Shown here in pieces: positions 1 to 64,000 of a stretch of DNA of 64,000 bases (positions within the stretch are counted from its first letter, which is position 1; each line of letters starts with the position of its first letter). This DNA is from Opitutia bacterium (GTDB lineage Bacteria > Verrucomicrobiota > Verrucomicrobiia > Opitutales > Opitutaceae). The notes beneath the pieces are model-generated. The model ran no database searches. It was not told the DNA's origin and saw only the letters and a program-made list of their open reading frames with translations. Where the stretch lies: the NCBI GenBank assembly GCA_016187945.1, contig JACPIT010000013.1, positions 186,001 through 250,000 of the forward strand. Reading direction: 5' to 3'. The translations under genes and the position numbers were made by a program.

Positions 1-705
1 ACGAGCACGCTCACCTTTCCGGACGGCTCGCAGAGAAAATTCGCTCCCGTCCTCGCATCGCTTGATCGCGCCGTGTCGCAACAAACCTTGCGCGCCGGGC
101 TGGGCATGCCCTCACAAACCGAGACGGTGACCACGCCGCTCACTTTACTCGGGCTCCCCTACGGCGCGCCTGTCTTTCAGCAGCCCGCGCAAGTTTCGGC
201 TGAACTCTCCTACGAGGAACACGCGGTTCGTCTCGTCGCGAAGTTTTCTCCCGACAAAGATATCCTGTTCCGCGCGGGCTACGTTTACCGCGCCGCCCGG
301 CCGGAGTATCGCCCCCGCGAAGGCGATTTCGCGCTCTCGCTTCGGCTGCTCACGCAGACCAGCTTCCTCCGCCCCGACGGCTATTTTTCGGCTGACGCTC
401 CACAGCTCTGGAACCTCGGCTTCGTGCTTCATCATCCGCGGCTGCACGAATACGGCGTCAGTGCGCGCCAAAACTACGGCAGCAGCAACTCCGTGGGGCA
501 GGTCCGCATTCATCGCGCCGAGTTCATCTTCCGCAATCGGCTGGATCAGGCCGGCAAGGTGATCGGCGAGATTACGCCGGAGTGGCTCGCGGAAGCGGAA
601 GTCCTCGTTTTTCGCACCCAGTTTCTCGGCATGGCCCACCAGACGATCGCCATTCGCGACCTGACCCTTCCTCCCGAGGGACAGACCACAACGGACATTT
701 GGTAG
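1..705 (+). CDS. C-terminal part of an unknown protein
   Basis: The frame is open from the first base and ends at TAG 703-705, so the true start lies outside the window. A GTG at 73 is in frame, but the reading frame upstream of it is also free of stops and has normal composition. The visible 234 residues alternate hydrophobic and charged positions in a beta-rich way (for example around AELSYEEHAVRLVAKFSPD). I see no membrane segment and no motif I recognise. The next gene starts 60 bases later on the same strand. Function unknown; only the coding status is reasonably secure. Confidence 0.7.
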   Translation, partial: TSTLTFPDGSQRKFAPVLASLDRAVSQQTLRAGLGMPSQTETVTTPLTLLGLPYGAPVFQQPAQVSAELSYEEHAVRLVAKFSPDKDILFRAGYVYRAARPEYRPREGDFALSLRLLTQTSFLRPDGYFSADAPQLWNLGFVLHHPRLHEYGVSARQNYGSSNSVGQVRIHRAEFIFRNRLDQAGKVIGEITPEWLAEAEVLVFRTQFLGMAHQTIAIRDLTLPPEGQTTTDIW

Positions 706-765
706 GCTTCCACCTACGGCGTCTTTCTTGTCGCCCGCGCCGGCCGGTTGCGTAGCGTCCGCGGC

Positions 766-2196
766 ATGTTGCCCCGTATCGTCTCCACGCTCGCGGCGCT
801 CGTGTTCGCCGCTTCGTTCGCCGCCGCTGTTTCCGCCTCCGCCGCCGAACTCTCCGCTCAACAAAAAGCCTGGCTCGCCCAGGCGCACCGGCACGAGAAG
901 GCCGGTTGGATTTATCTCCACATCGAGGGCGAGCCGCGCGCTCGCGGTTTCCAGCACGGCTACTTGCTCGCGCACGAAATCGCCGAGGGCATCCGCGTCA
1001 CCGCCGCGCAGTGGGAGCACGACAGCAGCTTCGACTGGACGTGGCTCAAGGAGCAGACCAACGGCTTCATCTCCAACGGCGTCGATGCCGAGTGCGCCGC
1101 CGAGATGGAAGGCATCGCCGAGGGCATGAACGCCGCTGGCGTCGCCACCACCTACGCCGACATCCTCGCCTACAACGCCTCCATCGAGACCACCGGCTAT
1201 TGGTGGCCCGAGGTCTCGTCGAAGTTCTCCGGCAGCGCCACCGTCGTCACCGTGCCGAAGGAAATGTGCTCCGCGTTCATCGCCACCGGCCGCATGACGC
1301 GCGACGGCAAAATCGTGCTCGGGCACAACACCATGTCCGACTTCACGCTCGCGAACTACAACGTCGTGCTCGATCTCGTCCCCGCCCGCGGCCACCGCAT
1401 CCTCATGCAGACGCAGCCGGGCTGGATTCACAGCGGCACGGATTTCTTCCTCACCGACGCCGGCCTCGTCGGCTGCGAGACGACCATCGGCAACTTCAAA
1501 GGCTTCTCCGAAAAAGGCACGCCGGAGTTCATCCGCTTCCGCCGCGCCACGCAGGACGCCGGCTCGCTCGACGAGTGGTGCGAGATCATGAAGCGCGGCA
1601 ACAACGGCGGCTACGCCAACGCCTGGCTCGTCGGCGACGTGAACACCAACGAGATCGTCCGCCTCGAACTCGGCCTGAAATACATCGGCTTCGAACGCAC
1701 GACGGACGGCTACTTCATCGGCTCCAACATCGCCGAGAACCTGAAAATCCTCCGCCTCGAAACCGAGACGCACGACACCGACATCCGCACCTCGCCCGTC
1801 GCGCGCCGCGTGCGCTGGAAGCAACTCATGAAAGCCAACGTCGGCCAGATCGACGTCGCGAAGGCGAAGGAGTTCGAGGCCGACTGCACCGACGTGTGCT
1901 TCGACACCACCGACCGCCCCGCCGCGCTCGGCCTCAACGCCCGCGGCGATCTCGGCACGCAGCTCATCAACCCGCACCGCGAACCCTTCAAACCCGCCGG
2001 CACGTGCGACGCGAAGGTCGTCGACGCCGCGATGGCGAAGCAGATGAAATTCGCCGCCCGCTGGGGCTCGGCCGACGGCGTCGCGTTCGACGCGGAAAAG
2101 TTTCTCGAAGCGCACCCGCAATACGACTGGATGACCGGCATCCTCCAGAGCCGCCCGAGCCAGCCGTGGGTGGAATTCAGCGCCGGCGAGAAGTAG
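766..2196 (+). CDS. Exported C45/phospholipase B-like Ntn hydrolase
   Basis: 476 residues starting at ATG 766; a TTG at 748 is in frame, but the ATG gives a clean signal peptide (MLPRIVSTLAALVFAAS...). After the leader come RGFQHGYLLAHEI and, near residue 168, KEMCSAFIATGRMTRDGK followed by LGHN. A Cys-Ser after a short linker, then a Gly-Asn rich strand, is typical of N-terminal-nucleophile hydrolases of the acyl-CoA:6-aminopenicillanate acyltransferase (C45) and phospholipase B-like group, where autocleavage before Cys168 would free the nucleophile. Inferred role: periplasmic amide or ester hydrolysis, substrate unknown. Its TAG stop lies inside a palindromic repeat. Confidence 0.72.
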   Translation: MLPRIVSTLAALVFAASFAAAVSASAAELSAQQKAWLAQAHRHEKAGWIYLHIEGEPRARGFQHGYLLAHEIAEGIRVTAAQWEHDSSFDWTWLKEQTNGFISNGVDAECAAEMEGIAEGMNAAGVATTYADILAYNASIETTGYWWPEVSSKFSGSATVVTVPKEMCSAFIATGRMTRDGKIVLGHNTMSDFTLANYNVVLDLVPARGHRILMQTQPGWIHSGTDFFLTDAGLVGCETTIGNFKGFSEKGTPEFIRFRRATQDAGSLDEWCEIMKRGNNGGYANAWLVGDVNTNEIVRLELGLKYIGFERTTDGYFIGSNIAENLKILRLETETHDTDIRTSPVARRVRWKQLMKANVGQIDVAKAKEFEADCTDVCFDTTDRPAALGLNARGDLGTQLINPHREPFKPAGTCDAKVVDAAMAKQMKFAARWGSADGVAFDAEKFLEAHPQYDWMTGILQSRPSQPWVEFSAGEK

Positions 2197-2356
2197 CGCG
2201 GTGCTTTAGCCCGCGCCGGAGCGCCTTCAGCGCGAGCCAAAGCCTCCGCGCAACCCCAAGCCCGCGCAGCGTGAATTGTAGGAGCGGCTTTACGCCGCGA
2301 TTGCTGCGATGCGGTTGCCGCGCCCGAACGAATCGCGGCGTAAAGCCGCTCCTACA
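2193..2356. repeat. Composite palindromic element (families B + A)
   Basis: Family B left arm GTAGCGCGGTGCTTTAGCCC starts at 2193 with a decayed right arm. It is followed by family A: perfect 26-bp arms beginning TGTAGGAGCGGCTTTACGCC at 2277-2302 and 2331-2356 around a 28-base spacer. The same B-then-A order recurs at 29.8, 49.0 and 51.2 kb. The stop codon of the preceding gene (2194-2196) is part of the B arm. It separates two convergent genes. Confidence 0.9.
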
Positions 2357-2377
2357 CTCCGAGCCCGCGCCGCCGCT

Positions 2378-4816
2378 TCACTCGTTGCGCAGCGCCACGA
2401 CCGGATTCACGCGCAACGCCCGCAGCGCCGGCACCAGCGTGGCGCACGCGCCGGCGGCGCCGAGCGCGAGCACCGTGCCGACGAACGTCCCCGGGTCGTG
2501 CGGGCTCACCGCGTAGAGAAATCCCGCGAGCAACTGCCCGGCGAAATACGACGCGCCCAGCCCGAGCACGAGACCGAGGCCGAGTTGCCAGCCGCTTTGC
2601 CGCAGCACGAGTCCGAGCACGTCGCGCGGCGTCGCTCCGAGCGCCACGCGCACTCCTATCTCGGAGGTGCGTTGCGCGACGGAGTAGCTCATCACGCCAT
2701 AGAGGCCCACGCCTGCGAGCACGAGCGCCACGGCGCCGAACACGCCAAAAATCCAAGCGATGATCCGCTTCGAGAAGCGCGCCTCGTCGAGCATCTGGTC
2801 GAGCGTCTGCGCGAAATAGATCGGCAAGTCGTCGTTCAGGTCGCGCACCGCTTTCCGCAACACCGGCGCGAGTGCCGCCGCGTCGCCGCCGCGCGCCTTC
2901 GCCAGCACGGTCATGCGCCGCACGTCGTCCGCTTGCGTGAACGGCAGGTAAGCCTGCGGTCCCGGTTGCGAGTTGAAGCGCCCTTCCATGATCGGCGTCA
3001 CCACGCCGACGACCGTCACCCAGCGCTCCTCCTCGCCCGGCTTGCCCGCGCCTTGGCGGAAGCGACGTCCGAGCGCGCTCTGGTTGGGCCAGTATTTTTC
3101 CGCAAAGGCCGTGCTGACCACCGCCACGCGCGTCGAGTCGGCGGAGTCCGCGTCGGTGAAATCGCGCCCCTGCCGCAGGCCGATGCCGAGCGTGGAGAAA
3201 AAGTGCGGCGCGACCGCCTTGAAGCTCGAGGTGAGCGGCGGCTGGCCCGCCGGCTCGGGCGCGCGGCCCTCGATGAGGATCGGAGAGCTGTTGTCCCACG
3301 TCGGCTGCATGTCGGTGAGCGTGAAGTCGGCGAACTCCGGTCGCTCGCGCAGCCGCTCGATCAGGCGCGCGAAAAACTGTTTCTGTTTCGCGACGTCGTC
3401 GTATTCGCGATCGAGCAGCGCCACGCGGCCCGAGTAGACGCCTGCCGCGGTGAAGCCGAGCGGGAGCGATTGCGTCTGGATCACGCTGCGGATCGTCAGG
3501 CCGGACAACACGAGCAGCAGGCACGACAACGCGACCTCGCCCACGATCATCAGCCGCGAGAAACGTCCGACCCCCGCGCTGGTCGAGCCGCGGCCGGCGT
3601 CCTTCAGCACGGAGTTCAGATCCGGCCGCGAGTGCCGCCACGCCGGATAAAGCCCCGCGAGCAAACACGACGCGCCCGCCAGCCCGACCGCGTAGAGCAG
3701 CGCCGCGCCGTCGAGATCGAAGTGCATCCAATACGGCGGATGCGCGCTCACGACCGCGCGACGGAAAATTTCCAAACTCCCCGCCGCGATGCCGCAACCG
3801 AGCACGGCGCCTGCGAGCGAGAGCAGCAGCGTCTCGGCGAGCAGCAGCCGCACGACGCGCGCGCGGCCGGCGCCGAGCGCGGCGCGCACGGCGAGTTCCT
3901 TCTCGCGCACGGCGGAGCGCGCGAGGAGCAGGTTGCCGACGTTCGCGCAGGCGATGAGCATCACGAGCAGCACCGCGCCGAGCATGACGCCGAAGAGCTG
4001 CCGGTCCTCGTCTCCCGAAAACCGCTCGAAGAGCACCGTCGCACCGAAGCTGATGCCGCGATTCGTGTCGGCGTGGTCCTTCACGAACTGCGCGCCGAAC
4101 GCGGCGACTTCGGCGTTCGCCTGCTGGACGGTGACGCCGGGCTTCAGCCGCCCGAAGATCGTCAGCCCGCGGTCGTCGCGCTTGTCTTTCAAATACAGAT
4201 CGCGCACCGGCGTGAACGCCCCCGCTTCCTCCGGAAAACGAAAGCCCTCCGCCGCCACGCCGATCACCGTCGTCCATTCGCTGTTCACCTTGATCTGCTG
4301 CCCGACGATCGCGGGGTCGGCCTTGAAGCGATTCGTCCACAGCCAGTGCGTGAGCACGATCGTGCCCGGGGCGCCGGGTTTGTCGTCGTCTGCCGTGAAC
4401 CAGCGCCCGAGCACGAGCGGCGCGGGGAGCATCGTCGTGCCGCTCGCCGACATCACCGTGCCCGCGATGCGCTCCGGATCGCCGCCGGGGCCGCTGAGCG
4501 TCGTGGTGCGGTCCATGTAGACCGCCACGTCGACGAGCGAGCGTTGCCCGCGGCGGAATTCCTCGAACTCCGGCCACGACATGCCAAAGCGATCGCGCGG
4601 CTGCGCCTCGTTGCGCCCGGTCACAACGACGAGTCGCTCCTGCTCCGGAAACGGCAGCCCGCGCCACATGATCGCGTTGATGATGGAAAACATCGCGGTG
4701 TTGACGCCGATGCCGAGGCCGAGGGTGACGATCGCGACAACACAGAACAGCGGACTCTTCGCGAGAGTCCGCAAGGAGAGGCGGAGATCGGAGAACATGG
4801 GGAGCGTGGGTTTCAT
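2378..4816 (-). CDS. MacB/FtsX-type ABC permease, duplicated orphan (ADOP-like)
   Basis: 812 residues from ATG 4816, chosen because an AGGAG lies upstream and the FSDLRLSLRTLAKSP start typical of the family follows at once. Order: cytoplasmic N-terminus, first membrane helix (VVAIVTLGLGIGVNTAMFS), MacB-type periplasmic domain, three FtsX helices near residues 280-400, a further helix, a second periplasmic domain and a second FtsX triplet ending at VNPVVALRNE. Two MacB_PCD-FtsX units in one chain without an ATPase is the architecture known from Acidobacteria and Verrucomicrobia as orphan duplicated permeases. No ATPase gene is adjacent. Probable role in efflux or mechanotransmission; substrate unknown. 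Confidence 0.88.
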   Translation of the reverse strand: MKPTLPMFSDLRLSLRTLAKSPLFCVVAIVTLGLGIGVNTAMFSIINAIMWRGLPFPEQERLVVVTGRNEAQPRDRFGMSWPEFEEFRRGQRSLVDVAVYMDRTTTLSGPGGDPERIAGTVMSASGTTMLPAPLVLGRWFTADDDKPGAPGTIVLTHWLWTNRFKADPAIVGQQIKVNSEWTTVIGVAAEGFRFPEEAGAFTPVRDLYLKDKRDDRGLTIFGRLKPGVTVQQANAEVAAFGAQFVKDHADTNRGISFGATVLFERFSGDEDRQLFGVMLGAVLLVMLIACANVGNLLLARSAVREKELAVRAALGAGRARVVRLLLAETLLLSLAGAVLGCGIAAGSLEIFRRAVVSAHPPYWMHFDLDGAALLYAVGLAGASCLLAGLYPAWRHSRPDLNSVLKDAGRGSTSAGVGRFSRLMIVGEVALSCLLLVLSGLTIRSVIQTQSLPLGFTAAGVYSGRVALLDREYDDVAKQKQFFARLIERLRERPEFADFTLTDMQPTWDNSSPILIEGRAPEPAGQPPLTSSFKAVAPHFFSTLGIGLRQGRDFTDADSADSTRVAVVSTAFAEKYWPNQSALGRRFRQGAGKPGEEERWVTVVGVVTPIMEGRFNSQPGPQAYLPFTQADDVRRMTVLAKARGGDAAALAPVLRKAVRDLNDDLPIYFAQTLDQMLDEARFSKRIIAWIFGVFGAVALVLAGVGLYGVMSYSVAQRTSEIGVRVALGATPRDVLGLVLRQSGWQLGLGLVLGLGASYFAGQLLAGFLYAVSPHDPGTFVGTVLALGAAGACATLVPALRALRVNPVVALRNE

Positions 4817-4912
4817 CCAGCACCCGCGCCGCTCCTGAGAAGTTGCAAAAACTCTCCGGCTTCCCGCGCCGCCCCGCGCGCGCCGGCGAAACACGAGCCG
4901 CCGCCTGCGCCC

Positions 4913-6436
4913 CTACCGCTCTCCGGCCCGCACCATGCGCGCGATTTCGTCCTGCGCCGCCACGCGGGCCTCGTCCACCGAGCGAGCATCAAAGATCGCC
5001 AAACCCACAGCGCGCACCGCTTCGTCGCGCCGATGCGCGCGCACCTCGCCCCAACGCTCGCGCCACGTCAGCATCATCGCGTCGCCGCGATAATTGGTCG
5101 GCGCGGCCGCACTCAGACTCCACGTCAGGTAGAAAAACCAAAACGTCTCACGCCCGCTCGCGAACTCCGTCACGCGAAACGGCAACCGCGCGCCGCCCGC
5201 TTCCACCGCGAGATCCGGCAGCGTGCGCACGACGCGACTGCCCGCGGCCGGCAGACACACGCCGGGATGATGCGAGGCGAGCACCAACGCGCCGGTGTGC
5301 GCCGTGCGCCACTCCACCACGTAACCCGCGCGCCGCCGGCCATGCGCGTCGCGCCATTCGCCGAGTTGATGTGCATCCTCTCGCAACAGCTCGTGCATGA
5401 TCGGCGTAAACTCCGGCGCCACAAACTCCCGCGCCCCGCGCCCGAGATCCACAGTCCACCGCTGCGCCGGCGCACGCTCGTCCGCGCCACGAAACCAACT
5501 CCACGCCACGGCTTCCACGACGACGACTCCCGCCAGCGCCACTGCCCCGAGCCGCCACGCACCCGCGCATCCTCCGACGCGTGCCGCGGCCGATTCCCGG
5601 CGCGCGCCGCCGAGTCCGCGCCAGATCGCGAGCCCCGCCAGCGCGCCAAACACGAGCAGCAATTCACCCGCCGCCGCCGGATCGTGCCAGCGCGCTACCG
5701 CCGCCACGCCGCCCTGAGCGCAAGCGGCGGTCAACGCCGCTAGCCGCGCCGTGTTCGCGACCACCGCCACCGCCACGCCCGCCAGCACCCAGCCGACGCG
5801 TCGCGCGGCGGAGTCGCGCCGCAATTCGCCGATCGCGAGCCCCACCACCACGGCGGCCTGCAGCGAGCGGATGCCGCCGCACGCCTCTTCCACGCCGATC
5901 AATCCCTGCCGCAACTCGATCACCGTGCCGTTCACCGCCGCCGGTTCGCCCAACAGCGAAAATATCTCCGCGATGAACTCCGCCGTGCCACGCCGCAGCG
6001 CCTCCATCGCGTCCGCCGTCACAAACGCCGGCCACGGCAGCGCGACCAACGGGAACGCCACCGGAAACGCGAGCGTCCGCGCCCGCGACCGACCCCAGCC
6101 GCGCGCGACGAGCAACAACGCCAGCGCCACCCACAGCCCGCTCGCCAGCCACTCCGCCGCCGGCCAACCGGGAAACGCCGCGAGCAGCAATCGCAACGGC
6201 ACCAGCGCCGCCAGAATCGCGAGCGCGACCGCCACGCTCGCGCCCTCGCCTGCCCGCGCGCCATCCGCCGCGCCGCGCCAGCGCTCGCGCGCGAAATACG
6301 CCGCCAGCAACGGCAGCGCAACCCAGCCCCAGGCGCCGCCCGCCGCCTCGAGCGCGCGCCACAGTTGCGCGAGGGCCGCGACCGCGACCGCGGCGAACGC
6401 CAGCCATAACCCGCGTCGCTCGATCGCCGCGTTCAC
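4913..6436 (-). CDS. Exosortase with fused EpsI-like domain
   Basis: 507 residues from GTG 6436, which overlaps the stop of the upstream gene by four bases (GTGA). About eight hydrophobic segments fill residues 10-280. The exosortase triad is visible: Cys186 in EEACGGIRS, Arg231 in ANTARL and His251 in ARWHDPAAAG. After residue 300 comes one more helix and a periplasmic domain with HHPGVCLPAAG, matching the EpsI/DUF3485 family. Exosortases cut PEP-CTERM tails of exported proteins, probably transferring them to a surface polymer; EpsI-like domains accompany them. A PEP-CTERM protein lies upstream on the same strand at 9528-10406. The exact Xrt subtype cannot be decided by eye. Confidence 0.87.
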   Translation of the reverse strand: MNAAIERRGLWLAFAAVAVAALAQLWRALEAAGGAWGWVALPLLAAYFARERWRGAADGARAGEGASVAVALAILAALVPLRLLLAAFPGWPAAEWLASGLWVALALLLVARGWGRSRARTLAFPVAFPLVALPWPAFVTADAMEALRRGTAEFIAEIFSLLGEPAAVNGTVIELRQGLIGVEEACGGIRSLQAAVVVGLAIGELRRDSAARRVGWVLAGVAVAVVANTARLAALTAACAQGGVAAVARWHDPAAAGELLLVFGALAGLAIWRGLGGARRESAAARVGGCAGAWRLGAVALAGVVVVEAVAWSWFRGADERAPAQRWTVDLGRGAREFVAPEFTPIMHELLREDAHQLGEWRDAHGRRRAGYVVEWRTAHTGALVLASHHPGVCLPAAGSRVVRTLPDLAVEAGGARLPFRVTEFASGRETFWFFYLTWSLSAAAPTNYRGDAMMLTWRERWGEVRAHRRDEAVRAVGLAIFDARSVDEARVAAQDEIARMVRAGER

Positions 6437-8181
6437 GGCCGGAGCAATTCCTCGGCGCGATCGAGCAACGCCGCCTCCTCGCGCAACAGCGCCGTGCGCG
6501 CCGGCGCGTGCCGCAACACCTCGCGTGCCTCTTCGCGCCGCCCCGCTGTCGCGAGCACGATCGCGAGATACGGCGCGCGCGCCGGCATCGCGCGCTCCGC
6601 TGCGGGCAGTTGCGCGGCGAGCGCCGCGGCATCCACGGTCTGCCCGAGCTGCCAGAGCACGAACGCCTGATTCGTCACGTAAAACGGATTCGCCGGATCG
6701 CGCCGATAAAGCGTCTCGAGCACGCGCGTCGCCTCGTTCGGTGTGCGCGTCGGCGCGACCAGCAGACTCAGCAGCGCCCAGTCCTGGCTCTCGTTGCCCA
6801 GCTCGCCGCCCGCCTCCTTGCGCGCGCGCAGGCACTCGAGCAGTCCGGCGCTGTCACCCTCGGCGCGCAGCAAACTCACCCACTCGCGATAAGCCGCCGC
6901 GTCCTCGGGAAACTGCAACACGAGCGTGCGCAACGCCTCGCGCCGACCGCGCGGCCACTGCCACGCCGGGGCGAGGCGCAGAAGCGCGCGCAGCGCCGGG
7001 GCGGACGCGCGCGCCTCCTCGACGGCTTGCGTCCAGATGCGCGTCGCGCGCGCGGTCTCGCCGATCGACAGCGCCAGTCGGGTCGCGAACGCGAAATCTA
7101 GGCAATCCGCCGGCAACGCCCCCCACGCGCCGGCGGCGAGCAGCGCGCGCAGTCGCGCCCACTCGCCGCACGCGAGCGCGAGATCCGCACGCGTCGCCCG
7201 CAGCGCCGGCTGATCGGCGAGCGTCGCCGGTTGGGCGTCGATCCACGCGGCGGCTTCGGCGACGCCCTCCTGCACCGCGAGCCAGCGCGCGTAGTGCGCC
7301 GCCGCGGTCGCGTCGACCGCGGCGGCTGCGCGGATTTTTTCCGCAAGCGCCCTGTCGAGCGGCGCGGTCGGGCGGCTCAGTTTCAGCGCGGCCGCCGCAT
7401 CGAGCCAGTCGCCAAGTCCGGCCGTGGGTGAACGCGCAAGCGCGGCGCCGATCTCGCCGGCATCGAGCGGATCGCGGCGCGCAAAGGCGTCGGCGAGCAA
7501 CACGCGCAGCGCCGGCACGGCCTGCACGGGCGTTTGCGCGAGTGCCTGCAACTCGGCGCGCGCCGCGCGCACCCGCGCCGGATCGCGCGAGCGCAATTGG
7601 ACGGTCGCGTGCAGCAGGCGGATTTCGGGCGTGAGCGCAATGCGCGCGCCGAGTTCGCCGAGCAGCACGTCGGCCTCGCCATTCGCGCCCTCGAGCAGCG
7701 CGAGCGCGGCGGCCACACGCAGGTAGTCGGCAGTCTGTTTTTGCTCCGGCGTGCAACCGGCGAGAGCCAGCCGCGCGGTCGCGCGGTCATCGAAGCGCAA
7801 CGCCGCACTCGCCCACGCGAGGCGCGCCACAAAATCTTCCGGATGGCGGCGCCACAATTCCTGCCGCACGGCGACGGCTTCGGGCGAACCGCCGCGCTCG
7901 TAATAATCCGCGAGCGTCGCCAACGCGGCATCGGTGACGCCACCGCGCAATGCGGTCCCGAGTGCGAGACGCGCACCGGCGAGGTCGTTCTGCGCGAGAA
8001 AAGCGCGCGCCTGGTTCAACGCGCGGCTCGCGCGCCAATGCTGGTAAGCCGGTCGGCCGGCCCACGCGCCGAGCGCGAGCACGGCGAGCGTGGCCAGCAC
8101 CGCGAGAGGGAGGATCTGTTCGCGATCCCGCATGTGCTCGTAGCGGCCGCGGAGCCACGCGCGGACGGTTCGCCGGTTCAT
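6433..8181 (-). CDS. Membrane-anchored TPR-like repeat protein of exosortase locus
   Basis: 582 residues from ATG 8181; the frame is open further upstream, but that part is an Arg-rich shadow of the next gene. One N-terminal helix (residues about 23-42, ILPLAVLATLAVLALGAWAG) is followed by Ala/Leu-rich helical pairs in which TPR-like units can be made out (ALNQARAFLAQNDLAGARLA). It overlaps the upstream gene (ATGA, 8178-8181) and the exosortase gene (GTGA, 6433-6436), so the three are probably translated together. TPR proteins are common partners of exosortase and EPS loci; the exact role is inferred. Confidence 0.82.
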   Translation of the reverse strand: MNRRTVRAWLRGRYEHMRDREQILPLAVLATLAVLALGAWAGRPAYQHWRASRALNQARAFLAQNDLAGARLALGTALRGGVTDAALATLADYYERGGSPEAVAVRQELWRRHPEDFVARLAWASAALRFDDRATARLALAGCTPEQKQTADYLRVAAALALLEGANGEADVLLGELGARIALTPEIRLLHATVQLRSRDPARVRAARAELQALAQTPVQAVPALRVLLADAFARRDPLDAGEIGAALARSPTAGLGDWLDAAAALKLSRPTAPLDRALAEKIRAAAAVDATAAAHYARWLAVQEGVAEAAAWIDAQPATLADQPALRATRADLALACGEWARLRALLAAGAWGALPADCLDFAFATRLALSIGETARATRIWTQAVEEARASAPALRALLRLAPAWQWPRGRREALRTLVLQFPEDAAAYREWVSLLRAEGDSAGLLECLRARKEAGGELGNESQDWALLSLLVAPTRTPNEATRVLETLYRRDPANPFYVTNQAFVLWQLGQTVDAAALAAQLPAAERAMPARAPYLAIVLATAGRREEAREVLRHAPARTALLREEAALLDRAEELLRP

Positions 8182-9374
8182 CGCGACCCCTCCGGGCGTG
8201 CGAGTGCGGCGCGTTCGGGTTCGAGCGCTTGCCAGGCGGCGAACGCGGCATTGCGGCGCGCGTCGTTTTCGCCCGCCGCGAGCGTCCAGAGTGCGTAGTG
8301 CCGGGCCAGCGCCGCGTCGCGTGGCGCGGCGGCCGTCGCGGCGGCGTAGGCGAGGCGCGTGCCCGGCGCGTCGCCGAGCGCTTGCGCGAGACGCGCGAGC
8401 GTCGCGGCGTGGCCCGAGCCGGCATGCAACGCGAGCAGCCACAGATCTTCTGCGACGGCAGGACGGTTTTTCGCCGTCGCCCGATGCGCCGTAAAAGCGA
8501 GGTCGACGGCGTCCGCCGGCAACGCGCCCCACGCGCCGGAGCGCAGGAGCGATTGCGCGAGCGACAGGTCGCGGCGCGCGAGCGCGAGCGTGACGCGGCG
8601 GGAATTTGCGAGCGCCGGCGCGAGCGGGTCGAGTTGGGTGAGAGCGGCGCGTTCGTCGCCTTGCACGGCGAGCAAATCGGCTGCGGCGGTCGCAGCGGTG
8701 TTTTCAGGCGGAATCGATTCGGCGGACGCGGCGCCGGTGAGCGCGAGCAGGCGGCGGGCGTCGTCCCGGTGGATGCCGGCCTGCTGCGCGGCGACGCGCA
8801 AGGTCTCGCCGGCCGCTTCCGCCGCAGGTGTCGTGGCAGGACGTTCGAGCAGCACCGCGCCCGCGCCCGCGAGTCGCGCCGCTTCAGGCTCGGCGAGTTC
8901 TGTGGCCGCGGGATCGCCGGCCCAGCGGCCGAGCGCCGCCACGGCCACGTGCTGCCGCGCGGCGCGCGGCAGTTGATCCCACCATCCGCGGGCCTCGGCG
9001 CGAGCGTCGTCGCGCCAACACGCGGCGAGCAGATCGGCGACGAGCGTCACGTCGTCCGGATCGGCGAGCGCGGCGGCGCGGAGGAGTTCGCGTGCGCCGG
9101 GAGCGTGAGCGGCGGCGAGGTAGCGGCCGGCGACGGCCCAGAGGGCGGGTTCGGCGGGGAAACGTTCGCGCGCGCGCCGGGCGGCGTTGAGGCGAGGATC
9201 GACCGTCCGCGCGGCAGCGGGCACGGCGCGATGCCGCTCGGCGCGCTGGCGCAGCAAGAGCCAAGCACCGAAAGCGATCACGGCGACGCCGGTCACGGCC
9301 CAAAGCACGAGCGCCCAGCGGCGGGCTTCGGGCCACTGGCTCGCCCAGCGGCGAAAGAGGCGGATCGGGTGCAT
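8178..9374 (-). CDS. Second TPR-like membrane protein of exosortase locus
   Basis: 398 residues from ATG 9374. A positively charged start (HPIRLFRRWASQW) precedes one membrane helix at about residues 21-43, then Ala-rich helical repeats. It shares the phrase SGAWGALPAD.(V/C)DLAF with its downstream neighbour (AGAWGALPADCLDFAFATR), so the two are paralogues by duplication. First gene of a coupled trio ending in the exosortase. About 150 bases separate it from the PEP-CTERM gene, with no obvious terminator between them. Confidence 0.8.
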   Translation of the reverse strand: MHPIRLFRRWASQWPEARRWALVLWAVTGVAVIAFGAWLLLRQRAERHRAVPAAARTVDPRLNAARRARERFPAEPALWAVAGRYLAAAHAPGARELLRAAALADPDDVTLVADLLAACWRDDARAEARGWWDQLPRAARQHVAVAALGRWAGDPAATELAEPEAARLAGAGAVLLERPATTPAAEAAGETLRVAAQQAGIHRDDARRLLALTGAASAESIPPENTAATAAADLLAVQGDERAALTQLDPLAPALANSRRVTLALARRDLSLAQSLLRSGAWGALPADAVDLAFTAHRATAKNRPAVAEDLWLLALHAGSGHAATLARLAQALGDAPGTRLAYAAATAAAPRDAALARHYALWTLAAGENDARRNAAFAAWQALEPERAALARPEGSR

Positions 9375-9527
9375 CGCGTCGGAAGCAAAGCGTCTCGCCG
9401 GAGCCGCGTCAGGCGAATTGCGCGGCACTGCGCGCGCGCCGCGAATGAGCTGGAAATCCGCTGTCGGACGGGTCGGGCACTGTCTGGCAGGGCCGCGACC
9501 GAACCGGATTCCCGTCGGCGCCGCCGC

Positions 9528-10406
9528 TCATGCCGCTTGGCGGCGTTTTTCGCGGAGGAGCACGAGACCGCCGAGCAGCAACACCGCGCCCACCGACATC
9601 GCGACGGCACTTGCTTCGGGGACGGGTTGGACGGCGCTGGTGGCTTGAGTGATGTTCACTCCCGATTGCCAGGTGAGTGAGCTGCCGGCGATGAAGTCGG
9701 AGGTGTGCGTGCCGCCTTGGATGTCGATCGCGCCGTTTTCCGCGAGGAAGATGCCTTGGGTGTTCGAGTGACCGGTGGTGGTGAGCTGCGCTCCGCTGCC
9801 GATGAGATTGAACAGCACCTGGCTCGCGGAAATGCCGTCGAGCACGATGTCGGCGCGACTGAGGTTGTTGCCGCCGCCATAGATGTTGAACACGAAGGTG
9901 TCGCTCGCGGTGCCAGAGAGGGTCAGCGTGGTGTTGGCGATAGCGAGACTCCCGGAGACGCTGTAGACGTTGAGGCCGCCGTTGCCGGTGAAGGTGCCGC
10001 CGGTGATGCTGGTGAGGTTCTGCGTGGGCGTGAGGCCCGCGTAATAGCTGGCGGCCGTGTGCGAGTCGGCGATCGCCTGCGTGACGAGGCTCGAGGGCTG
10101 CACGATGCCGCCCGTGGCGCCGCTGCCGCCGCTGATGGAGAGCGTCGCTCCCGCGCCGGCGTAGATCGTGCCGTCGATGACGGAGCCGCCGCTGAAATCG
10201 AAATTGCCGTTGGGCCCGATGCCGACGTTACCGGTGATCTCGGTGGTCACCTTACTGATCGTGTAGGTGAAGGACGAACCGCCCATCTCGAGGCCCGCGA
10301 AATTGGCTGCGGCGCCGAGATCGATGAACTGCGCACGCGCCGCGGCCACGCCCAGCAGCAGGGGCGCGATCAGGCAGGCGCTGAGACGGCACGGCAAAAA
10401 GCTCAT
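9528..10406 (-). CDS. PEP-CTERM protein, ice-binding-like (DUF3494-type) fold
   Basis: 292 residues from ATG 10406; a TTG one codon upstream is possible. Order: signal peptide (SFLPCRLSACLIAPLLLGVA), Gly/Ser/Thr-rich beta-helical body with ITGNVGIGP, SLVTQAIADSHTAASYYAGL and DTFVFNIYGGGNNLS, then a C-terminal sorting tail of VPEAS, one helix and the basic end REKRRQAA. The body resembles DUF3494/ice-binding-like and related adhesin domains; that assignment is by pattern only. The tail is a standard exosortase target, and an exosortase is encoded just downstream, so this is the likely local substrate. Confidence 0.85.
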   Translation of the reverse strand: MSFLPCRLSACLIAPLLLGVAAARAQFIDLGAAANFAGLEMGGSSFTYTISKVTTEITGNVGIGPNGNFDFSGGSVIDGTIYAGAGATLSISGGSGATGGIVQPSSLVTQAIADSHTAASYYAGLTPTQNLTSITGGTFTGNGGLNVYSVSGSLAIANTTLTLSGTASDTFVFNIYGGGNNLSRADIVLDGISASQVLFNLIGSGAQLTTTGHSNTQGIFLAENGAIDIQGGTHTSDFIAGSSLTWQSGVNITQATSAVQPVPEASAVAMSVGAVLLLGGLVLLREKRRQAA

Positions 10407-10415
10407 CAACGAACC

Positions 10416-10439
10416 AAGTATATAGGTGTATCACCCTAT
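10416..10439 (-). promoter_or_regulatory. Putative promoter and half-palindrome of the PEP-CTERM gene
   Basis: On the minus strand TATACT (10421-10416) ends nine bases before ATG 10406, which would put transcription start almost at the start codon. Just upstream, ATAGGGTG and CACCTATA form an imperfect 8-bp inverted repeat around three bases, possibly an operator. No convincing -35 hexamer is seen. Confidence 0.35.
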
Positions 10440-10524
10440 CGGCACAAGGGATATTCGGCTGAAGCGCCAATCCCGGCTATGACGCGGCAGCGGCGAAACT
10501 CGTATCTAATTCTGCGATTGCGTA

Positions 10525-10983
10525 TTAGAACTGAGCCACCGCCACGACGAGTCCGACAATTGCCCCAAACGCGGCGTGTCCCGCCACGTGACTCAGACCG
10601 ACGAGCAGGTCGGCTTCCTTGAATTCTTCGAGCGGATGCTGGTCGGCCACGACCCACACGATCATCAACGCGACGACGATCCCCTGAAACGTCGCCACGC
10701 CGAGCCCCAGCATCAGGCTGTTCGGCAGGCGCGTCATCCCGAGCGTCACCATCAACAGCACATAAACCAGCGCGAAACCGAACGCTGCCGTCGCGTGCAC
10801 AACGAGCCCGACGCGATACGCGTGCTCGCGCGATTTCGTGATCAAGCTGCCGAGCGCGAGCACCATGTCGCCACGCGCGAGCCCGGCGCGCGAGATCAGC
10901 CACATGACGAATTCCATGGCCGCGCCACCGAGCGCGCCGGCGACGAGCGCAGTGATTAGGTATTTCACCAGAAACAGCGACAT
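10525..10983 (-). CDS. Small four-helix membrane protein
   Basis: 152 residues from ATG 10983, preceded by a good GGAGGT at five bases, one of the few clear ribosome sites in the window. Four hydrophobic segments (YLITALVAGALGGAAMEFV, VVHATAAFGFALVYVLL, LMLGLGVATFQGIVVALM, VAGHAAFGAIVGLVVAV) cover nearly the whole chain. Gly/Ala-rich helices and a His in the third loop recall uncharacterised DUF6789-type proteins, but I cannot assign it. Same strand as the stress protein upstream. Confidence 0.75.
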   Translation of the reverse strand: MSLFLVKYLITALVAGALGGAAMEFVMWLISRAGLARGDMVLALGSLITKSREHAYRVGLVVHATAAFGFALVYVLLMVTLGMTRLPNSLMLGLGVATFQGIVVALMIVWVVADQHPLEEFKEADLLVGLSHVAGHAAFGAIVGLVVAVAQF

Positions 10984-11092
10984 GAGACCTCCGTGGACGA
11001 GGTGGACTGGGCCCGTTGCGTGGCGGGCGCGGCTAATGTCTCCATTCGCGGCGAAACCGCCACTGGAAACTTTCCGCACGCGCCACCCTTCC

Positions 11093-11162
11093 TGTAGCGG
11101 CGGTCTATGACCGCCGAGTATCCTATTCACGCGTTCGTCGGCGGTCACAGACCGCCGCTACA
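11093..11162. repeat. Palindromic repeat, family E
   Basis: 25-bp arms starting TGTAGCGGCGGTCTATGACC (11093-11117 and 11138-11162) with one mismatch and a 20-base spacer. Each arm is itself a short hairpin. It lies between two co-directional minus-strand genes. A decayed relative is at 16672-16740. Confidence 0.88.
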
Positions 11163-11182
11163 GCCACAGCCCAGCGCCGCCC

Positions 11183-11653
11183 TCACCCTTTCCGCACCGT
11201 CAGCACCGGGCACGGCGCGAGCCGCAACACGCGGCGCGCCGTGCCACCCTTGAACAACCGGCCGAGACTCGCGCTGCTCTCCGCCGCGATCGCGAGCAGA
11301 TCGGCGTGCAACAGGCGCGCGGTCTCGAGGATTTCCCTCGCCGCGTTGCCCTCGCGCACGACGGTCTGGTCGATCTGCGCCTCCGGCAAAAACTGGAGCG
11401 CGGTCTCGCGCAGGCGCCGGTGCGCCGCCGTCAACCGCGCCGCCGCGGCCTTGGCATCGCGCACGGGTTTCTCGAGCACATGCAGCAACACCACGCGCGC
11501 GCCGAACCGCGCCGCCACGGGCGCCGCGTAGCGGAGCGCCCGGCGGGACTGGCCGGAAAAATCGAGCGGCACGAGGATGCGCCGCAGGCGCGGGTAGCTG
11601 CGTTGCACGCGACCGAGCACGTCGTCACGGGCGGATTTCGAGGCGGTTTTCAT
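11183..11653 (-). CDS. Universal stress protein (UspA family)
   Basis: 156 residues from ATG 11653. The N-terminal strand RRILVPLDFSGQSRRALRYA gives the family's Asp-containing VPLDFS signature, and the chain ends with LAPCPVLTVRKG, the usual C-terminal strand. The expected ATP-binding Gly-rich loop is weak: the stretch LLAIAAESSASLGRLFKGGTARRVLRLAPCPV keeps G-(n)-S/T-like residues but in the order GRLFKGGTARRV. Cytoplasmic stress or nucleotide-sensing role by family. A strong terminator sits about 70 bases upstream, so it is probably transcribed separately from the kinase region. Confidence 0.85.
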   Translation of the reverse strand: MKTASKSARDDVLGRVQRSYPRLRRILVPLDFSGQSRRALRYAAPVAARFGARVVLLHVLEKPVRDAKAAAARLTAAHRRLRETALQFLPEAQIDQTVVREGNAAREILETARLLHADLLAIAAESSASLGRLFKGGTARRVLRLAPCPVLTVRKG

Positions 11654-11720
11654 ACGAAAAAAACGCGACCGCCGCACACGGCTGCGGGAGTTTGGTCCGA
11701 TGCCGCCGCCGCTTGTTCCC

Positions 11721-11762
11721 GGCAAAAATAAAGCGGGTGAGGCTCGTAGCTGCCTCACCCGC
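11721..11762 (-). terminator. Rho-independent terminator
   Basis: Read on the minus strand: a perfect 11-bp stem GCGGGTGAGGC/GCCTCACCCGC (11762-11752 and 11743-11733), an 8-base loop, then TTTATTTTTG. The best terminator in the window. It ends transcription coming from the 12-16 kb side, 80 bases before the stress protein gene. Confidence 0.85.
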
Positions 11763-11764
11763 GA

Positions 11765-12124
11765 TCACCCCGGCGCGACCTGGTTCAGTGTGCGGCCCCC
11801 GCAGGTGCGGGCCGTTGCCGCGTCGCGCCGCCGCCCGACGGGCCTTCGCGTCCGACGTCTGGACTCGTCGGAACTCGGGAGGTGTTCAGCAGGCGGGCGG
11901 CGGACATGGCAGTTCAACCGCACATGCGCAGAAACCGCGTCGAACGGCTCACGCAGCGCGAAAAAAACGCCACCCTCCAGCCGCTGCAACGCCCGCGTCC
12001 CGCCTGCCTCGAAATGCAACCGGACGAGGCGGTCGTCGCCGGCCCTGGCGGCGACTCGACCGTGGATGCGAGCGACGAGGATCCTATCGAGCCTCGCCGA
12101 TCGGGCCAATGGGCAGGGCGCCAC
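11765..12124 (-). CDS. Doubtful short open frame in the kinase-to-terminator gap
   Basis: A minus-strand frame of about 119 codons, from a GTG at 12124 (or TTG 12109) to TGA 11765-11767, just before the terminator stem. The middle part (LVRLHFEAGGTRALQRLEGG) looks protein-like, but third-position GC is clearly lower than in the certain genes around it, there is no ATG, and the last 45 residues are Arg-rich and unconvincing. No family recognised. The 500-base gap may instead hold an untranslated RNA or 3' leader. It is listed because the terminator directly after the stop suggests that something is expressed here. Confidence 0.25.
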   Translation of the reverse strand: MAPCPLARSARLDRILVARIHGRVAARAGDDRLVRLHFEAGGTRALQRLEGGVFFALREPFDAVSAHVRLNCHVRRPPAEHLPSSDESRRRTRRPVGRRRDAATARTCGGRTLNQVAPG

Positions 12125-12282
12125 CGCCGAGGCATCGCATTCGTCGCCGGCCCGGTGCGCCGAGAACGCGATATCACTTTCGCAGCGGAGCGGGCCGCTC
12201 GCCCTACCTGACGCAATGCCGCCGCCAGTCGGTCGCGCGCGTCTCAATAGTCGCCGCGGGGACGGCGGCGACCACCCGCGCC

Positions 12283-15186
12283 TCACCGCCACTTCGCCGC
12301 TTCGTCGTTGCGCCCGAGCGCCGTGTAGACGCTCGCGAGCGCCGCGCGAGCCTCCGCGAGATTCTTCCGCCACGAATCCGTGCCGCGATCGCCTTCGGGC
12401 AACTGCATCAAGCCGTCGTGCCACTGCCGCAACACCGGCTCCGCCTCGCTCGCGCGGCCCTGCTCCTGCAGAAATTTTCCGAACGCTCCCGCGATCACGA
12501 GCGTCTCGCCGTGGAACTTGCCGAATTTTTCCTGCCAGCGCGCGAAGACTTCCCGGTAAAGCTGCTCCGCCTCCGCCGTCTCGCCCGCGCCCGCCCGCGC
12601 CTTCGCGAGCTGGAACGTCGCGTTCAGCGTGTTCGGCGCCGCCGGCCCGGCCGTCTCGCGAGCGGCCGCGATCGCGGGTCCGAGCAGCGCGATGGCGGCC
12701 GCCCACTCCGCGCGCTCCATCGCGATGCGCGCTCGGAGCACGGTGGCGTTGACGGTGTCGGCGTAACCGGGACCGAAGCGCTTGCGCAGCACCGGCAGCG
12801 CCTCGTCGAAGAGCCGCGCGGCTTCGTCGAGCTGGCCGGTCTCGAAGCGGATCGTGGCCAGCGTGGTTTGCGTGTTCAGCGTCGCCGGGTGCTCCGGGCC
12901 GAGTTTCTCGCGCAAGGCGCGATGCGTCGCGACAACGAGCGGCTCGGCCGTCGCGAAATCGCGCAGGCCGACGAGGATGTTGGCGAGGATCGTCGCCGCC
13001 GAGAGCGTCTGCGGATGCTCGGGGCCAAGCAAGCGCGTGCGGATGCCATGCACGCGCAACGCGAGTTCCTTCGCGGCGGCGAAATGCCCGAGCTGCGCGT
13101 CGATCGCCGCGAGGTTGATCGCGGTCGGCAGCGTGTTCGGATGCTCGGGGCCGAGCACGCGGTTCTTGATTTCCAACGTCTCCGCCGCGAGGTCGCGCGC
13201 CTCCTGCAAGCGCCCGGTCTCGACGAGCACGACGGCGAAGTCCGACATCGCGCCGAGCGTGACCGGATCTTCCGGCCCGAGCACGCGGCGCGCGTCCGCC
13301 AGCGCGGCCTTCATCAGCGGCTCGGCTTCGCGGTAGCGGCCGCGGTAGATCAGCTTCGGCAGCGTGACGCGCAACCGCACCGCCTGCGGATGATCGGCCC
13401 CGACGGTCTTTTCCCAGCGCGCGAGCGTGTCGGCGCCGAGTTTCTCCGCGTCGTCGAGCTTCGCCGACAGCCGCAGTGCGTTGAAGAGTTTCGTCGCCGC
13501 CGTGAGCGTCTGCGCGTCGTCGGAGCCGAGTTGCACGCGACGGAGCGTCAGCGTTTTCTCGAACTGCGCGCGCGCGGCGGCGTAGTCGCCGAGCACCTCG
13601 TAGGTGTCGCCGATCGTCTCGCGCAGATCGGCCTCGACGAGCGGCTGCTCGCGAAAACGCCCGTCGACGCGCGCCGCGGCACGATCGAGCACAGTGCGGA
13701 GCTTGATGTCGCGGTCGGCCTGGTTTTCCGGCGAGGCCTGCGCGAGCAGATCCTTGCGCAAAAATTCCGCGATCGCCCGGCTCGACGCCGCCTCGCTCGC
13801 CGCGACGCGCTCGGCCTGCTCCGCGCGGGCGCGGGCGGCGGTTTCGGCAGTGGCGCGCTGGGCGGCGAGTTGCTCGGCGCGCTGCGCGCGGACGGCTTGC
13901 GCGCGACTGACGACCGTCGCGGCGACGAGCGCCGCGAACACCAGCGCGCCGGCCGCGAACGCGGCGCGGTTGCGCTGCACCGCTTTTTGCAGGCGGTAGA
14001 GCTGGCTCGGCGCGGCGGCGGTGACCGGCTCGTGCCGCTGGTGGCGGACGAGGTCGCTCGCCAGCGCGTTGGCGGTGGCGTAGCGGCGCGCGCGGTCCTT
14101 TTCGAGGCAGCGCAGCACGATCCAGTCGAGATCGCCGCGCAACTGCGCTCCGAGGCGCGCCGGCGTCGTCGCGCGCATCAGCGCCACCGTGCCGCGAGTC
14201 TCCGCGCCGAGCCGCCCGAGAAACAGCGACGGCCGCACGGCGTCGGTCTCGCGAATGCGCCGGCGCAGCTCCGCCACGTCGGCCACGCTGCCGGTGTCGT
14301 GCGGCGTGCGGCCGGTGAGCAATTCGTGGAGCACGACGCCGAGCGCGTAGATGTCGCTGCGCGTGTCGAGATCGGCGTCGCCCGCGACTTGCTCGGGGCT
14401 CATGTAGCCGGGCGTGCCGACGAATTGCGCGACCTGCGTGACGGCGGGCGCACGCGCGTCGGCCGCGGTCGCTTTGGCGATGCCGAAATCGATGATCTTC
14501 GGTCGCGGCACGCCATCGGCGACGGCGACGAGGATGTTCGACGGTTTCAGGTCGCGGTGGATGACGCCCTTCTGGTGCGCGTGCTGCACGGCGTGGCAGA
14601 CCTGGAGAAACAACTCCAGCCGCGCCGCCACCGGCAGCGCGTGCTCGTCGCAATAGCGCGTGAGCGGCACGCCCTCGACCAGCTCCATCGCGAAATACGG
14701 CCGGCCGCGCGCGGTCGCGCCGGCGTCGAACACCCGCGCGATGCCGGGATGGTCCATCAGCGCGAGCGCCTGCCGCTCGGCGTCGAAACGCGCGAGCACC
14801 TCGCGCGTATCCATGCCGGGCTTGATGACCTTCAACGCCACGCTGCGGCGCAGCGGCTCGGCCTGCTCGGCGCGATAGACGACGCCGACGCCGCCCTCGC
14901 CCAGCCGCGCGACGACCGTGAACGCGCCTACTTTTTCGCCGGCGAGATTTTCCACTTCCGCGGCGCCGGCGGGCGCCGGCCGGCCGAGCGCGGCGGCGAC
15001 GGCCTCGCCCGCGGTGTCCTCGAGAAAACCCTCCGTCTTCGGGTGCAGTGCGAGGAGCATCTCGACGCGCGCGACGAGCGCGGGATCGTTCGCCGCGGTC
15101 GCACGCAGAAACGCCGCGCGCTCCGCGGGCGGTTGGGCCAGTGCGGCGGCAAAGAGAGCTTCCTCGCGTTCAACAGAGCCAGGCAT
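12283..15186 (-). CDS. Ser/Thr protein kinase with transmembrane helix and TPR tail
   Basis: 967 residues from ATG 15186. Kinase domain about residues 88-385: Gly loop LGEGGVGVVYRA, Lys119 in VALKV, catalytic HRDLKPSN at 210-217, DFG at 233-235 and APE-like MSPEQ. One membrane helix at about 408-428, a coiled coil rich in Ala/Glu/Arg to 475, then about ten TPR-like units of the Kinesin-light-chain type (repeated LGPEHP(N/Q/A)TL) to the C-terminus. This layout is frequent in Acidobacteria, Planctomycetes and Verrucomicrobia. An ECF sigma gene lies upstream on the same strand, so the pair is probably a signalling unit. Confidence 0.92.
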   Translation of the reverse strand: MPGSVEREEALFAAALAQPPAERAAFLRATAANDPALVARVEMLLALHPKTEGFLEDTAGEAVAAALGRPAPAGAAEVENLAGEKVGAFTVVARLGEGGVGVVYRAEQAEPLRRSVALKVIKPGMDTREVLARFDAERQALALMDHPGIARVFDAGATARGRPYFAMELVEGVPLTRYCDEHALPVAARLELFLQVCHAVQHAHQKGVIHRDLKPSNILVAVADGVPRPKIIDFGIAKATAADARAPAVTQVAQFVGTPGYMSPEQVAGDADLDTRSDIYALGVVLHELLTGRTPHDTGSVADVAELRRRIRETDAVRPSLFLGRLGAETRGTVALMRATTPARLGAQLRGDLDWIVLRCLEKDRARRYATANALASDLVRHQRHEPVTAAAPSQLYRLQKAVQRNRAAFAAGALVFAALVAATVVSRAQAVRAQRAEQLAAQRATAETAARARAEQAERVAASEAASSRAIAEFLRKDLLAQASPENQADRDIKLRTVLDRAAARVDGRFREQPLVEADLRETIGDTYEVLGDYAAARAQFEKTLTLRRVQLGSDDAQTLTAATKLFNALRLSAKLDDAEKLGADTLARWEKTVGADHPQAVRLRVTLPKLIYRGRYREAEPLMKAALADARRVLGPEDPVTLGAMSDFAVVLVETGRLQEARDLAAETLEIKNRVLGPEHPNTLPTAINLAAIDAQLGHFAAAKELALRVHGIRTRLLGPEHPQTLSAATILANILVGLRDFATAEPLVVATHRALREKLGPEHPATLNTQTTLATIRFETGQLDEAARLFDEALPVLRKRFGPGYADTVNATVLRARIAMERAEWAAAIALLGPAIAAARETAGPAAPNTLNATFQLAKARAGAGETAEAEQLYREVFARWQEKFGKFHGETLVIAGAFGKFLQEQGRASEAEPVLRQWHDGLMQLPEGDRGTDSWRKNLAEARAALASVYTALGRNDEAAKWR

Positions 15187-15406
15187 GGGGCGTCATCGTC
15201 TCAGGCGGAAAATCGGACGCGAACGGCTCAACGAACGGGCGGAAGCGCCCGCAAAAATCGCCGAATAGCGGAAGATGCGCCACGGCGGTGTTGTTCGGGT
15301 GGCGCGTGAGCTTCGCGAACGGCGCAGGCGGCACGAGCAGCGTGGACGGCGCGAGCGGCGTGGATTTTCCAATCGAGAATTGCCTGAAGAAGCGACGCTG
15401 CGTGAG

Positions 15407-15473
15407 GTAGGGCCGGCTTCAGCCGGCCCCAAGGATTTTCGCGCGCGCACGGCCCGGTTGAAACCGGCCCTAC
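15407..15473. repeat. Palindromic repeat, family C
   Basis: Starts GTAGGGCCGGCTTCAGCCGG and ends CCGGTTGAAACCGGCCCTAC; each arm is itself a hairpin. It fills much of the 320-base gap between the kinase and sigma genes. The rest of that gap shows no gene. Confidence 0.85.
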
Positions 15474-15506
15474 GCCCAAGGGCTTCGTCACTTCGTTCGG
15501 CGGGTC

Positions 15507-16103
15507 TCAAGTGCCGGGGAGGCTGGCTCGCGTTTGTTCGGCGCCGGGCGCGGCGTCCTGCATTTCGCGCAGCAGCCAGACGCGCGCGAAGGTCCACCAG
15601 CGCTTCGCCATGGCATGCGAGATGCCCTGCGCCTCGGCGACCTGCTCGAGCGTGAGGCCGGCGAAATAACGCAGCTTCACCAGCTCGGCTTTTTCCGGCG
15701 CCTCGGCCGCGAGGCGGTCGAGCGCTTCGCTGAGCGCCACGAGGCGGTCGTCGGGCAGGGCTTGCGGCAGCTCGAATTCGTCCAGTGACACGCGCTCGGC
15801 GCCGGCGCCGCGACGGGCGGCCTGGCGTTGACGCGCGCGGTCGATCAGGATGCGGCGCATCGCCTCCGCGGCGGCGGCGAGGAAGTGCCGGCGATTTTGC
15901 CAGGCGGGCTGATCGTCGCCGCCGAGGCGCAGCCAGGCTTCGTGGACGAGCGCCGTGGCTTGCAGCGTGTGGCCGGCGCGTTCGCGGGCGAGTTTGGCGG
16001 CAGCGAGGCGGCGCAACTCGTCGTAAACGCGCGCCATGAGTTCGTTCGCGGCGGCGGCATCGCCTTCGCGCACACGTCCGAGGATCAACGTGATTTCGCC
16101 CAC
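15507..16103 (-). CDS. ECF-like sigma factor, TIGR02999 type
   Basis: 198 residues from GTG 16103; upstream codons in frame are Arg-rich and unlikely. Region 2: ELMARVYDELRRLAAAKLAR, HTLQATALVHEAWLRL, then FLAAAAEAMRRILIDRARQR, the hallmark of the Acidobacteria-type ECF group. Region 4 helix-turn-helix: LRYFAGLTLEQVAEAQGISHAMAKRWWTFA. In this group the sigma gene usually accompanies a Ser/Thr kinase gene, as here (12283-15186). No anti-sigma factor is visible; control may be by phosphorylation, an inference from the family. Confidence 0.9.
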   Translation of the reverse strand: MGEITLILGRVREGDAAAANELMARVYDELRRLAAAKLARERAGHTLQATALVHEAWLRLGGDDQPAWQNRRHFLAAAAEAMRRILIDRARQRQAARRGAGAERVSLDEFELPQALPDDRLVALSEALDRLAAEAPEKAELVKLRYFAGLTLEQVAEAQGISHAMAKRWWTFARVWLLREMQDAAPGAEQTRASLPGT

Positions 16104-16293
16104 GGCGCGCGAGGATGCGCCCGCGCGCGAACGGCACAAGGCGCAATTGCTCCGGTGACGCGGCGGCGTCCGGCGCGACGGCGCGCTTCCCGGCGGCAGC
16201 GCAAGGCACGGCGAACCGCGCCGCAAGCCGCGCCATGCCTGCTCCGCGAAAAACGGCTGGCGCTCCGCGGCGCCCCGCGCCGATGCTGCGCGC

Positions 16294-16668
16294 GTGAATC
16301 CGCTCGCCCTGCTCGCGCCGCTCTTCTTCGCGTTCGAGTTGTGGCAACTGTTCGTCGGCGAGCGCTACCTCGGCATCCGGCGCATTCGCGCCAACGCCGA
16401 CCCGCGCGAGCTGCCGATGGCAAACTGGATGGCGATTCTGTGGGCCGGCGGGCTGGTCGTTTATTTCGTCTGGATGGCGTCGCTGCTCCTGCACCCGATC
16501 GGTCGCGCGCAGGGCGCCGTGCTGCTCGCGACCAGCGCGATCGGCTACGCGCTGCGCTCCACGGCGTCGCTGAAATGGACGCTCGTGATCCTCACGTTCG
16601 AGGGCTCCGTGCGGATCGGCATGCTGCTCTCGCTCGCGATCACGACGTGGCGCGTGCTGATGCGATAG
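16294..16668 (+). CDS. Small integral membrane protein
   Basis: 124 residues from GTG 16294. Four hydrophobic stretches (PLALLAPLFFAFELWQLFV, WMAILWAGGLVVYFVWMASLLL, AVLLATSAIGYALRS, MLLSLAITTWRVLM). GERYLGIRRI after the first helix and a polar loop suggest a cytoplasmic turn. Divergent from the sigma gene with 190 bases between, in which I see no motif. Family unknown. Confidence 0.72.
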   Translation: MNPLALLAPLFFAFELWQLFVGERYLGIRRIRANADPRELPMANWMAILWAGGLVVYFVWMASLLLHPIGRAQGAVLLATSAIGYALRSTASLKWTLVILTFEGSVRIGMLLSLAITTWRVLMR

Positions 16669-16671
16669 CGC

Positions 16672-16740
16672 TGTAGTGGCGATCTCCGACCGACGACGAT
16701 CGTCACACCGCGCGCTTTCGGCGGTCGCAGACGCCGCTAC
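16672..16740. repeat. Decayed palindromic repeat, family E
   Basis: Begins TGTAGTGGCGATCTCCGACC and ends GGCGGTCGCAGACGCCGCTAC. The arms still pair but carry several mismatches compared with the copy at 11093. Sits between convergent genes. Confidence 0.7.
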
Positions 16741-16762
16741 GGGTGTCGCGCGAGGCGGCCAC

Positions 16763-17032
16763 CTACCCTTGCATCCGCTTCGGCGCCGGACCGCCGCCGG
16801 ACGCGACGAAAAATTCCTGCGCCTGCGCGAGCAGCTTCGCGTATTTGCCGTAGTCGCCCGCCCAGGAGTTCGGCACGCAAACGCGCTTGATGACGCCTGA
16901 GCCGACCTTGTCCGGCGCCTCGCGATCCGGCGTCAGCTCGACCGTGAATTGCGGATTGTGCGTGTGCACCACGTAGTGGCGCTCGGTGTCGCGTCCGTCC
17001 CGATCGATGCGCACGAAATGCGGGAAACTCAT
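16763..17032 (-). CDS. Conserved-looking small protein of unknown function
   Basis: 89 residues from ATG 17032: SFPHFVRIDRDGRDTERHYV then HNPQFTVELTP and CVPNSWAGDYGKYAKLLAQA. Soluble, mixed alpha/beta, no signal or helix. Codon use fits the neighbouring genes. The 130-base divergent gap to 17162 would carry both promoters. No family recognised. Confidence 0.65.
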   Translation of the reverse strand: MSFPHFVRIDRDGRDTERHYVVHTHNPQFTVELTPDREAPDKVGSGVIKRVCVPNSWAGDYGKYAKLLAQAQEFFVASGGGPAPKRMQG

Positions 17033-17161
17033 GGGAACGCGGCGACGATGCCGCGAATCGCCGGCGGCACAAGGGCCGATTTCACTCGGGAAACGGGCCG
17101 GTTTAGCCTTGTGATGCGCCGCGCTCCGAGGGAAAACGAGCCCAGCGCGCGAAATCGCCCC

Positions 17162-18598
17162 ATGAATCTCGAACCCGCTCCCCGCCTGCCGAAGTGGATC
17201 TTTCTCGCGATCGACGCCGGCCTCCTGCTCATCGCGTTCGTCATCGTTTATTTTGCCAAGGATCCTTACGCGCCACTGCCGTTCGTCAGCGCGGTGCTAT
17301 GCGCGGCCCTCGCCGCCTTGATCGGCCTCGTGCCGTTCCTGATCGATTTCGCCGCCGACACCGCCGAGGCGGTCCAGCGCGAGCGCGAGCGCATCAACGA
17401 GCAGGTCGCGCGTCTCCACGCCGCCACCGAAAGCCTCGCGCGCGCCGCCGCGCAAATCAAAGCCGTCGAGGAAGCCGTGCACAAATCCGCCCGCGACGCC
17501 GAGACGCTGCCCTACCGGATGCAGGAGAAACTCGCGGAATTCAACGAGACCCTCGCCGCCAAGGAGGAGAACGACCGCGAGGCGCTCGAAACCGAACTCG
17601 AGGAACTCCGCGCCGCCAACAGCGACCAGCTCAAGAGCACCGCGGAAAAGATCTCGAAAGCCGCCGCCGACTGGTCCGCGCTCGAAACGGCCACGCGCAA
17701 GCAACTGGCCGCCGCCGAAGCCGCGCTCGCGAAATTGCAGCACGGCTCGAGCGACGCCGCGACGGAGTTCCAAACCAAAATCTCCACCGCCCTGAAGGAA
17801 CTCGACGCCAGGATTTCCGACCTGAAACACGCCGCCGCCAGCGTGCCGACGACGATCGCCGTCGCCGCCGCCCCGGCGCCGATTGCGCCGGTAGCGCCGG
17901 TAGCGCCGGTCTCAGACCGGCGAGACGAAACCGCTGCCGCGCCCGACGCCGGTCAAAGACCGGCGCTACCGGCCGAGCCGCTCGCCACCACGCCCCCGCC
18001 CGCGGAAGCCGAGACCGAAATTTCCGCCGCCATCGCTGTGAGCGAACCCGCTGCCACCGAAATCGCACCCGCCGCCGAAGCGCCGAAGCCGAAGAAACCT
18101 CGCGCCCCGCGCAAGCCGAAGGCGGACGACACGCTCCTCGCGATGTCCGCCGAAGCGTCGCCCGCCTCCGTCGCGAACGGCACCGAGCACGCTGCGGCTT
18201 CCGCGCCCGCACACTCCGCGCCCTCGCCCGCGACTGAACCCGAACCGCCGGCGCCAGCGCCAGTCGCCGACGAGTCGATCGCGTCTTCCGCCAGCGACGA
18301 GTCCGCCGCGACATCCGACGTCGAATCCTCGACCTCATCGGACGGCGCCACGCGCCTCCTCGCGACGGCCTACATCGGCATCGGCAATAAGCTCTTCATC
18401 CGCGGCGATGGTCCGGGCCTGACGTGGGATCGCGGCGTGCCGATGCAGTTCGTCTCGATCGGCAAGTGGGGTTGGTCGACGCAAGACGCCGCCGGGCCGG
18501 TGCGCTGCAAACTCTACAAGAACGACGACCTCGCCTCGCTCACCGGCGAAATCCTCCTCGAAGCCGGCCGCCACACGGAAGTGACGGCGCTGTTCTGA
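17162..18598 (+). CDS. Membrane-anchored coiled-coil protein with Ala/Pro linker
   Basis: 478 residues from ATG 17162. Two adjacent N-terminal helices (residues about 11-30 and 37-62), a long coiled coil (about 70-225, Ala/Glu/Lys-rich), a low-complexity Ala/Pro/Glu linker (about 226-400) with a Lys/Pro stretch, and a compact C-terminal domain (TRLLATAYIGIGNKLFIRGD to the end, about 85 residues) with a Trp-rich motif GKWGWSTQDAAGPV. The linker contains an entire family D palindrome (17899-17970), read through in frame. Possibly a structural or envelope-spanning protein; function unknown. Confidence 0.8.
   Translation: MNLEPAPRLPKWIFLAIDAGLLLIAFVIVYFAKDPYAPLPFVSAVLCAALAALIGLVPFLIDFAADTAEAVQRERERINEQVARLHAATESLARAAAQIKAVEEAVHKSARDAETLPYRMQEKLAEFNETLAAKEENDREALETELEELRAANSDQLKSTAEKISKAAADWSALETATRKQLAAAEAALAKLQHGSSDAATEFQTKISTALKELDARISDLKHAAASVPTTIAVAAAPAPIAPVAPVAPVSDRRDETAAAPDAGQRPALPAEPLATTPPPAEAETEISAAIAVSEPAATEIAPAAEAPKPKKPRAPRKPKADDTLLAMSAEASPASVANGTEHAAASAPAHSAPSPATEPEPPAPAPVADESIASSASDESAATSDVESSTSSDGATRLLATAYIGIGNKLFIRGDGPGLTWDRGVPMQFVSIGKWGWSTQDAAGPVRCKLYKNDDLASLTGEILLEAGRHTEVTALF
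17899..17970. repeat. Palindromic repeat, family D, inside a coding sequence
   Basis: 24-bp arms starting GGTAGCGCCGGTCTCAGACC (17899-17922) and CGCCGGTCAAAGACCGGCGC (17947-17970), two mismatches. It encodes about residues 246-270 of the coiled-coil protein without breaking the frame. The same element lies in the gene at 47712. Confidence 0.88.
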
Positions 18599-18691
18599 GT
18601 AGGACCGGATTCAGCCGGTCCAGATGGATGTTGTCCGCAAATGAGGCGGGCGAGCGAGGATCGCTTTGAACCGGCTAAAGCCGATCCCACT
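18599..18691. repeat. Palindromic repeat, family C-like
   Basis: Begins GTAGGACCGGATTCAGCCGG directly after the stop codon of the preceding gene and ends ACCGGCTAAAGCCGATCCCAC. Located between convergent genes, where it could also slow or end transcription. Confidence 0.75.
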
Positions 18692-18693
18692 TT

Positions 18694-18909
18694 TCAATAA
18701 TGCGGCGGACGCTCGTCCGCTTCCGCCGCGTTGTCGCTGAGCGGCGAGCCGCCGCCGCCGGCGCTTTGCGCCCGGAGCGTGGCAAGTTCGGCTTTCACCC
18801 GCGCGAGGGCCTCGGTGAGTTCGAGCATCGCCTTGTCCTGCGCGGCGACGTGGCGTTGCAGGTGCGCGTAGCGCTCTTCGAGGCGCGTGAGTCTCTCGGC
18901 GTCGGTCAT
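18694..18909 (-). CDS. slyX: SlyX family protein
   Basis: 71 residues from ATG 18909. A single coiled coil with the SlyX pattern: RLTRLEERYAHLQRHVAAQD, KAMLELTEALARVKAELATL, and the characteristic C-terminal PPHY. The function of SlyX is not settled; it is a small cytoplasmic coiled-coil protein found widely. The gene begins 54 bases from the divergent lipoprotein gene. Confidence 0.88.
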   Translation of the reverse strand: MTDAERLTRLEERYAHLQRHVAAQDKAMLELTEALARVKAELATLRAQSAGGGGSPLSDNAAEADERPPHY

Positions 18910-18962
18910 CGGACGGAGAATGTGCGTTGCGCCGCGACCCGCCAATCCCAGAGTCGTCGCCG

Positions 18963-20216
18963 ATGCGTTTCGTTTCGTGTTTTTGTCTGCTCGCCGCGCT
19001 GGCATGGCTTTCCGGCTGCCAAAACGGCGCGATCTCCGCGGCTCCGCGCCCGAAGGACGAGCTGCTGATCCTGGTCTCGATCGATGGCTTCCGCTGGGAC
19101 TACATCGACCGTTACGACGTGCCGACGCTCCGCCAACTCGCGCGCGACGGCGTGCACGCGCGGCGCATGACACCGTGCTTCCCGTCGAAGACGTTTCCGA
19201 ATCACTACACGCTCGTCACCGGCCTGCGCCCCGAGACGCACGGCATCGTTTCAAACTGGTTCTGGGATCCGGCTTTTGCCGAGACCTTCGGCATGAGCAA
19301 GGACGCCAGCAACACGGAGGCACGCTGGTGGGACGCCGGCGAGCCGGTCTGGATCACCGCGGAGAAACAGGGCGTGCGCAGCGCGTGCTTTTTCTGGCCC
19401 GGCTCGGAGACGGACATTCGCGGCGTGCGGCCGTCGTTTTTCCGAAAATTCAACGGCAAGCTCACGAGCGACCAGCGTGCCGATGGCGTGCTGGCGCTGC
19501 TCGACCTGCCGGCGGAGCGGCGGCCGCGCTTTTGCACGCTGTATATCGACATCGTCGATCACGCGGGGCACAACTTCGGCCCGTTGTCGCCGCAAACGGC
19601 CGCCGCCGCACATGAAGCCGACGCCACGATCGCGCACCTGCTCGCCGGACTCGCCGCGCGCGGGCTGCGCGAGAAGACGAATCTCGTGCTCGTGTCCGAT
19701 CACGGCATGTCCGAGTGCAGCCCGGACCGTGTCGTGTTCGTCGAAGATTTGATGGACCCCGCGAAGGTGCGCATCGAATCCACCGGCCCGAACGGCGGCG
19801 TGCGCCCCCTGCCCGGCACCGTTTCCGCCGCCGAACTCGCCGCGAGCATCCGCGCCAAGGCTCCGCCGCAACTGCACGTCTACCTGCGCGACGAGATGCC
19901 CGCGAACCTCCATTACCGCAACAATCCGCGCATCCCCGACGTGATGCTGGTGATGGACGACCACTGGAACATCGAGAGCAAGATCGGCTGGCCGTCGCGC
20001 CGCGCGACCTACGTGAAGGGCAGCCACGGCTGGGATCCGGCGACGCCGAACATGGGCGCCCTCTTCGTGGCCAACGGCCCCGCCTTCCGCCGCAGTCGCG
20101 AATTTGCCGAGGTGGAAAACATCCACGTCTACAATCTGCTGTGCCGCGTCCTCGGCATCGCGCCGGCGCCGAACGAAGGCGACAACCGCCTCGTGCGCGA
20201 AGCGATGAAGCGCTGA
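18963..20216 (+). CDS. NPP-type phosphodiesterase/pyrophosphatase lipoprotein
   Basis: 417 residues from ATG 18963; the frame is open to 18927 but the lipoprotein signal starts here: FVSCFCLLAALAWLSGC with the acylated Cys19. Alkaline-phosphatase superfamily motifs follow: SIDGFRWDY (metal Asp41), PSKTFPNHYTLVTG with the nucleophile Thr77, DIVDHAGHNFGP, VLVSDHGMSE and GSHGWDP. These match ectonucleotide pyrophosphatase/phosphodiesterases, which hydrolyse nucleotides or phosphodiesters outside the cytoplasm. Length is usual for bacterial members. Confidence 0.92.
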   Translation: MRFVSCFCLLAALAWLSGCQNGAISAAPRPKDELLILVSIDGFRWDYIDRYDVPTLRQLARDGVHARRMTPCFPSKTFPNHYTLVTGLRPETHGIVSNWFWDPAFAETFGMSKDASNTEARWWDAGEPVWITAEKQGVRSACFFWPGSETDIRGVRPSFFRKFNGKLTSDQRADGVLALLDLPAERRPRFCTLYIDIVDHAGHNFGPLSPQTAAAAHEADATIAHLLAGLAARGLREKTNLVLVSDHGMSECSPDRVVFVEDLMDPAKVRIESTGPNGGVRPLPGTVSAAELAASIRAKAPPQLHVYLRDEMPANLHYRNNPRIPDVMLVMDDHWNIESKIGWPSRRATYVKGSHGWDPATPNMGALFVANGPAFRRSREFAEVENIHVYNLLCRVLGIAPAPNEGDNRLVREAMKR

Positions 20217-20229
20217 GTCGACTCAGGCA

Positions 20230-20723
20230 GAAGACCGCCCGCGAATTGCGCGAATCGTCACGAATCCAGAGGGGAAATTTCCCACTTTCCCGCTTTGTCG
20301 AAGGCATTGAACGATCGCTCCCCGAGATCGACGATTTTCATCCTAAATTCCGCAGAAGATTAACCACTGATGAACACTCATGCACATTGATGAATGAGAA
20401 GGCCGAAAAGCGCGGCGTGAGGTCGCTCACCTGCCAGGTGGGCGATCGCAAGTCTGCTTCGATGAGCGCTCATCGGTGAAAATCAGTGGTTCCACGGCGC
20501 TTTCCAGGTTCATCCCAAAAAAATCGCAGTTGAAACGCGGAGGACGCGGAGAGCACAGAGGAGAAACTCCGATCATTCCGCTCCACGGCCCTTCACCCGG
20601 CAGGTGAGTCCTTCGGAGGCCGGATTTCCCCGCGTTCCACTCCGCGTCCTCCGCGCTCTCCGCGTTTCAACTGCGGAATTTAGGTTCATTCGCGACCATT
20701 CGCGCAATTCGCGGGCGGGCTTC
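20230..20723. repeat. Three inverted repeats in one gap (families J, I, G)
   Basis: The 550-base gap 20217-20766 has no gene. Outer pair J: GCCCGCGAATTGCGCGAATC near 20236 matches the reverse complement at 20687-20723. Inside it lie pair I (AACCACTGATGAACACTCAT at 20363; matching AATCAGTGGTT near 20481) and pair G (TTGAAACGCGGAGGACGCGG at 20530; reverse complement at 20644-20673). Two complete palindromes are thus enclosed by the arms of a third. Confidence 0.85.
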
Positions 20724-20766
20724 TCTTCTGCAGGAACCCGGCTGAACGCGAGCGCCGGCGCCGCGC

Positions 20767-21375
20767 TCAGCTCACGCGATCGACGCGCGGTTTCGCCGGA
20801 AAGCTCGCGGGCAGGGGCACGCCCATCTTCTCCAACTGCGGGCGCACGACCGTCTCCATGCAATCGGGGCAGACCGAATGCGAAAACTCCGCCCCCGTGC
20901 GCTCGTTGAAATACTGCTCGATGCGCTGCCAGTAATTCCGGTCGTCGCGGACCTTTTTGCAGTAGCCGCAAATCGGCAAAATCTCCTCCAGCTCGTGCAC
21001 GCGCCGCGTGAAGCCGAGGATGCGCTCCGCCACGCGCAGCCGCATCCAGAGATCGTGCGCGTGCACCGGCTTCAGGAGGAAATCGTCCACGCCGGCATCG
21101 GCCGCGAGCTGCTCGTTCTGACGCGAACCCTCCTTCTGCGAGCAGAGGATGAAATAAACGTAGTCCGGACCCGTGCGCACGCGGCGGCACAGTTCGAGGC
21201 CGTCGATTCCCGGCATCATCCAGTCGGAAATGATCACGCGCACGCCGCTGTCGACGAGCAGACTCAGCGCTTCGTCACCGTTCGCGGCCAGCACCGGATC
21301 GTGCCCCAAGGCCCGCAATTCCGCTTCGAGATGCAACCGCGCGATGGGGTCGTCGTCGACGAGCAGGATTTTCAT
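20767..21375 (-). CDS. Response regulator with Cys-rich tail
   Basis: 202 residues; ATG 21375 overlaps the kinase stop by four bases (ATGA). Receiver domain residues 1-118: acidic pair D8/D9, phospho-acceptor Asp51 in IISDWMMPG, Lys102 in LLKP. After a helix the tail carries ICGYCKKVRDD, YWQRIEQYF and SVCPDCMETVVRP. The two CxxC pairs (136/139, 169/172) may bind a metal; this tail is known at the ends of PAS-containing signalling proteins. No DNA-binding domain, so output is by protein contact. Partner: the hybrid kinase encoded upstream. Confidence 0.9.
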   Translation of the reverse strand: MKILLVDDDPIARLHLEAELRALGHDPVLAANGDEALSLLVDSGVRVIISDWMMPGIDGLELCRRVRTGPDYVYFILCSQKEGSRQNEQLAADAGVDDFLLKPVHAHDLWMRLRVAERILGFTRRVHELEEILPICGYCKKVRDDRNYWQRIEQYFNERTGAEFSHSVCPDCMETVVRPQLEKMGVPLPASFPAKPRVDRVS

Positions 21376-24300
21376 GACCGGAGGAGATCGAGGGCCTTCT
21401 CAACCCGTTTCCACTCTCCGTGCAAGCGTTCGGATTCCGCCGCGACCGCCGCCCAATCGCGGTTCCGCGTCGCGCGCTCCAACGCCAGCGCCGCCGCACG
21501 CATCTCGAACGCGCCGATGTGCGCGCAACTCCCCGCGAGGCGGTGCGCGAGCAATTCGACGGACTCGGCATTCTTCGCCGGCAACGCGACGCCGAGCTCG
21601 CGCAGCACTTCCGGAGTGGTCTCGCGGAAAAGCGCGACGAGTTCGTCGAGCAGTTGCGCGTGTTTCCGACCGGGGATTTCGCGGAGCTGCGCGATCTGTT
21701 TCTCGTCGAGCACGGTCGTCCACTCCGCGGCGGCCGGTTTGGGCGCGACGACGACGTCCGCACACTCGAAGCCGCAGGCCGCGAGCGCCGTCCGCAGCTC
21801 GCCGGCGCGCAGCGGTTTCGAGACGTATTGATCCATGCCGGCGGCGAGGCATTTCGCGCGGTCGTCCGCCATCGCGTAGGCCGTCAGCGCAATGATCGGG
21901 ATGCGCTCGCTGCCCGGCGCCACGCCCGCGCGGATTTTTCGCGTCGCGGTGTAGCCGTCCATCCGCGGCATCTGGCAATCCATCAGGACACCGTCGAAGC
22001 GCACCGCCGCGAGCGCTTGCAGGGCCGTTTCGCCGTCTTCGACGATCTCGCAACTGTGCCCGAGCTGCTCGAGCAGCGAGCGCACGACGAGCCGGTTGGC
22101 TTCGTTGTCCTCGGCCACGAGGAAATGACGTTTCAACGGCGCGCGGGCCGCGACCGCGGGCTCGGCGCGGCGCGCCGGCTCCAGCGCTTCGCCCGTCGAT
22201 CCGAAATCCAGCTCGAACCAGAACAACGAGCCGCGGCCGAGCTCGCTGTGCAGGCCGATCGTGCCGCCCATCAATTCCACGAGCTGCCGCGAGATCGCGA
22301 GGCCCAGGCCGGTGCCGCCGTGGCGCCGCGTCGTGGAGCCGTCGCCCTGCACGAAGGCCTGGAACAGCCGCGCCTGCTCCGCCGGCGCGATCCCCGATCC
22401 GGTGTCGTGCACCTCGAACCGCACGCGGCGCGGCGCGTCGGGGAACGCCCGCACCCGGACCGAAATCTCGCCCGCATCGGTGAATTTGACGGCGTTGCCC
22501 AGGAGATTCGTCAGCACCTGGCGCACGCGCACGTTGTCGCCCCGCACGCGCCGCGGCACGTCGGCCGCCACCGCGCAGCTCACGCGCACCTGCTTCAGTG
22601 CGGCCGGCGGCGAGAGCAGCGCGACGGTCGCCTCGACCAATCCCGGCAGGTCGAAGTCGCCGGCTTCGATCTGCATCTTGCCCGCCTCGATCTTGGAGAA
22701 ATCGAGAATGTCGTTCACGATCGTCAGCAGGCTCTCGGCGCTTTTTTGCACGACTTGGGCCATCTCGCGCTGATTGGCGTCGAGGCTGGTGCCGAGCAGC
22801 AGGTCGGTCATGCCGATCACGCCGTTCATCGGCGTGCGGATTTCGTGGCTCATGTTGGCGAGGAACTCGGACTTCAGGCGCGACGCCACGAGCGCCTGGT
22901 CGCGCGCCTTCGCCAGCGAGTCGAGCAGGCGTTTCTGCTCGGTGATGTCCTCGATCTGGGAGACGAAGTGCACCGGCGCGCCCGCGGCATCGCGCACCAG
23001 CGAGGCGGTGAGACGCACCCACACGATGCGGCCGTCGGCGTGGAAATAACGCTTCTCCATCTGATAGTGGGTGCGCTTGTTCTCGATCAGCTCCTGCACG
23101 TGTGCGAGGTCGGCGTCGAGATCGTCGGGATGCGTGATGTCCTGGAACGTGCGGCGCAGCAGCGTCGCCTCGTCGTAGCCGACGATGGCGCAAAGCGCCG
23201 GGTTCACGCGCAGCCAGCGCCCGTCGAGACCGACCAGCGCCATGCCGATGCCGGCGTATTCGAACGAGCTGCGGAAACGCTCCTCGCGCTCGCGCAGGGC
23301 GGCTTCCGCGCGCCGGCGCTCGGTGATGTCGCGCACCACCGCCAGCACCTGCGCGCCCTCGGGCGTCTCGAGCGGGCTGAGCATGATGTCGACGGGGAAT
23401 TCCGTTCCGTCCTGCCGCACCGCGTGCAACTCGAGGCCCGCGCCCATCGCGCGCGCCCGCGGATTCTCGAAGTAGCGCGCCAGGTGCACGCCGTGCCGCG
23501 CGCGAACGACCGGCGGCAAAAGCATGTCCAGCGGCTGCCCCGCCAGCCGCCCCGCCTCCCAGCCGAAGAGCGACGACGCCGGCGCATTCGTGCGCACGAT
23601 GCGACCGCGCCGGTCCACCAGCAGGATCGCGTCCGGCGAACTCTCGAACAATTGCTGGAACAGCCGCTCGCTCTTCTGCAGCGCCGCCGTGCGCTCGCGC
23701 ACGCGCTCCTCGAGCACCGCCGCGGCTTCCTTCTGGTCGTGGATGTCGGTGTTCGTGCCGAACCACCGCAGGATCGCGCCGTTCGCATCGCGCAGCGGCG
23801 CGGCCCGGGTCTTGAACCACCGGTATTCGCCATCGTGCCGCCGGATGCGAAACTCCACGTCGAAATCCGCCCCGCCCGCCACCGCCTCCCGCCACGCGCG
23901 GGTGGCGGCGGCGCGATCGTCGGGATGCACTTGCTCCGCCCACGTGTCGCCGAGTTGCGCCGTGTGATCGCGCCCGGTGTAGTCGCGCCACTGCGGCCCC
24001 ATCCAATCGGTCCAGCCGTCGGCGGTCGCGGTCCACACCAACTGCGGCAGCGTCACCGCCACCGTGCGATAGCGCTGCTCGGCCTGCGCGATCTCCTTGA
24101 AAGCCGCGTGCAGCTCCGCCGTGCGTTCGCGCACGCGCTGCTCGAGCCGATCGTTGGCCTCGCGCAACTCGGACTCGGCGCGCTGCCGGGCCTTCGAGGC
24201 GCGAAATTCCAGGCTGAACGCCAGCGCGATCAGCAGCAACGCGAGGGCGCCCGCGCCGAGCTGCACCTTGCGCGAGCCGCGCTCGGTCTTGGTCCACTCC

Positions 24301-25454
24301 GCTTCGCGCAGCGCCAGCAGGCGGGTTTCCTCGGCGCGGATTTCGTCGGCCAGATTCACGAGCGCGCTGCCGCCGGCGCCCGGTTGCTCGCTGAGCAGAC
24401 GCTGCGCCGCGGCCTGCCCCTCTCCATCGCGCACGCGCACGAGTTCCCCGGCCGCGGCGATCTTTTGCGCCGCCAGCCCCTGCAGGCGCGCGACCCGCTG
24501 CGACTGCACCGCATTGTCCGCCACCAGTTCGCGCATCTGCGCCACGCCGCCCTCGAGCTCCGCGCGATGATCGCCCACCCGCGAGCGGAACGAGTTCACC
24601 CCCGTCAACGCGTAGCCGCGCGCCGAGGATTCCATGCGCGCCACTTCGGCGACGATGCGATCCATCGTGCCGCGCACGATGTGCGAGTGCACCACCGACC
24701 GCGAAGTGTCGAGCAACTGCTGGTGGCTCGCCAGCGTGATCGCGCCCACGACGAGGATCAGTCCGCCAGCCGAGGCAAACAGCGGCAGCGAGTGCGCCGT
24801 CGAACGCTCCAGCGCCGGCGCGCGCCGGATGCCCCACCACACCACCGCGCCGCCCGCAACGAGGAACGCCACCGCCGTGTGCACCGCCATCCCGGTGAAA
24901 CGCCACCACACCGACGACGTCCGCAATCCCACCAGAAAACTGCCGAGCGCCAGAAACGCCACCGCCACCAGCAGCGACGCCAGCACCGAGAGCGTGCGCG
25001 TTCGCGGACGCCGCGCGCCCATCAGCAGCAGGCTCGCGCCCAGCACCGCGAACGATCCTGCTGCATTCGGCGACATCCGTCCGTCGAACCGGTAGCCCGT
25101 TGAAAATTTTCCCGGTTCGAACCGGAACGCCGCCAGCGCCAGCGGTTCCGCCAGCGCATACAACACGAGCGTGCCTCCGCCCAACAGCAGCAGCAACGCG
25201 CCGAGCCCGGCCGCCGCGCGCGCCCGGCCCAGCCCGTGCGCCACCAGCGAAGCACCTCCGAACAAAAATCCGATCGCCGTGACGAACGCCATCGGCACTC
25301 CATCCGGCAACACGGTCACCCACGCCTTGTGCCCCGTGAAGCGTCCGAGCAGGACAAAAACGCTCAACGCGACGAGCGCACCACCCGTCGCGAGCAACGA
25401 CCGCCGGAGAACGTTGTCAGGCGGAGGCGAGTTCACGAGGCAGACGCTAGGCAT
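21372..25454 (-). CDS. Hybrid histidine kinase (CHASE3, 3 PAS, HisKA, REC, HPt)
   Basis: 1360 residues from ATG 25454. Membrane block of about seven helices (residues 17-240), CHASE3-like periplasmic part (about 245-395), helix 397-415, coiled coil, PAS domains at about 456-575, 598-712 and 722-840, HisKA with His870 in NMSHEIRTPMNG, ATPase domain with N-box LGNAVKFTD, DTGSGI and GGTGLGL, receiver with Asp1159 in VLMDCQMPRMDG, and a C-terminal HPt with His1304 in AHRLAGSCAHIGA. A complete phosphorelay in one chain; phosphate can go on to the response regulator encoded next (4-nt overlap). Signal unknown. Confidence 0.95.
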   Translation of the reverse strand: MPSVCLVNSPPPDNVLRRSLLATGGALVALSVFVLLGRFTGHKAWVTVLPDGVPMAFVTAIGFLFGGASLVAHGLGRARAAAGLGALLLLLGGGTLVLYALAEPLALAAFRFEPGKFSTGYRFDGRMSPNAAGSFAVLGASLLLMGARRPRTRTLSVLASLLVAVAFLALGSFLVGLRTSSVWWRFTGMAVHTAVAFLVAGGAVVWWGIRRAPALERSTAHSLPLFASAGGLILVVGAITLASHQQLLDTSRSVVHSHIVRGTMDRIVAEVARMESSARGYALTGVNSFRSRVGDHRAELEGGVAQMRELVADNAVQSQRVARLQGLAAQKIAAAGELVRVRDGEGQAAAQRLLSEQPGAGGSALVNLADEIRAEETRLLALREAEWTKTERGSRKVQLGAGALALLLIALAFSLEFRASKARQRAESELREANDRLEQRVRERTAELHAAFKEIAQAEQRYRTVAVTLPQLVWTATADGWTDWMGPQWRDYTGRDHTAQLGDTWAEQVHPDDRAAATRAWREAVAGGADFDVEFRIRRHDGEYRWFKTRAAPLRDANGAILRWFGTNTDIHDQKEAAAVLEERVRERTAALQKSERLFQQLFESSPDAILLVDRRGRIVRTNAPASSLFGWEAGRLAGQPLDMLLPPVVRARHGVHLARYFENPRARAMGAGLELHAVRQDGTEFPVDIMLSPLETPEGAQVLAVVRDITERRRAEAALREREERFRSSFEYAGIGMALVGLDGRWLRVNPALCAIVGYDEATLLRRTFQDITHPDDLDADLAHVQELIENKRTHYQMEKRYFHADGRIVWVRLTASLVRDAAGAPVHFVSQIEDITEQKRLLDSLAKARDQALVASRLKSEFLANMSHEIRTPMNGVIGMTDLLLGTSLDANQREMAQVVQKSAESLLTIVNDILDFSKIEAGKMQIEAGDFDLPGLVEATVALLSPPAALKQVRVSCAVAADVPRRVRGDNVRVRQVLTNLLGNAVKFTDAGEISVRVRAFPDAPRRVRFEVHDTGSGIAPAEQARLFQAFVQGDGSTTRRHGGTGLGLAISRQLVELMGGTIGLHSELGRGSLFWFELDFGSTGEALEPARRAEPAVAARAPLKRHFLVAEDNEANRLVVRSLLEQLGHSCEIVEDGETALQALAAVRFDGVLMDCQMPRMDGYTATRKIRAGVAPGSERIPIIALTAYAMADDRAKCLAAGMDQYVSKPLRAGELRTALAACGFECADVVVAPKPAAAEWTTVLDEKQIAQLREIPGRKHAQLLDELVALFRETTPEVLRELGVALPAKNAESVELLAHRLAGSCAHIGAFEMRAAALALERATRNRDWAAVAAESERLHGEWKRVEKALDLLRS

Positions 25455-25533
25455 CGACCCACCGCTGGCCAGACTTTAGGCGCCGAGCTCAAATTTCGCG
25501 GCAAACGCGTCGGCGAATCGGCATCGCGCTCGA

Positions 25534-27825
<2,292 letters not shown>

Positions 27826-27943
27826 CCCGGGGAAGCAAACCCGGGCCGTCGCGAAGGCAACCCCGGGGTTTACTCCGGGCAATGCGCCGCTCAAACGGAC
27901 GGTTGACGGCCGCGCGACCGCCCGACTCACTCGCCGGTTCTCC

Positions 27944-29827
27944 ATGCTGACCCTTGCCGACGTAGCCAAGTCCTACGGCACCCGTGAACTGTTTTCCGAG
28001 GTGTCGCTCTTCGTCGCGCGCACCGATCGCTACGGCCTCGTCGGCCCGAACGGCGCGGGCAAATCCACGCTCTTCAACCTCATCCTCGGCGAGGAACAGC
28101 CCGACGAGGGCATCATCGAGTGGGAGCGCGGCGCGGATTTCGGCTTTCTCCCGCAGGAAAGCGCGCCCGTCGGCGAGGAAACCGTTCTCCAGATCGCCAC
28201 GAGCGGCAAGAAACTCGTTCCGGAAAACGACGACGATTACGACATCGATTGGACGCTCGAACCGCGCGCGAAAAAGATCCTGGCCGGTCTCGGCTTCCGC
28301 GAGGAGGACCACGACAAGCCCGCGAAGTCCTTCTCCGGCGGCTGGGTCATGCGCGCGCACCTCGCCCGCCTCCTCGTCAGCGAGCCGGCGCTGCTGCTGC
28401 TCGACGAACCGACGAACCACCTCGATCTCGAAGCGCTGCTCTGGTTTCAGGATTACCTAACGCGCTACCCCGGCGGCCTGCTGATCATTTCGCACGATCG
28501 CGAATTCCTGAACACGCTCTGCACCGGCATCCTCGAGCTGAAAGGCGGCACGCTCAACCGCTACACCGGCAACTACGACGACTACCTGAACGAGAAAGAC
28601 GCGCGCAAAGAGCAGCAAGCCGCGCTCTTCAAGAATCAGCAGCGTGAAATCGCGCACCTGCAGAAGTTCGTCGACCGCTTCGGCGCGAAAGCCTCGATGG
28701 CCTCGCGCGCCAAGTCGAAGGAGAAGCAGATCGAGCGCCTCAAGGAAGTTGCCGTCGAGGAGCCGTGGGAAGACCTCAAGAAAATCAATTTCCGCTTCCC
28801 GCAACCGCCGCGCTCCGGCCTGAAGGTCATCACGCTCGAACACGTCCAGCAGGCCTACGGTGACCACGTCGTCTACCGCGACCTGAACTTCGAAGCCGAA
28901 CGCGGGCAGCGCATCGTGCTCGTCGGCCCGAACGGCGCCGGCAAATCCACGCTGCTGAAAATCCTCGCCAGCGTCATCCCGATCCAGGGCGGCACGTGCG
29001 AACTCGGCAGCAACGTCGTGCCCGGCTACTTCGCGCAGAACCGCGGCGACAATCTGAACACGGAACTCTCCGTGCTCGAAAACGTGATGGAGCTGCGCAC
29101 CGCCGAGAACCAGCTCACCGAGCAGCAGGCCCGCGCCGTGCTCGGCGGTTTCCTTTTCCGCAAGGACGACGTCTTCAAACCGGTCAACGTCCTCTCCGGC
29201 GGCGAGAAATCCCGCCTCGCCCTCGCCCGCCTGCTCATCAATCCGCCGAACCTCCTGTTGATGGACGAGCCGACGACGCACCTCGACATCCCGTCGATCG
29301 ACGCGCTCGTCAACGCGCTGAAGAACTACGAAGGCACGCTGCTCTTCATCAGCCACGACGTGTATTTCATCCGCCAGCTCGCGCAAAACGTCCTGCACGT
29401 CCACAGCGGCCGTCTGACGCCCTACGCCGGCAACTACGATTACTACCTCGAGAAATCCAAGGCCACGAGCGCCCGCGCCGCGCTCACGGCGGGCTTCACG
29501 GACGCCCGCCCGGTTCAGAGGACCGAGGACCGAGGGCAGAAGACGGCCGAATCCGCGATGCAGCCGAAAGTGAAGAAACCTTCGCCGAACGATCTGAAGA
29601 AGCTCCGCATCGAAGTCGGCAAGCTCGAGCAGCGCGTCAGCGAACTCGAGGCGAAGCAAAACGAACTCACCGCCGAACTCGAAAAGCCGGAGACCTACAC
29701 GCACGCCGGCAGCGCACAGCATTTGAACCGCGAGCTCACCACCACGGTCGACCTGCTGCACGCCGCGACCGCCGAGTGGGAAGCCGCCGCCACGAAGCTG
29801 AGCGAGTTCGAGAAGCTCGCGAACTGA
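27944..29827 (+). CDS. ABC-F family ATPase
   Basis: 627 residues from ATG 27944. Two nucleotide-binding domains with Walker [10 protein letters not shown] at about residues 31-39 and again near 327, signature motifs [15 protein letters not shown] and [15 protein letters not shown], Walker [15 protein letters not shown] and [14 protein letters not shown], and the interdomain linker rich in Lys/Arg/Gln ([21 protein letters not shown]). The C-terminal coiled coil (about 550-627) is typical of the Uup/EttA group. No membrane parts: these proteins act on ribosomes. A short family N repeat encodes [10 protein letters not shown] in the linker before the coiled coil. Confidence 0.94.
29516..29544. 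repeat. Short repeat, family N, inside ABC-F gene
   Basis: CAGAGGACCGAGGACCGAGG plus GCAGAAGAC, encoding [11 protein letters not shown] around residues 525-534, in a variable linker. Compare 25926-25950. Confidence 0.6.
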
Positions 29828-29834
29828 GCAGCAG

Positions 29835-29960
29835 CGCAGGCTGAAACACCGCACTACCCCGAGCCCGCGTCCGCGTGAACTGTAGGAGCGGCTTTACGCC
29901 GCGACTCGTCCGGACGCGGCGCGCGCATCGCAGCCATCGCGGCGTAAAGCCGCTCCTACA
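29835..29960. repeat. Composite palindromic element (families B + A)
   Basis: Right half of family B (CTGAAACACCGCACTAC, to 29857), then family A with 24-bp perfect arms starting TGTAGGAGCGGCTTTACGCC (29881-29904, 29937-29960). It follows the stop codon of the ABC-F gene by a few bases. Confidence 0.88.
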
Positions 29961-30050
29961 ATTTCCGCGAGCGAACGTGCCAAGTAGCGTCGGGGCCAGC
30001 CGGCAACGAACACCGGGGCCGGCTGGAAGCCCACGCCACTTTGCAAAATC

Positions 30051-30084
30051 GAAGAGCCCGGGCCATCCCAAGCCCGGGCTCTTC
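30051..30084. terminator. Bidirectional terminator-like hairpin between convergent genes
   Basis: Perfect 13-bp stem GAAGAGCCCGGGC/GCCCGGGCTCTTC with an 8-base loop. On the minus strand it is followed by GATTTTGC; on the plus strand by TTGAGT. Its place between the ABC-F gene (+) and the gene ending at 30121 (-) fits transcription termination. Confidence 0.6.
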
Positions 30085-30120
30085 TTGAGTCCGCACAAAA
30101 TCGGCGGCGGCGCGCACACC

Positions 30121-30627
30121 TCACGCGCTGCGACGATTCGATCCAAACAGACCCGCAAAAGGCACTTCGTTGAAACCGAGCCGGATTCCGAACGGCGCCA
30201 CGCTCGCCGGCTTTTTGGCTTCCGCCGGCGGCGGCGCGAACGCCTTCACCTTCAGGTCGCGCTCGCGCATGTCCACCCACGCCTCGCGCTGTTTGAGCGC
30301 CTCGGCGTATTGCGCGAGCGCGGTTTTTTCTTCGCGCATCGCGATGCGGTCGTCGGTGAGCGCGCGGCGCTCGGCTTCCAGCAGCGCGCGTTGCCGGGAA
30401 AGTTTTTCGCGCTCCACGTCGACATCGCGCGCGTTGCCGGTGAACGGCGCCACGGTCGCGCCGACCGGTGGCTGCGTGCCGCGCAGGCGCGCCTCGTAGT
30501 GGCGGAGGTTCTGCTCCTGCTGGCGCAGGGCTTCCATGTCGGAGAAAATCTGCTGACGCATCTTCTCGAGCTGCGCGATTTCGTAGCGCAGGTGATCGGC
30601 CGGGGTCGCGTTGTCGGTGGTGTTCAT
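30121..30627 (-). CDS. Cytoplasmic coiled-coil protein
   Basis: 168 residues from ATG 30627. Almost wholly helical and charged: LRYEIAQLEKMRQQIFSDME, EALRQQEQNLRHYEARLRG, then a Pro/Val spacer, a second coiled coil (EREKLSRQRALLEAERRALT to AEALKQREAWVDMRERDLKV) and a Pro/Ala-rich end with FAGLFGSNRRSA. No membrane helix. Function unknown; the final residues GSNRRSA could be a peptide contact. Confidence 0.7.
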   Translation of the reverse strand: MNTTDNATPADHLRYEIAQLEKMRQQIFSDMEALRQQEQNLRHYEARLRGTQPPVGATVAPFTGNARDVDVEREKLSRQRALLEAERRALTDDRIAMREEKTALAQYAEALKQREAWVDMRERDLKVKAFAPPPAEAKKPASVAPFGIRLGFNEVPFAGLFGSNRRSA

Positions 30628-30749
30628 GGGCGTTGTCGGTGACTGACGACTGCAGCGTAGCGCACTTGGTTCCGCTCGCCTAGAGGCGCGGCCGGTTTTG
30701 ACGGCGCGTTTACGGCGCACCGGGGCTTTTGACAAATCGTTGCGGGAAA

Positions 30750-30845
30750 GTAGGGCCGGCTTCAGCCGGCCCGAGGGAATTTCGCTCGCGAATCGCATTC
30801 GCGAGCGCCGCCGCATTTTTGGCGCCGGTCGAAGACCGGCCCTAC
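30750..30845. repeat. Palindromic repeat, family C/D hybrid
   Basis: Left hairpin GTAGGGCCGGCTTCAGCCGG at 30750, right hairpin CGCCGGTCGAAGACCGGCCC ending CTAC at 30845, with a small TCGCTCGCGAATCGCATTCG palindrome between. It begins two bases after the stop codon of the NatB-like gene (minus strand). Confidence 0.85.
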
Positions 30846-30846
30846 C

Positions 30847-32079
30847 TCACGCGCGGAACATCACGTCCTCGCGATTGAACATCTTCACGCACGCAACGAG
30901 CGCGACGATCGCATAGAGGCACGACGAACCGAAGATGAGCGCGATGTAATTCCAGTTCCACGTGCCGGAGAGCATCTCCTTGCACACGAGCGAGAGATTC
31001 AAAATCGGAATGAGCGCCGTCTTCGCGCTCAGCTCCATCCCCGGGAGCATGCCGAATACGGCCGGGATGATCGCGAGGAGAATCATCGGGCCGGCGTAGC
31101 TCTGCGCCTCCTTGTAGCTCTTCGCGAAGAGCGAGACGGTGAGGAGCAGCGCGGCGAACAGGATCGCGACAGGCGCCACCATCGCGAAGATTCCAACGAA
31201 TCCCGCCGGATCAAATGTCGGCATCGCCGCCGCGGCCTGCGCTTTTCCCGAAGACGCCGCCGCCATGCCGGAGCCGCCGAGGAACAACCGTCCGCCGACA
31301 CTCGCGGTCACCGCCATGGACGTCATCGAAAACACTATCGTCGCGACCGAAGCGGTGAGCACGGTGAGAAATTTGCCGAACACGATGTTGATGCGGGCCG
31401 TCGGGCTGCACATCAGGGTCTCCATCGTGCCGCGCTCCTTCTCTCCGGCGGTGAGATCCATCGCCGGATACATCGCTCCCGAGAAACAGAGGATGATGAT
31501 CAGATACGGAATGAAACCGCCGATGGTCGCACCGCCCACCTTCTCCGGCGGCGCGACGTTCTGCCGCGCCATGTCGAAAGGCTTTGTAAACTCCGGCGGC
31601 AGGCCGCGCTCCCGCAGACGCTGATCGAGGATGCCGCTGCGATATTTTTGGAGGAACGATTCCACGTCGCGCGCGCCGATGCCGGATTTGATCTCACCGT
31701 CGTAGAAGAGGATTTTGGCTTTCGGCGTCTCGCCGCGTCCGATCGCGGCGTCGAAGTCGTTCGGCAATTCGAGCGCGACGCGCAGTTTTTTGTCGGCGAT
31801 ACGCTGCTTCACATCACCCGACTCGGGCACGACGCGGAACTTCTTATCGGCTTTCATCGCACTCGTCAGCGCAGGCGCGCCGGCGGCATTCACGATCATC
31901 ACGCTCGTGCCTTCGTCCTGCGCCTGGCGGATGATTTTCGACATCACGGTGCCGAAGCCGAACATGATGAGCGGCATCACGACCGTCGGGATCACGATCG
32001 TGGAAATGATCGTGCGCCGGTCGCGCAGTTGGTCCTTCAGCTCCTTCTTGTAGACGACGAAAATGTGTTTCCAGTTCAT
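30847..32079 (-). CDS. natB: ABC exporter permease, NatB-like
   Basis: 410 residues from ATG 32079. First helix TIVIPTVVMPLIMFGFGTVM, a large extracytoplasmic domain (about residues 45-185), then five helices from FIPYLIIILCFSGAMYPAMD onward. LTAGEKERGTMETLMCSPT is the cytoplasmic coupling motif of the ABC-2/NatB group. Encoded 12 bases after the ATPase gene. NatAB in Bacillus subtilis exports sodium and is controlled by a LytS/LytR-type pair; the same gene kinds follow here, but the substrate cannot be read from sequence. Confidence 0.87.
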   Translation of the reverse strand: MNWKHIFVVYKKELKDQLRDRRTIISTIVIPTVVMPLIMFGFGTVMSKIIRQAQDEGTSVMIVNAAGAPALTSAMKADKKFRVVPESGDVKQRIADKKLRVALELPNDFDAAIGRGETPKAKILFYDGEIKSGIGARDVESFLQKYRSGILDQRLRERGLPPEFTKPFDMARQNVAPPEKVGGATIGGFIPYLIIILCFSGAMYPAMDLTAGEKERGTMETLMCSPTARINIVFGKFLTVLTASVATIVFSMTSMAVTASVGGRLFLGGSGMAAASSGKAQAAAAMPTFDPAGFVGIFAMVAPVAILFAALLLTVSLFAKSYKEAQSYAGPMILLAIIPAVFGMLPGMELSAKTALIPILNLSLVCKEMLSGTWNWNYIALIFGSSCLYAIVALVACVKMFNREDVMFRA

Positions 32080-32091
32080 GGGCGGCTTGGT

Positions 32092-32853
32092 TCAGCGATT
32101 GAGGGCGGCAGCGACGGCGACTTCGCCACCGACGGCTTTCACGAAAATCTCTTCCATGTCCTGCTCGCCGTAGCGGGCACGGAGCTGTTCGAGCGACCCT
32201 TCGGCGACGAGCCGGCCGTCGTGGATGATGCCGATCGTGTCGCAGAGTTTTTCCACCTCGCTCATCACGTGGGTGGAGTAGATGACGGTCTTGCCGCGCT
32301 CGCGGCAGGCGCGGACGAATTTCACGATCGAGCGCGCGGTCATCACGTCGAGGCCGAGCGTCGGTTCGTCGAAAATCATCACCGCCGGATCGTGCACGAG
32401 CGTGCGCGCGATGGAAGTCTTCTGCTTCATGCCGGTGGAGAACTTGTCGCAGCGGCGATCGAGGAAGTCGTGCATGTCGAGTTCGTGCGCGAGCACGTCG
32501 ATGCGGGCGCGGATGGCGGGATCGTCCATGCCGTTGAGCCGGCCGAAATACGCGATCATCTCGCGCGCGTTCAGGCGACCATAGAGGGCGGTGCTGGCGG
32601 CGAGGAAGCCGACGTTGGCGCGCACGCTCTCGGGCTCTGCGACGACGTCGTGACCGGCCACGCTCGCGGCGCCGCTGGTGGGTTTCAGCAGCGTGGCGAG
32701 GATGCGCAGCGTCGTGGTTTTGCCCGCGCCGTTCGCCCCGAGCAGGCCGTAGATCTGGCCCGGCCGGCATGTGAAGGAGACGTCGTCGACCGCGGTGATG
32801 GTGCCGCGTTTCTTGTCTTTGAAGGTCTTGGTGAGGTGGCGGGCTTCGATCAT
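32092..32853 (-). CDS. natA: ABC exporter ATPase, NatA-like
   Basis: 253 residues from ATG 32853; an open extension upstream runs through a palindrome and is discarded. Walker [10 protein letters not shown] (about residues 39-47), Q-loop [14 protein letters not shown], signature [16 protein letters not shown], Walker [14 protein letters not shown] and switch His in [20 protein letters not shown] and the DEPTLGLD phrase fit the Na+-efflux/drug-exporter ATPases. It pairs with the NatB-like permease downstream. Confidence 0.9.
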
Positions 32854-32870
32854 GGGGAGGAAGGGATTGG

Positions 32871-32952
32871 CCCACGAAACACACGAAACGACACGAAAAA
32901 GAAATCGGGGAAGGCCGGGGGCGTATTCGTGTCCATGCGTGTGTTTTGTGGG
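32871..32952. repeat. Palindromic repeat, family H
   Basis: Arms CCCACGAAACACACGAAACG (from 32871) and TCCATGCGTGTGTTTTGTGG (to 32951), about 27 bp with four mismatches. Fills the space between the NatA-like gene and a small membrane-protein gene. Confidence 0.85.
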
Positions 32953-32989
32953 CAGTTCAGAAACGCACCCGCTCGCGGGCACGACGAAA

Positions 32990-33136
32990 TCAACACGTTC
33001 TCGGCTTCGCCACCCACATGGCGGCGGCAACGGCGACGCCCAATGCGACGCCCGTGGCGAGTCCGTTGGAAACCGTGAACGCGACACCGATCGCGAGCGG
33101 CGTGACGATGCGGGAGATCAAGAGGCAGTTTTTCAT
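32990..33136 (-). CDS. 48-residue membrane protein between LytR and NatA genes
   Basis: ATG 33136 to TGA 32990-32992: KNCLLISRIVTPLAIGVAFT then VSNGLATGVALGVAVAAAMW and VAKPRTC. Two possible hydrophobic helices separated by SNG; codon use is GC-rich at third positions as in the neighbours. It starts seven bases after the stop of the response regulator gene and reads the same way, so it is probably co-transcribed. Too short to assign to a family. Could be a small regulator or subunit of the exporter; purely an inference from place. Confidence 0.6.
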   Translation of the reverse strand: MKNCLLISRIVTPLAIGVAFTVSNGLATGVALGVAVAAAMWVAKPRTC

Positions 33137-33143
33137 GTGGAAA

Positions 33144-33875
33144 TCAGAGGCTCATCCGCTCGCGAAAGTCCTGCGCCTGGCGGCGGGAGAGTTCGACCTT
33201 GAGGCCGCCTTTCAGGCGCACGAGCAGGCCGCCGCTGAACCATGGCTCGATGCCTTCGACCCAGGCGAGGTTGATGACCTGTTTGCGGTTGGCGCGGAAG
33301 AAATGCTTCGGGTCGAGCCGCTCCTCCATCGCCGTGAGCGAGCGGAAGAGCTGCGGCTTGTTGTCGTCGAAGTGCACCCGCGTGTAGTTGCCCTCGGATT
33401 CGAGCAGGCGGATGTTTTTCACCGGCACGAACCAGCAGTGGTCCCCTTCGCGGACGAAGACCTTGTCGTCGAGCGAGAGGCGCGTGCGCGGCGCACTGTC
33501 GCCGCCCTCGCCGTTTTTCGCGGTGGCGCGCAGGCGGAGTTTTTCGAGCGAAGCGCCGAGGCGGTTTGGGTCGACGGGCTTGAGCAGGTAGTCGAGCGCG
33601 TTGAACTCGAAGGCCTTCACGGCAAACTCGTCGTAGGCGGTCGTGAAAATCACCAGCGGCATCGCGCCTTCGAGTTTTTCGAGCAGCGTGAAGCCGTCCG
33701 CGCCCGGCATCTGCACGTCGAGGAAGAGCAAGTCGGGCTTCAACGCGGCGATCTTCTCCAGCGCGTCGTCGACGTCGGTGGCTTCGCCCGCGATCTCGAT
33801 GTCGGTGTGGGCCGCGAGCAGGCGGCGGAGTTCGTTGCGAGCGAGGCGCTCGTCGTCGATCAAGAGGGCTTTCAT
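33144..33875 (-). CDS. LytTR response regulator (NatR/LytR type)
   Basis: 243 residues; ATG 33875 overlaps the kinase stop (ATGA). Receiver domain with D7/D8, phospho-acceptor Asp53 in LLFLDVQMPGADG, Thr in FTTAYDEFAVKAF and LKPV. C-terminal LytTR DNA-binding domain: KVFVREGDHCWFVPVKNIRLLESEGNYTRVHF, FFRANRKQVINLAWVEGIE. Such regulators bind direct repeats upstream of exporter genes. Likely target: the NatAB-like exporter downstream. Confidence 0.92.
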   Translation of the reverse strand: MKALLIDDERLARNELRRLLAAHTDIEIAGEATDVDDALEKIAALKPDLLFLDVQMPGADGFTLLEKLEGAMPLVIFTTAYDEFAVKAFEFNALDYLLKPVDPNRLGASLEKLRLRATAKNGEGGDSAPRTRLSLDDKVFVREGDHCWFVPVKNIRLLESEGNYTRVHFDDNKPQLFRSLTAMEERLDPKHFFRANRKQVINLAWVEGIEPWFSGGLLVRLKGGLKVELSRRQAQDFRERMSL

Positions 33876-35077
33876 GAGCGATTGGCGCAGGGGATCGTGA
33901 CCGCCGCGGTGACGACGCCCGCGGGCTCGGCGGTGAGCGAGAGGCGCGCGCGACCGCCGAAAAGCAGCTTCAGCCGCTCGGAGGCGTTGCGCAGGCCGAC
34001 GCCGGTGGACGAACCCGCGCGCGCGGCCGCGGTGCTCGCGGGAGCGGAAAGATCGCCGGGATTCGTGACGCGGATCGTGAGTTCGCCGCCGGTCAGCTCC
34101 GCCGAGATCGCGATCTCGCCGCCGTCGCGGCGCGGGCCGATGCCGTATTTCACGGCGTTTTCCACGAGCGTCTGGAGCAGCATCGGCGGCACGCCGCAAG
34201 CGCGCGCGTCCTCCGCGATCGCCCAGCGCACGCGCAGGCGCGACTCGTGGCGGATTTGCTCGAGCGCGAGATAATCCTCCACGATGCGCAGCTCGTCCTC
34301 GAACGGCACGGTCTCGAGCTGGCCGGACTGGAGCGAGTAGCGGAGCATGTTGGCCAGGCGCGTGACGGCCTCGCGAGCGCGCGGTGCATCCTCGTCGATG
34401 AGCGCGCGCAGGCTGTTGAGGGAGTTGAAGAGGAAGTGGGGATTGACCTGCGATTTCAGCGCACGGAGCTCGGCCTCCTTGGCGCTCGCGGCGAGGCGGA
34501 GCTGCTCGACCTGCATGCGTTGGATGCGCTCGAAGATGTGGTAGAAGAAATACGCGCTCAGCCAGCCGAGCAGCATCACCATGCCGTTGATCCAACTGAA
34601 CACGAACACGAGCGTCGGGCTGACGTGAGAGGGCCAGGGCAGGCGCACGATCCCGTAGCAGTAGCCAAAGCCGATCGCGCTCCACAAAAACGACAGCACC
34701 GCGCCCATCACGACCACGCGCGGCGCGAGCGCGCGCCAGCCCATCTCCTTCCACCCCCGGCGCGACATGAAGGGCCGCGCGTAATGCGTGAGCACCAGCC
34801 CGAGCAGCGCGATCATCACGTAGAGCGCCGCTTCGGTGAGCGAATCGCGGCGCATCGTCGTCGTGGTGCCGGCGAAGGCCTTGGAAAATCCGAACTGCAT
34901 CGCCAGGAACGCCCCCCATCCACCGACCTGGGCGACGACGTAGAGGCGGCGCTTCGCGCGCTCGAGTTTGGCAGCAGTATCCACCGGGGCGTTTGTTCCC
35001 CACGAGCGAACCACGCCCGCCGGCGCAGGCGCAAGACCGGGCGCGATCCGTGGCGCGCTGGAAAAGGTGACCGACAT
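33872..35077 (-). CDS. LytS-type sensor histidine kinase
   Basis: 401 residues from ATG 35077. Four membrane helices (residues about 55-70, 85-100, 122-145, 152-180), then the His_kinase domain: ALKSQVNPHFLFNSLNSLRA with the phospho-His in NPHFLFN, and an ATPase domain with LVENAVKYGIGP and GVGLRNASERL. This is the HPK7/LytS-NatK class. It overlaps the response regulator gene by four bases. The 190-base divergent region to 35269 would hold its promoter. Confidence 0.9.
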   Translation of the reverse strand: MSVTFSSAPRIAPGLAPAPAGVVRSWGTNAPVDTAAKLERAKRRLYVVAQVGGWGAFLAMQFGFSKAFAGTTTTMRRDSLTEAALYVMIALLGLVLTHYARPFMSRRGWKEMGWRALAPRVVVMGAVLSFLWSAIGFGYCYGIVRLPWPSHVSPTLVFVFSWINGMVMLLGWLSAYFFYHIFERIQRMQVEQLRLAASAKEAELRALKSQVNPHFLFNSLNSLRALIDEDAPRAREAVTRLANMLRYSLQSGQLETVPFEDELRIVEDYLALEQIRHESRLRVRWAIAEDARACGVPPMLLQTLVENAVKYGIGPRRDGGEIAISAELTGGELTIRVTNPGDLSAPASTAAARAGSSTGVGLRNASERLKLLFGGRARLSLTAEPAGVVTAAVTIPCANRS

Positions 35078-35268
35078 CACCGGCAACCTAGCCGCGCCCC
35101 CGCGGCGCACACGCCGCATTGGACGGGCGGTCACGCCTCGCGATGAGCGGCGCCCCCGTGAAATCCCTCAGTGCGATCGCGAAAAACCCATCAACCAGGC
35201 GGGCGGCCCGGCCGGCATGGGAGATTTGAGGTGCATTGCCGCGCGCCGATTGTCTAGGCTCGGCCTCC

Positions 35269-36261
35269 GTGCTACCCCGCGTCGTAATCGTCGGCAGCTT
35301 CATGCAGGATCTCGCGTTTTTCGCGCGGAAGTTCCCGCAGCCCGGCGAGACGGTGGTGGGCGAGTTTCGCTCCGGACCGGGCGGCAAAGGTTTCAATCAA
35401 GCCGTCGCCGCCAGCCGCGCCGGCGCACCGACGCTCTTCATCGGTGCAGTGGGGCGCGACACCTTTGGCCAGTCCGCGAAAAAATTCGCCTCCGCCGTCG
35501 GTCTGCGCGCGCAGTTCATCGAAAAACACAAATACGCCACCGGCACCGCCGGCATCACGATCGACAGCAACGGGCAGAACCAGATCGTCGTCGCGCCCGG
35601 CGCGAACATGGCGCTGCACAAGCAGGACGTCCCGCTCGGTGCGCTGGCGAGCGCCCACGTCGTCGTCTGCCAGGGCGAGTCGGATTACCTCATGGTCGCG
35701 CACGTGCTGCGCCACGCCCGCAAGGCCGGCGCCGTCACCGTGCTGAACCCCGCGCCGATGCGGGCGGAGTTCGATGTCGCGATCCTGCGCCACGTCGAGG
35801 TTCTCATCCCGAACGAGTCCGAGTTCGTCACGCTCGTGCGCCAGCATTCCGGCTGCGCCTCGCTGCTGCGCACCGCCGCGTATCGCGAGCTGGGCGAATT
35901 CAACGAAGCGACGCTCCACGCACTCAAGGCCGACGCGCTGCACCGGCTCTGCCGTTGCCTGCAAGTGCCGATCGTCATCCTCACGCTCGGCGCGCGCGGC
36001 TGTTTCGTTTCGCAACCCGACGCCCACCTGCGCATGAACGCGCACCCCGTCGAAGTCATCGACTCCACCGGCGCCGGCGACGCCTTCGTCGGCGGCTTCG
36101 CCGCGGGCCTGGTGAAGTTCAAGAAGAACGTCGTCGAAGCCGCGCACTACGCCAACGCGGTCGCCGCGCTCGCCGTCATGCAGCCCGGCACCGCCGAGGC
36201 GATGCCGAACCCACGCGAGATCGCGCGCTTCCTCCGCGAGCGCGCGCACGCCGTGCGGTAG
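35269..36261 (+). CDS. PfkB family carbohydrate kinase (ribokinase-like)
   Basis: 330 residues from GTG 35269 (LPRVVIVGSFMQDL); a TTG 33 bases upstream is less likely. Ribokinase marks: first signature GPGGKGFNQAVAASRAGA, VVAPGANMAL, LNPAPM, NESE, and the second signature DSTGAGDAFVGGFAAGL with the catalytic Asp in GAGD. By family it phosphorylates ribose or a related sugar with ATP. The insert CASLLRTAAYRELGEFNEAT is longer than in E. coli RbsK. The TAG stop lies in a family C repeat remnant. Confidence 0.87.
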   Translation: MLPRVVIVGSFMQDLAFFARKFPQPGETVVGEFRSGPGGKGFNQAVAASRAGAPTLFIGAVGRDTFGQSAKKFASAVGLRAQFIEKHKYATGTAGITIDSNGQNQIVVAPGANMALHKQDVPLGALASAHVVVCQGESDYLMVAHVLRHARKAGAVTVLNPAPMRAEFDVAILRHVEVLIPNESEFVTLVRQHSGCASLLRTAAYRELGEFNEATLHALKADALHRLCRCLQVPIVILTLGARGCFVSQPDAHLRMNAHPVEVIDSTGAGDAFVGGFAAGLVKFKKNVVEAAHYANAVAALAVMQPGTAEAMPNPREIARFLRERAHAVR

Positions 36262-36302
36262 GGCCGGCAACGGATCGGCTCCACGGACGATGCAGACTCG
36301 GT

Positions 36303-36380
36303 GGAGGGCCGAGCTCCCGCGAGGCCGCGATAAAGTTGCCGCCTTCGCACGCCGGCGGCCTCGCAGGAGCCCGGCCCTCC
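36303..36380. repeat. Palindromic repeat, family K
   Basis: Arms GGAGGGCCGAGCTCCCGCGA (from 36303) and TCGCAGGAGCCCGGCCCTCC (to 36380). Related copy at 48296-48374. Part of a 360-base gap (36262-36618) without genes. Confidence 0.82.
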
Positions 36381-36446
36381 ATTGCGTTCAACCGCTGCTT
36401 TCTGCTCGTCCGGTTGCCGCGCCAACGTCCCCTTGCGCGCGGTGCG

Positions 36447-36538
36447 GTAGGGCCGGCTTCAGCCGGCCCCGGCGGATGCGCGGTCGCGGGTTGCGGAGGC
36501 GAACGCGGCGCGAGCTGGACCGGCTGAAGCCGGTCCAA
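36447..36538. repeat. Palindromic repeat, family C
   Basis: GTAGGGCCGGCTTCAGCCGG at 36447 and GGACCGGCTGAAGCCGGTCC near 36518, each a hairpin. In the same gene-free gap as the family K copy. Confidence 0.85.
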
Positions 36539-36618
36539 CCTTCCCGCTCGCGCATTCAGCCGCCAAACGCCAACGCCCCTCTTGCCCGCCGCGCGCGAAT
36601 TCCGCAACGTCGCCCCGC

Positions 36619-37119
36619 ATGCGTCTCGCCTTCCGCGCCAAGCTCTATCGCGTCTCTCTCGTCCGCTGGGTTGATTTGCCGCGCAAGATCGTCGCCGAAC
36701 TCGCGTTGCCCGACGCCGACATCAAGGGCGGCGGCCGCGGCTGGAACGCGATCCTGCGCTTCAACGACGACATCGACCGCGTCACGCTGCTCCCCGGCAA
36801 ACCGGGCAAACTCAAACTCGCCTTCAAGGTCGAGCTGCTGCGCGCCGCCGACGTCGACGCGGGCGACACAGTCGAGTTCACGCTCGAACCCGACACCGCG
36901 TCGCGCGAGCCCGATCTGCCGGAGGAGATGCGCAAAACCTTCCAGGCGCGCCCCGAACTCGAGCAGCGCTGGCTCGCGCACAGCGTCGCGCAGCGTCGCC
37001 AGGTCGTGCGCTACATTTTTCAGACGAAGAGCGCGGAGGTGCAGGCGAGACGTAGCTGGATTTTTCTCGAGCGACTCGCCGAGACCGGCTCGCTCAGCGG
37101 CGACGACCGCGCGAAGTGA
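36619..37119 (+). CDS. DUF1905/YdeI-like (OmdA) protein
   Basis: 166 residues from ATG 36619. DUF1905 beta-barrel domain (about residues 2-92): FRAKLYRVSLVRWVDLPRKI, then LKLAFKVELLRAADVDAGDTVEFTLE with the usual Gly-Asp-x-Val. C-terminal OmdA/YdeI-like helices: PDLPEEMRKTFQARPELEQRW and HSVAQRRQVVRYIFQTKSAEVQARR. Known family of small cytoplasmic proteins linked to bacteriocin or stress protection; role not established. Ends 160 bases before the desaturase gene. Confidence 0.85.
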   Translation: MRLAFRAKLYRVSLVRWVDLPRKIVAELALPDADIKGGGRGWNAILRFNDDIDRVTLLPGKPGKLKLAFKVELLRAADVDAGDTVEFTLEPDTASREPDLPEEMRKTFQARPELEQRWLAHSVAQRRQVVRYIFQTKSAEVQARRSWIFLERLAETGSLSGDDRAK

Positions 37120-37277
37120 CGCCGCACCCCCACGCGGGGGCGGTTGCGATCGCGATTGCCGCCGCCGCGCGCGCTGGAAAAATTCGTCCGGAAAATATCC
37201 AGTCTGGGGCTTGCCAGCGTCATCAGGTGGCGCAGCCTGACAGGAGCGCGGCCACCTCCGCCCTGATTCCCCCACGC

Positions 37278-38402
37278 ATGTCCCCGTCCGACTCCATCCC
37301 GTTGCCCGCCACTCCCGCCGCCGAGACCGCCCACACCCGCCCGCGTTTCGCGCCGGCCGACGGTTTCCAGGCGGAACTCCGCCGCCGCGTCGACCATTTC
37401 TTCGCCCGCACGCGCCGCAAACCGCGCGACAACGCCTCCATGTATCTGAAGACCGCCGTGATTCTCGCGGTGTTTTTCGTCAGCTACATCGTGCTCGTTT
37501 TTCTCGCCGCCAACACGTGGCACGCGATCGCCGCGGCGCTCCTCCTCGGCGGCGCCGCCGGCCTGATCGGCTTCAACATCCAGCACGACGGCTCGCACCT
37601 CGCCTATTCCGACCGGCCGTGGATGAACAAGCTCACCGCCATGTCGCTGGATCTCATCGGCGCCAGCTCGTATCTCTGGCATTGGAAACACGTCGCGTCG
37701 CACCACATCTACGTGAACATCACCGATCACGACGCGGACGTGGATCTCGGCGCCTTCGCGCGCGTGACGCCCCATCAGCCGCACTATTTTTTCCATCGCG
37801 CGCAGCATTTCTATCTCTGGGCGCTCTACGGTTTCATGACGATCCGCTGGCACCTCTACGGCGATTTCCGCGACCTCGTCACGCGCGAGATCGGCGGACA
37901 CGAGTTTCCGCGCCCGCGCGGCCGGGAGCTCGCGATCTTCATCGCGGGCAAGGTCGTGTTCTTCACCCTCGCGTTCGCGCTGCCCCTGATGCTGCACACG
38001 TGGTGGAAGGTGCTGCTGTGCTACGCACTCGTCGCCGGCGTGACCGGCATCGTGCTCAGCATCGTGTTCCAGCTCGCGCACTGCGTCGAGGAGGCGGACT
38101 TCCCGATGCCCGACGAGGCCACGAATCGCATGGAAGACAACTGGATGGTCCACCAAATCCACACGACGGTGGATTTCGCGCGGCACAGCAAATTGCTGTG
38201 CTGGCTGCTCGGCGGCCTGAATTTCCAGGTGGAGCACCACCTGTTCCCCAAAGTCTGCCACATCCACTACCCGGAAATTTCCAAGATCGTCGAGGCCACC
38301 TGCCGCGACTTCGGCGTGCGCTACAACGAGCACAAGACCCTCTGGGCCGGACTCGTCTCGCACTACCGCTGGCTGCGCCGGCTGAGCCGCGCCGACGCCT
38401 GA
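37278..38402 (+). CDS. Membrane fatty acid desaturase
   Basis: 374 residues from ATG 37278. The three histidine boxes are present: HDGSH (103-107), HWKHVASHH (135-143) and QVEHH near residue 309, with a QLAHCVEE motif between. Helices near 55-80, 82-100, 215-240 and 243-265 fit the integral-membrane di-iron desaturases; the QxxHH third box is that of front-end or linoleoyl-CoA-type desaturases, but no cytochrome b5 domain is fused. Introduces a double bond into acyl chains, so it tunes membrane fluidity; regiospecificity cannot be told. Confidence 0.92.
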   Translation: MSPSDSIPLPATPAAETAHTRPRFAPADGFQAELRRRVDHFFARTRRKPRDNASMYLKTAVILAVFFVSYIVLVFLAANTWHAIAAALLLGGAAGLIGFNIQHDGSHLAYSDRPWMNKLTAMSLDLIGASSYLWHWKHVASHHIYVNITDHDADVDLGAFARVTPHQPHYFFHRAQHFYLWALYGFMTIRWHLYGDFRDLVTREIGGHEFPRPRGRELAIFIAGKVVFFTLAFALPLMLHTWWKVLLCYALVAGVTGIVLSIVFQLAHCVEEADFPMPDEATNRMEDNWMVHQIHTTVDFARHSKLLCWLLGGLNFQVEHHLFPKVCHIHYPEISKIVEATCRDFGVRYNEHKTLWAGLVSHYRWLRRLSRADA

Positions 38403-38417
38403 GCGGCCGGCGGCGTT

Positions 38418-38807
38418 GTGAGAATCGAACACCTCGCTCTCTGGACCGACGACCTGGAGCGCGCGCGACGTTTCTACGAAGCGCATTTCGGCGCACGCGC
38501 CGGCGCGCTCTACCGCAATCCGCACACGGAGTTTCGTTCGTATTTCCTGACCTTCGCGAGCGGCGCGCGGCTGGAGCTGATGCAGCGCCCGGATGTCGCC
38601 CCGCGCGCGCACGACGACGGACGCGAGACGCTCGGACTCGCCCACTTCGCGGTGTCGCTCGGCAGCGAACGCATCGTCGATGAGACCACTGCATCTCTGC
38701 GCGCGGCCGGTGTGAGCGTCGTGTCGGAGCCGCGACGCACGGGCGACGGTTATTACGAGAGCGTCGTGCTCGATCCCGACGGCAACCGCATCGAACTCAC
38801 CGCCTGA
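38418..38807 (+). CDS. VOC family protein (glyoxalase/bleomycin resistance fold)
   Basis: 129 residues from GTG 38418. Two beta-alpha-beta-beta-beta units: RIEHLALWTDDLERARRFYE with the metal-type His5, FLTFASGARLELM with Glu, LGLAHFAVSLG with the second His, and YYESVVLDPDGNRIEL ending with the last Glu. Metal ligands in the H-E-H-E order are therefore in place. Substrate unknown; close relatives are often annotated as lactoylglutathione lyase-like. Fifteen bases after the desaturase, two before the TfoX-like gene. Confidence 0.9.
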   Translation: MRIEHLALWTDDLERARRFYEAHFGARAGALYRNPHTEFRSYFLTFASGARLELMQRPDVAPRAHDDGRETLGLAHFAVSLGSERIVDETTASLRAAGVSVVSEPRRTGDGYYESVVLDPDGNRIELTA

Positions 38808-38809
38808 TC

Positions 38810-39145
38810 GTGGCGCGCGTCAAACCCATCCTGATCGATCGTCCATCCGCGTCGCGCGGGCGGGCGGGCGAGATCGCGGCGATGCTCAATCTCGGCCCGA
38901 AAACCGCCGCGTGGCTCGACGCCGCGGGCATCCACACACGCGCGCAGGTGGCGAAGCTCGGCCCCATCGGCGTCTGCCGCCGGCTGCTCGAAACCGGCCG
39001 CCCGGTGAGTGTCTTGATGGCCTACGCCGTCGAAGGAGCGCTGAGCGGCACGCACTGGAACGCACTGCCCGCCGAGACGAAACAGGCGCTCCGCGCCGAA
39101 TTCGCCAAGATGCGCGCGGACGTGCGACGCGGCCGCCAATTGTAG
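38810..39145 (+). CDS. TfoX/Sxy C-terminal domain protein
   Basis: 111 residues from GTG 38810, right after the VOC gene. LNLGPKTAAWLDAAGIHTRA, QVAKLGPIGVCRRLLETGRP and NLLY-like LMAYAVEGALSGTHWNALPA match the helical TfoX_C (helix-hairpin-helix-like) domain. In E. coli and Haemophilus the full protein promotes competence gene expression; a stand-alone C-terminal domain has no proven role. The last codon and TAG stop (39143-39145) lie in a palindromic repeat. Confidence 0.88.
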   Translation: MARVKPILIDRPSASRGRAGEIAAMLNLGPKTAAWLDAAGIHTRAQVAKLGPIGVCRRLLETGRPVSVLMAYAVEGALSGTHWNALPAETKQALRAEFAKMRADVRRGRQL

Positions 39146-39245
39146 GAGCGGCTTTCCTGTCATCCGAAGCCTTGGCGAAGGATGAACGCGCGATTGGTTC
39201 GCAGCGCGCGCCGCGGTCGAATCGCGGCGTAAAGCCGCTCCTACA
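39141..39245. repeat. Family A palindrome with interrupted left arm
   Basis: Right arm intact (TCGCGGCGTAAAGCCGCTCC, 39222 to 39245 with TACA). Left arm starts TGTAGGAGCGGCTTT (39141-39155) but then continues with CCTGTCATCCGAAGCCTTGG and GAAGGATGA instead of ACGCCGCGA. The foreign piece is itself a weak hairpin (TCATCC/GGATGA). Confidence 0.82.
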
Positions 39246-39390
39246 GTTGCCCACCGGCGCCGACGTTCGGGCTGACTGTATCGCTCGTTCGGCGCGAACG
39301 GCACACGCGAGCGCGTCGCGAGGCGCAACAGCGGCCGAAAACGCAACCGCCGCTGGAATTACGACCGCGCGTAGCTACGGTCCGCGCACC

Positions 39391-39585
39391 ATGAAACTGA
39401 TCGACCACGAATCAGACACCCGCGCAACCACCCGCTTCGACCCGCAGGCCAATCCACCCGCCGCGACCGCGCATCGCGAGAGCTGGCTCAACAAGCTCGC
39501 ACGTCACCTCGGCGCCGCGCCGGTGGATCACGTGATGATCCCACCGGCGGCCCTCGCGCCGGAGAGGTGCGGCCGCAGCAAGTAG
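39391..39585 (+). CDS. 64-residue protein of unknown function
   Basis: ATG 39391: KLIDHESDTRATTRFDPQAN, then a Pro/Ala stretch and ESWLNKLARHLGAAPVDHVM to CGRSK. Small, soluble, mildly helical in the middle. The TAG stop (39583-39585) is the second to fourth base of a family C repeat. Coding status is plausible from composition and the ATG but not certain; no family known to me. Confidence 0.5.
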   Translation: MKLIDHESDTRATTRFDPQANPPAATAHRESWLNKLARHLGAAPVDHVMIPPAALAPERCGRSK

Positions 39586-39673
39586 GGCCGGCTTCAGCCG
39601 GCCCATCGGAATGTCTTTTTCCACACGAGACGCGCGAATCACATCCCACTGGGCCGGCTGAAGCCGGCCCTAC
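39582..39673. repeat. Palindromic repeat, family C
   Basis: GTAGGGCCGGCTTCAGCCGG at 39582 and GGCCGGCTGAAGCCGGCCCT to 39671, both hairpins. It supplies the stop codon of the preceding small gene. Confidence 0.88.
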
Positions 39674-39694
39674 TCCACGCAACGCGGCGTGATC

Positions 39695-39789
39695 GGTAGC
39701 GCCGGTTTTCAACCGGCGGCATTGAACCCTCGCCCACAAAGGACACCGGCGAGCCACGTTCGACTCGGCCAGTCGAAGACTGGCCCTAC
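39695..39789. repeat. Palindromic repeat, family D/C hybrid
   Basis: Left hairpin GGTAGCGCCGGTTTTCAACC, right hairpin GGCCAGTCGAAGACTGGCCC ending CTAC. The two halves belong to different families, suggesting recombination between elements. It lies directly behind the family C copy. Confidence 0.78.
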
Positions 39790-39806
39790 TCCACGCAGCA
39801 CGCGTC

Positions 39807-40226
39807 TCAGTTGTTCGGGATGAAACCTTCCGGCTTCGGCTCGTAGAGGCTGCGCGCGTAGAGCGGCACGAATTGCGCGATGCCGAGCGCGCCGAGCAGG
39901 AACAGGTCGTCGCGATACGGCCCGCCGAGAAAAATGCCGAGCAAGCTGCACGCCTCCGCCAGCGCGCAGCCGACGATGAACACCACGAACGCCTTTTGCC
40001 CGTCCGTGTAGCGCGGCAGCACCAGCCAGCGAATCACGATGCTCACGAACAGCGGCACGAGACCGACGAGGTTGTGAAACGGATTCGCCGCCGCCGGCCG
40101 CATCGGCCCGCGACCGAGTTGGAAGTAGATCACGCACACGCCCGCGAGCAGCGAGCCCCAGATGATCCACCAAACCATCAGGCGCTGGCGGACCAATTGC
40201 GCGTCGGGAAGAGGAGCAGCGTTCAC
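39807..40226 (-). CDS. Four-helix membrane protein at end of aldolase operon
   Basis: 139 residues from GTG 40226, overlapping the stop of the upstream truncated aldehyde dehydrogenase gene (GTGA). Helices: LMVWWIIWGSLLAGVCVIYF, FHNLVGLVPLFVSIVIRWLV, FVVFIVGCALAEACSLLGIF and DDLFLLGALGIAQFVPLYAR. Final EPKPEGFIPNN is polar. Unknown family; position suggests a role beside the transporter or the dehydrogenase. Confidence 0.75.
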   Translation of the reverse strand: MNAAPLPDAQLVRQRLMVWWIIWGSLLAGVCVIYFQLGRGPMRPAAANPFHNLVGLVPLFVSIVIRWLVLPRYTDGQKAFVVFIVGCALAEACSLLGIFLGGPYRDDLFLLGALGIAQFVPLYARSLYEPKPEGFIPNN

Positions 40227-41089
40227 GCGCCGACGGGGTGCCAGGTGGTCTTGAACTCCACGAAGTCGCGGATCTCGTAAAGGCTCTGCGCGTCGTCCGA
40301 GAGCCAGTTGATGGGTTCCTCGGCTTTCAGGAGTTTCACGCGCTTCACGCTCTCGGCGGCACCGAGCTTGAGCGTCTTGCGGTCCTCGGGACCGACGACG
40401 CCGGCAACGGCGCGGAGGTGCGTGTGCGTGGCCATCGTCGGGACGATCTCTTTGCGGAAACCGGTGAGGATGTTCACGACGCCGCCGGGCAGGTCGCTCG
40501 TCGCGAGCATTTCGCCGAGCACGATCGCGGGATACGGCACTTTTTCGGAGGCGAGCGCGACGACGGTGTTGCCGCTGACGATCGCGGGCACGACGAGCGA
40601 GAGCAGCGGGAGCAGCGGCGGCAAGTCGGGCGCGATCACGCCGATGACGCCCATCGGCTCCGTGACGGTGAAATTGAAATGCGGCGAGGCGACGGGGTTC
40701 ACGTTGCCGAGGACCTGCTCGTATTTGTCGGTCCAGCCCGCGTAGTAGATCAGGCGATCAATGGCGGTCGCGACGGCTTGCGCGACGAGATCGGGCGGGC
40801 CGCCGAAGACGGTGTGCGCCTCGATCATTTCCGCTTTGCGCGCCTCGATCATCTCGGCGAGGCGGTAGACGATCTGGCCGCGGTTGTAGGGCGTGCGTTT
40901 GGCCCAGCCGGGGCCGGCCTTCGCGGCGGCCTCGACGGCGTTACGCAGATCCTTGCGCGTGCACTGCGGGATGTTGGCAAAGAAGGCGCCGGCGGCGTCC
41001 GCGATCGGGAACACGCGGCCGCTCTCGGAGCGGATGAACGCTCCGCCGACGTAGCACTTGGGCGTTTTGGTGACAGGCAGACGGGACAT
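40223..41089 (-). CDS. Truncated aldehyde dehydrogenase-like protein without catalytic half
   Basis: 288 residues from ATG 41089. Clearly aldehyde dehydrogenase N-terminal domain: YVGGAFIRSESGRVFPIADA, EAAAKAGPGWAKRTPYNRGQ, EPMGVIGVIAPDLPPLLPLL, VSGNTVVALASEKVPYPAIV. But PWNFP, whose Asn is needed for catalysis, has become APDLP. The ELGGK Glu motif is missing, and the chain ends before the Cys nucleophile; usual length is about 490. It is not a broken gene: the frame is clean, codon use is normal and it overlaps its neighbour. Probably a non-catalytic partner of the full enzyme at 43349. Confidence 0.85.
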   Translation of the reverse strand: MSRLPVTKTPKCYVGGAFIRSESGRVFPIADAAGAFFANIPQCTRKDLRNAVEAAAKAGPGWAKRTPYNRGQIVYRLAEMIEARKAEMIEAHTVFGGPPDLVAQAVATAIDRLIYYAGWTDKYEQVLGNVNPVASPHFNFTVTEPMGVIGVIAPDLPPLLPLLSLVVPAIVSGNTVVALASEKVPYPAIVLGEMLATSDLPGGVVNILTGFRKEIVPTMATHTHLRAVAGVVGPEDRKTLKLGAAESVKRVKLLKAEEPINWLSDDAQSLYEIRDFVEFKTTWHPVGA

Positions 41090-41136
41090 GGGGACGAAAG
41101 TTGTGGGTTGGTCGTGCGCGGTTTCAGGAAAGGGAG

Positions 41137-41315
41137 GAAAGCTCCAAGCTCCAATCTCCAAGCTCCAGAGAAACACCAAGGCCGGAAATCTTTAACCAAA
41201 GAGACACGGAGGCACAAAGGTTCAGCCGAGGATTTCTCAGTGTCTCTGTGCCTTTGTGGTTCATCTGGTCTGGCATCTTGGAAGATTGGAGCTTCGTTGG
41301 AGCTTGGAGCTTCCG
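41137..41315. repeat. Nested palindrome, family F (outer) with inner arm pair
   Basis: Outer arms GGAAAGCTCCAAGCTCCAAT (from 41136) and GCTTCGTTGGAGCTTGGAGC (to 41310); inner arms AGAGACACGGAGGCACAAAG (from 41200) and GTGTCTCTGTGCCTTTGTGG (to 41259). Between the transporter and truncated dehydrogenase genes. Confidence 0.88.
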
Positions 41316-41321
41316 CCGCCG

Positions 41322-42680
41322 TCAGGCGGCGGCGTTTTCGTCCTGGAGGTAGCTGACCTCCTTGTAGCGGAGGGCGATGAGGGCGAAGATGACGGACGCG
41401 ACGACGGCGAACGCGGCGAAGAAGTTGTAGTAGGCGGCGCCGTGCAGCTTCGAGGTGCCGTCGGGATTCGCGATGAAGAACTGCACGAGCGCGGTGAACA
41501 GATTGCCGCCGGAAATCGAGAGCAGGTAGAGCGCGTTGACGACCGCCTTGAGGTGACGCGGCGCCTGCGTGTAGGCGAACTCGAGGCAGGTGATCGAGGT
41601 CATCACCTCGCCCGCGGAGAGCAGCAAGTAGGCGGGCAGTTGCCAGCCGACGTTCACCTTCACGCCCGCGGTGAGGCGCGACTCGATCCACGCGCTGATG
41701 AGGAACGAAATGCCGATGGTGAAGATGCCGAGGCCGATCTTGCGCAGCGGCGTGAGTTTCCAGACCGCGTTGAGCGCGGGGTAGATCGCGTATTGGAACA
41801 GCGGAATCAGCGCGAGGATCATGATCGCGTTGACCGCCTGCATTTGCGACGAGAGCAACTCGACCTGCCAGCCGAAGAGATTCAGGTGACGCTCCATCTT
41901 CTCGGCCTGCAGCACCCACTCCCCACCGCTCTGATCCCAGAGCGACCAGAACACTGCGACGAACACGAAGAGGATCGCGAGGCGTCCGAGCGCGGCGAGG
42001 CTCTCGCGGTTGAAGGTTTCCTCGACGAACTTCTTCCCCTTCGGCGGGAGGTGCACGAACTTGTAGCGGCCCGACCAGAAAATGAAGGTCGCGAGAAACA
42101 TCAGCACCGCGGGCAGGCCGAACGCGGCTCTCGGGCCCCAGTTTTTCAGCAGGATCGGCGTGAGCGAAATCGAGAAAAACGAGCCGAAGTTGACGGCGAA
42201 ATAAAACCAGCCGAACGCGCGCGAGACGAGGTGTTGGTTGTCCTTGCCGAACTGGTCGCCGACGTTCGACGCGACGCACGGTTTGATGCCTCCCGCACCG
42301 AGGGCGATGAGGCCGAGGCCCATGAAGAGACCGAGGCGGGTGTCGTCGCCGGCAAGGAAGACGCAGCCCGCGCAATACACCATCGAGATCCAGAAGACCG
42401 TGCGATACTTGCCCCACCAGATGTCGGCGACGAACGCGCCCATCATCGGGAAGAAGTAATTCGAAGCGAGGAACAGGTGATACCAGCCGTTGGCCTCGTT
42501 CTCGTTCATCGGCGCGATCGCGCCGGCGCGATTGCGCAGATACTGCGTCATGTAGATGACGAGCACGGCGCGCAGGCCGTAGAAGCAGAAACGCTCCGCC
42601 GCCTCGTTGGCGACGATGTAGGGGATGCCGGGCGGCATCTTGTCGGTCTTGATCGGAGTGGTGCGGAATGCTTCGGCCAT
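41322..42680 (-). CDS. POT family proton-coupled oligopeptide transporter
   Basis: 452 residues from ATG 42680. Twelve or so helices. POT marks: IVANEAAERFCFYGLRAVLV (the ExxERFxxYG motif on helix 1) and GWFYFAVNFGSFFSISLTP near helix 5; GAFVADIWWGKYRTVF is the loop 2-3 motif. Helices continue to RYKEVSYLQDE. By family, imports di- and tripeptides or other small substrates with protons. In this operon it may bring in a substrate related to the aldolase pathway, which is only context. Confidence 0.9.
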   Translation of the reverse strand: MAEAFRTTPIKTDKMPPGIPYIVANEAAERFCFYGLRAVLVIYMTQYLRNRAGAIAPMNENEANGWYHLFLASNYFFPMMGAFVADIWWGKYRTVFWISMVYCAGCVFLAGDDTRLGLFMGLGLIALGAGGIKPCVASNVGDQFGKDNQHLVSRAFGWFYFAVNFGSFFSISLTPILLKNWGPRAAFGLPAVLMFLATFIFWSGRYKFVHLPPKGKKFVEETFNRESLAALGRLAILFVFVAVFWSLWDQSGGEWVLQAEKMERHLNLFGWQVELLSSQMQAVNAIMILALIPLFQYAIYPALNAVWKLTPLRKIGLGIFTIGISFLISAWIESRLTAGVKVNVGWQLPAYLLLSAGEVMTSITCLEFAYTQAPRHLKAVVNALYLLSISGGNLFTALVQFFIANPDGTSKLHGAAYYNFFAAFAVVASVIFALIALRYKEVSYLQDENAAA

Positions 42681-42720
42681 GGGGAAATTAGCGGGCGTTG
42701 CTGACGTGGCGGGGCGGGGT

Positions 42721-42845
42721 GGAAAGCTCCAAGCTCCAACATCCAAGCTCCAGAGAAACACCAGAGCCGGAAAATTTGAACCACGGAGACACGGAGGCAC
42801 AGCGGTTCGGACGAATCGTTGGTGTCTCTGTGCCTTTGTGGTTCA
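42721..42845. repeat. Nested palindrome, family F, right outer arm missing
   Basis: Left outer arm GGAAAGCTCCAAGCTCCAAC, inner arms GGAGACACGGAGGCACAGCG and GTGTCTCTGTGCCTTTGTGG; then the zinc-ribbon gene's end comes where the right outer arm would be. A truncated copy. Confidence 0.82.
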
Positions 42846-42862
42846 TGACTGGGACGGAAGGC

Positions 42863-43135
42863 TCAGCGGCGGAAGACGAAAGCGAGGATGAGCGCGAGGA
42901 CGAGAAGACCGGCCACGATCGGCCAGATGATGCCGGGCGCGCGTCGCGACGTTTGCGTCGACGTGCGTCCGTCCTCGAACGCCTCGTCCGGCAAATCGAG
43001 TCCGTCGTAACGCGTGTCGTCGGTGTTCCAACCCGAGTGCTCGTCGGCACCGCATTCCGGGCAGGCGCGAGCGGCGCGCGGCACGGACGCGCCGCAGACG
43101 GGGCAGGTTTCGGGAGGGGTGGCACGCGGCGACAT
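42863..43135 (-). CDS. Zinc-ribbon protein with C-terminal membrane anchor
   Basis: 90 residues from ATG 43135. Double CxxC ribbon TCPVCGASVPRAARACPECG (Cys 11, 14, 25, 28), an acidic linker (HSGWNTDDTRYDGLDLPDEAFED), then one helix IIWPIVAGLLVLALILAFVF ending with basic residues. Tail-anchored zinc-ribbon proteins are common and mostly unassigned. Lies between the transporter and full aldehyde dehydrogenase genes, with palindromes on both sides. Confidence 0.83.
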   Translation of the reverse strand: MSPRATPPETCPVCGASVPRAARACPECGADEHSGWNTDDTRYDGLDLPDEAFEDGRTSTQTSRRAPGIIWPIVAGLLVLALILAFVFRR

Positions 43136-43151
43136 CAGGAACGCGTGAAGG

Positions 43152-43343
43152 GAGAAAGCTCCAAGCTCCAACATCCAAGCTCCAGAAAAATTCCAAGGCT
43201 CCAAACTTTGAACCACAGAGACACGGAGGCACAGAGATCAAGAAGAGCCCTTTGTGTCTTTGTGCCTTGGTGGTTCATCCGGTTCGGTGGATTGGAAGAT
43301 TGGAGCTTCTCTGGTGCTTGGAGCTTGGATGTTGGGGCTTCCG
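43152..43343. repeat. Nested palindrome, family F
   Basis: Outer arms GAGAAAGCTCCAAGCTCCAA (from 43152) and GCTTGGAGCTTGGATGTTGG (to about 43336); inner arms ACCACAGAGACACGGAGGCA (from 43212) and TGTGTCTTTGTGCCTTGGTG. Between the zinc-ribbon and aldehyde dehydrogenase genes. Confidence 0.87.
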
Positions 43344-43348
43344 GCGCG

Positions 43349-44866
43349 TCACGCGCCGGCGAGCTTGCAGTAATCGAGCAGCCCCTGGCGGCCCCCTTCG
43401 CGGCCGAAGCCGGATTCCTTGTAGCCGCCGAAGGGCGAGGTCGGGTCGAACTTGTTGTAGGTGTTCGCCCAGACGACGCCGGCTTTCAGCTCCGTCGACA
43501 TCTTTAGGATGCGCGAGCCCTTGTCGGTCCACACGCCGGCGCTGAGGCCGTAGGCGGTGTTGTTCGCCTTCTCGATGGCTTCGTCGACCGTGCGGAACGT
43601 CAGGATGCTCAGCACCGGCCCAAAAATTTCCTCGCGCGCGATGCGGTGGCTCATCGACACGCCGGAGAAGATCGTCGGGCGGAAATAAAATCCCTTCGTC
43701 GGCAGCTTGCAGCTCGGCTGGAAAATCTCCGCGCCTTCCTTCACGCCCGCGGCGACGAGTTGCTCGATCTTCTTGAGCTGCTCGCGCGAGTTGATCGCGC
43801 CGATGTCGGTGTTCTTGTCGATCGGATCGCCGACGCGGAGCGTGCGAATGCGCGTCTTGAGCTTCGCGAGCACTTGCTCGGCCACCGGCTCGTGCACGAG
43901 CAGCCGCGAACCGGCGCAGCAAACGTGGCCCTGGTTGAAGAAGATGCCGTTGACGATGCCTTCGACGGCTTGGTCGAGCGGCGCGTCCTCGAAGACGATG
44001 TTCGCGGCCTTGCCGCCGAGTTCCATCGTCATCTTTTTGTCGGTGCCCGCGAGCGAGCGCATGATGATCTTGCCGACCTCGGTCGAGCCGGTGAACGCCA
44101 CCTTCACCGCCGTCGGGTGGCCCATGACGGCCGCGCCCGTGTCGCCGAAGCCGGTGACGATGTTCACGACGCCCGGCGGCAGGCCGGCGTCCTGGAGGAT
44201 CTCGGCGAGCTTGAGCGCGGTGATCGAGGTGGTCTCGGCCGGCTTGATGACGATCGTGTTGCCCATCGCGAGCGCGGGCGCGAGTTTCCACGCGAGCATC
44301 AGCAGCGGAAAATTCCACGGGATGACCTGCCCGACGACACCGAGCGGCGCGACCTTCCGGCCCGGTGCGACGTAGTCGAGTTTGTCGGCCCAGCCGGCGT
44401 GGTAGAAGAAATGCGCGGCGGCCATCGGCACGTCGAAGTCGCGCGATTCCTTGATCGGCTTGCCGCCGTTCAGCGTCTCGGCGACAGCGAACTCGCGCGC
44501 GCGGTCCTGCAGCAGGCGCGCGATGCGGTAGATGTATTTCGCGCGCTCCTTGCCCGGCATGCTGCCCCACGTCTCGAACGCCTTCGCGGCGGCGGCGTAG
44601 GCGGCGTCGACGTCGGCGGCGTTCGCGTGCGGGATCTCGGCGAGCTTCTTCTCGTTCGCCGGATTGATCGTGTCGAAATACTTGCCGCTCTTCGGCGCGA
44701 CGAACTCGCCGCCGATGAACAACTCGTAGCGAGCTTTCAGCTTCGGGTCGGCGGTCTCGGGCGACGGGTCGAATTCCCAGAGGTCGCCGAAGATCAGCTC
44801 GGGCAGCGGGCGGCCCTGCGAGCGCTTGGTGGGACGGGCGGATTTCTTCTCGGTCAGAGTGGGCAT
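43349..44866 (-). CDS. Aldehyde dehydrogenase (NAD(P)-dependent)
   Basis: 505 residues from ATG 44866. All key sites are present: Asn185 in VIPWNFPLLM, cofactor Lys208 in VIKPAE, FTGSTEVG, catalytic Glu282 in MELGGKAANIV, nucleophile Cys316 in FFNQGHVCCAGSR, and EIFGPVL. Length is normal. In an operon with deoC it most likely oxidises acetaldehyde released by the aldolase; broad aldehyde specificity is possible. The truncated homologue at 40223 may associate with it. Confidence 0.93.
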   Translation of the reverse strand: MPTLTEKKSARPTKRSQGRPLPELIFGDLWEFDPSPETADPKLKARYELFIGGEFVAPKSGKYFDTINPANEKKLAEIPHANAADVDAAYAAAAKAFETWGSMPGKERAKYIYRIARLLQDRAREFAVAETLNGGKPIKESRDFDVPMAAAHFFYHAGWADKLDYVAPGRKVAPLGVVGQVIPWNFPLLMLAWKLAPALAMGNTIVIKPAETTSITALKLAEILQDAGLPPGVVNIVTGFGDTGAAVMGHPTAVKVAFTGSTEVGKIIMRSLAGTDKKMTMELGGKAANIVFEDAPLDQAVEGIVNGIFFNQGHVCCAGSRLLVHEPVAEQVLAKLKTRIRTLRVGDPIDKNTDIGAINSREQLKKIEQLVAAGVKEGAEIFQPSCKLPTKGFYFRPTIFSGVSMSHRIAREEIFGPVLSILTFRTVDEAIEKANNTAYGLSAGVWTDKGSRILKMSTELKAGVVWANTYNKFDPTSPFGGYKESGFGREGGRQGLLDYCKLAGA

Positions 44867-44880
44867 GGCGGAAAGGTTTT

Positions 44881-44962
44881 TGAAACGCGGAGGACGCGAA
44901 GAGCGCGGAGGGGAGGAAAAACTCGGAGTCTGCTTCGCGCCCTTCGCGATCTCCGCGTTTAA
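44881..44962. repeat. Palindromic repeat, family G
   Basis: Arms TGAAACGCGGAGGACGCGAA (from 44881) and CTTCGCGATCTCCGCGTTTA (to about 44961). Same family as the copy at 20530-20673. Fills the aldolase-to-dehydrogenase gap. Confidence 0.82.
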
Positions 44963-44975
44963 TGCTTTTGATTCG

Positions 44976-45914
44976 TTAGTAAGACTCGGCGGCTTCGCTG
45001 AAGTAGTAAGGCGCTTGGTAGGCGCCGGTCTTTTCCTTTTCGAGCTGGCGCAGCAGGTCGTTCAGCAGCGACGACGCGCCGAAGCGGTAACGCGCGTTGT
45101 TGAGCCACGCGTCGCCGAGGGTCTCTTTCACTGCGATGAGGAACGTCAGCGCCTGCTTCGCCGTGCGGATGCCGCCGGCGGGCTTCATCGCGATCGCGAC
45201 ACCGGTGTCGAGGTAGTGATCGCGGATCGCCTCGAGCATCACCTGATTGTTGCCGAGCGTGGCGTTGAGCGAGGTCTTGCCGGTGCTGGTCTTGATGAAA
45301 TCGCCGGGGCGGATCGCGCGCATCGCGATGAAGGAGGCCGCGCGGATGTTGTCGTAGGTTTCGAGTTCGCTGACTTCGAGGATCACCTTGAGCGTCGCCG
45401 CGCCGCACGCCTCGCGCACGGCCGCGATCTCGTCCTGCACGAGCCGAAACTCGCCCGCGAGAAACGCGCCGCGGTTGATCACCATGTCGATCTCGTCCGC
45501 GCTGTCCTCGACGGCCGCACGCACTTCGGCGAGCCGCGTCTTCAGCGGCGCCTGGCCGCTCGGGAACGCCGTCGCGACCGACGCGATGCGCACCGCCGTG
45601 TCCGCGCCGAGCGCGCGACGCGCGTGTTTCACCATCGATGGATACACGCACACCGCGGCGACCTGCGGGCAGTCGAGGCCTTCGTGCGGGCTCAGCGCCT
45701 TCTGGCAAAGCGACGCGACTTTGCCCGGCGTGTCCTTGCCCTCGAGCGTCGTGAGATCGACCATCGAGACGGCGAGTTTGAGCCCTTGGACCTTCGAGGC
45801 TTTCTTGATGCTGCGCGTGCCGTATTTGGCGACGCGCTCCTCGATCCCGACATGATCCACCGTGCCGATTTCGTTGAACAACCGCCGGAAGGCGGCATTC
45901 CCAGAGAGTGACAT
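44976..45914 (-). CDS. deoC: Deoxyribose-phosphate aldolase
   Basis: 312 residues from ATG 45914. Long-form DeoC. TIM-barrel marks: VSMVDLTTLEG, VAAVCVYPSMV, IDMVINRGAFLAG, ILEVSELETYDNI, Schiff-base Lys in GDFIKTSTGKTS, and the second Lys in MKPAGGIRT. Cleaves 2-deoxyribose 5-phosphate to glyceraldehyde 3-phosphate and acetaldehyde. First gene of a six-gene operon (aldolase, aldehyde dehydrogenase, zinc-ribbon, transporter, truncated dehydrogenase, membrane protein). Only 37 bases separate its start from the divergent gene. Confidence 0.94.
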   Translation of the reverse strand: MSLSGNAAFRRLFNEIGTVDHVGIEERVAKYGTRSIKKASKVQGLKLAVSMVDLTTLEGKDTPGKVASLCQKALSPHEGLDCPQVAAVCVYPSMVKHARRALGADTAVRIASVATAFPSGQAPLKTRLAEVRAAVEDSADEIDMVINRGAFLAGEFRLVQDEIAAVREACGAATLKVILEVSELETYDNIRAASFIAMRAIRPGDFIKTSTGKTSLNATLGNNQVMLEAIRDHYLDTGVAIAMKPAGGIRTAKQALTFLIAVKETLGDAWLNNARYRFGASSLLNDLLRQLEKEKTGAYQAPYYFSEAAESY

Positions 45915-45951
45915 GATGCGCGGACTATCCGGGGCTTCCCCTCTGAAAACA

Positions 45952-46884
45952 ATGGCAAAGTCATACGGCGCGGCCGTTGCCCTGCTCGCCGCGACGCTCG
46001 TCGCCGACGCGGTCGAATCCACGCGTGCTGCCGCGCCGTTTTCCGGCTCGCCGCAGGCCGTCACGCTCGCCGAACCGCAAGACCGCGAAGCCAGCGGGCT
46101 CGCCGCTTCGCGCCGCACGCCCGGCCTGCTCTGGGTGCACAGCGACAGCGCCCGCGAGCCGTTGCTGCATGCGGTCGCCGCCGACACCGGCGAACTCCGC
46201 GGCCGCATTCGCGTGCGCGGCGTCACCAACGTCGATTGGGAAGACGTCGCGAGCTTCGAGCGCGACGGGCAAGCGTGGCTCGTCGTCGGCGACATCGGCG
46301 ACAACCACGCGAGCCGTCCGGCGATCCTGCTCCATTTTGTCGTCGAGCCCGACGCCGCCCAGCTCGCGCCAACCAAGGAAACCGAAGTCGTCCCGGCCTA
46401 CACGCTGCGCGTCGTCTTCGAGGATCTCGCGCGCGACTGCGAATCGCTCGCCATCGACGCACGCGAAGGCGCCGTCTACCTGCTCTCGAAGCGCGAACCC
46501 GTGCCGCGCCTCTATCGCCTGCCGCTCGGGCCGAGCAACTCACTCGTGGTCGCGCGCCGCGTCGGCACCGTGCCGCACTTGCCGCAGCCGGATTTTCTCC
46601 AGCGCCTCCTGAAAACCCCGGGCGGCCGCTACCGCGGCGAGCCCACCGCAATGGACTTCGCGTCCGACGGCTCCGCCGCCGTCGTGCTCACCTACGGCGA
46701 CACGCTGCTGTTCCCGCGCGCCGCGAACGAGTCGTGGGCCGAGGCCCTCGCGAAAACCCCGCTCGTCCTCGCACCACACGATCTGCCGCAAGCAGAGGCC
46801 GCCTGCTTCAGCGCCGCTGGCAACGCGCTCTATGTCGCATCCGAGGAATCACTCCGCTTGCTGCGCTACGACCGCGCGCGCTGA
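45952..46884 (+). CDS. Exported beta-propeller-like protein of unknown function
   Basis: 310 residues from ATG 45952, with a signal peptide (AKSYGAAVALLAATLVADA). Later strands repeat in propeller-like fashion: REASGLAASRRTPGLLWVHS, DVASFERDGQAWLVVGDIGD, DCESLAIDAREGAVYLLSKR, GEPTAMDFASDGSAAVVLTY and QAEAACFSAAGNALYVASEE. The GDIGDN and ESLAID phrases occur in secreted proteins of unknown role in many phyla. Divergent from deoC; no other link visible. Confidence 0.75.
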   Translation: MAKSYGAAVALLAATLVADAVESTRAAAPFSGSPQAVTLAEPQDREASGLAASRRTPGLLWVHSDSAREPLLHAVAADTGELRGRIRVRGVTNVDWEDVASFERDGQAWLVVGDIGDNHASRPAILLHFVVEPDAAQLAPTKETEVVPAYTLRVVFEDLARDCESLAIDAREGAVYLLSKREPVPRLYRLPLGPSNSLVVARRVGTVPHLPQPDFLQRLLKTPGGRYRGEPTAMDFASDGSAAVVLTYGDTLLFPRAANESWAEALAKTPLVLAPHDLPQAEAACFSAAGNALYVASEESLRLLRYDRAR

Positions 46885-46945
46885 ACCGGACTCATGCAGT
46901 TGGCCCCGATTTCCCTCCGAAATTCCAAGACTGAAAAATGCGAGA

Positions 46946-47000
46946 GTGGGCCAGCCCGCTGGCGGGCGCCCAAGGAGCGCGAGCAAGCTCGCTGGCCCAC
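46946..47000. repeat. Palindromic repeat, family L, with flanking short arms
   Basis: GTGGGCCAGCCCGCTGGCGG pairs with GAGCAAGCTCGCTGGCCCAC. An outer CAGTTGGC/GCCAACTG pair (46897 and about 47002) encloses it. The 420-base gap 46885-47307 holds this and the next element and no gene. Confidence 0.75.
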
Positions 47001-47036
47001 AGCCAACTGAATGATCCCGGCAAGTCGGACCAAGCA

Positions 47037-47239
47037 GCCGTCCGCGAATTCCGCGAATGCACGCGCATCAAGGCTTCGTCGCCTGAGGTAGGGCGGGACC
47101 GCTGGGCCCGCCGGGAACGTGATGCCACGCCCGCGGCGCGCCCGGCGGTCGCGCCCTACCAGGGACGCCACCTCCGTCAGTCCCTTTCGCTACTCCGGTA
47201 GATTTTGCATTCGCGGAAATTCGCGCGATTCGCGGGAGC
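47037..47239. repeat. Nested palindrome, family J outer, family C-like inner
   Basis: Outer arms CCGTCCGCGAATTCCGCGAA (from 47037) and CGCGCGATTCGCGGGAGCCC region (to 47239); inner GGTAGGGCGGGACCGCTGGG (47087) and CCCGGCGGTCGCGCCCTACC (to 47160). Same outer family as 20230-20723 but with a different inner element. Confidence 0.8.
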
Positions 47240-47307
47240 CCTTCTGCACGCAACCGGCCAAGCGCGCGGACTTGCGAGCCGCGCACGGGCATGCATCGTT
47301 GCCGCCG

Positions 47308-47712
47308 ATGTCCGACGCTCCGACGCCCACGCCTGAAATCACCGAGCCGCAAGGCGAGCTCGTCATCCGCACGATCGCGATGCCGGCCGACACGAACGCC
47401 AACGGCGACATCTTCGGCGGCTGGCTCATGTCGCAGATGGACCTGGGCGCCGCCATCGTCGCGAAAAACCTCTCGCGCAGCCGCGTGACCACGGTCGCGG
47501 TCGACGGCATGGTTTTCCACAATCCCGTTTACGTCGGCGACATCGTGAACTGCCACGCGCGCCTCCTGAAAGTCGGCCGCACCTCGATGCGCATCGACAT
47601 CCAGGCCTGGGTGCAACGCGGCCAGGACGGCACGCTGCTGAAGGTGACCGAAGGCATCTTCACCTACGTCGCCATCGACGACAAAGGCCGGCCGCACCCG
47701 GTGCATCGCTGA
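47308..47712 (+). CDS. yciA: Acyl-CoA thioesterase, YciA type
   Basis: 134 residues from ATG 47308; the frame is open upstream through a repeat. Hotdog fold: IRTIAMPADTNANGDIFGGWLMSQMDLGAAIVAKN with the catalytic Asn/Asp region, VAVDGMVFHNPVYVGDIVNC and EGIFTYVAIDDKGRPHPV. Hydrolyses acyl-CoA esters in the cytoplasm. Stop and the next gene's ATG share one base (TGATG), indicating coupling. Confidence 0.92.
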   Translation: MSDAPTPTPEITEPQGELVIRTIAMPADTNANGDIFGGWLMSQMDLGAAIVAKNLSRSRVTTVAVDGMVFHNPVYVGDIVNCHARLLKVGRTSMRIDIQAWVQRGQDGTLLKVTEGIFTYVAIDDKGRPHPVHR

Positions 47713-48278
47713 TGAACGCGCCCTGCTCCGCGTCTGGGAAACTGATTTCGGTAGCGCCGGTCTCTGACCGGCGGATCGGACGCGGCGTTGCCCTCGTCGC
47801 CGGTCACAGACCGGCGCTACTCCTCTCCGCGTTCGTCGCGTCGCTTTTTCTCTTCGCCGTCGCACCCGCCTTCGCTCAACGCACCACGCTCGCCGACGGC
47901 TTGAAAGCCGCCGTGCTCCGCGCCGACGAGACGCGCCTCTACGCGATGCTCGCCGCCGACACCGGCGCGCTCGACGACATGCTCGCGGCGGACTGCCTCT
48001 ACGTGCACTCGACCGGCGCCGCGCAGACGAAGGCGCAACTCCTCCACGCCCTCAAAACCGGCACGTTCAAATACACCTCGTTGCGCTACACCGCGCCACC
48101 GCTCGTCCGCCTCTACGGCGGCGAGGCCGCAGTCATCACCGGCACGATGCAGCTCGAAGTGCAGCTCCCCGACGGCAAGTCCGCGAAGCCCACGGTGGTC
48201 GTCACCGCCGTCTATGTGATGCTCAACGACCGCTGGCAGCTTGCGTCGTATCAATCGACGAACGCGCCGGCGAAGTGA
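47712..48278 (+). CDS. Exported NTF2-like (DUF4440-type) protein
   Basis: 188 residues from ATG 47712. N-region of the signal peptide (residues about 13-37, VAPVSDRRIGRGVALVAGHR) is encoded by a palindrome (47750-47820); the hydrophobic core is LLLSAFVASLFLFAVAPAFA. The mature part is one NTF2-like domain: LKAAVLRADETRLYAMLAAD, DDMLAADCLYVHSTGAAQTK, VVVTAVYVMLNDRWQLASYQ. Without the repeat there is no start codon in front of the hydrophobic core, so the element seems to provide part of the leader. Function unknown. Confidence 0.8.
   Translation: MNAPCSASGKLISVAPVSDRRIGRGVALVAGHRPALLLSAFVASLFLFAVAPAFAQRTTLADGLKAAVLRADETRLYAMLAADTGALDDMLAADCLYVHSTGAAQTKAQLLHALKTGTFKYTSLRYTAPPLVRLYGGEAAVITGTMQLEVQLPDGKSAKPTVVVTAVYVMLNDRWQLASYQSTNAPAK
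47750..47820. repeat. Palindromic repeat, family D, inside a coding sequence
   Basis: Arms GGTAGCGCCGGTCTCTGACC (from 47750) and GCCGGTCACAGACCGGCGCT with AC to 47820. Read in frame as the signal peptide N-region of the NTF2-like protein. Same family and same reading frame product (APVSDRR) as 17899-17970. Confidence 0.87.
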
Positions 48279-48295
48279 TGCCGGAGCGGCAAATT

Positions 48296-48374
48296 TGGAG
48301 AACCGAGTTCCCGCGAAGCCGCGAACATCACCTCAGGCACACGCCGAACGCCCGCGCGGAAGCTCGGCCCTCCA
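48296..48374. repeat. Palindromic repeat, family K
   Basis: TGGAGAACCGAGTTCCCGCG (from 48296) and GCGCGGAAGCTCGGCCCTCC (to 48373). Copy of 36303-36380, more diverged. Confidence 0.75.
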
Positions 48375-48432
48375 TCCGAGTGAAGCCGTTCGCTCGAGTG
48401 CGAGTCGCGAGTCCCGCCCTCCCTTTCCACGC

Positions 48433-48954
48433 ATGAACCTCCTCGTCCTTTCCACGAGCCTCAATCCCGAGAGCAACAGCCGGCTGCTCGCCCGCGCGGC
48501 GCACGCCGAGCTCACCTCCGGCGGTCACGCCGTCACGCTGCTCGATTTGCGCGATCTGCCGCTGCCGCTCTGCGACGGCGCCGGCGCCTATCGCCACGAG
48601 AACACGGCGAAAGCGCGCGCGCTCATCGCCGCCGCCGACGGCATCCTCGTCGCCACGCCGATCTACAACTACGATGCGAACGCCGTCGTGAAAAACCTCG
48701 TCGAACTCACCGGCAAGGCGTGGGAGAACAAGATCGTCGGCTTCGCCTGCTGTGCCGGCGGCCACGCGAGCTACATGAGCATCATGGCGCTCGCGAACAG
48801 CCTCATGCTCGACTTCCGCTGCACGATCGTGCCGCGCTTCGTCTACGCCACCGAGGGAGATTTCTCCGGCGAGACGATCGCGAACGCGGAGGTCGCCCGC
48901 CGCACGCAGGAACTCGCCACAACCCTCGCACGCTACGCCGCGGCGCTGAAGTAA
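48433..48954 (+). CDS. NADPH-dependent FMN reductase family protein
   Basis: 173 residues from ATG 48433. Flavodoxin-like fold: MNLLVLSTSLNPESNSRLLA with the phosphate-binding SLNPESNS, LLDLRDLPLPLCDG, GILVATPIYNYDANAVVKNL (the P-x-Y-N-Y flavin motif) and VGFACCAGGHASYMSIM. Reduces FMN, quinones or related substrates with NAD(P)H. Single gene between repeats. Confidence 0.9.
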   Translation: MNLLVLSTSLNPESNSRLLARAAHAELTSGGHAVTLLDLRDLPLPLCDGAGAYRHENTAKARALIAAADGILVATPIYNYDANAVVKNLVELTGKAWENKIVGFACCAGGHASYMSIMALANSLMLDFRCTIVPRFVYATEGDFSGETIANAEVARRTQELATTLARYAAALK

Positions 48955-48975
48955 GCTCCCCCTCCGACGCGAAAA

Positions 48976-49139
48976 GTAGCGCGGTGCCTTCAGCCCGCGC
49001 TGAAAGTCCTGGGCGCGAGCTCCAGCATCGCGCTACTTCAAGCCCGCGCTCGCGAGCACTGTAGGAGCGGCTTTACGCCGCGATTGCTGCGATGCCCATG
49101 CCGCATCCGAACCAATCGCGGCGTAAAGCCGCTCCTACA
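48976..49139. repeat. Composite palindromic element (families B + A)
   Basis: Family B: GTAGCGCGGTGCCTTCAGCC to CGCGCTAC (48976-49036); family A: 27-bp perfect arms starting TGTAGGAGCGGCTTTACGCC (49060-49086 and 49113-49139). Spacer between B and A resembles the one at 51260-51285 (CGCGCTCGCGAG). Confidence 0.9.
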
Positions 49140-49219
49140 AAAACCCGCCCTGCGGCCCGCGTCACCACGTCGACGCAAAACAGTTTCCGCCATAACCCGC
49201 CGCGCAGTGCGCGGCCTCG

Positions 49220-50161
49220 TTGACGGATGGCGTTGCCTGCCGCACGTTCGCGCCCTTGGCCCTCGCACCTCCACATCCCGAAGCCCGCCGCGGCGCCGTC
49301 GCCGCCGTCAGCGCATTTGTCGTTTGGGGCATCATCCCGATCTACTGGAAGCTCCTGACGAACATCGCGCCGGTCGAACTCATCATGCACCGCGCCGTGT
49401 GGTCGCTGGTGTTTCTCCTCGGCGTGCTGCGCTGGCAGGGACGGCTCGACAGCGTGTGGGCCGCGTTTCGGTCGCGCCGCACGCTCGCGTTCAACCTCGC
49501 GACCGGCACGCTGCTCATGGGCAACTGGCTGACGTTCATCTGGGCGGTGAACACCGGCCACATCCTCGACTCGAGCCTCGGCTACTTCCTCGTCCCGCTC
49601 TTCAACGTCGCGGCCGGTTTCGTGTTTTTCCACGAGCGTCCGCGCCCGCTGCAATGGCTCGCGATCAGCCTGGCCGCCGCGGGCGTGGCTTGGTTGCTGA
49701 TTCGCGTCGACCACGTCCCGTGGGTCTCGCTGCTCATCGTCGCGACGTGGAGCGGCTATGGTTTGATCCGAAAAAAATCCCCGATGGGCGCGCTCGACGG
49801 TCTGACGGTCGAAACGCTGCTCTACCTGCCGCTCAGCGCCGGCTACCTGATCTGGCTCGCGGCGCGCGGCGAAGGCGCGCTCGGCCACGTGAGCGCCGGG
49901 GAACACGTCCTCGTGCTCTGCTGCGGTTGGATCACCGCGATCCCGCTCGTGTGGTTCGCCTACGGCGCCGTGCGCATCCGCCTCACCACGCTCGGTCTGC
50001 TCCAATACATCGCGCCGTCGCTCGCGTTCCTGATCGGCTGGCTGGTCTATCGCGAGCCGTTCGACGCGCTGCGCGCCGTCGCGTTCGGCCTGATCTGGTG
50101 TGGCCTCGCGTGCTACAGCGCCGACAGCGTCTGGGCGCAACGCAAGGCGATCGTCGGGTAG
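49220..50161 (+). CDS. rarD: EamA family permease RarD
   Basis: 313 residues counted from TTG 49220; another TTG at 49256 is possible, and no ATG or GTG precedes the first helix. Ten helices, with GAVAAVSAFVVWGIIPIYWK, LLTNIAPVELIMHRAVWSLV, GNWLTFIWAVNTGHILDSSL and YFLVPLFNVAAGFVFFHERP, all typical of RarD. By family a drug/metabolite transporter, first named for chloramphenicol sensitivity; substrate unknown. Confidence 0.9.
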   Translation: MTDGVACRTFAPLALAPPHPEARRGAVAAVSAFVVWGIIPIYWKLLTNIAPVELIMHRAVWSLVFLLGVLRWQGRLDSVWAAFRSRRTLAFNLATGTLLMGNWLTFIWAVNTGHILDSSLGYFLVPLFNVAAGFVFFHERPRPLQWLAISLAAAGVAWLLIRVDHVPWVSLLIVATWSGYGLIRKKSPMGALDGLTVETLLYLPLSAGYLIWLAARGEGALGHVSAGEHVLVLCCGWITAIPLVWFAYGAVRIRLTTLGLLQYIAPSLAFLIGWLVYREPFDALRAVAFGLIWCGLACYSADSVWAQRKAIVG

Positions 50162-50185
50162 CGGGCGCGCCGCGCGGCGCGGCGC

Positions 50186-50370
50186 GAAGCTCCAAGCACC
50201 AAACCCCAAACTCCAGAGAAACTCCAAGGAGCAAAACTCCAAACCTCACCACAGAGGCACAGAGGCACCGAGCGGGCTTCGAGGCGCCACCCGTGCCTTT
50301 CTTTGTGCCTCTGTGTCTCTGTGGTTCACTGTTTTTGGAGCTTGGAGTTTCTCTGGAGCTTGGAGCTTCC
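50186..50370. repeat. Nested palindrome, family F
   Basis: Outer arms GAAGCTCCAAGCACCAAACC (from 50186) and TTCTCTGGAGCTTGGAGCTT (to 50368); inner CACCACAGAGGCACAGAGGC and GTGCCTCTGTGTCTCTGTGG. Lies in the 286-base gap between the RarD and SGNH hydrolase genes. Confidence 0.87.
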
Positions 50371-50447
50371 GGCAAATGTCCGGGAATTTTCCCGACTCAT
50401 TCCGGTTTGCGTGACCCGGGCGCGCGCGCGAACGTCTTCACCGTCGC

Positions 50448-51191
50448 ATGAAAAACCCCGTTCGTCGTCTCCTCGCCGCCGCGACGCTTGCCGTCGCGGC
50501 TCTCGTCACCCTCGCGCCGCTCGCGCGCGCCTACGATCCCAGCGTCGGCGCCCCGAAGCACGGCAACGCCCGCTTCTACGAGCTGCACGCGCAGCACTTG
50601 AAGCGCGCGAAGGAGCCGATGCAGCTCCTTTTCCTCGGCGACTCGATCACCGAAGGTTGGGGTAAGGCGCCCGAGATATGGAAGGCGAACTACGAAAAAT
50701 ACCAGGCCGCGAACTTCGGCATCGGCGGCGATCGCACGGAGCACGTCATCTGGCGCATCGAGGACGGCGTGCTGAAAGGCGTGAAGCCGAAGGTCGTCGT
50801 GCTGATGATCGGCACCAACAACTCGAGCGAACACACCGGCGAGCAGATCGCCGCCGCCGACAAGAAGATCGTCGAACTCATCCGCGCGAACATCCCCGAG
50901 GCCAAGGTGCTGCTGCTCGCGATTTTCCCCCGCGGCCCGCGCAAGGACAAGGACGGCAAGCTCGTCGACGACGGCGTGAAGCGCATGCAGGCGATCCACG
51001 AAGCCAACGCGCTCCTCGCGAAGCTCGACGACGGTCAGCACGTGCGCTTCCTCGACATCGGCGCGAAATTCCTCGGCGCCGACGGCAAGATCCCCGACGC
51101 CATCATGCCCGACCAACTGCACCCGAACGCCACCGGCTACCAAATCTGGGCCGACGCGATGCGCCCGCTGCTCGACGAGATGATGAAGTGA
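50448..51191 (+). CDS. Secreted SGNH/GDSL hydrolase
   Basis: 247 residues from ATG 50448 with a signal peptide (KNPVRRLLAAATLAVAALVT...). SGNH blocks: FLGDSITEGWG with nucleophile Ser66, GIGGDRTEHV (Gly), MIGTNNSS (Asn) and DQLHPNATGYQIW with Asp222 and His225. Closest to the platelet-activating-factor acetylhydrolase-like group, whose members de-esterify lipids or acetylated glycans. Monocistronic between repeats. Confidence 0.92.
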   Translation: MKNPVRRLLAAATLAVAALVTLAPLARAYDPSVGAPKHGNARFYELHAQHLKRAKEPMQLLFLGDSITEGWGKAPEIWKANYEKYQAANFGIGGDRTEHVIWRIEDGVLKGVKPKVVVLMIGTNNSSEHTGEQIAAADKKIVELIRANIPEAKVLLLAIFPRGPRKDKDGKLVDDGVKRMQAIHEANALLAKLDDGQHVRFLDIGAKFLGADGKIPDAIMPDQLHPNATGYQIWADAMRPLLDEMMK

Positions 51192-51198
51192 GGCAGCC

Positions 51199-51365
51199 GT
51201 AGCGCGGTGCTTTGGCCCGCGCCGAAGGATTGTCAGTGCGGGCTAAAGCACCGCACTACCTCCCCCCCCCCGCGCTCGCGAGAACTGTAGGAGCGGCTTT
51301 ATGCCGCGACTCGTTCGGGCGCGGCATACGCTGCGGTGCAATCGCGGCGTAAAGCCGCTCCTACA
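51199..51365. repeat. Composite palindromic element (families B + A)
   Basis: Family B complete: GTAGCGCGGTGCTTTGGCCC (51199) to GGGCTAAAGCACCGCACTAC (51259), then a C9 run, then family A TGTAGGAGCGGCTTTATGCC (51286) to AAAGCCGCTCCTACA (51365). Between convergent genes. Confidence 0.9.
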
Positions 51366-51404
51366 ACTTCCGCATCGCGCCGGTGCGTCCGGCGGTCGCA
51401 CCGC

Positions 51405-51899
51405 TCAGTTCGCCGGCAGATCCTTGCCGAAATCGAGCAGCTCCATCTCGAACACCAGCGTCGCGCGCTTCGGGATTTTCGGCGGATTGCCGCGCGTGCC
51501 GTAGCCGAGTTCGTAGGGGACGATGAGCAGCCACTTCTCGCCCTTGTGCATGCGCGTGAGCGCTTGGTCCCAGGCCGGAATCAGCTCGTCGCGGCCGACG
51601 CGCGGGCGGAACGGATGCGCCGGATCGAGCGATTGATCGAACACGGTGCCATCGAGCAGCATGCCCTTGTAGAGGACCAACGCGCGCATGCCCGGTTCGG
51701 GCGTCGCGCTTTTCTGGTCGCCCTCCTTCAGCACGATGATGCGCAGACCCGTGGAGGTCTTCTTGGCGTTCGGCCAGCGGTTCTCGACCACCTCGAGATC
51801 CTCGGGCGGCAGGCGCTCGCGCTGCGCGAAGAGCGGCGAGGCGCTCACGAAAACGAGGCTGACGAACAAAAATGCGAAACGGCGGAGGACAGGGCTCAT
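51405..51899 (-). CDS. Exported FKBP-type peptidyl-prolyl isomerase
   Basis: 164 residues; ATG 51899 overlaps the carboxypeptidase stop (ATGA). Signal peptide SPVLRRFAFLFVSLVFVSAS, then one FKBP domain: ALVLYKGMLLDGTVFDQSLD, VGRDELIPAWDQALTRMHKG, EKWLLIVPYELGYG and KIPKRATLVFEMELLDF. Active-site aromatic residues (Tyr, Phe, Trp, Tyr) are all in place. Folding helper in the periplasm; co-expressed with a cell-wall enzyme. Confidence 0.92.
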   Translation of the reverse strand: MSPVLRRFAFLFVSLVFVSASPLFAQRERLPPEDLEVVENRWPNAKKTSTGLRIIVLKEGDQKSATPEPGMRALVLYKGMLLDGTVFDQSLDPAHPFRPRVGRDELIPAWDQALTRMHKGEKWLLIVPYELGYGTRGNPPKIPKRATLVFEMELLDFGKDLPAN

Positions 51900-53014
51900 G
51901 GTTTCTTCGACGGAGTGGCAGGAAGATTGACGCGGAACACTACCGCCGGTTCCTTCGCCGTCGAGGATTCATCGCTCGACGCGGCCGGCTTCGGCGCGGC
52001 ATCGGTTTTGACGGTCGGGATCGTGTCGAGGTCGGCGACGCCGGCCGCGACCGGTTTCGCCAGCGCCGACGTGGCGGTTTTCGTCGCGGGTGCGAGAGTC
52101 ACCGCGCTGTCTGGCGCCGGCGCGATCTTCGCCGGCGCGGCCGCGAAGCCGCGTTCGAGCATCTCGATCATCTTCAGGTCGCGCGCGCGGCCTTTGTCGA
52201 CGGAGCGATTCGGGCCAAAGGAGCCCATGATCACCGCCACGATGCGGCGGCCGTTCCGCTCGGCGGTGGCGCTCAAGCAGTAGCCCGCGGCCTCGGTGTA
52301 GCCGGTTTTCAAGCCATCGACGCCGGCGATCTTGCCGAGGAGCTTGTTGTGGTTGTCCATTTTCATCGGCCCTTGCGCACGTCCGAGGCCGAACTGGCGC
52401 TCGCGGACCGAAGTGTATTTCACGACGTCGGTATGCTGGACAAGATAGCGGCAGAGCTTCGCGAAATCGCGCGGCGTCGTGAGATCGCCCTCGCTCACGC
52501 GGCGGCTCGGCGGCGGCAGGCCGTGCGGCGAGCGGAACGTCGTGCCGTTCATGCCGAGGGAGCGGGCCTTGGCGTTCATCAGTTCGACAAACGCTTCGAC
52601 CGAGCCCGCCGCGGTGCGCGCGAGGGCGTGAGCGGCGTCGTTGGCCGACTGGATCATCATCGCGTAGATCAACTCCTCGACGGAAAATTTCTCGCGCGGA
52701 TCGAGATAGACCTGCGTGCCGCCCATCTTCGAGTCGGTCGCGTCGATCTGAACGATCGTCTGGAGCGTCAGCGAGCCGTCGGCGAGTTTGTCGTGCAGCA
52801 CGGCGAAGGTCATGAGCTTCGTCATGCTCGCGGGCGGATTGGTCACGTCGGCGTTGTCCTCCCACAGCGACTGGCCCGTGGCGGCATCGAGGACGATCGC
52901 GCCGGTGTAACTGCCGGGCGACGGCGTGGCGTGTTTGGTGGTCTTGCCTTTCGCCTGCGCGAGCGACGCGCCGGCGAGCAACGGAACGAGAAGTAACCGG
53001 AACCAGAGTTTCAT
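51896..53014 (-). CDS. D-alanyl-D-alanine carboxypeptidase (S11 penicillin-binding protein)
   Basis: 372 residues from ATG 53014. Signal peptide KLWFRLLLVPLLAGASLAQA; S11 motifs Ser63-Met-Thr-Lys66, Ser123-Ala-Asn125 and Lys236-Thr-Gly; LKTGYTEAAGYCLSATAERNG is typical of DacA/C. After residue 285 comes a long Ala/Pro/Thr-rich tail instead of the membrane anchor helix. Removes the terminal D-Ala from peptidoglycan stem peptides. A BlaI-like operator (53119-53143) about 105 bases upstream suggests beta-lactam or cell-wall stress control. Confidence 0.93.
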   Translation of the reverse strand: MKLWFRLLLVPLLAGASLAQAKGKTTKHATPSPGSYTGAIVLDAATGQSLWEDNADVTNPPASMTKLMTFAVLHDKLADGSLTLQTIVQIDATDSKMGGTQVYLDPREKFSVEELIYAMMIQSANDAAHALARTAAGSVEAFVELMNAKARSLGMNGTTFRSPHGLPPPSRRVSEGDLTTPRDFAKLCRYLVQHTDVVKYTSVRERQFGLGRAQGPMKMDNHNKLLGKIAGVDGLKTGYTEAAGYCLSATAERNGRRIVAVIMGSFGPNRSVDKGRARDLKMIEMLERGFAAAPAKIAPAPDSAVTLAPATKTATSALAKPVAAGVADLDTIPTVKTDAAPKPAASSDESSTAKEPAVVFRVNLPATPSKKP

Positions 53015-53118
53015 GAAAATAGTGCGCGCAAAAGAGCCTCGCGAAAACCGCGATGCAACCGAAAACCCCGGCGCACGCACGCATCCCACGCGCCCCTTTG
53101 CCGAGCGATGCAAACCCG

Positions 53119-53143
53119 GTTTGTAGTCTAATAGACTACAAAC
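53119..53143. promoter_or_regulatory. Perfect palindrome resembling a BlaI/MecI operator
   Basis: 12-bp arms GTTTGTAGTCTA/TAGACTACAAAC around a single A. Length, the TAGTC/GACTA core and AT-rich flanks resemble operators of BlaI/MecI-type repressors (TACA/TGTA half sites). Located in the intergenic region before the D,D-carboxypeptidase-FKBP operon, so it probably controls that transcript. No BlaI gene lies in the window. Confidence 0.6.
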
Positions 53144-53189
53144 AGGATCGGTCGCGCTTCGCCTCGCCCGGTCGCCGCGAGTCGTCGCT

Positions 53190-54707
53190 CTACGGCGCAG
53201 TTGCCACCTTCAGTCGGAAAAAAAGCGCCGGCGTGCCGGCGAGAGGATGGCTGGCGCGCCAGGTTTCCGTTCCGCCCGTTGCGGCGATCCGCTCGTGGGC
53301 GACGCCGGCCGCACTCCACGTGGCGAGATCGGTGGAGACCTCGACGACGTAGATGAGGTCGGTGCGGTCCACCGGGCGCGTGTAAGTGAATATCCAATTC
53401 GCCGCAGCGATGCTGGCGACCGGCAGGCCCGCGACGTCGGCGATCTTCGGTTCGAGGGCGAGGGCGTATTCCATCAAGTTCGGCAGCCCGTCGCCGTCGG
53501 GATCGGCCTGGGGGCCGCTGGCGGCGAGGTTCGCGAGCTCGGTGGCGTTGAAGCGGGCGGCTTGCCACGTCTCGAACGCCGATGCGGCGCGCGCGAAGAC
53601 CACCGGTGCGAGAGCGAGGCTGGCCAAAGGCGTGCGATAGATGGCGGCGCCGGCGATCGCCTGATCGCCGCTCAATCCCGCCGGATAACGCAACGTAAAC
53701 GAGAAATTGCTGGAGCCCGTGCCAAACCCGCTCGAGTAGGCCCACTCGAGCGCCCCGGTGGTGCCGGGCTCGGGCTTGATCGCAGGCTCTCCCACTCCAC
53801 CCTCGTAGGACCAGCCGCTCGGCAAATCGATTTGGAATCCGAGAGACGTCGGTTCGTTTCCGTAGGCGATCGTCGCCGTCAGGGTCACCGTGCCGCCGGC
53901 GGCCGCGTAAGTCGAAGCGTTGGTCGTGAGTGTGGCCGATGGCGCGACAGCGTTGACCGTGAGCAGCGCGGAGGTGGACGGCACGTCGGCTTGCACGGCG
54001 TTACTGGCGAGCGTGCGAAAACGGTAGCCGCTCAGGCCCGTCGTGGCCGCCGCGACCGTGAGCGTGGATTGAGTGACGCCGCTGAAGTCGCCGCCTTCGG
54101 TGAGGTTGCTCCACGTCTGCCCGTCGTCGGTGCTGTATTGCCACCGCAAGGTCGGCGCCGGAGCGCCCTCGACGACTACGCTGAACGTCGTGCCGCTGCC
54201 GGCGGGCACGATTCGATCTGGCGGGCCTTGTGTGTAACTGGGCGGCGCGGCCGGAGGAGCCGAGACCGGCGCGAGCGTCACGGAGGCGATGGCAAGGTTG
54301 ATCAGCGGCGAGCGGTAAACTGCCGACGCGGCGACAGTCTGCACGCCACTCAACCCGGCCGGGTAACTGGCGGTGAAATCGAAACTGCTGGCGCCCACGC
54401 CGAAGCCGCCGGTGTAGGCCCACTCAAGCGTGCCGGTGGTGCCGGCGTCGGGTTTGATGCTCGGCTCGCCGGTGCCGCCGGCGTAGGTCCACCCTGCGGG
54501 CAACTCCACTTGGAAACCCAGCGCGCTCGGCGTGCCGCTGTAGGCGATCGTCGCAGTGAAGGTTACCGTGCCGCCGGTCGCCGAGAGCTGGCTGGTCGTG
54601 GTGGTGAGCGTCGCCGTCTGAGCGCCGGCGGAGCCGAAGCCGCCAGCGAACGCCATCGCGAAAAACAATCGTCGAAGCGGCACGGCAAACAGAGGCGCGA
54701 GCGTCAC
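53190..54707 (-). CDS. Secreted two-copy repeat-domain protein with Ig-like middle
   Basis: 505 residues from GTG 54707, overlapping the upstream stop (GTGA). Signal peptide (TLAPLFAVPLRRLFFAMAFA). Copy 1 of a 115-residue domain (about residues 30-145) and copy 2 (about 240-355) both run: ATLTT.., ALGFQVELPAGWTYAGGTGE, IKPDAGTTGTLEWAY, YPAGLSG, AVYR. Between them is an Ig-like module (PDRIVPAGSGTTFSVVVEGA). The end holds DPDGDGLPNLMEYALALEP, a Ca-binding-type loop, and a beta domain. Probably cell-surface or secreted. Third gene of a transcript with 54704 and 55164. Confidence 0.82.
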   Translation of the reverse strand: MTLAPLFAVPLRRLFFAMAFAGGFGSAGAQTATLTTTTSQLSATGGTVTFTATIAYSGTPSALGFQVELPAGWTYAGGTGEPSIKPDAGTTGTLEWAYTGGFGVGASSFDFTASYPAGLSGVQTVAASAVYRSPLINLAIASVTLAPVSAPPAAPPSYTQGPPDRIVPAGSGTTFSVVVEGAPAPTLRWQYSTDDGQTWSNLTEGGDFSGVTQSTLTVAAATTGLSGYRFRTLASNAVQADVPSTSALLTVNAVAPSATLTTNASTYAAAGGTVTLTATIAYGNEPTSLGFQIDLPSGWSYEGGVGEPAIKPEPGTTGALEWAYSSGFGTGSSNFSFTLRYPAGLSGDQAIAGAAIYRTPLASLALAPVVFARAASAFETWQAARFNATELANLAASGPQADPDGDGLPNLMEYALALEPKIADVAGLPVASIAAANWIFTYTRPVDRTDLIYVVEVSTDLATWSAAGVAHERIAATGGTETWRASHPLAGTPALFFRLKVATAP

Positions 54708-55141
54708 GGTTCGCTGAGGTTCAACGGCGCAGGCGTCAGCGTCTCCACTCGTCCGTTCGTGCGTGCGACGGCGCTGGCGGCGATCTTGGCGCGTCCGGCG
54801 GCCGCGGGATAGCGGACCGTCAATTCGAAGCTCGCCACGTATTCGGGAACGTTGACGTAAGCGAATTCGAGCTCTCCCGCGCTGCCGACAGCGGGTGCGA
54901 TCTGCGGCGGAGTGCCTCCGCCGATTTTTTCCAGCGTCCAGCCTCGCGGCAGCGAGATCGTCCAACCGATCGCGCCCGGGCGCTCGGAATAACTGACGAC
55001 CGCGAGCAACCGCAGCGTGCCGCCGGCCGGAACGAGCGCGCGCTCGTCGGCGGTGAACTGCGCCGATGGCGCAGCGTCGGCGATGGCGAGGAGCGCCACG
55101 CCGATGAGCGAGGCCCAGAGAAGTTTTGCGGAAGGAGTCAT
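54704..55141 (-). CDS. Secreted single-domain relative of the two-copy protein
   Basis: 145 residues from ATG 55141. Signal peptide (TPSAKLLWASLIGVALLAIA) and one domain like those in the neighbours: GGTLRLLAVVSYSERPGAIG, WTISLPRGWTLEKIGGGTPP, ELEFAYVNVPEYVASFELTV, RYPAAAGRAKIAASAVARTN. It overlaps the next gene by four bases and begins 22 bases after the large protein's stop. Function unknown. Confidence 0.8.
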   Translation of the reverse strand: MTPSAKLLWASLIGVALLAIADAAPSAQFTADERALVPAGGTLRLLAVVSYSERPGAIGWTISLPRGWTLEKIGGGTPPQIAPAVGSAGELEFAYVNVPEYVASFELTVRYPAAAGRAKIAASAVARTNGRVETLTPAPLNLSEP

Positions 55142-55163
55142 GCGAGGGAGTCGTCGTGCGCTC

Positions 55164-58100
55164 TCACGCCGCGGGGCCGGGTGCGAAGCCGTCTTCGGTG
55201 CCCGTTTGCGCGCGGTATTGACCGGTGCGCGTGGTGCCGGAGCGGTAATTGTAGATTTCGATCGCACGCGTGAGTTCGAGCAGGCTGAGCTTGCCGTCGT
55301 GGTTCGTGTCGGCGCTGTGATAATGCGCGAGCGTGACGGACGCGTTCGCGGCGCGATTCGAGTCGGGAGCAAAACCGTCTTCGGTGCCGTCCTGCACTTG
55401 GTAGCAACCGGTGCGCGCCGTGCCGCTGCGGGTGTTGTAGAGTTCGATGACGCGCGTGAGTTCGAGCAGGCTGATTTTCCAATCCTTGTTGGTGTCGGCC
55501 GCGTGATGAATCACCGGGTGAACGGTGAGCGGATCGGGAGTGGCGAGCGCCTGGATCGGACTGCCGCCTTGGCGCACGATGGCGAGCGCGGCGAGCGTCT
55601 TGTCGCCCGTCGCGGACGCGGGGACGTTTAGCGTGTAGGTGAACGCGACGGGACTCGCGGGAATCGAGGTCCACGCCCACTCGAGCAAATCCGTCGTGCC
55701 GGCCGACGGTTTCACGTCGCCCTCGCTGCCGGCGCCGGAAGCGTAGCTCCACCCGGCAGGCAGGAGCACCTGCCAGCCCAATCCGGTCGCGGTGCCGGTG
55801 TAGGTGAGGGTGTTGGAGATCGTGACCGTGCTGCCGGGCACGTAGCCGGGGCCCGCCACGGCGTGCGCGGCGGAGGCGTTGGAACTGCCGGCGATCCCTG
55901 TGCCGGAGACCGGCGTGGCCGCCACGCCGTCGGTGGCGTCGGAGTTCACCGAAACGCCTCCCACGTAATGCGCATCGGCACTGGGCGCGAATGTCACGGT
56001 TACCAGTTGAAAAGCGCCTGCCGCGATGATCCCCGCGGACCAGTTGCCTGAATATCCCTCCGGATAAGTGATGCCCGCCACCGTCAGGGAGCTATTGCCG
56101 GCATTGCTGATGGTCAGTTGCGCGGTGCTGGTGCTTCCGATCGCGACCTCGCCGAAGACGCCGTTGTTGGACCAAGCCAGACTGATGAGGCGGGAAGGCG
56201 TGAAGGGACTTTGGGTGAGAGAATGCGCCTGCCCTCCGACGCTGATCGCGGCGGTGCGACTGACCGTCGCGGGATTGGCGCTGACGGCGACGACGATGCT
56301 GCCGTCGCCAGAACCGCTGGCCGGAGAAACCGTCGCCCATGTCTGGTCGGAGGCGGCCGTCCAAGTCGTGTTGGCGGCAACCGAGATGGTGTAGCTATCG
56401 CCGGCAGCGGGTGCCGTGTGCGCGCCAGGGGAGAGCGAGATCACCGAGGGAACGGTAACAGAAATCGGAGTCGTGGTCGGGTTGCCGAGGCTGTCTGTCG
56501 CAACGATCGAGATCGCATGCGCTCCGGCACTAACGGGGATTGTCGCCGTCCAGTTGGCGGTCGCGTCGCCGCTCACGGGCAGGCCGGTGGCGGCGGCGCC
56601 GGCGACCTCGACGCTCGCGACGCCATTGCCACCGCGGCCGCTGTCAGAAGCCGTGCCCGAAACCGTGACCGATTTGCCGTTGGTCGCGACGACGGCACCG
56701 CCGACCGCGACGTCCGGACCTTGCGTGTCAGGAGGGGGCACGACCGCGAAACTCGCGGTGTAGGTGGCGCCGCCGACAGGGACGACAATCTGCCGCGGGT
56801 TGGAAGTATTGCCGTCGGCCCAGCCCGTGAACGTGTAGCCCGCGTTAGCAGTTGCGGTGAGGGTTTGGGTGGAGCCGACGGCAAAGGTGCCCGTGCCGGC
56901 GACGGTGCCGCCCGCTGAAGGATTGGCGACGCCGGTGATCGTCGCGTTTGTCGGCACGGTGGGAGTTTCGAGTCGGAAATTGTCCAATTTCTTCGTGCCG
57001 TAAGTGTGGAAACCGAGCTTGCCGGCACCGTTTAGCCACGTGTCCGTGAATGCGAGAATCTCGGTGCCGTTGAGCAGCACTCTGTAGGCGGCGCCCGTTT
57101 TGGTGAGTGTGGCCGTGTTCCATGCCGACGGATTCCAGTTGATCGGGACCGTCCTCTCCAAGCCGACCGTGTCCCAAAAACTCGTCCACCGACTGACTGA
57201 CACGTCGACGGTTGTTCGCGGCCCAACCGTCCAATCCCATTGGGCGTAACCCAAGGTGATGTTCAATTTCGACGACTCATTGACCCAAAGCCCGAAACCC
57301 ACGTTAGCCGATTTGAACGCAGGATCGGTCAGGTCGTTTACCACGGTAAAATCCACCGACGCCGACCAATCTCCGGACGGCTGATTGGCATCGTTCAAGA
57401 GGAGAAAACCCTGCGTATTGAAACTCGAGCCGGCACCGATCGTGTAATCGCCAATCAAGTTGCCGTTTTGAATCTGCCACGAGGCTCCCGCGTCCGACGG
57501 CATCGCCGTCCATCCGCTCAGAGTGCCGGAAAAATCGTCGGCGAAAAGCACGTGGTTTTCGGTTGGGGTCGTGAAGTTGATTTGATCGCCGTAGGCAGTG
57601 CCCGCGAAGTTTGTCGCGAACGCGCGCACATAGTAAGTCGTGCCGGGACTGAGCGGCCCGTTCAGCACCGTCGAAAAACTCCCGGTCCCACTGCCGACCG
57701 TCACGAACGTCCCGCTCGATGTCGTGGGATTCTGCGCGGTGCTGTAGACGATGCCGCGCTGCGTCACCGTCGCGCCGCCATCCGAAGTCACGTTGCCGCC
57801 GAGAGTCGCTCCGGTCGCGTTGACGCTGCTCGCCGCCGTCGTCGTCACCGTCGGCGACGTCACCGGGATCGAGGTCGTGAAGTTGATTTGATCGCCGTAG
57901 GCAGTGCCCGCGGAGTTCGTCGCGAACGCGCGAACATAGTATGTCGTGCCGGGACTGAGCGGCCCGTTCAGCACCGTCGAGAAACTCCCCGTCCCGCTCC
58001 CCGCCGTCACGAACGTCCCGCTCGAAGTCGTGGGATTCTGCGCGGTGCTGTAGACGATGCCGCGCTGCGTCACCGTCGCGCCGCCATCCGAGGTCACGTT

Positions 58101-58262
58101 GCCGCCGAGAGTCGCTCCGGTTTCGGTCACGTCACTCGCCGCCGTCGTCGTCACGGTTGCGACCGCGCCCCAAAGATTGCCGACGGCGAGCAGGACCGTC
58201 GACGCGAAGCAGATTCGTCGAAATTGCGCGATACGTGGGCTCCATCGAAAACATAAGGTCAC
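55164..58262 (-). CDS. Large secreted multi-domain protein with EF-hand-like tail
   Basis: 1032 residues from GTG 58262, which gives the leader CFRWSPRIAQFRRICFAS..LLAVGNLWGA; the frame is open further upstream. Order: two almost identical fibronectin-III-like repeats of about 100 residues (VTTTAASxVxxTGATLGGNV...), a concanavalin-like beta domain (about 230-400), an InlB-B-type repeat (SAGGTVAGTGTFAVGSTQTL), an Ig-like part, a BACON-like part (TWTAASDQTWATVSPASGSG), an ASPM/DUF1573-like part, the domain shared with the two neighbours, and two EF-hand-like copies (DTNxDxKxSLLELTRxIExY). Probably an extracellular adhesin or binding protein. Confidence 0.87.
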   Translation of the reverse strand: MTLCFRWSPRIAQFRRICFASTVLLAVGNLWGAVATVTTTAASDVTETGATLGGNVTSDGGATVTQRGIVYSTAQNPTTSSGTFVTAGSGTGSFSTVLNGPLSPGTTYYVRAFATNSAGTAYGDQINFTTSIPVTSPTVTTTAASSVNATGATLGGNVTSDGGATVTQRGIVYSTAQNPTTSSGTFVTVGSGTGSFSTVLNGPLSPGTTYYVRAFATNFAGTAYGDQINFTTPTENHVLFADDFSGTLSGWTAMPSDAGASWQIQNGNLIGDYTIGAGSSFNTQGFLLLNDANQPSGDWSASVDFTVVNDLTDPAFKSANVGFGLWVNESSKLNITLGYAQWDWTVGPRTTVDVSVSRWTSFWDTVGLERTVPINWNPSAWNTATLTKTGAAYRVLLNGTEILAFTDTWLNGAGKLGFHTYGTKKLDNFRLETPTVPTNATITGVANPSAGGTVAGTGTFAVGSTQTLTATANAGYTFTGWADGNTSNPRQIVVPVGGATYTASFAVVPPPDTQGPDVAVGGAVVATNGKSVTVSGTASDSGRGGNGVASVEVAGAAATGLPVSGDATANWTATIPVSAGAHAISIVATDSLGNPTTTPISVTVPSVISLSPGAHTAPAAGDSYTISVAANTTWTAASDQTWATVSPASGSGDGSIVVAVSANPATVSRTAAISVGGQAHSLTQSPFTPSRLISLAWSNNGVFGEVAIGSTSTAQLTISNAGNSSLTVAGITYPEGYSGNWSAGIIAAGAFQLVTVTFAPSADAHYVGGVSVNSDATDGVAATPVSGTGIAGSSNASAAHAVAGPGYVPGSTVTISNTLTYTGTATGLGWQVLLPAGWSYASGAGSEGDVKPSAGTTDLLEWAWTSIPASPVAFTYTLNVPASATGDKTLAALAIVRQGGSPIQALATPDPLTVHPVIHHAADTNKDWKISLLELTRVIELYNTRSGTARTGCYQVQDGTEDGFAPDSNRAANASVTLAHYHSADTNHDGKLSLLELTRAIEIYNYRSGTTRTGQYRAQTGTEDGFAPGPAA

Positions 58263-58283
58263 GTTCCCGTATTGTCCGCTGCG

Positions 58284-58306
58284 CGGATTTCTTACGGACG
58301 CATCTC
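58284..58306 (-). promoter_or_regulatory. Motif CGTAAGAAATCCG upstream of the large secreted protein
   Basis: Minus strand GCGTCCGTAAGAAATCCG, ending 22 bases before GTG 58262. The same 13-mer with a preceding GCGT lies at 62018-62040 upstream of the Ser/Thr kinase gene. Possible promoter element or operator shared by the two transcripts. Confidence 0.4.
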
Positions 58307-58338
58307 TGAGCAGCGGAGCCCCAAAGGTTTCGCTGCCT

Positions 58339-58758
58339 CTACGCCACAAACACGATCACGCGGCCGCCCACTTCGATCACATCCCCGTCGCGCAGCGGCG
58401 CGGGGGCGCCGAGGCGGCGGCTGTTGTGGAAGGTGCCGTTCGCCGAGCCGAGGTCGCTCACCCAGGCCACGCCGCGCAGCATCGTAACCTCGCAATGCCG
58501 CCGCGACACACGCGGGCTAGAGAGCGTCAGATCGCAATCGGCGGCGCGGCCGATCACGAGCTTCTCGGGCAAACCGCACGCCCGCACCTCGCCGTGCTCG
58601 CCGCGCCAAAGCAGGCACGGGCCGCGGACCACACCCGCCGGGGCGTCCGCGACGATGCCGGCAACGAACTTCAGCCGATCGTAGAGCGCAGTCGACGGCA
58701 CGGTCGGCCGGAGCGTCCGGCCTTTCTCCGCGAGCCATTCTTCGTCGAGTCGAGCCAC
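58339..58758 (-). CDS. FHA domain protein
   Basis: 139 residues from GTG 58758. N-terminal half about 60 residues without known motif; FHA domain from about residue 60: KLVIGRAADCDLTLSSPRVS, RRHCEVTMLRGVAWVSDLGS and ANGTFHNSRRL contain the conserved GR, SxxH and NGT residues. FHA domains bind phospho-threonine, so it can read the output of the neighbouring kinase. Encoded 30 bases after the sigma gene. Confidence 0.88.
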   Translation of the reverse strand: MARLDEEWLAEKGRTLRPTVPSTALYDRLKFVAGIVADAPAGVVRGPCLLWRGEHGEVRACGLPEKLVIGRAADCDLTLSSPRVSRRHCEVTMLRGVAWVSDLGSANGTFHNSRRLGAPAPLRDGDVIEVGGRVIVFVA

Positions 58759-58787
58759 AGGCCTGTATTGCCTCGCGAGGAGCGTTC

Positions 58788-59420
58788 TTACGAGCGACCG
58801 CCATCGATCCCCGCGTCGCGCATGCGCCGGTCGACGTCGGTTCGCAGGCGGCGGATCAGCCGGTTCTTGATCTGATAAACCGCGTTTTCCTTCAGGCCAA
58901 ACGCCTCCGCCACTTCCGCCACCGGACGGCTCTCCACGACATAGGCGCGAAACACCGGCCACGTCGTCTCCGCCAGCGCCGGATCCGCGGCGAGCCGCGC
59001 GAGCGCGTCCTCCATGGTCGCCTCGCGCCAGCGTTCCTCGGCGGCGTGCTGCGCGGCACGGAGCGTTTCGGCGGGCAAGACGTCGTGCAAGGCGCGCTGC
59101 CCCCACGGATCCTCGCTGTCGAGAGAAACGGCCGGCTCGCCCTTCGCGCGACGCATCGCCGCGAGGCTCTTGCGATGCACGATCGTGAGCAGGTAATTCC
59201 GAAACCGGCCCCGACCGCGATCGTAGTCGAACTCCGGCAACTGTCGCATCAACGTCACCATCGTCTCCTGCAGCACCTCCTCCGCCCGGTGCTCGTCCAG
59301 CCCGAGCTTCTGGGCGTAACGCAGGATCACGGCTCCATACGCGTGGAAAAATTCCCGCCACGCATCGTGCGCGTCGGCGCACTTCACGCGATCCAACAGC
59401 GTCTCGTTCGTGTCGATCAT
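58788..59420 (-). CDS. ECF-type RNA polymerase sigma factor
   Basis: 210 residues from ATG 59420. Region 2: LRYAQKLGLDEHRAEEVLQE, TMVTLMRQLPEFDYDRGRGR, FRNYLLTIVHRKSLAAMRRA. Region 4 with helix-turn-helix: PVAEVAEAFGLKENAVYQIK, NRLIRRLRTDVDRRM. FDYDRGRGRFRNYL is typical of the planctomycetal-type ECF group whose members sit beside Ser/Thr kinases. No anti-sigma factor is visible; kinase control is likely. Begins ten bases after the kinase stop. Confidence 0.9.
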   Translation of the reverse strand: MIDTNETLLDRVKCADAHDAWREFFHAYGAVILRYAQKLGLDEHRAEEVLQETMVTLMRQLPEFDYDRGRGRFRNYLLTIVHRKSLAAMRRAKGEPAVSLDSEDPWGQRALHDVLPAETLRAAQHAAEERWREATMEDALARLAADPALAETTWPVFRAYVVESRPVAEVAEAFGLKENAVYQIKNRLIRRLRTDVDRRMRDAGIDGGRS

Positions 59421-59430
59421 CGGGGCGCAC

Positions 59431-61941
59431 CTATTCCTCGAGCGCCAACTCGGCCGAGTCAACGCCCCGCACTGTCACCGCCGCGATGTCCTCGGGACGG
59501 AAATCCGCCAGCGCCACATCTTCGTGAAACAGCGCCGTGCGCCCGACAGCGCTGACTGCGCGGAACGAGAGTCGCTCGCGCCGCACCGTCAGGGTGAATT
59601 GCAGCGGCGCATAACTGGCGGGCACCTGCCGCGACACCTGTGGCGCCGCGGCGTCGCCGACCGCGACGGCGAAACTGTCTCCTCCACCGACCTCGCACGT
59701 CGCCGCCAGCACGCGCCCGTCGCGCAACCGCAACTCGACCCGCAACCTCACCGCGGCGCCCTCGCGCTGCAATTCCTTCCGCCACTCCACCGCCAGCGCG
59801 TCCGGCCCGGTCGCGAAGCGCCGCTGCACGTCCGCCGCGCCCGCCGCTGGCGCGAGCGTCTCCCGGCGAGCCCGCCGCGCGGGCAGCGTCGCCAGCGCGC
59901 GGAGCTGGACACCATGCCACGAACCCAGCGCCAGACGGAGCCCGCCCAGTTCGTCGTGCACCTTGAAATAATCCGGCCGGCGCCCGTCGAACGACGTGAC
60001 AAAATACATCCGCGGCGGCTCCGGCGAGCGCTGCCCCGCCCGCTGCACGGCGACACTCTCCGCGTTGCTTCCCGCGATTCCCAACTCGCCGAACAGCGCG
60101 CCGATGTCGTCGGCGTGCCAGCGGCGCAGTTCCTCCCAGTCCGTCAGCTTCGCCGCCGGTCCGAATTCGTTCCGCACGGCCGCCGTCAGGTCCGAGGTGT
60201 CGGGATAAGTGCCGTGCGTGATCGCGAAGCGCGGCGGCGAGGTCGGATCGGCGAGCGCGGTGATCTCCGCGGCGCCCAGCGCGCGTTTCCACAGGCGCAA
60301 TTCGTCCACGGCGCCGTAAAATCGATTCGCCGCAAACTTGTGCGCGTAGCCGACGAGCAGTGTCGCGGCGGCGGACGCCGGAGCCGCGCGCGATTCGCGC
60401 AACGGCGCGCGGGCCGCCTCGCGTCCGTTGACATACGCGCGCAGCTCCCGCCCGTCGCTCGTCACGGCGACATGGCTCCACTCTCCCTCAACCAGACGAA
60501 CGCTCGTCGCGACTTGGTCCGGTGCATCGACCTCCGACACCCCGTGCAAAAAAGCCACGCAGCCCATGTTGAGCGCCAGCGTCCAGTAAGGCTCGAACTG
60601 CCGCGCCGGCGCGCAATGCAGCAGCGTGGCGGTTTGCTGCGCGCTCTCCGAACGCACCCACAACGCCACCGTGAAAGGCTGGTTGCCTTCCCAGGCGAGC
60701 GCCGGACTCGGATCGCTCCCGAGCGCGGAATTGCCGTTCAGAAACATCGCGCGGTCGATCCGACCATGCCGATCCGTCGTCGGCATAAAACGACTGCCGC
60801 TCAGCGGCAGTTGCCGGCCCGAAGCCTCGCTCCCGTCGCCGTCGAGATTCCACGCGGCGAACGCCCGCGTCGCGTCGCTCGGAAAAACAGCCGGAGCGCC
60901 CGCCGCCGTTTTCGGCGGAGAGTCGCTCCGTCGTCCAAAATTCCGCCACCCGAATAGCCCCGCGACCGCAACGAGCGCGATGGCCAGGAACACAAGCCTC
61001 GCCCGCCGGAGATTCCCCCGCGAGCCGCGCACCGCTGCAGCCGACGGACCGGAATCCGTGAGACGCGCGGCCAGTTCGCCCGCGCTCACCGGGCGCTCCT
61101 CCGGCTGCTTCGCGAGGCACGCCGCGATGGTTTTCTCCCAAGCCTCAGACACCGAACCGGCCGCACTCACGCCGAGTTGCCGGCGCCGTTCGGCGATGGT
61201 GTCGGGGCGCCGCCGTTCGATCTGCGCCGCGACGTTGCCGGCGTGGAACGGCGGCTTGCCCGTCAGCAATTCGTAGAGCGTCGCGCCGAGCGCGTAGATG
61301 TCGTCGCGCGGCGTCGGCGGCTCGCCGAGCGCCTGCTGCGGGCTCATGTAGAGCAACGTGCCGCCCGTCGTCGCGAGCTGACTGACCCGCAGCATCGACT
61401 CGCCCATCGCGCGCGCCACGCCGAAATCCGTGACTTTGATGCGGCCCTCGCGCGTGAGCATCACGTTCGACGGCTTCAAATCGCGATGCACGACCCGCGC
61501 CTCGCGATGCGCGTAATCGAGCGCCGCGGCGAGCTGTCCGAGCCACGGCGCGATGTCGGCCGCGTCCAGCACTTGGGCCGGCTTCGCCAGCCGCACTTCC
61601 GTCAGCGTGCGACCGTCGATCGCCTCCATCGCGATCGCCGCGCCGCCGGCATCTTCGATGAGATCGTGAATGCGCACGATGTTCGGGTGCGTGAGCTGGC
61701 GCGCGCGACGGGTTTCCGCCTTCAAGTCAGCCAGCGCCGCCGGATCCCAGCGCACGAGATCCGGCAGGAACTTCAGCGCCACCTCCTCGCCGAGCGATTC
61801 GTCGCGCGCGAGCCAGACGACGCCCATGCCGCCGCGCCCGAGCGGCCGCACCAACACGAAACGCCCGAAATGCCGTTGCTCCGCTGCCAGACCGCGCACG
61901 GTCGGTTCGTCTCCGGAAGCTGGCGCCGCACCGCTGCTCAT
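59431..61941 (-). CDS. Ser/Thr kinase with membrane helix and LamG-like domain
   Basis: 836 residues from ATG 61941 (a TTG 39 bases upstream is possible). Kinase domain about residues 26-300: GRGGMGVVWLA, Lys57 in VALKF, HRDLKPSN at 152-159, DFG at 172-174, YMSPQQ. One helix about 314-332, then an extracytoplasmic LamG/concanavalin-like domain (about 360-565: GNQPFTVALWVRSESAQQTA, EWSHVAVTSDGRELRAYVNG) and a C-terminal beta-rich part of unknown type. Likely senses a surface ligand and signals to the sigma factor and FHA protein encoded next. Confidence 0.92.
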   Translation of the reverse strand: MSSGAAPASGDEPTVRGLAAEQRHFGRFVLVRPLGRGGMGVVWLARDESLGEEVALKFLPDLVRWDPAALADLKAETRRARQLTHPNIVRIHDLIEDAGGAAIAMEAIDGRTLTEVRLAKPAQVLDAADIAPWLGQLAAALDYAHREARVVHRDLKPSNVMLTREGRIKVTDFGVARAMGESMLRVSQLATTGGTLLYMSPQQALGEPPTPRDDIYALGATLYELLTGKPPFHAGNVAAQIERRRPDTIAERRRQLGVSAAGSVSEAWEKTIAACLAKQPEERPVSAGELAARLTDSGPSAAAVRGSRGNLRRARLVFLAIALVAVAGLFGWRNFGRRSDSPPKTAAGAPAVFPSDATRAFAAWNLDGDGSEASGRQLPLSGSRFMPTTDRHGRIDRAMFLNGNSALGSDPSPALAWEGNQPFTVALWVRSESAQQTATLLHCAPARQFEPYWTLALNMGCVAFLHGVSEVDAPDQVATSVRLVEGEWSHVAVTSDGRELRAYVNGREAARAPLRESRAAPASAAATLLVGYAHKFAANRFYGAVDELRLWKRALGAAEITALADPTSPPRFAITHGTYPDTSDLTAAVRNEFGPAAKLTDWEELRRWHADDIGALFGELGIAGSNAESVAVQRAGQRSPEPPRMYFVTSFDGRRPDYFKVHDELGGLRLALGSWHGVQLRALATLPARRARRETLAPAAGAADVQRRFATGPDALAVEWRKELQREGAAVRLRVELRLRDGRVLAATCEVGGGDSFAVAVGDAAAPQVSRQVPASYAPLQFTLTVRRERLSFRAVSAVGRTALFHEDVALADFRPEDIAAVTVRGVDSAELALEE

Positions 61942-62017
61942 TGCCCCGGTCAGCAAGCCCGGCGCGCGCCACGCTGTCAACGGAACCGGTGCGGCCCGCT
62001 CCGCTTGGGCGATGCCA

Positions 62018-62040
62018 CGGATTTCTTACGCACGCGTTGC
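62018..62040 (-). promoter_or_regulatory. Motif CGTAAGAAATCCG upstream of the Ser/Thr kinase gene
   Basis: Minus strand GCGTGCGTAAGAAATCCG, 77-99 bases before ATG 61941, in the 177-base region between the kinase and receptor genes. Matches 58284-58306 at 17 of the last 18 positions. A shorter form, TCGTAAGAACGC, is at 58782-58793 near the FHA start. Confidence 0.4.
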
Positions 62041-62118
62041 GCCACCGGAAAACTAGCTTACTTGCTCTGACCGGCCCGATGCCTGCTCGTGGCAGGCGCA
62101 CACACCGTCACCCCCGCA

Positions 62119-64000
62119 ATGCGAATCCCGCCTGCCCCCGTCGGCGCGGTCGCGCTCTGCGCCGCCATCGTCGCGGCGGCTCGGCCCGCCCATGCTCCTC
62201 TTCAACTCGATCCGTTCGAGGTCACCGGCACCCGCCTGCCGCGCCCGATCTCGGAGTCGCCGGTCGGATTCGTCGTGCTCGACCGCGCCGCGATCGACCA
62301 CACCGGTCGCGCCAACCTCTCGGAAATCCTGCGCGAACTGCCCGAACTCACCAGCACCGGCATCACCGAGAACGTCGCCATCAGCGGCACGCACGGCGCC
62401 ACCGCCGCCGATCTGCGCGGCCTCGGCGCCGGCTACACGCTCGTGCTCGTCGACGGCCGGCGCGTCACGTCCAGCGCGAATGCGTTCGACGACGTCGTCT
62501 TCGTCGACCTCAACCGCTTCCCGCCGGACGCGATCGAGCGCATCGAGATTCTCAAGAGCGGCGCCTCCGCCGTCTACGGCGCCGACGCGGTCGCCGGCGT
62601 GATCAACCTCATCACCCGCCGCGGAGCACAGGGCGGCGAATGGCGCGTGGCCTACGCCAACGCATTCGCGACCGACGCCGCCGAGTTGGACGCCAGTCTC
62701 GTGCAAGGGGTCACGCGCGGTGCGTTGAGCCTGTCGCTGAACGCCAGCTTGTTCCGCCGGCACGCACTCGCGAACCGCGACCGCTGGTTCTCGCGCACCG
62801 CGAACCTCGCCCCGCGCTTCGCCGCGACCTACGACTATTTCGCCCACCTCTCGCCGGCCGAACTCGCGAGCTACGACGGCCGCTCGCTCAACGGCCCCGT
62901 CTCCCGCATCGCACTCGTCGCAGGCCAAATCAACGGCCAGAACGGCGTCGCCATCCCCGGCCTCGCCGCCGGCGAGCCGATCGTCGCGCTCCCCGGCACC
63001 GGCGGCACCGCCGCCGGCACACTCGCCACCGCTTCGCCCGGCATCGCCACGCCGTATCTCCAGCCGACCGGCGGCCGGTTCAACCCGACCGCTGCCGCGA
63101 GCTTTGTCGCGCAGCAGCTCACGCGCACCGACGACACCGCGCGCAATCTCTACAACTACAACCAGGACGAGTGGCTCGTGCCCGAAGCGACGCGCGCGGG
63201 CTTCGGCCTGCGTGCCGACTATCTCCTGTCCGGCGGACAGACGCTGTTCGCCGACGCCACCGTGCAACGCAACCGCTCGCGCACGGAGTTTTTCGCCGCG
63301 AGCTTCACCACCACCGTGCCGCGCACGAACTACTACAACCCGTTCGGCGTCGATGTCGTCGCCGGCTGGCGCCTCGTCGAAACCGGCCCGCGTCGCTCGC
63401 TCGTCGAGGACGATTCCTGGTCGCTGCTCGCGGGCCTGCGCAGCGCCGCCTGCGCGCGTGTCGCGTGGGAAGTCGCCGTCGCGCACAGCGCCGACGAGTT
63501 CGTCGACACCCTGCAAAACGCGCTCGTCGCCTCTCGCGCGCTCGCCGCGCTGGCGCGCACCGACGCCAGCGCGCTGAATCCGTTCGGCGGCGAGACCTTT
63601 CGCCACGATCCGGCGCTGATCCGTTCGCTCGTCACCGCGACGTGGAACGGCGGCAGCACCAGTCTGAGCACGGTCGATGGCCGCGTCGCGGGCACGCTCG
63701 GCGCGCTGCCCGCCGGAGCGATCAGCGGCGCCGCCTACGCGGAGGCGCGCCGCGAGCGCTTCTCGGCCGCGAGCGATCCACTCAGCCAGAACGGCGAGTT
63801 GTTTGGCCAGGGCCAGACCGGCGCGCCGAGCGCCTGGCAACGCGAAGCGAGCGCGCTCGCCGCGGAGCTGCACGCGCCGCTGTGGTCGGCCGCGCCGGCC
63901 GGCGGACCACCCCGGCTCGCGTTCGAGGCCGCCGCGCGCTGGGAGCAATTCGAAGGCGGCTTCGCGAGCGGCGCGAAGCCGAGCCTCGGACTCGTGGCGC
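62119..64000 (+). CDS. TonB-dependent outer membrane receptor (5' part)
   Basis: Starts at ATG 62119 and runs open to the window end (627 complete codons). Signal peptide RIPPAPVGAVALCAAIVAAA, then LDPFEVTGTRLPRPISES and the plug domain: LSEILRELPELTSTGITENV, DLRGLGAGYTLVLVDGRRVT, DAIERIEILKSGASAVYGAD, AVAGVINLIT. The barrel begins with strands such as GEWRVAYANAFATD. No TonB-box pentapeptide is obvious. By family an energised importer of siderophores, vitamin B12 or carbohydrates; substrate unknown. Confidence 0.93.
   Translation, partial: MRIPPAPVGAVALCAAIVAAARPAHAPLQLDPFEVTGTRLPRPISESPVGFVVLDRAAIDHTGRANLSEILRELPELTSTGITENVAISGTHGATAADLRGLGAGYTLVLVDGRRVTSSANAFDDVVFVDLNRFPPDAIERIEILKSGASAVYGADAVAGVINLITRRGAQGGEWRVAYANAFATDAAELDASLVQGVTRGALSLSLNASLFRRHALANRDRWFSRTANLAPRFAATYDYFAHLSPAELASYDGRSLNGPVSRIALVAGQINGQNGVAIPGLAAGEPIVALPGTGGTAAGTLATASPGIATPYLQPTGGRFNPTAAASFVAQQLTRTDDTARNLYNYNQDEWLVPEATRAGFGLRADYLLSGGQTLFADATVQRNRSRTEFFAASFTTTVPRTNYYNPFGVDVVAGWRLVETGPRRSLVEDDSWSLLAGLRSAACARVAWEVAVAHSADEFVDTLQNALVASRALAALARTDASALNPFGGETFRHDPALIRSLVTATWNGGSTSLSTVDGRVAGTLGALPAGAISGAAYAEARRERFSAASDPLSQNGELFGQGQTGAPSAWQREASALAAELHAPLWSAAPAGGPPRLAFEAAARWEQFEGGFASGAKPSLGLVA

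Follow-up and report, generated by a model that had tools for sequence, protein, structure and literature searches.

A REPIN lies in frame within the n-region of a predicted signal peptide in an Opitutaceae bacterium

REPINs and their associated RAYTs have been described as inverted doublets of a REP sequence that end in GTAG, occur in high copy number, and belong to a REP family that also flanks the RAYT (Bertels and Rainey 2011, PMC3116915; Nunvar et al. 2010, PMC2817692). The element reported here shares all of these properties, but the REPINs of those studies are overwhelmingly extragenic, whereas the copy within the DUF4440 gene described below is coding. Intragenic GTAG REPs were published in 2013 by Di Nocera, De Gregorio, and Rocco, Opitutus terrae being the species with the most, and the main text of that report describes in-frame REP dimers that code for 20–30 residues, including one in uvrA and N-terminal cases; many of the N-terminal REPs were held there to be mis-annotated starts (PMC3733652). 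Signal peptides are not mentioned in that main text, and its supplement may list an O. terrae case; our literature search on REPs in signal peptides found nothing relevant. Rickettsia palindromic elements, as cited in the same report, are likewise in-frame palindromic repeats within functional protein genes, some of them N-terminal and expressed, but they belong to other repeat families, and n-region placement is not reported in the accounts found. According to the main text of the 2013 report, the O. terrae elements resemble those of the genome studied here (G000) in belonging to the GTAG-tagged REP dimer superfamily, in coming from a related genus, and in the presence of a REP in uvrA (PMC3733652).

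The window analyzed is a 64,000-nt stretch of Opitutia bacterium assembly GCA_016187945.1 (contig JACPIT010000013.1, positions 186,001 to 250,000). A complete 70-nt REPIN, reading GTAG...CTAC on the + strand, is located at 47751–47820 of the window, in frame within the ORF at 47712–48278 and not in the extragenic location that is usual, although not strictly so, for these elements. Its two 23-nt arms are identical at 22/23 positions when inverted, and each combines a GTAG tag at the outer end with a GCCGGTC/GACCGGC stem in an imperfect palindrome, as is characteristic of REPINs. The features of the locus, together with the second in-gene copy, are as follows (a slash marks the cleavage position).

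47119–47712, + strand: upstream 4HBT thioesterase ORF, probably in the same operon
47712–48278, + strand: gene encoding a 188-aa DUF4440 protein (NTF2-like fold; Pfam PF14534, 55.2 bits) with predicted export
47712–47714, + strand: ATG start codon, sharing one base with the thioesterase stop (TGATG); in relatives the corresponding overlap is ATGA
47751–47820, + strand: REPIN (inverted REP doublet) encoding ORF residues 14–36
47751–47773, + strand: left REP arm, GTAGCGCCGGTCTCTGACCGGCG, which reads VAPVSDR
47774–47797, + strand: 24-nt spacer between the arms
47798–47820, − strand: right REP arm, inverted, CGCCGGTCACAGACCGGCGCTAC; the + strand reads AGHRPAL
47814–47867, + strand: hydrophobic core (h-region), ALLLSAFVASLFLFAVAP, with the first two residues derived from the REPIN
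47868–47879, + strand: c-region with probable cleavage site AFA/Q; A55 and Q56 are invariant in six orthologues
17900–17969, + strand: second in-gene REPIN of the same family, mid-gene, with both arms in the same reading frame as in the 47751–47820 copy

We assign the element to the GTAG REP type by its sequence and its RAYT linkage. A 21-nt arm pattern allowing ≤3 mismatches gave nine matches in the window, as compared with 0 expected from 100 dinucleotide shuffles, and at the same threshold there are about 363 REP arms across the G000 genome. At ≤2 mismatches G000 contains 284 arms and each of 12 congeners contains 0–13; the REP expansion is therefore specific to the G000 lineage. Doublets predominate, accounting for 92 of the 151 REP elements read in the fetched stretches of G000. 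The genome contains eight Y1 transposase matches, and a RAYT of 197 aa on contig C15 (L034, 1222–1815; PF01797, 37 bits; HWH and YIRNNP motifs recognized by eye) has doublets of the same REP family on both sides, with the GTAG of one REP providing the RAYT stop codon. Among the genes with in-frame mid-gene REPINs are uvrA, murF, the GluQRS gene, and a Y-family-polymerase-like gene with two of them (loci L125, L134, L160, and L185). Additional repeats occur within the window: a REPIN of the GTAGCGGCGGTCTRTGACCGC variant at 11094–11161, on the 5' side of a minus-strand ORF, where an in-repeat GTG would act as a false start, a trap for gene callers; five copies of another GTAG repeat family, GTAGGGCCGGCTTCAGCCGGCCC, at 15388, 18580, 30731, 36428, and 39563; and four copies of AAGCTCCAAGCTCCAATCTCCAAGCTCC-type repeats at 41124, 42709, 43141, and 50172.

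An earlier sequence-only reading of the window had noted that both in-gene copies encode the phrase APVSDRR, which holds for 47751–47820 and for 17900–17969. The left arm of the studied copy has only one open forward frame (VAPVSDR), the other two containing TAG (from GTAG) or TGA. Arms with the TCCGACC variant have a second open forward frame (SAGLRPA), and the reverse arm is free of stops in every frame (RRSETGA, AGxRPAL, and PVxDRRY). Among the 151 elements examined, the left arm in nearly all in-gene doublets reads V(A/G)PV(S/F/P)(D/N)R. Because APVSDRR is what the sole open frame of the arm yields, the shared phrase needs no peptide selection, and its interpretation as a selected peptide motif was rejected.

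The same reading had stated that the palindrome codes for the stretch just before the hydrophobic core, that no start codon lies between the two, and that the repeat has become part of the export signal if the protein is secreted. Residues 1–13 of the DUF4440 ORF are followed in frame by REPIN-coded residues 14–36 (VAPVSDRRIGRGVALVAGHRPAL), which adjoin the core, and then by LLSAFVASLFLFAVAP and AFA/Q; LLSAFVASLFLFAVAPAFA/Q follows directly on the REPIN-coded residues. The REPIN supplies Arg20, Arg21, Arg24, and Arg33 together with Asp19, four arginines and a net charge of +3, giving a positively charged n-region in which Lys10 is the only charged residue before the core that lies outside the repeat. 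The best 12 residues of the core have a mean Kyte-Doolittle hydrophobicity of 2.57. The prediction of a signal peptide is based on charge, hydrophobicity, the AxA site, and conservation among orthologues. The n-region is ∼34 residues long, as compared with ∼3–15 in four orthologues that lack the insert, and it departs from the short n-region that is typical, although not strictly required. A codon-by-codon reading of the ORF found no ATG, GTG, or TTG between the REPIN and the core, in agreement with the earlier statement.

The DUF4440 gene is found at the same place in five same-genus genomes, and all five start at an ATG overlapping the thioesterase stop; with G000 included, a start upstream of the repeat position is conserved in six genomes. 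The five genomes are designated G001, G004, G007, G008, and G009. Four of the five orthologues have no insert and reach the core within ∼15 residues of the Met: G001 (MKLLAILLLAL...), G004 (MITLSTILRRALFV...), G009 (MIRVSQIFFGLG...), and G008 (MNAVAQLASRRAPQLFALIF...). In the fifth, G007, the corresponding position of the n-region is occupied by a different REPIN. Because the orthologues share the start and four of them lack the insert, the repeat entered a gene that already possessed both start and core, landing between the two. This comparison with orthologues, which the sequence-only reading had called for, supports its proposal that the repeat is part of the export signal if the protein is secreted, as do the further genes described below. 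An alignment-based search of genome contigs gave matches in three Opitutus/Candidatus Didemnitutus contigs; a genome-contig search with the single DUF4440 protein as query gave no matches. In pairs with G000, the mature DUF4440 domain has dN values of 0.16–0.29 vs dS values of 0.52–1.54 (Nei-Gojobori), or dN/dS of ∼0.2–0.3, similar to pairs without G000. The mature domain is under purifying selection at a level like that in the relatives.

At least three further secreted-protein genes of G000 contain a REPIN between the start and the predicted signal-peptide core, and in all three the span from repeat to core is free of start codons. The secreted protein at L163 reads MRSPSP...DAGWKPALL followed by LRLANLFLSATLAATAASA. 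The GHL10 lipoprotein at L164, whose start overlaps an upstream stop and which has an alternative ATG within the repeat spacer, reads ...NAGRRPALL followed by QSLAALAVLFLAGC, and the AmiA-like gene at L199, whose GTG start is less certain, reads ...DAGRRPALL followed by HAFALTLTFILTLTSAPRAAA. Orthologues of these three genes in congeners other than G007 have short n-regions. Weaker signal-peptide cases were not counted: L156, whose repeat contains a TTG; L096, which has a GTG in the core; and L097, a single arm with TTG in the core. The right arm reads AGxRPALL in 4/4 clear signal-peptide cases, or 5/7 including the weaker ones, vs 3/8 mid-gene; these counts are too small for a frame preference in signal peptides to be claimed.

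We consider it likely that a REPIN, presumably moved by a RAYT, entered the n-region of the DUF4440 gene with the reading frame preserved, is translated from ATG 47712, and forms part of a signal peptide that probably functions, the n-region having been the nearest tolerant place. Mobilization of this non-autonomous mobile element by the RAYT of the genome is presumed from their association. Translation of the DUF4440 gene is probably coupled to that of the thioesterase gene before it; no clear Shine-Dalgarno sequence precedes ATG 47712, and coupling is assumed. Translation from the conserved ATG would proceed through the repeat, which would account for the greater part of the n-region and for the opening residues of the core. 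The Sec signal peptide is probably still functional, since the positive charge, core, and AxA site either follow the insert or come from it (Arg20, 21, 24, and 33). Because the n-region would be removed along with the signal peptide, the mature protein would be unchanged. The overlap of the operon genes leaves no intergenic gap, which would make the n-region the nearest tolerant place. The element, its frame, the conserved start, the orthologues free of an insert, the purifying selection on the domain, and the recurrence were observed, whereas we infer translation, export, and RAYT mobilization, as well as tolerance as the cause of the placement.

A possible but doubtful alternative is that the REPIN is kept, or was merely placed, as an RNA or DNA hairpin between coupled cistrons, where it tunes expression of the second gene and its translation is incidental. 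The predicted transcript forms one long hairpin over the whole REPIN, 39 nt after the AUG (z = −3.7 vs shuffles), and a strong mRNA hairpin of this kind could lower translation. REPs are known mainly as transcribed elements beside gene ends (PMC3733652), and in G000 and G007 they are generally found at gene junctions, 3' ends included. However, any REPIN folds in this way, and the hairpin is therefore no evidence of selection; moreover, it would lie within the translated region, where ribosomes unfold it. An effect of the RNA hairpin on expression may be a rival of the insertion model or an addition to it.

It is improbable that translation begins at a non-standard codon, or by re-initiation at the core, leaving the repeat as an untranslated leader. 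Di Nocera et al. suspected as much for many N-terminal REPs, according to the main text of their report (PMC3733652), and in G007 a TTG is present at the end of the insert, adjoining the core. In G000, by contrast, ATG 47712 is the only standard in-frame start upstream of the REPIN in its open frame; the next standard start after the REPIN is 26 codons on, inside the mature domain, and the nearest CTG (47741) precedes the repeat. All six genomes keep the start at the thioesterase stop, and in the L163 and L199 genes, too, no start separates repeat from core. The third alternative, that the insertion damaged export and left a cytoplasmic protein or a decaying gene, has in its favor the unusual length of the n-region for a Sec signal peptide, ∼34 residues, but is very improbable given the intact frame, core, and cleavage site, purifying selection on the domain as in relatives, and a pattern repeated in G007 and in several exported-protein genes with similar inserts and intact frames.

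The insertion into n-regions extends to a second repeat family. G007 has its own abundant REP family (GTAGCCCGCGACCTCCGGGCGCGGG, >40 matches), which is present in the n-regions of the DUF4440, GHL10, and AmiA-like genes and absent from that of the L163 gene. Within the 20-kb stretch containing the GHL10 and AmiA-like genes, 3/3 G000 REP sites coincide with 3/3 G007 sites, the third being a gene's 3' end, and G001 has neither REP family; because the stretches were picked for G000 n-region cases, only the G007 occupancy is unbiased. G007 nevertheless groups with G001 and not with G000 when G005 or G008 is the outgroup (126 vs 18 and 30, and 110 vs 15 and 17 informative sites). The sites shared despite this grouping imply either independent occupation or inheritance combined with loss in G001 and turnover of the repeat family. 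The G007 DUF4440 insert was also considered as a diverged G000 REPIN, which was rejected for the left part, a member of the G007 family; the right end may be a relic. The right end resembles an GTAGCGGCGGTCTNTGACCGC-type arm with 4 mismatches in 20 in the same frame, the only such match in ∼120,000 G007 windows. The DUF4440 n-region of G007 may hold a newer REPIN together with a decayed arm of an older REP, and the likeness of that arm to G000 arms weakly favors an older occupation of the site.

Differing REPs have been reported at approximately the same site of Xanthomonas recB orthologues in two species; the account in the main text concerns one gene (PMC3733652), whereas here three n-regions and one 3' end are involved, spread over two 20-kb regions. 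Repeats of differing families were also observed elsewhere. An intergenic segment of the window (51199–51382) contains two other GTAG-type repeats (GTAGCGCGGTGCTTT... and GTAGGAGCGGCTTTA...); a REPIN of the G007 genome's own occupies this site in G007, and none is present in G001, which makes it a further shared site with a differing family. In one gene (L245:9191, L246 (reversed 9551), and L247), REP-like repeats of differing families lie at the 3' end in related species, the REP GTAG providing the TAG stop. A speculative and rather doubtful reading is that REPINs of this lineage favor n-regions as a coding niche. The right arm, read in one frame (AG-H/R/W-R/K-PALL), would then offer a ready-made join between positive charge and core, unrelated families would repeatedly occupy the same sites in different species, and mobile repeats would rebuild export signals again and again.

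Many N-terminal REPs were doubted as mis-called starts in the main text of the 2013 report (PMC3733652); unlike these, the G000 case has a conserved start and no downstream start, and n-regions are the target in several genes. What appears to be new is a location within a signal peptide that comparison with orthologues supports, together with its recurrence and the use of the same n-regions by a second family. Wrong start calls cannot account for every REP-containing N-terminus among annotated Opitutaceae proteins. The presence of two families in the same n-regions raises the question of whether these are hot spots, inherited sites with family turnover, or the only tolerant places. The DUF4440 gene offers a clean and testable case of a selfish DNA repeat that now codes for a presumably functional part of a protein, and the fact that this part is normally cut off may explain why the repeat is tolerated.
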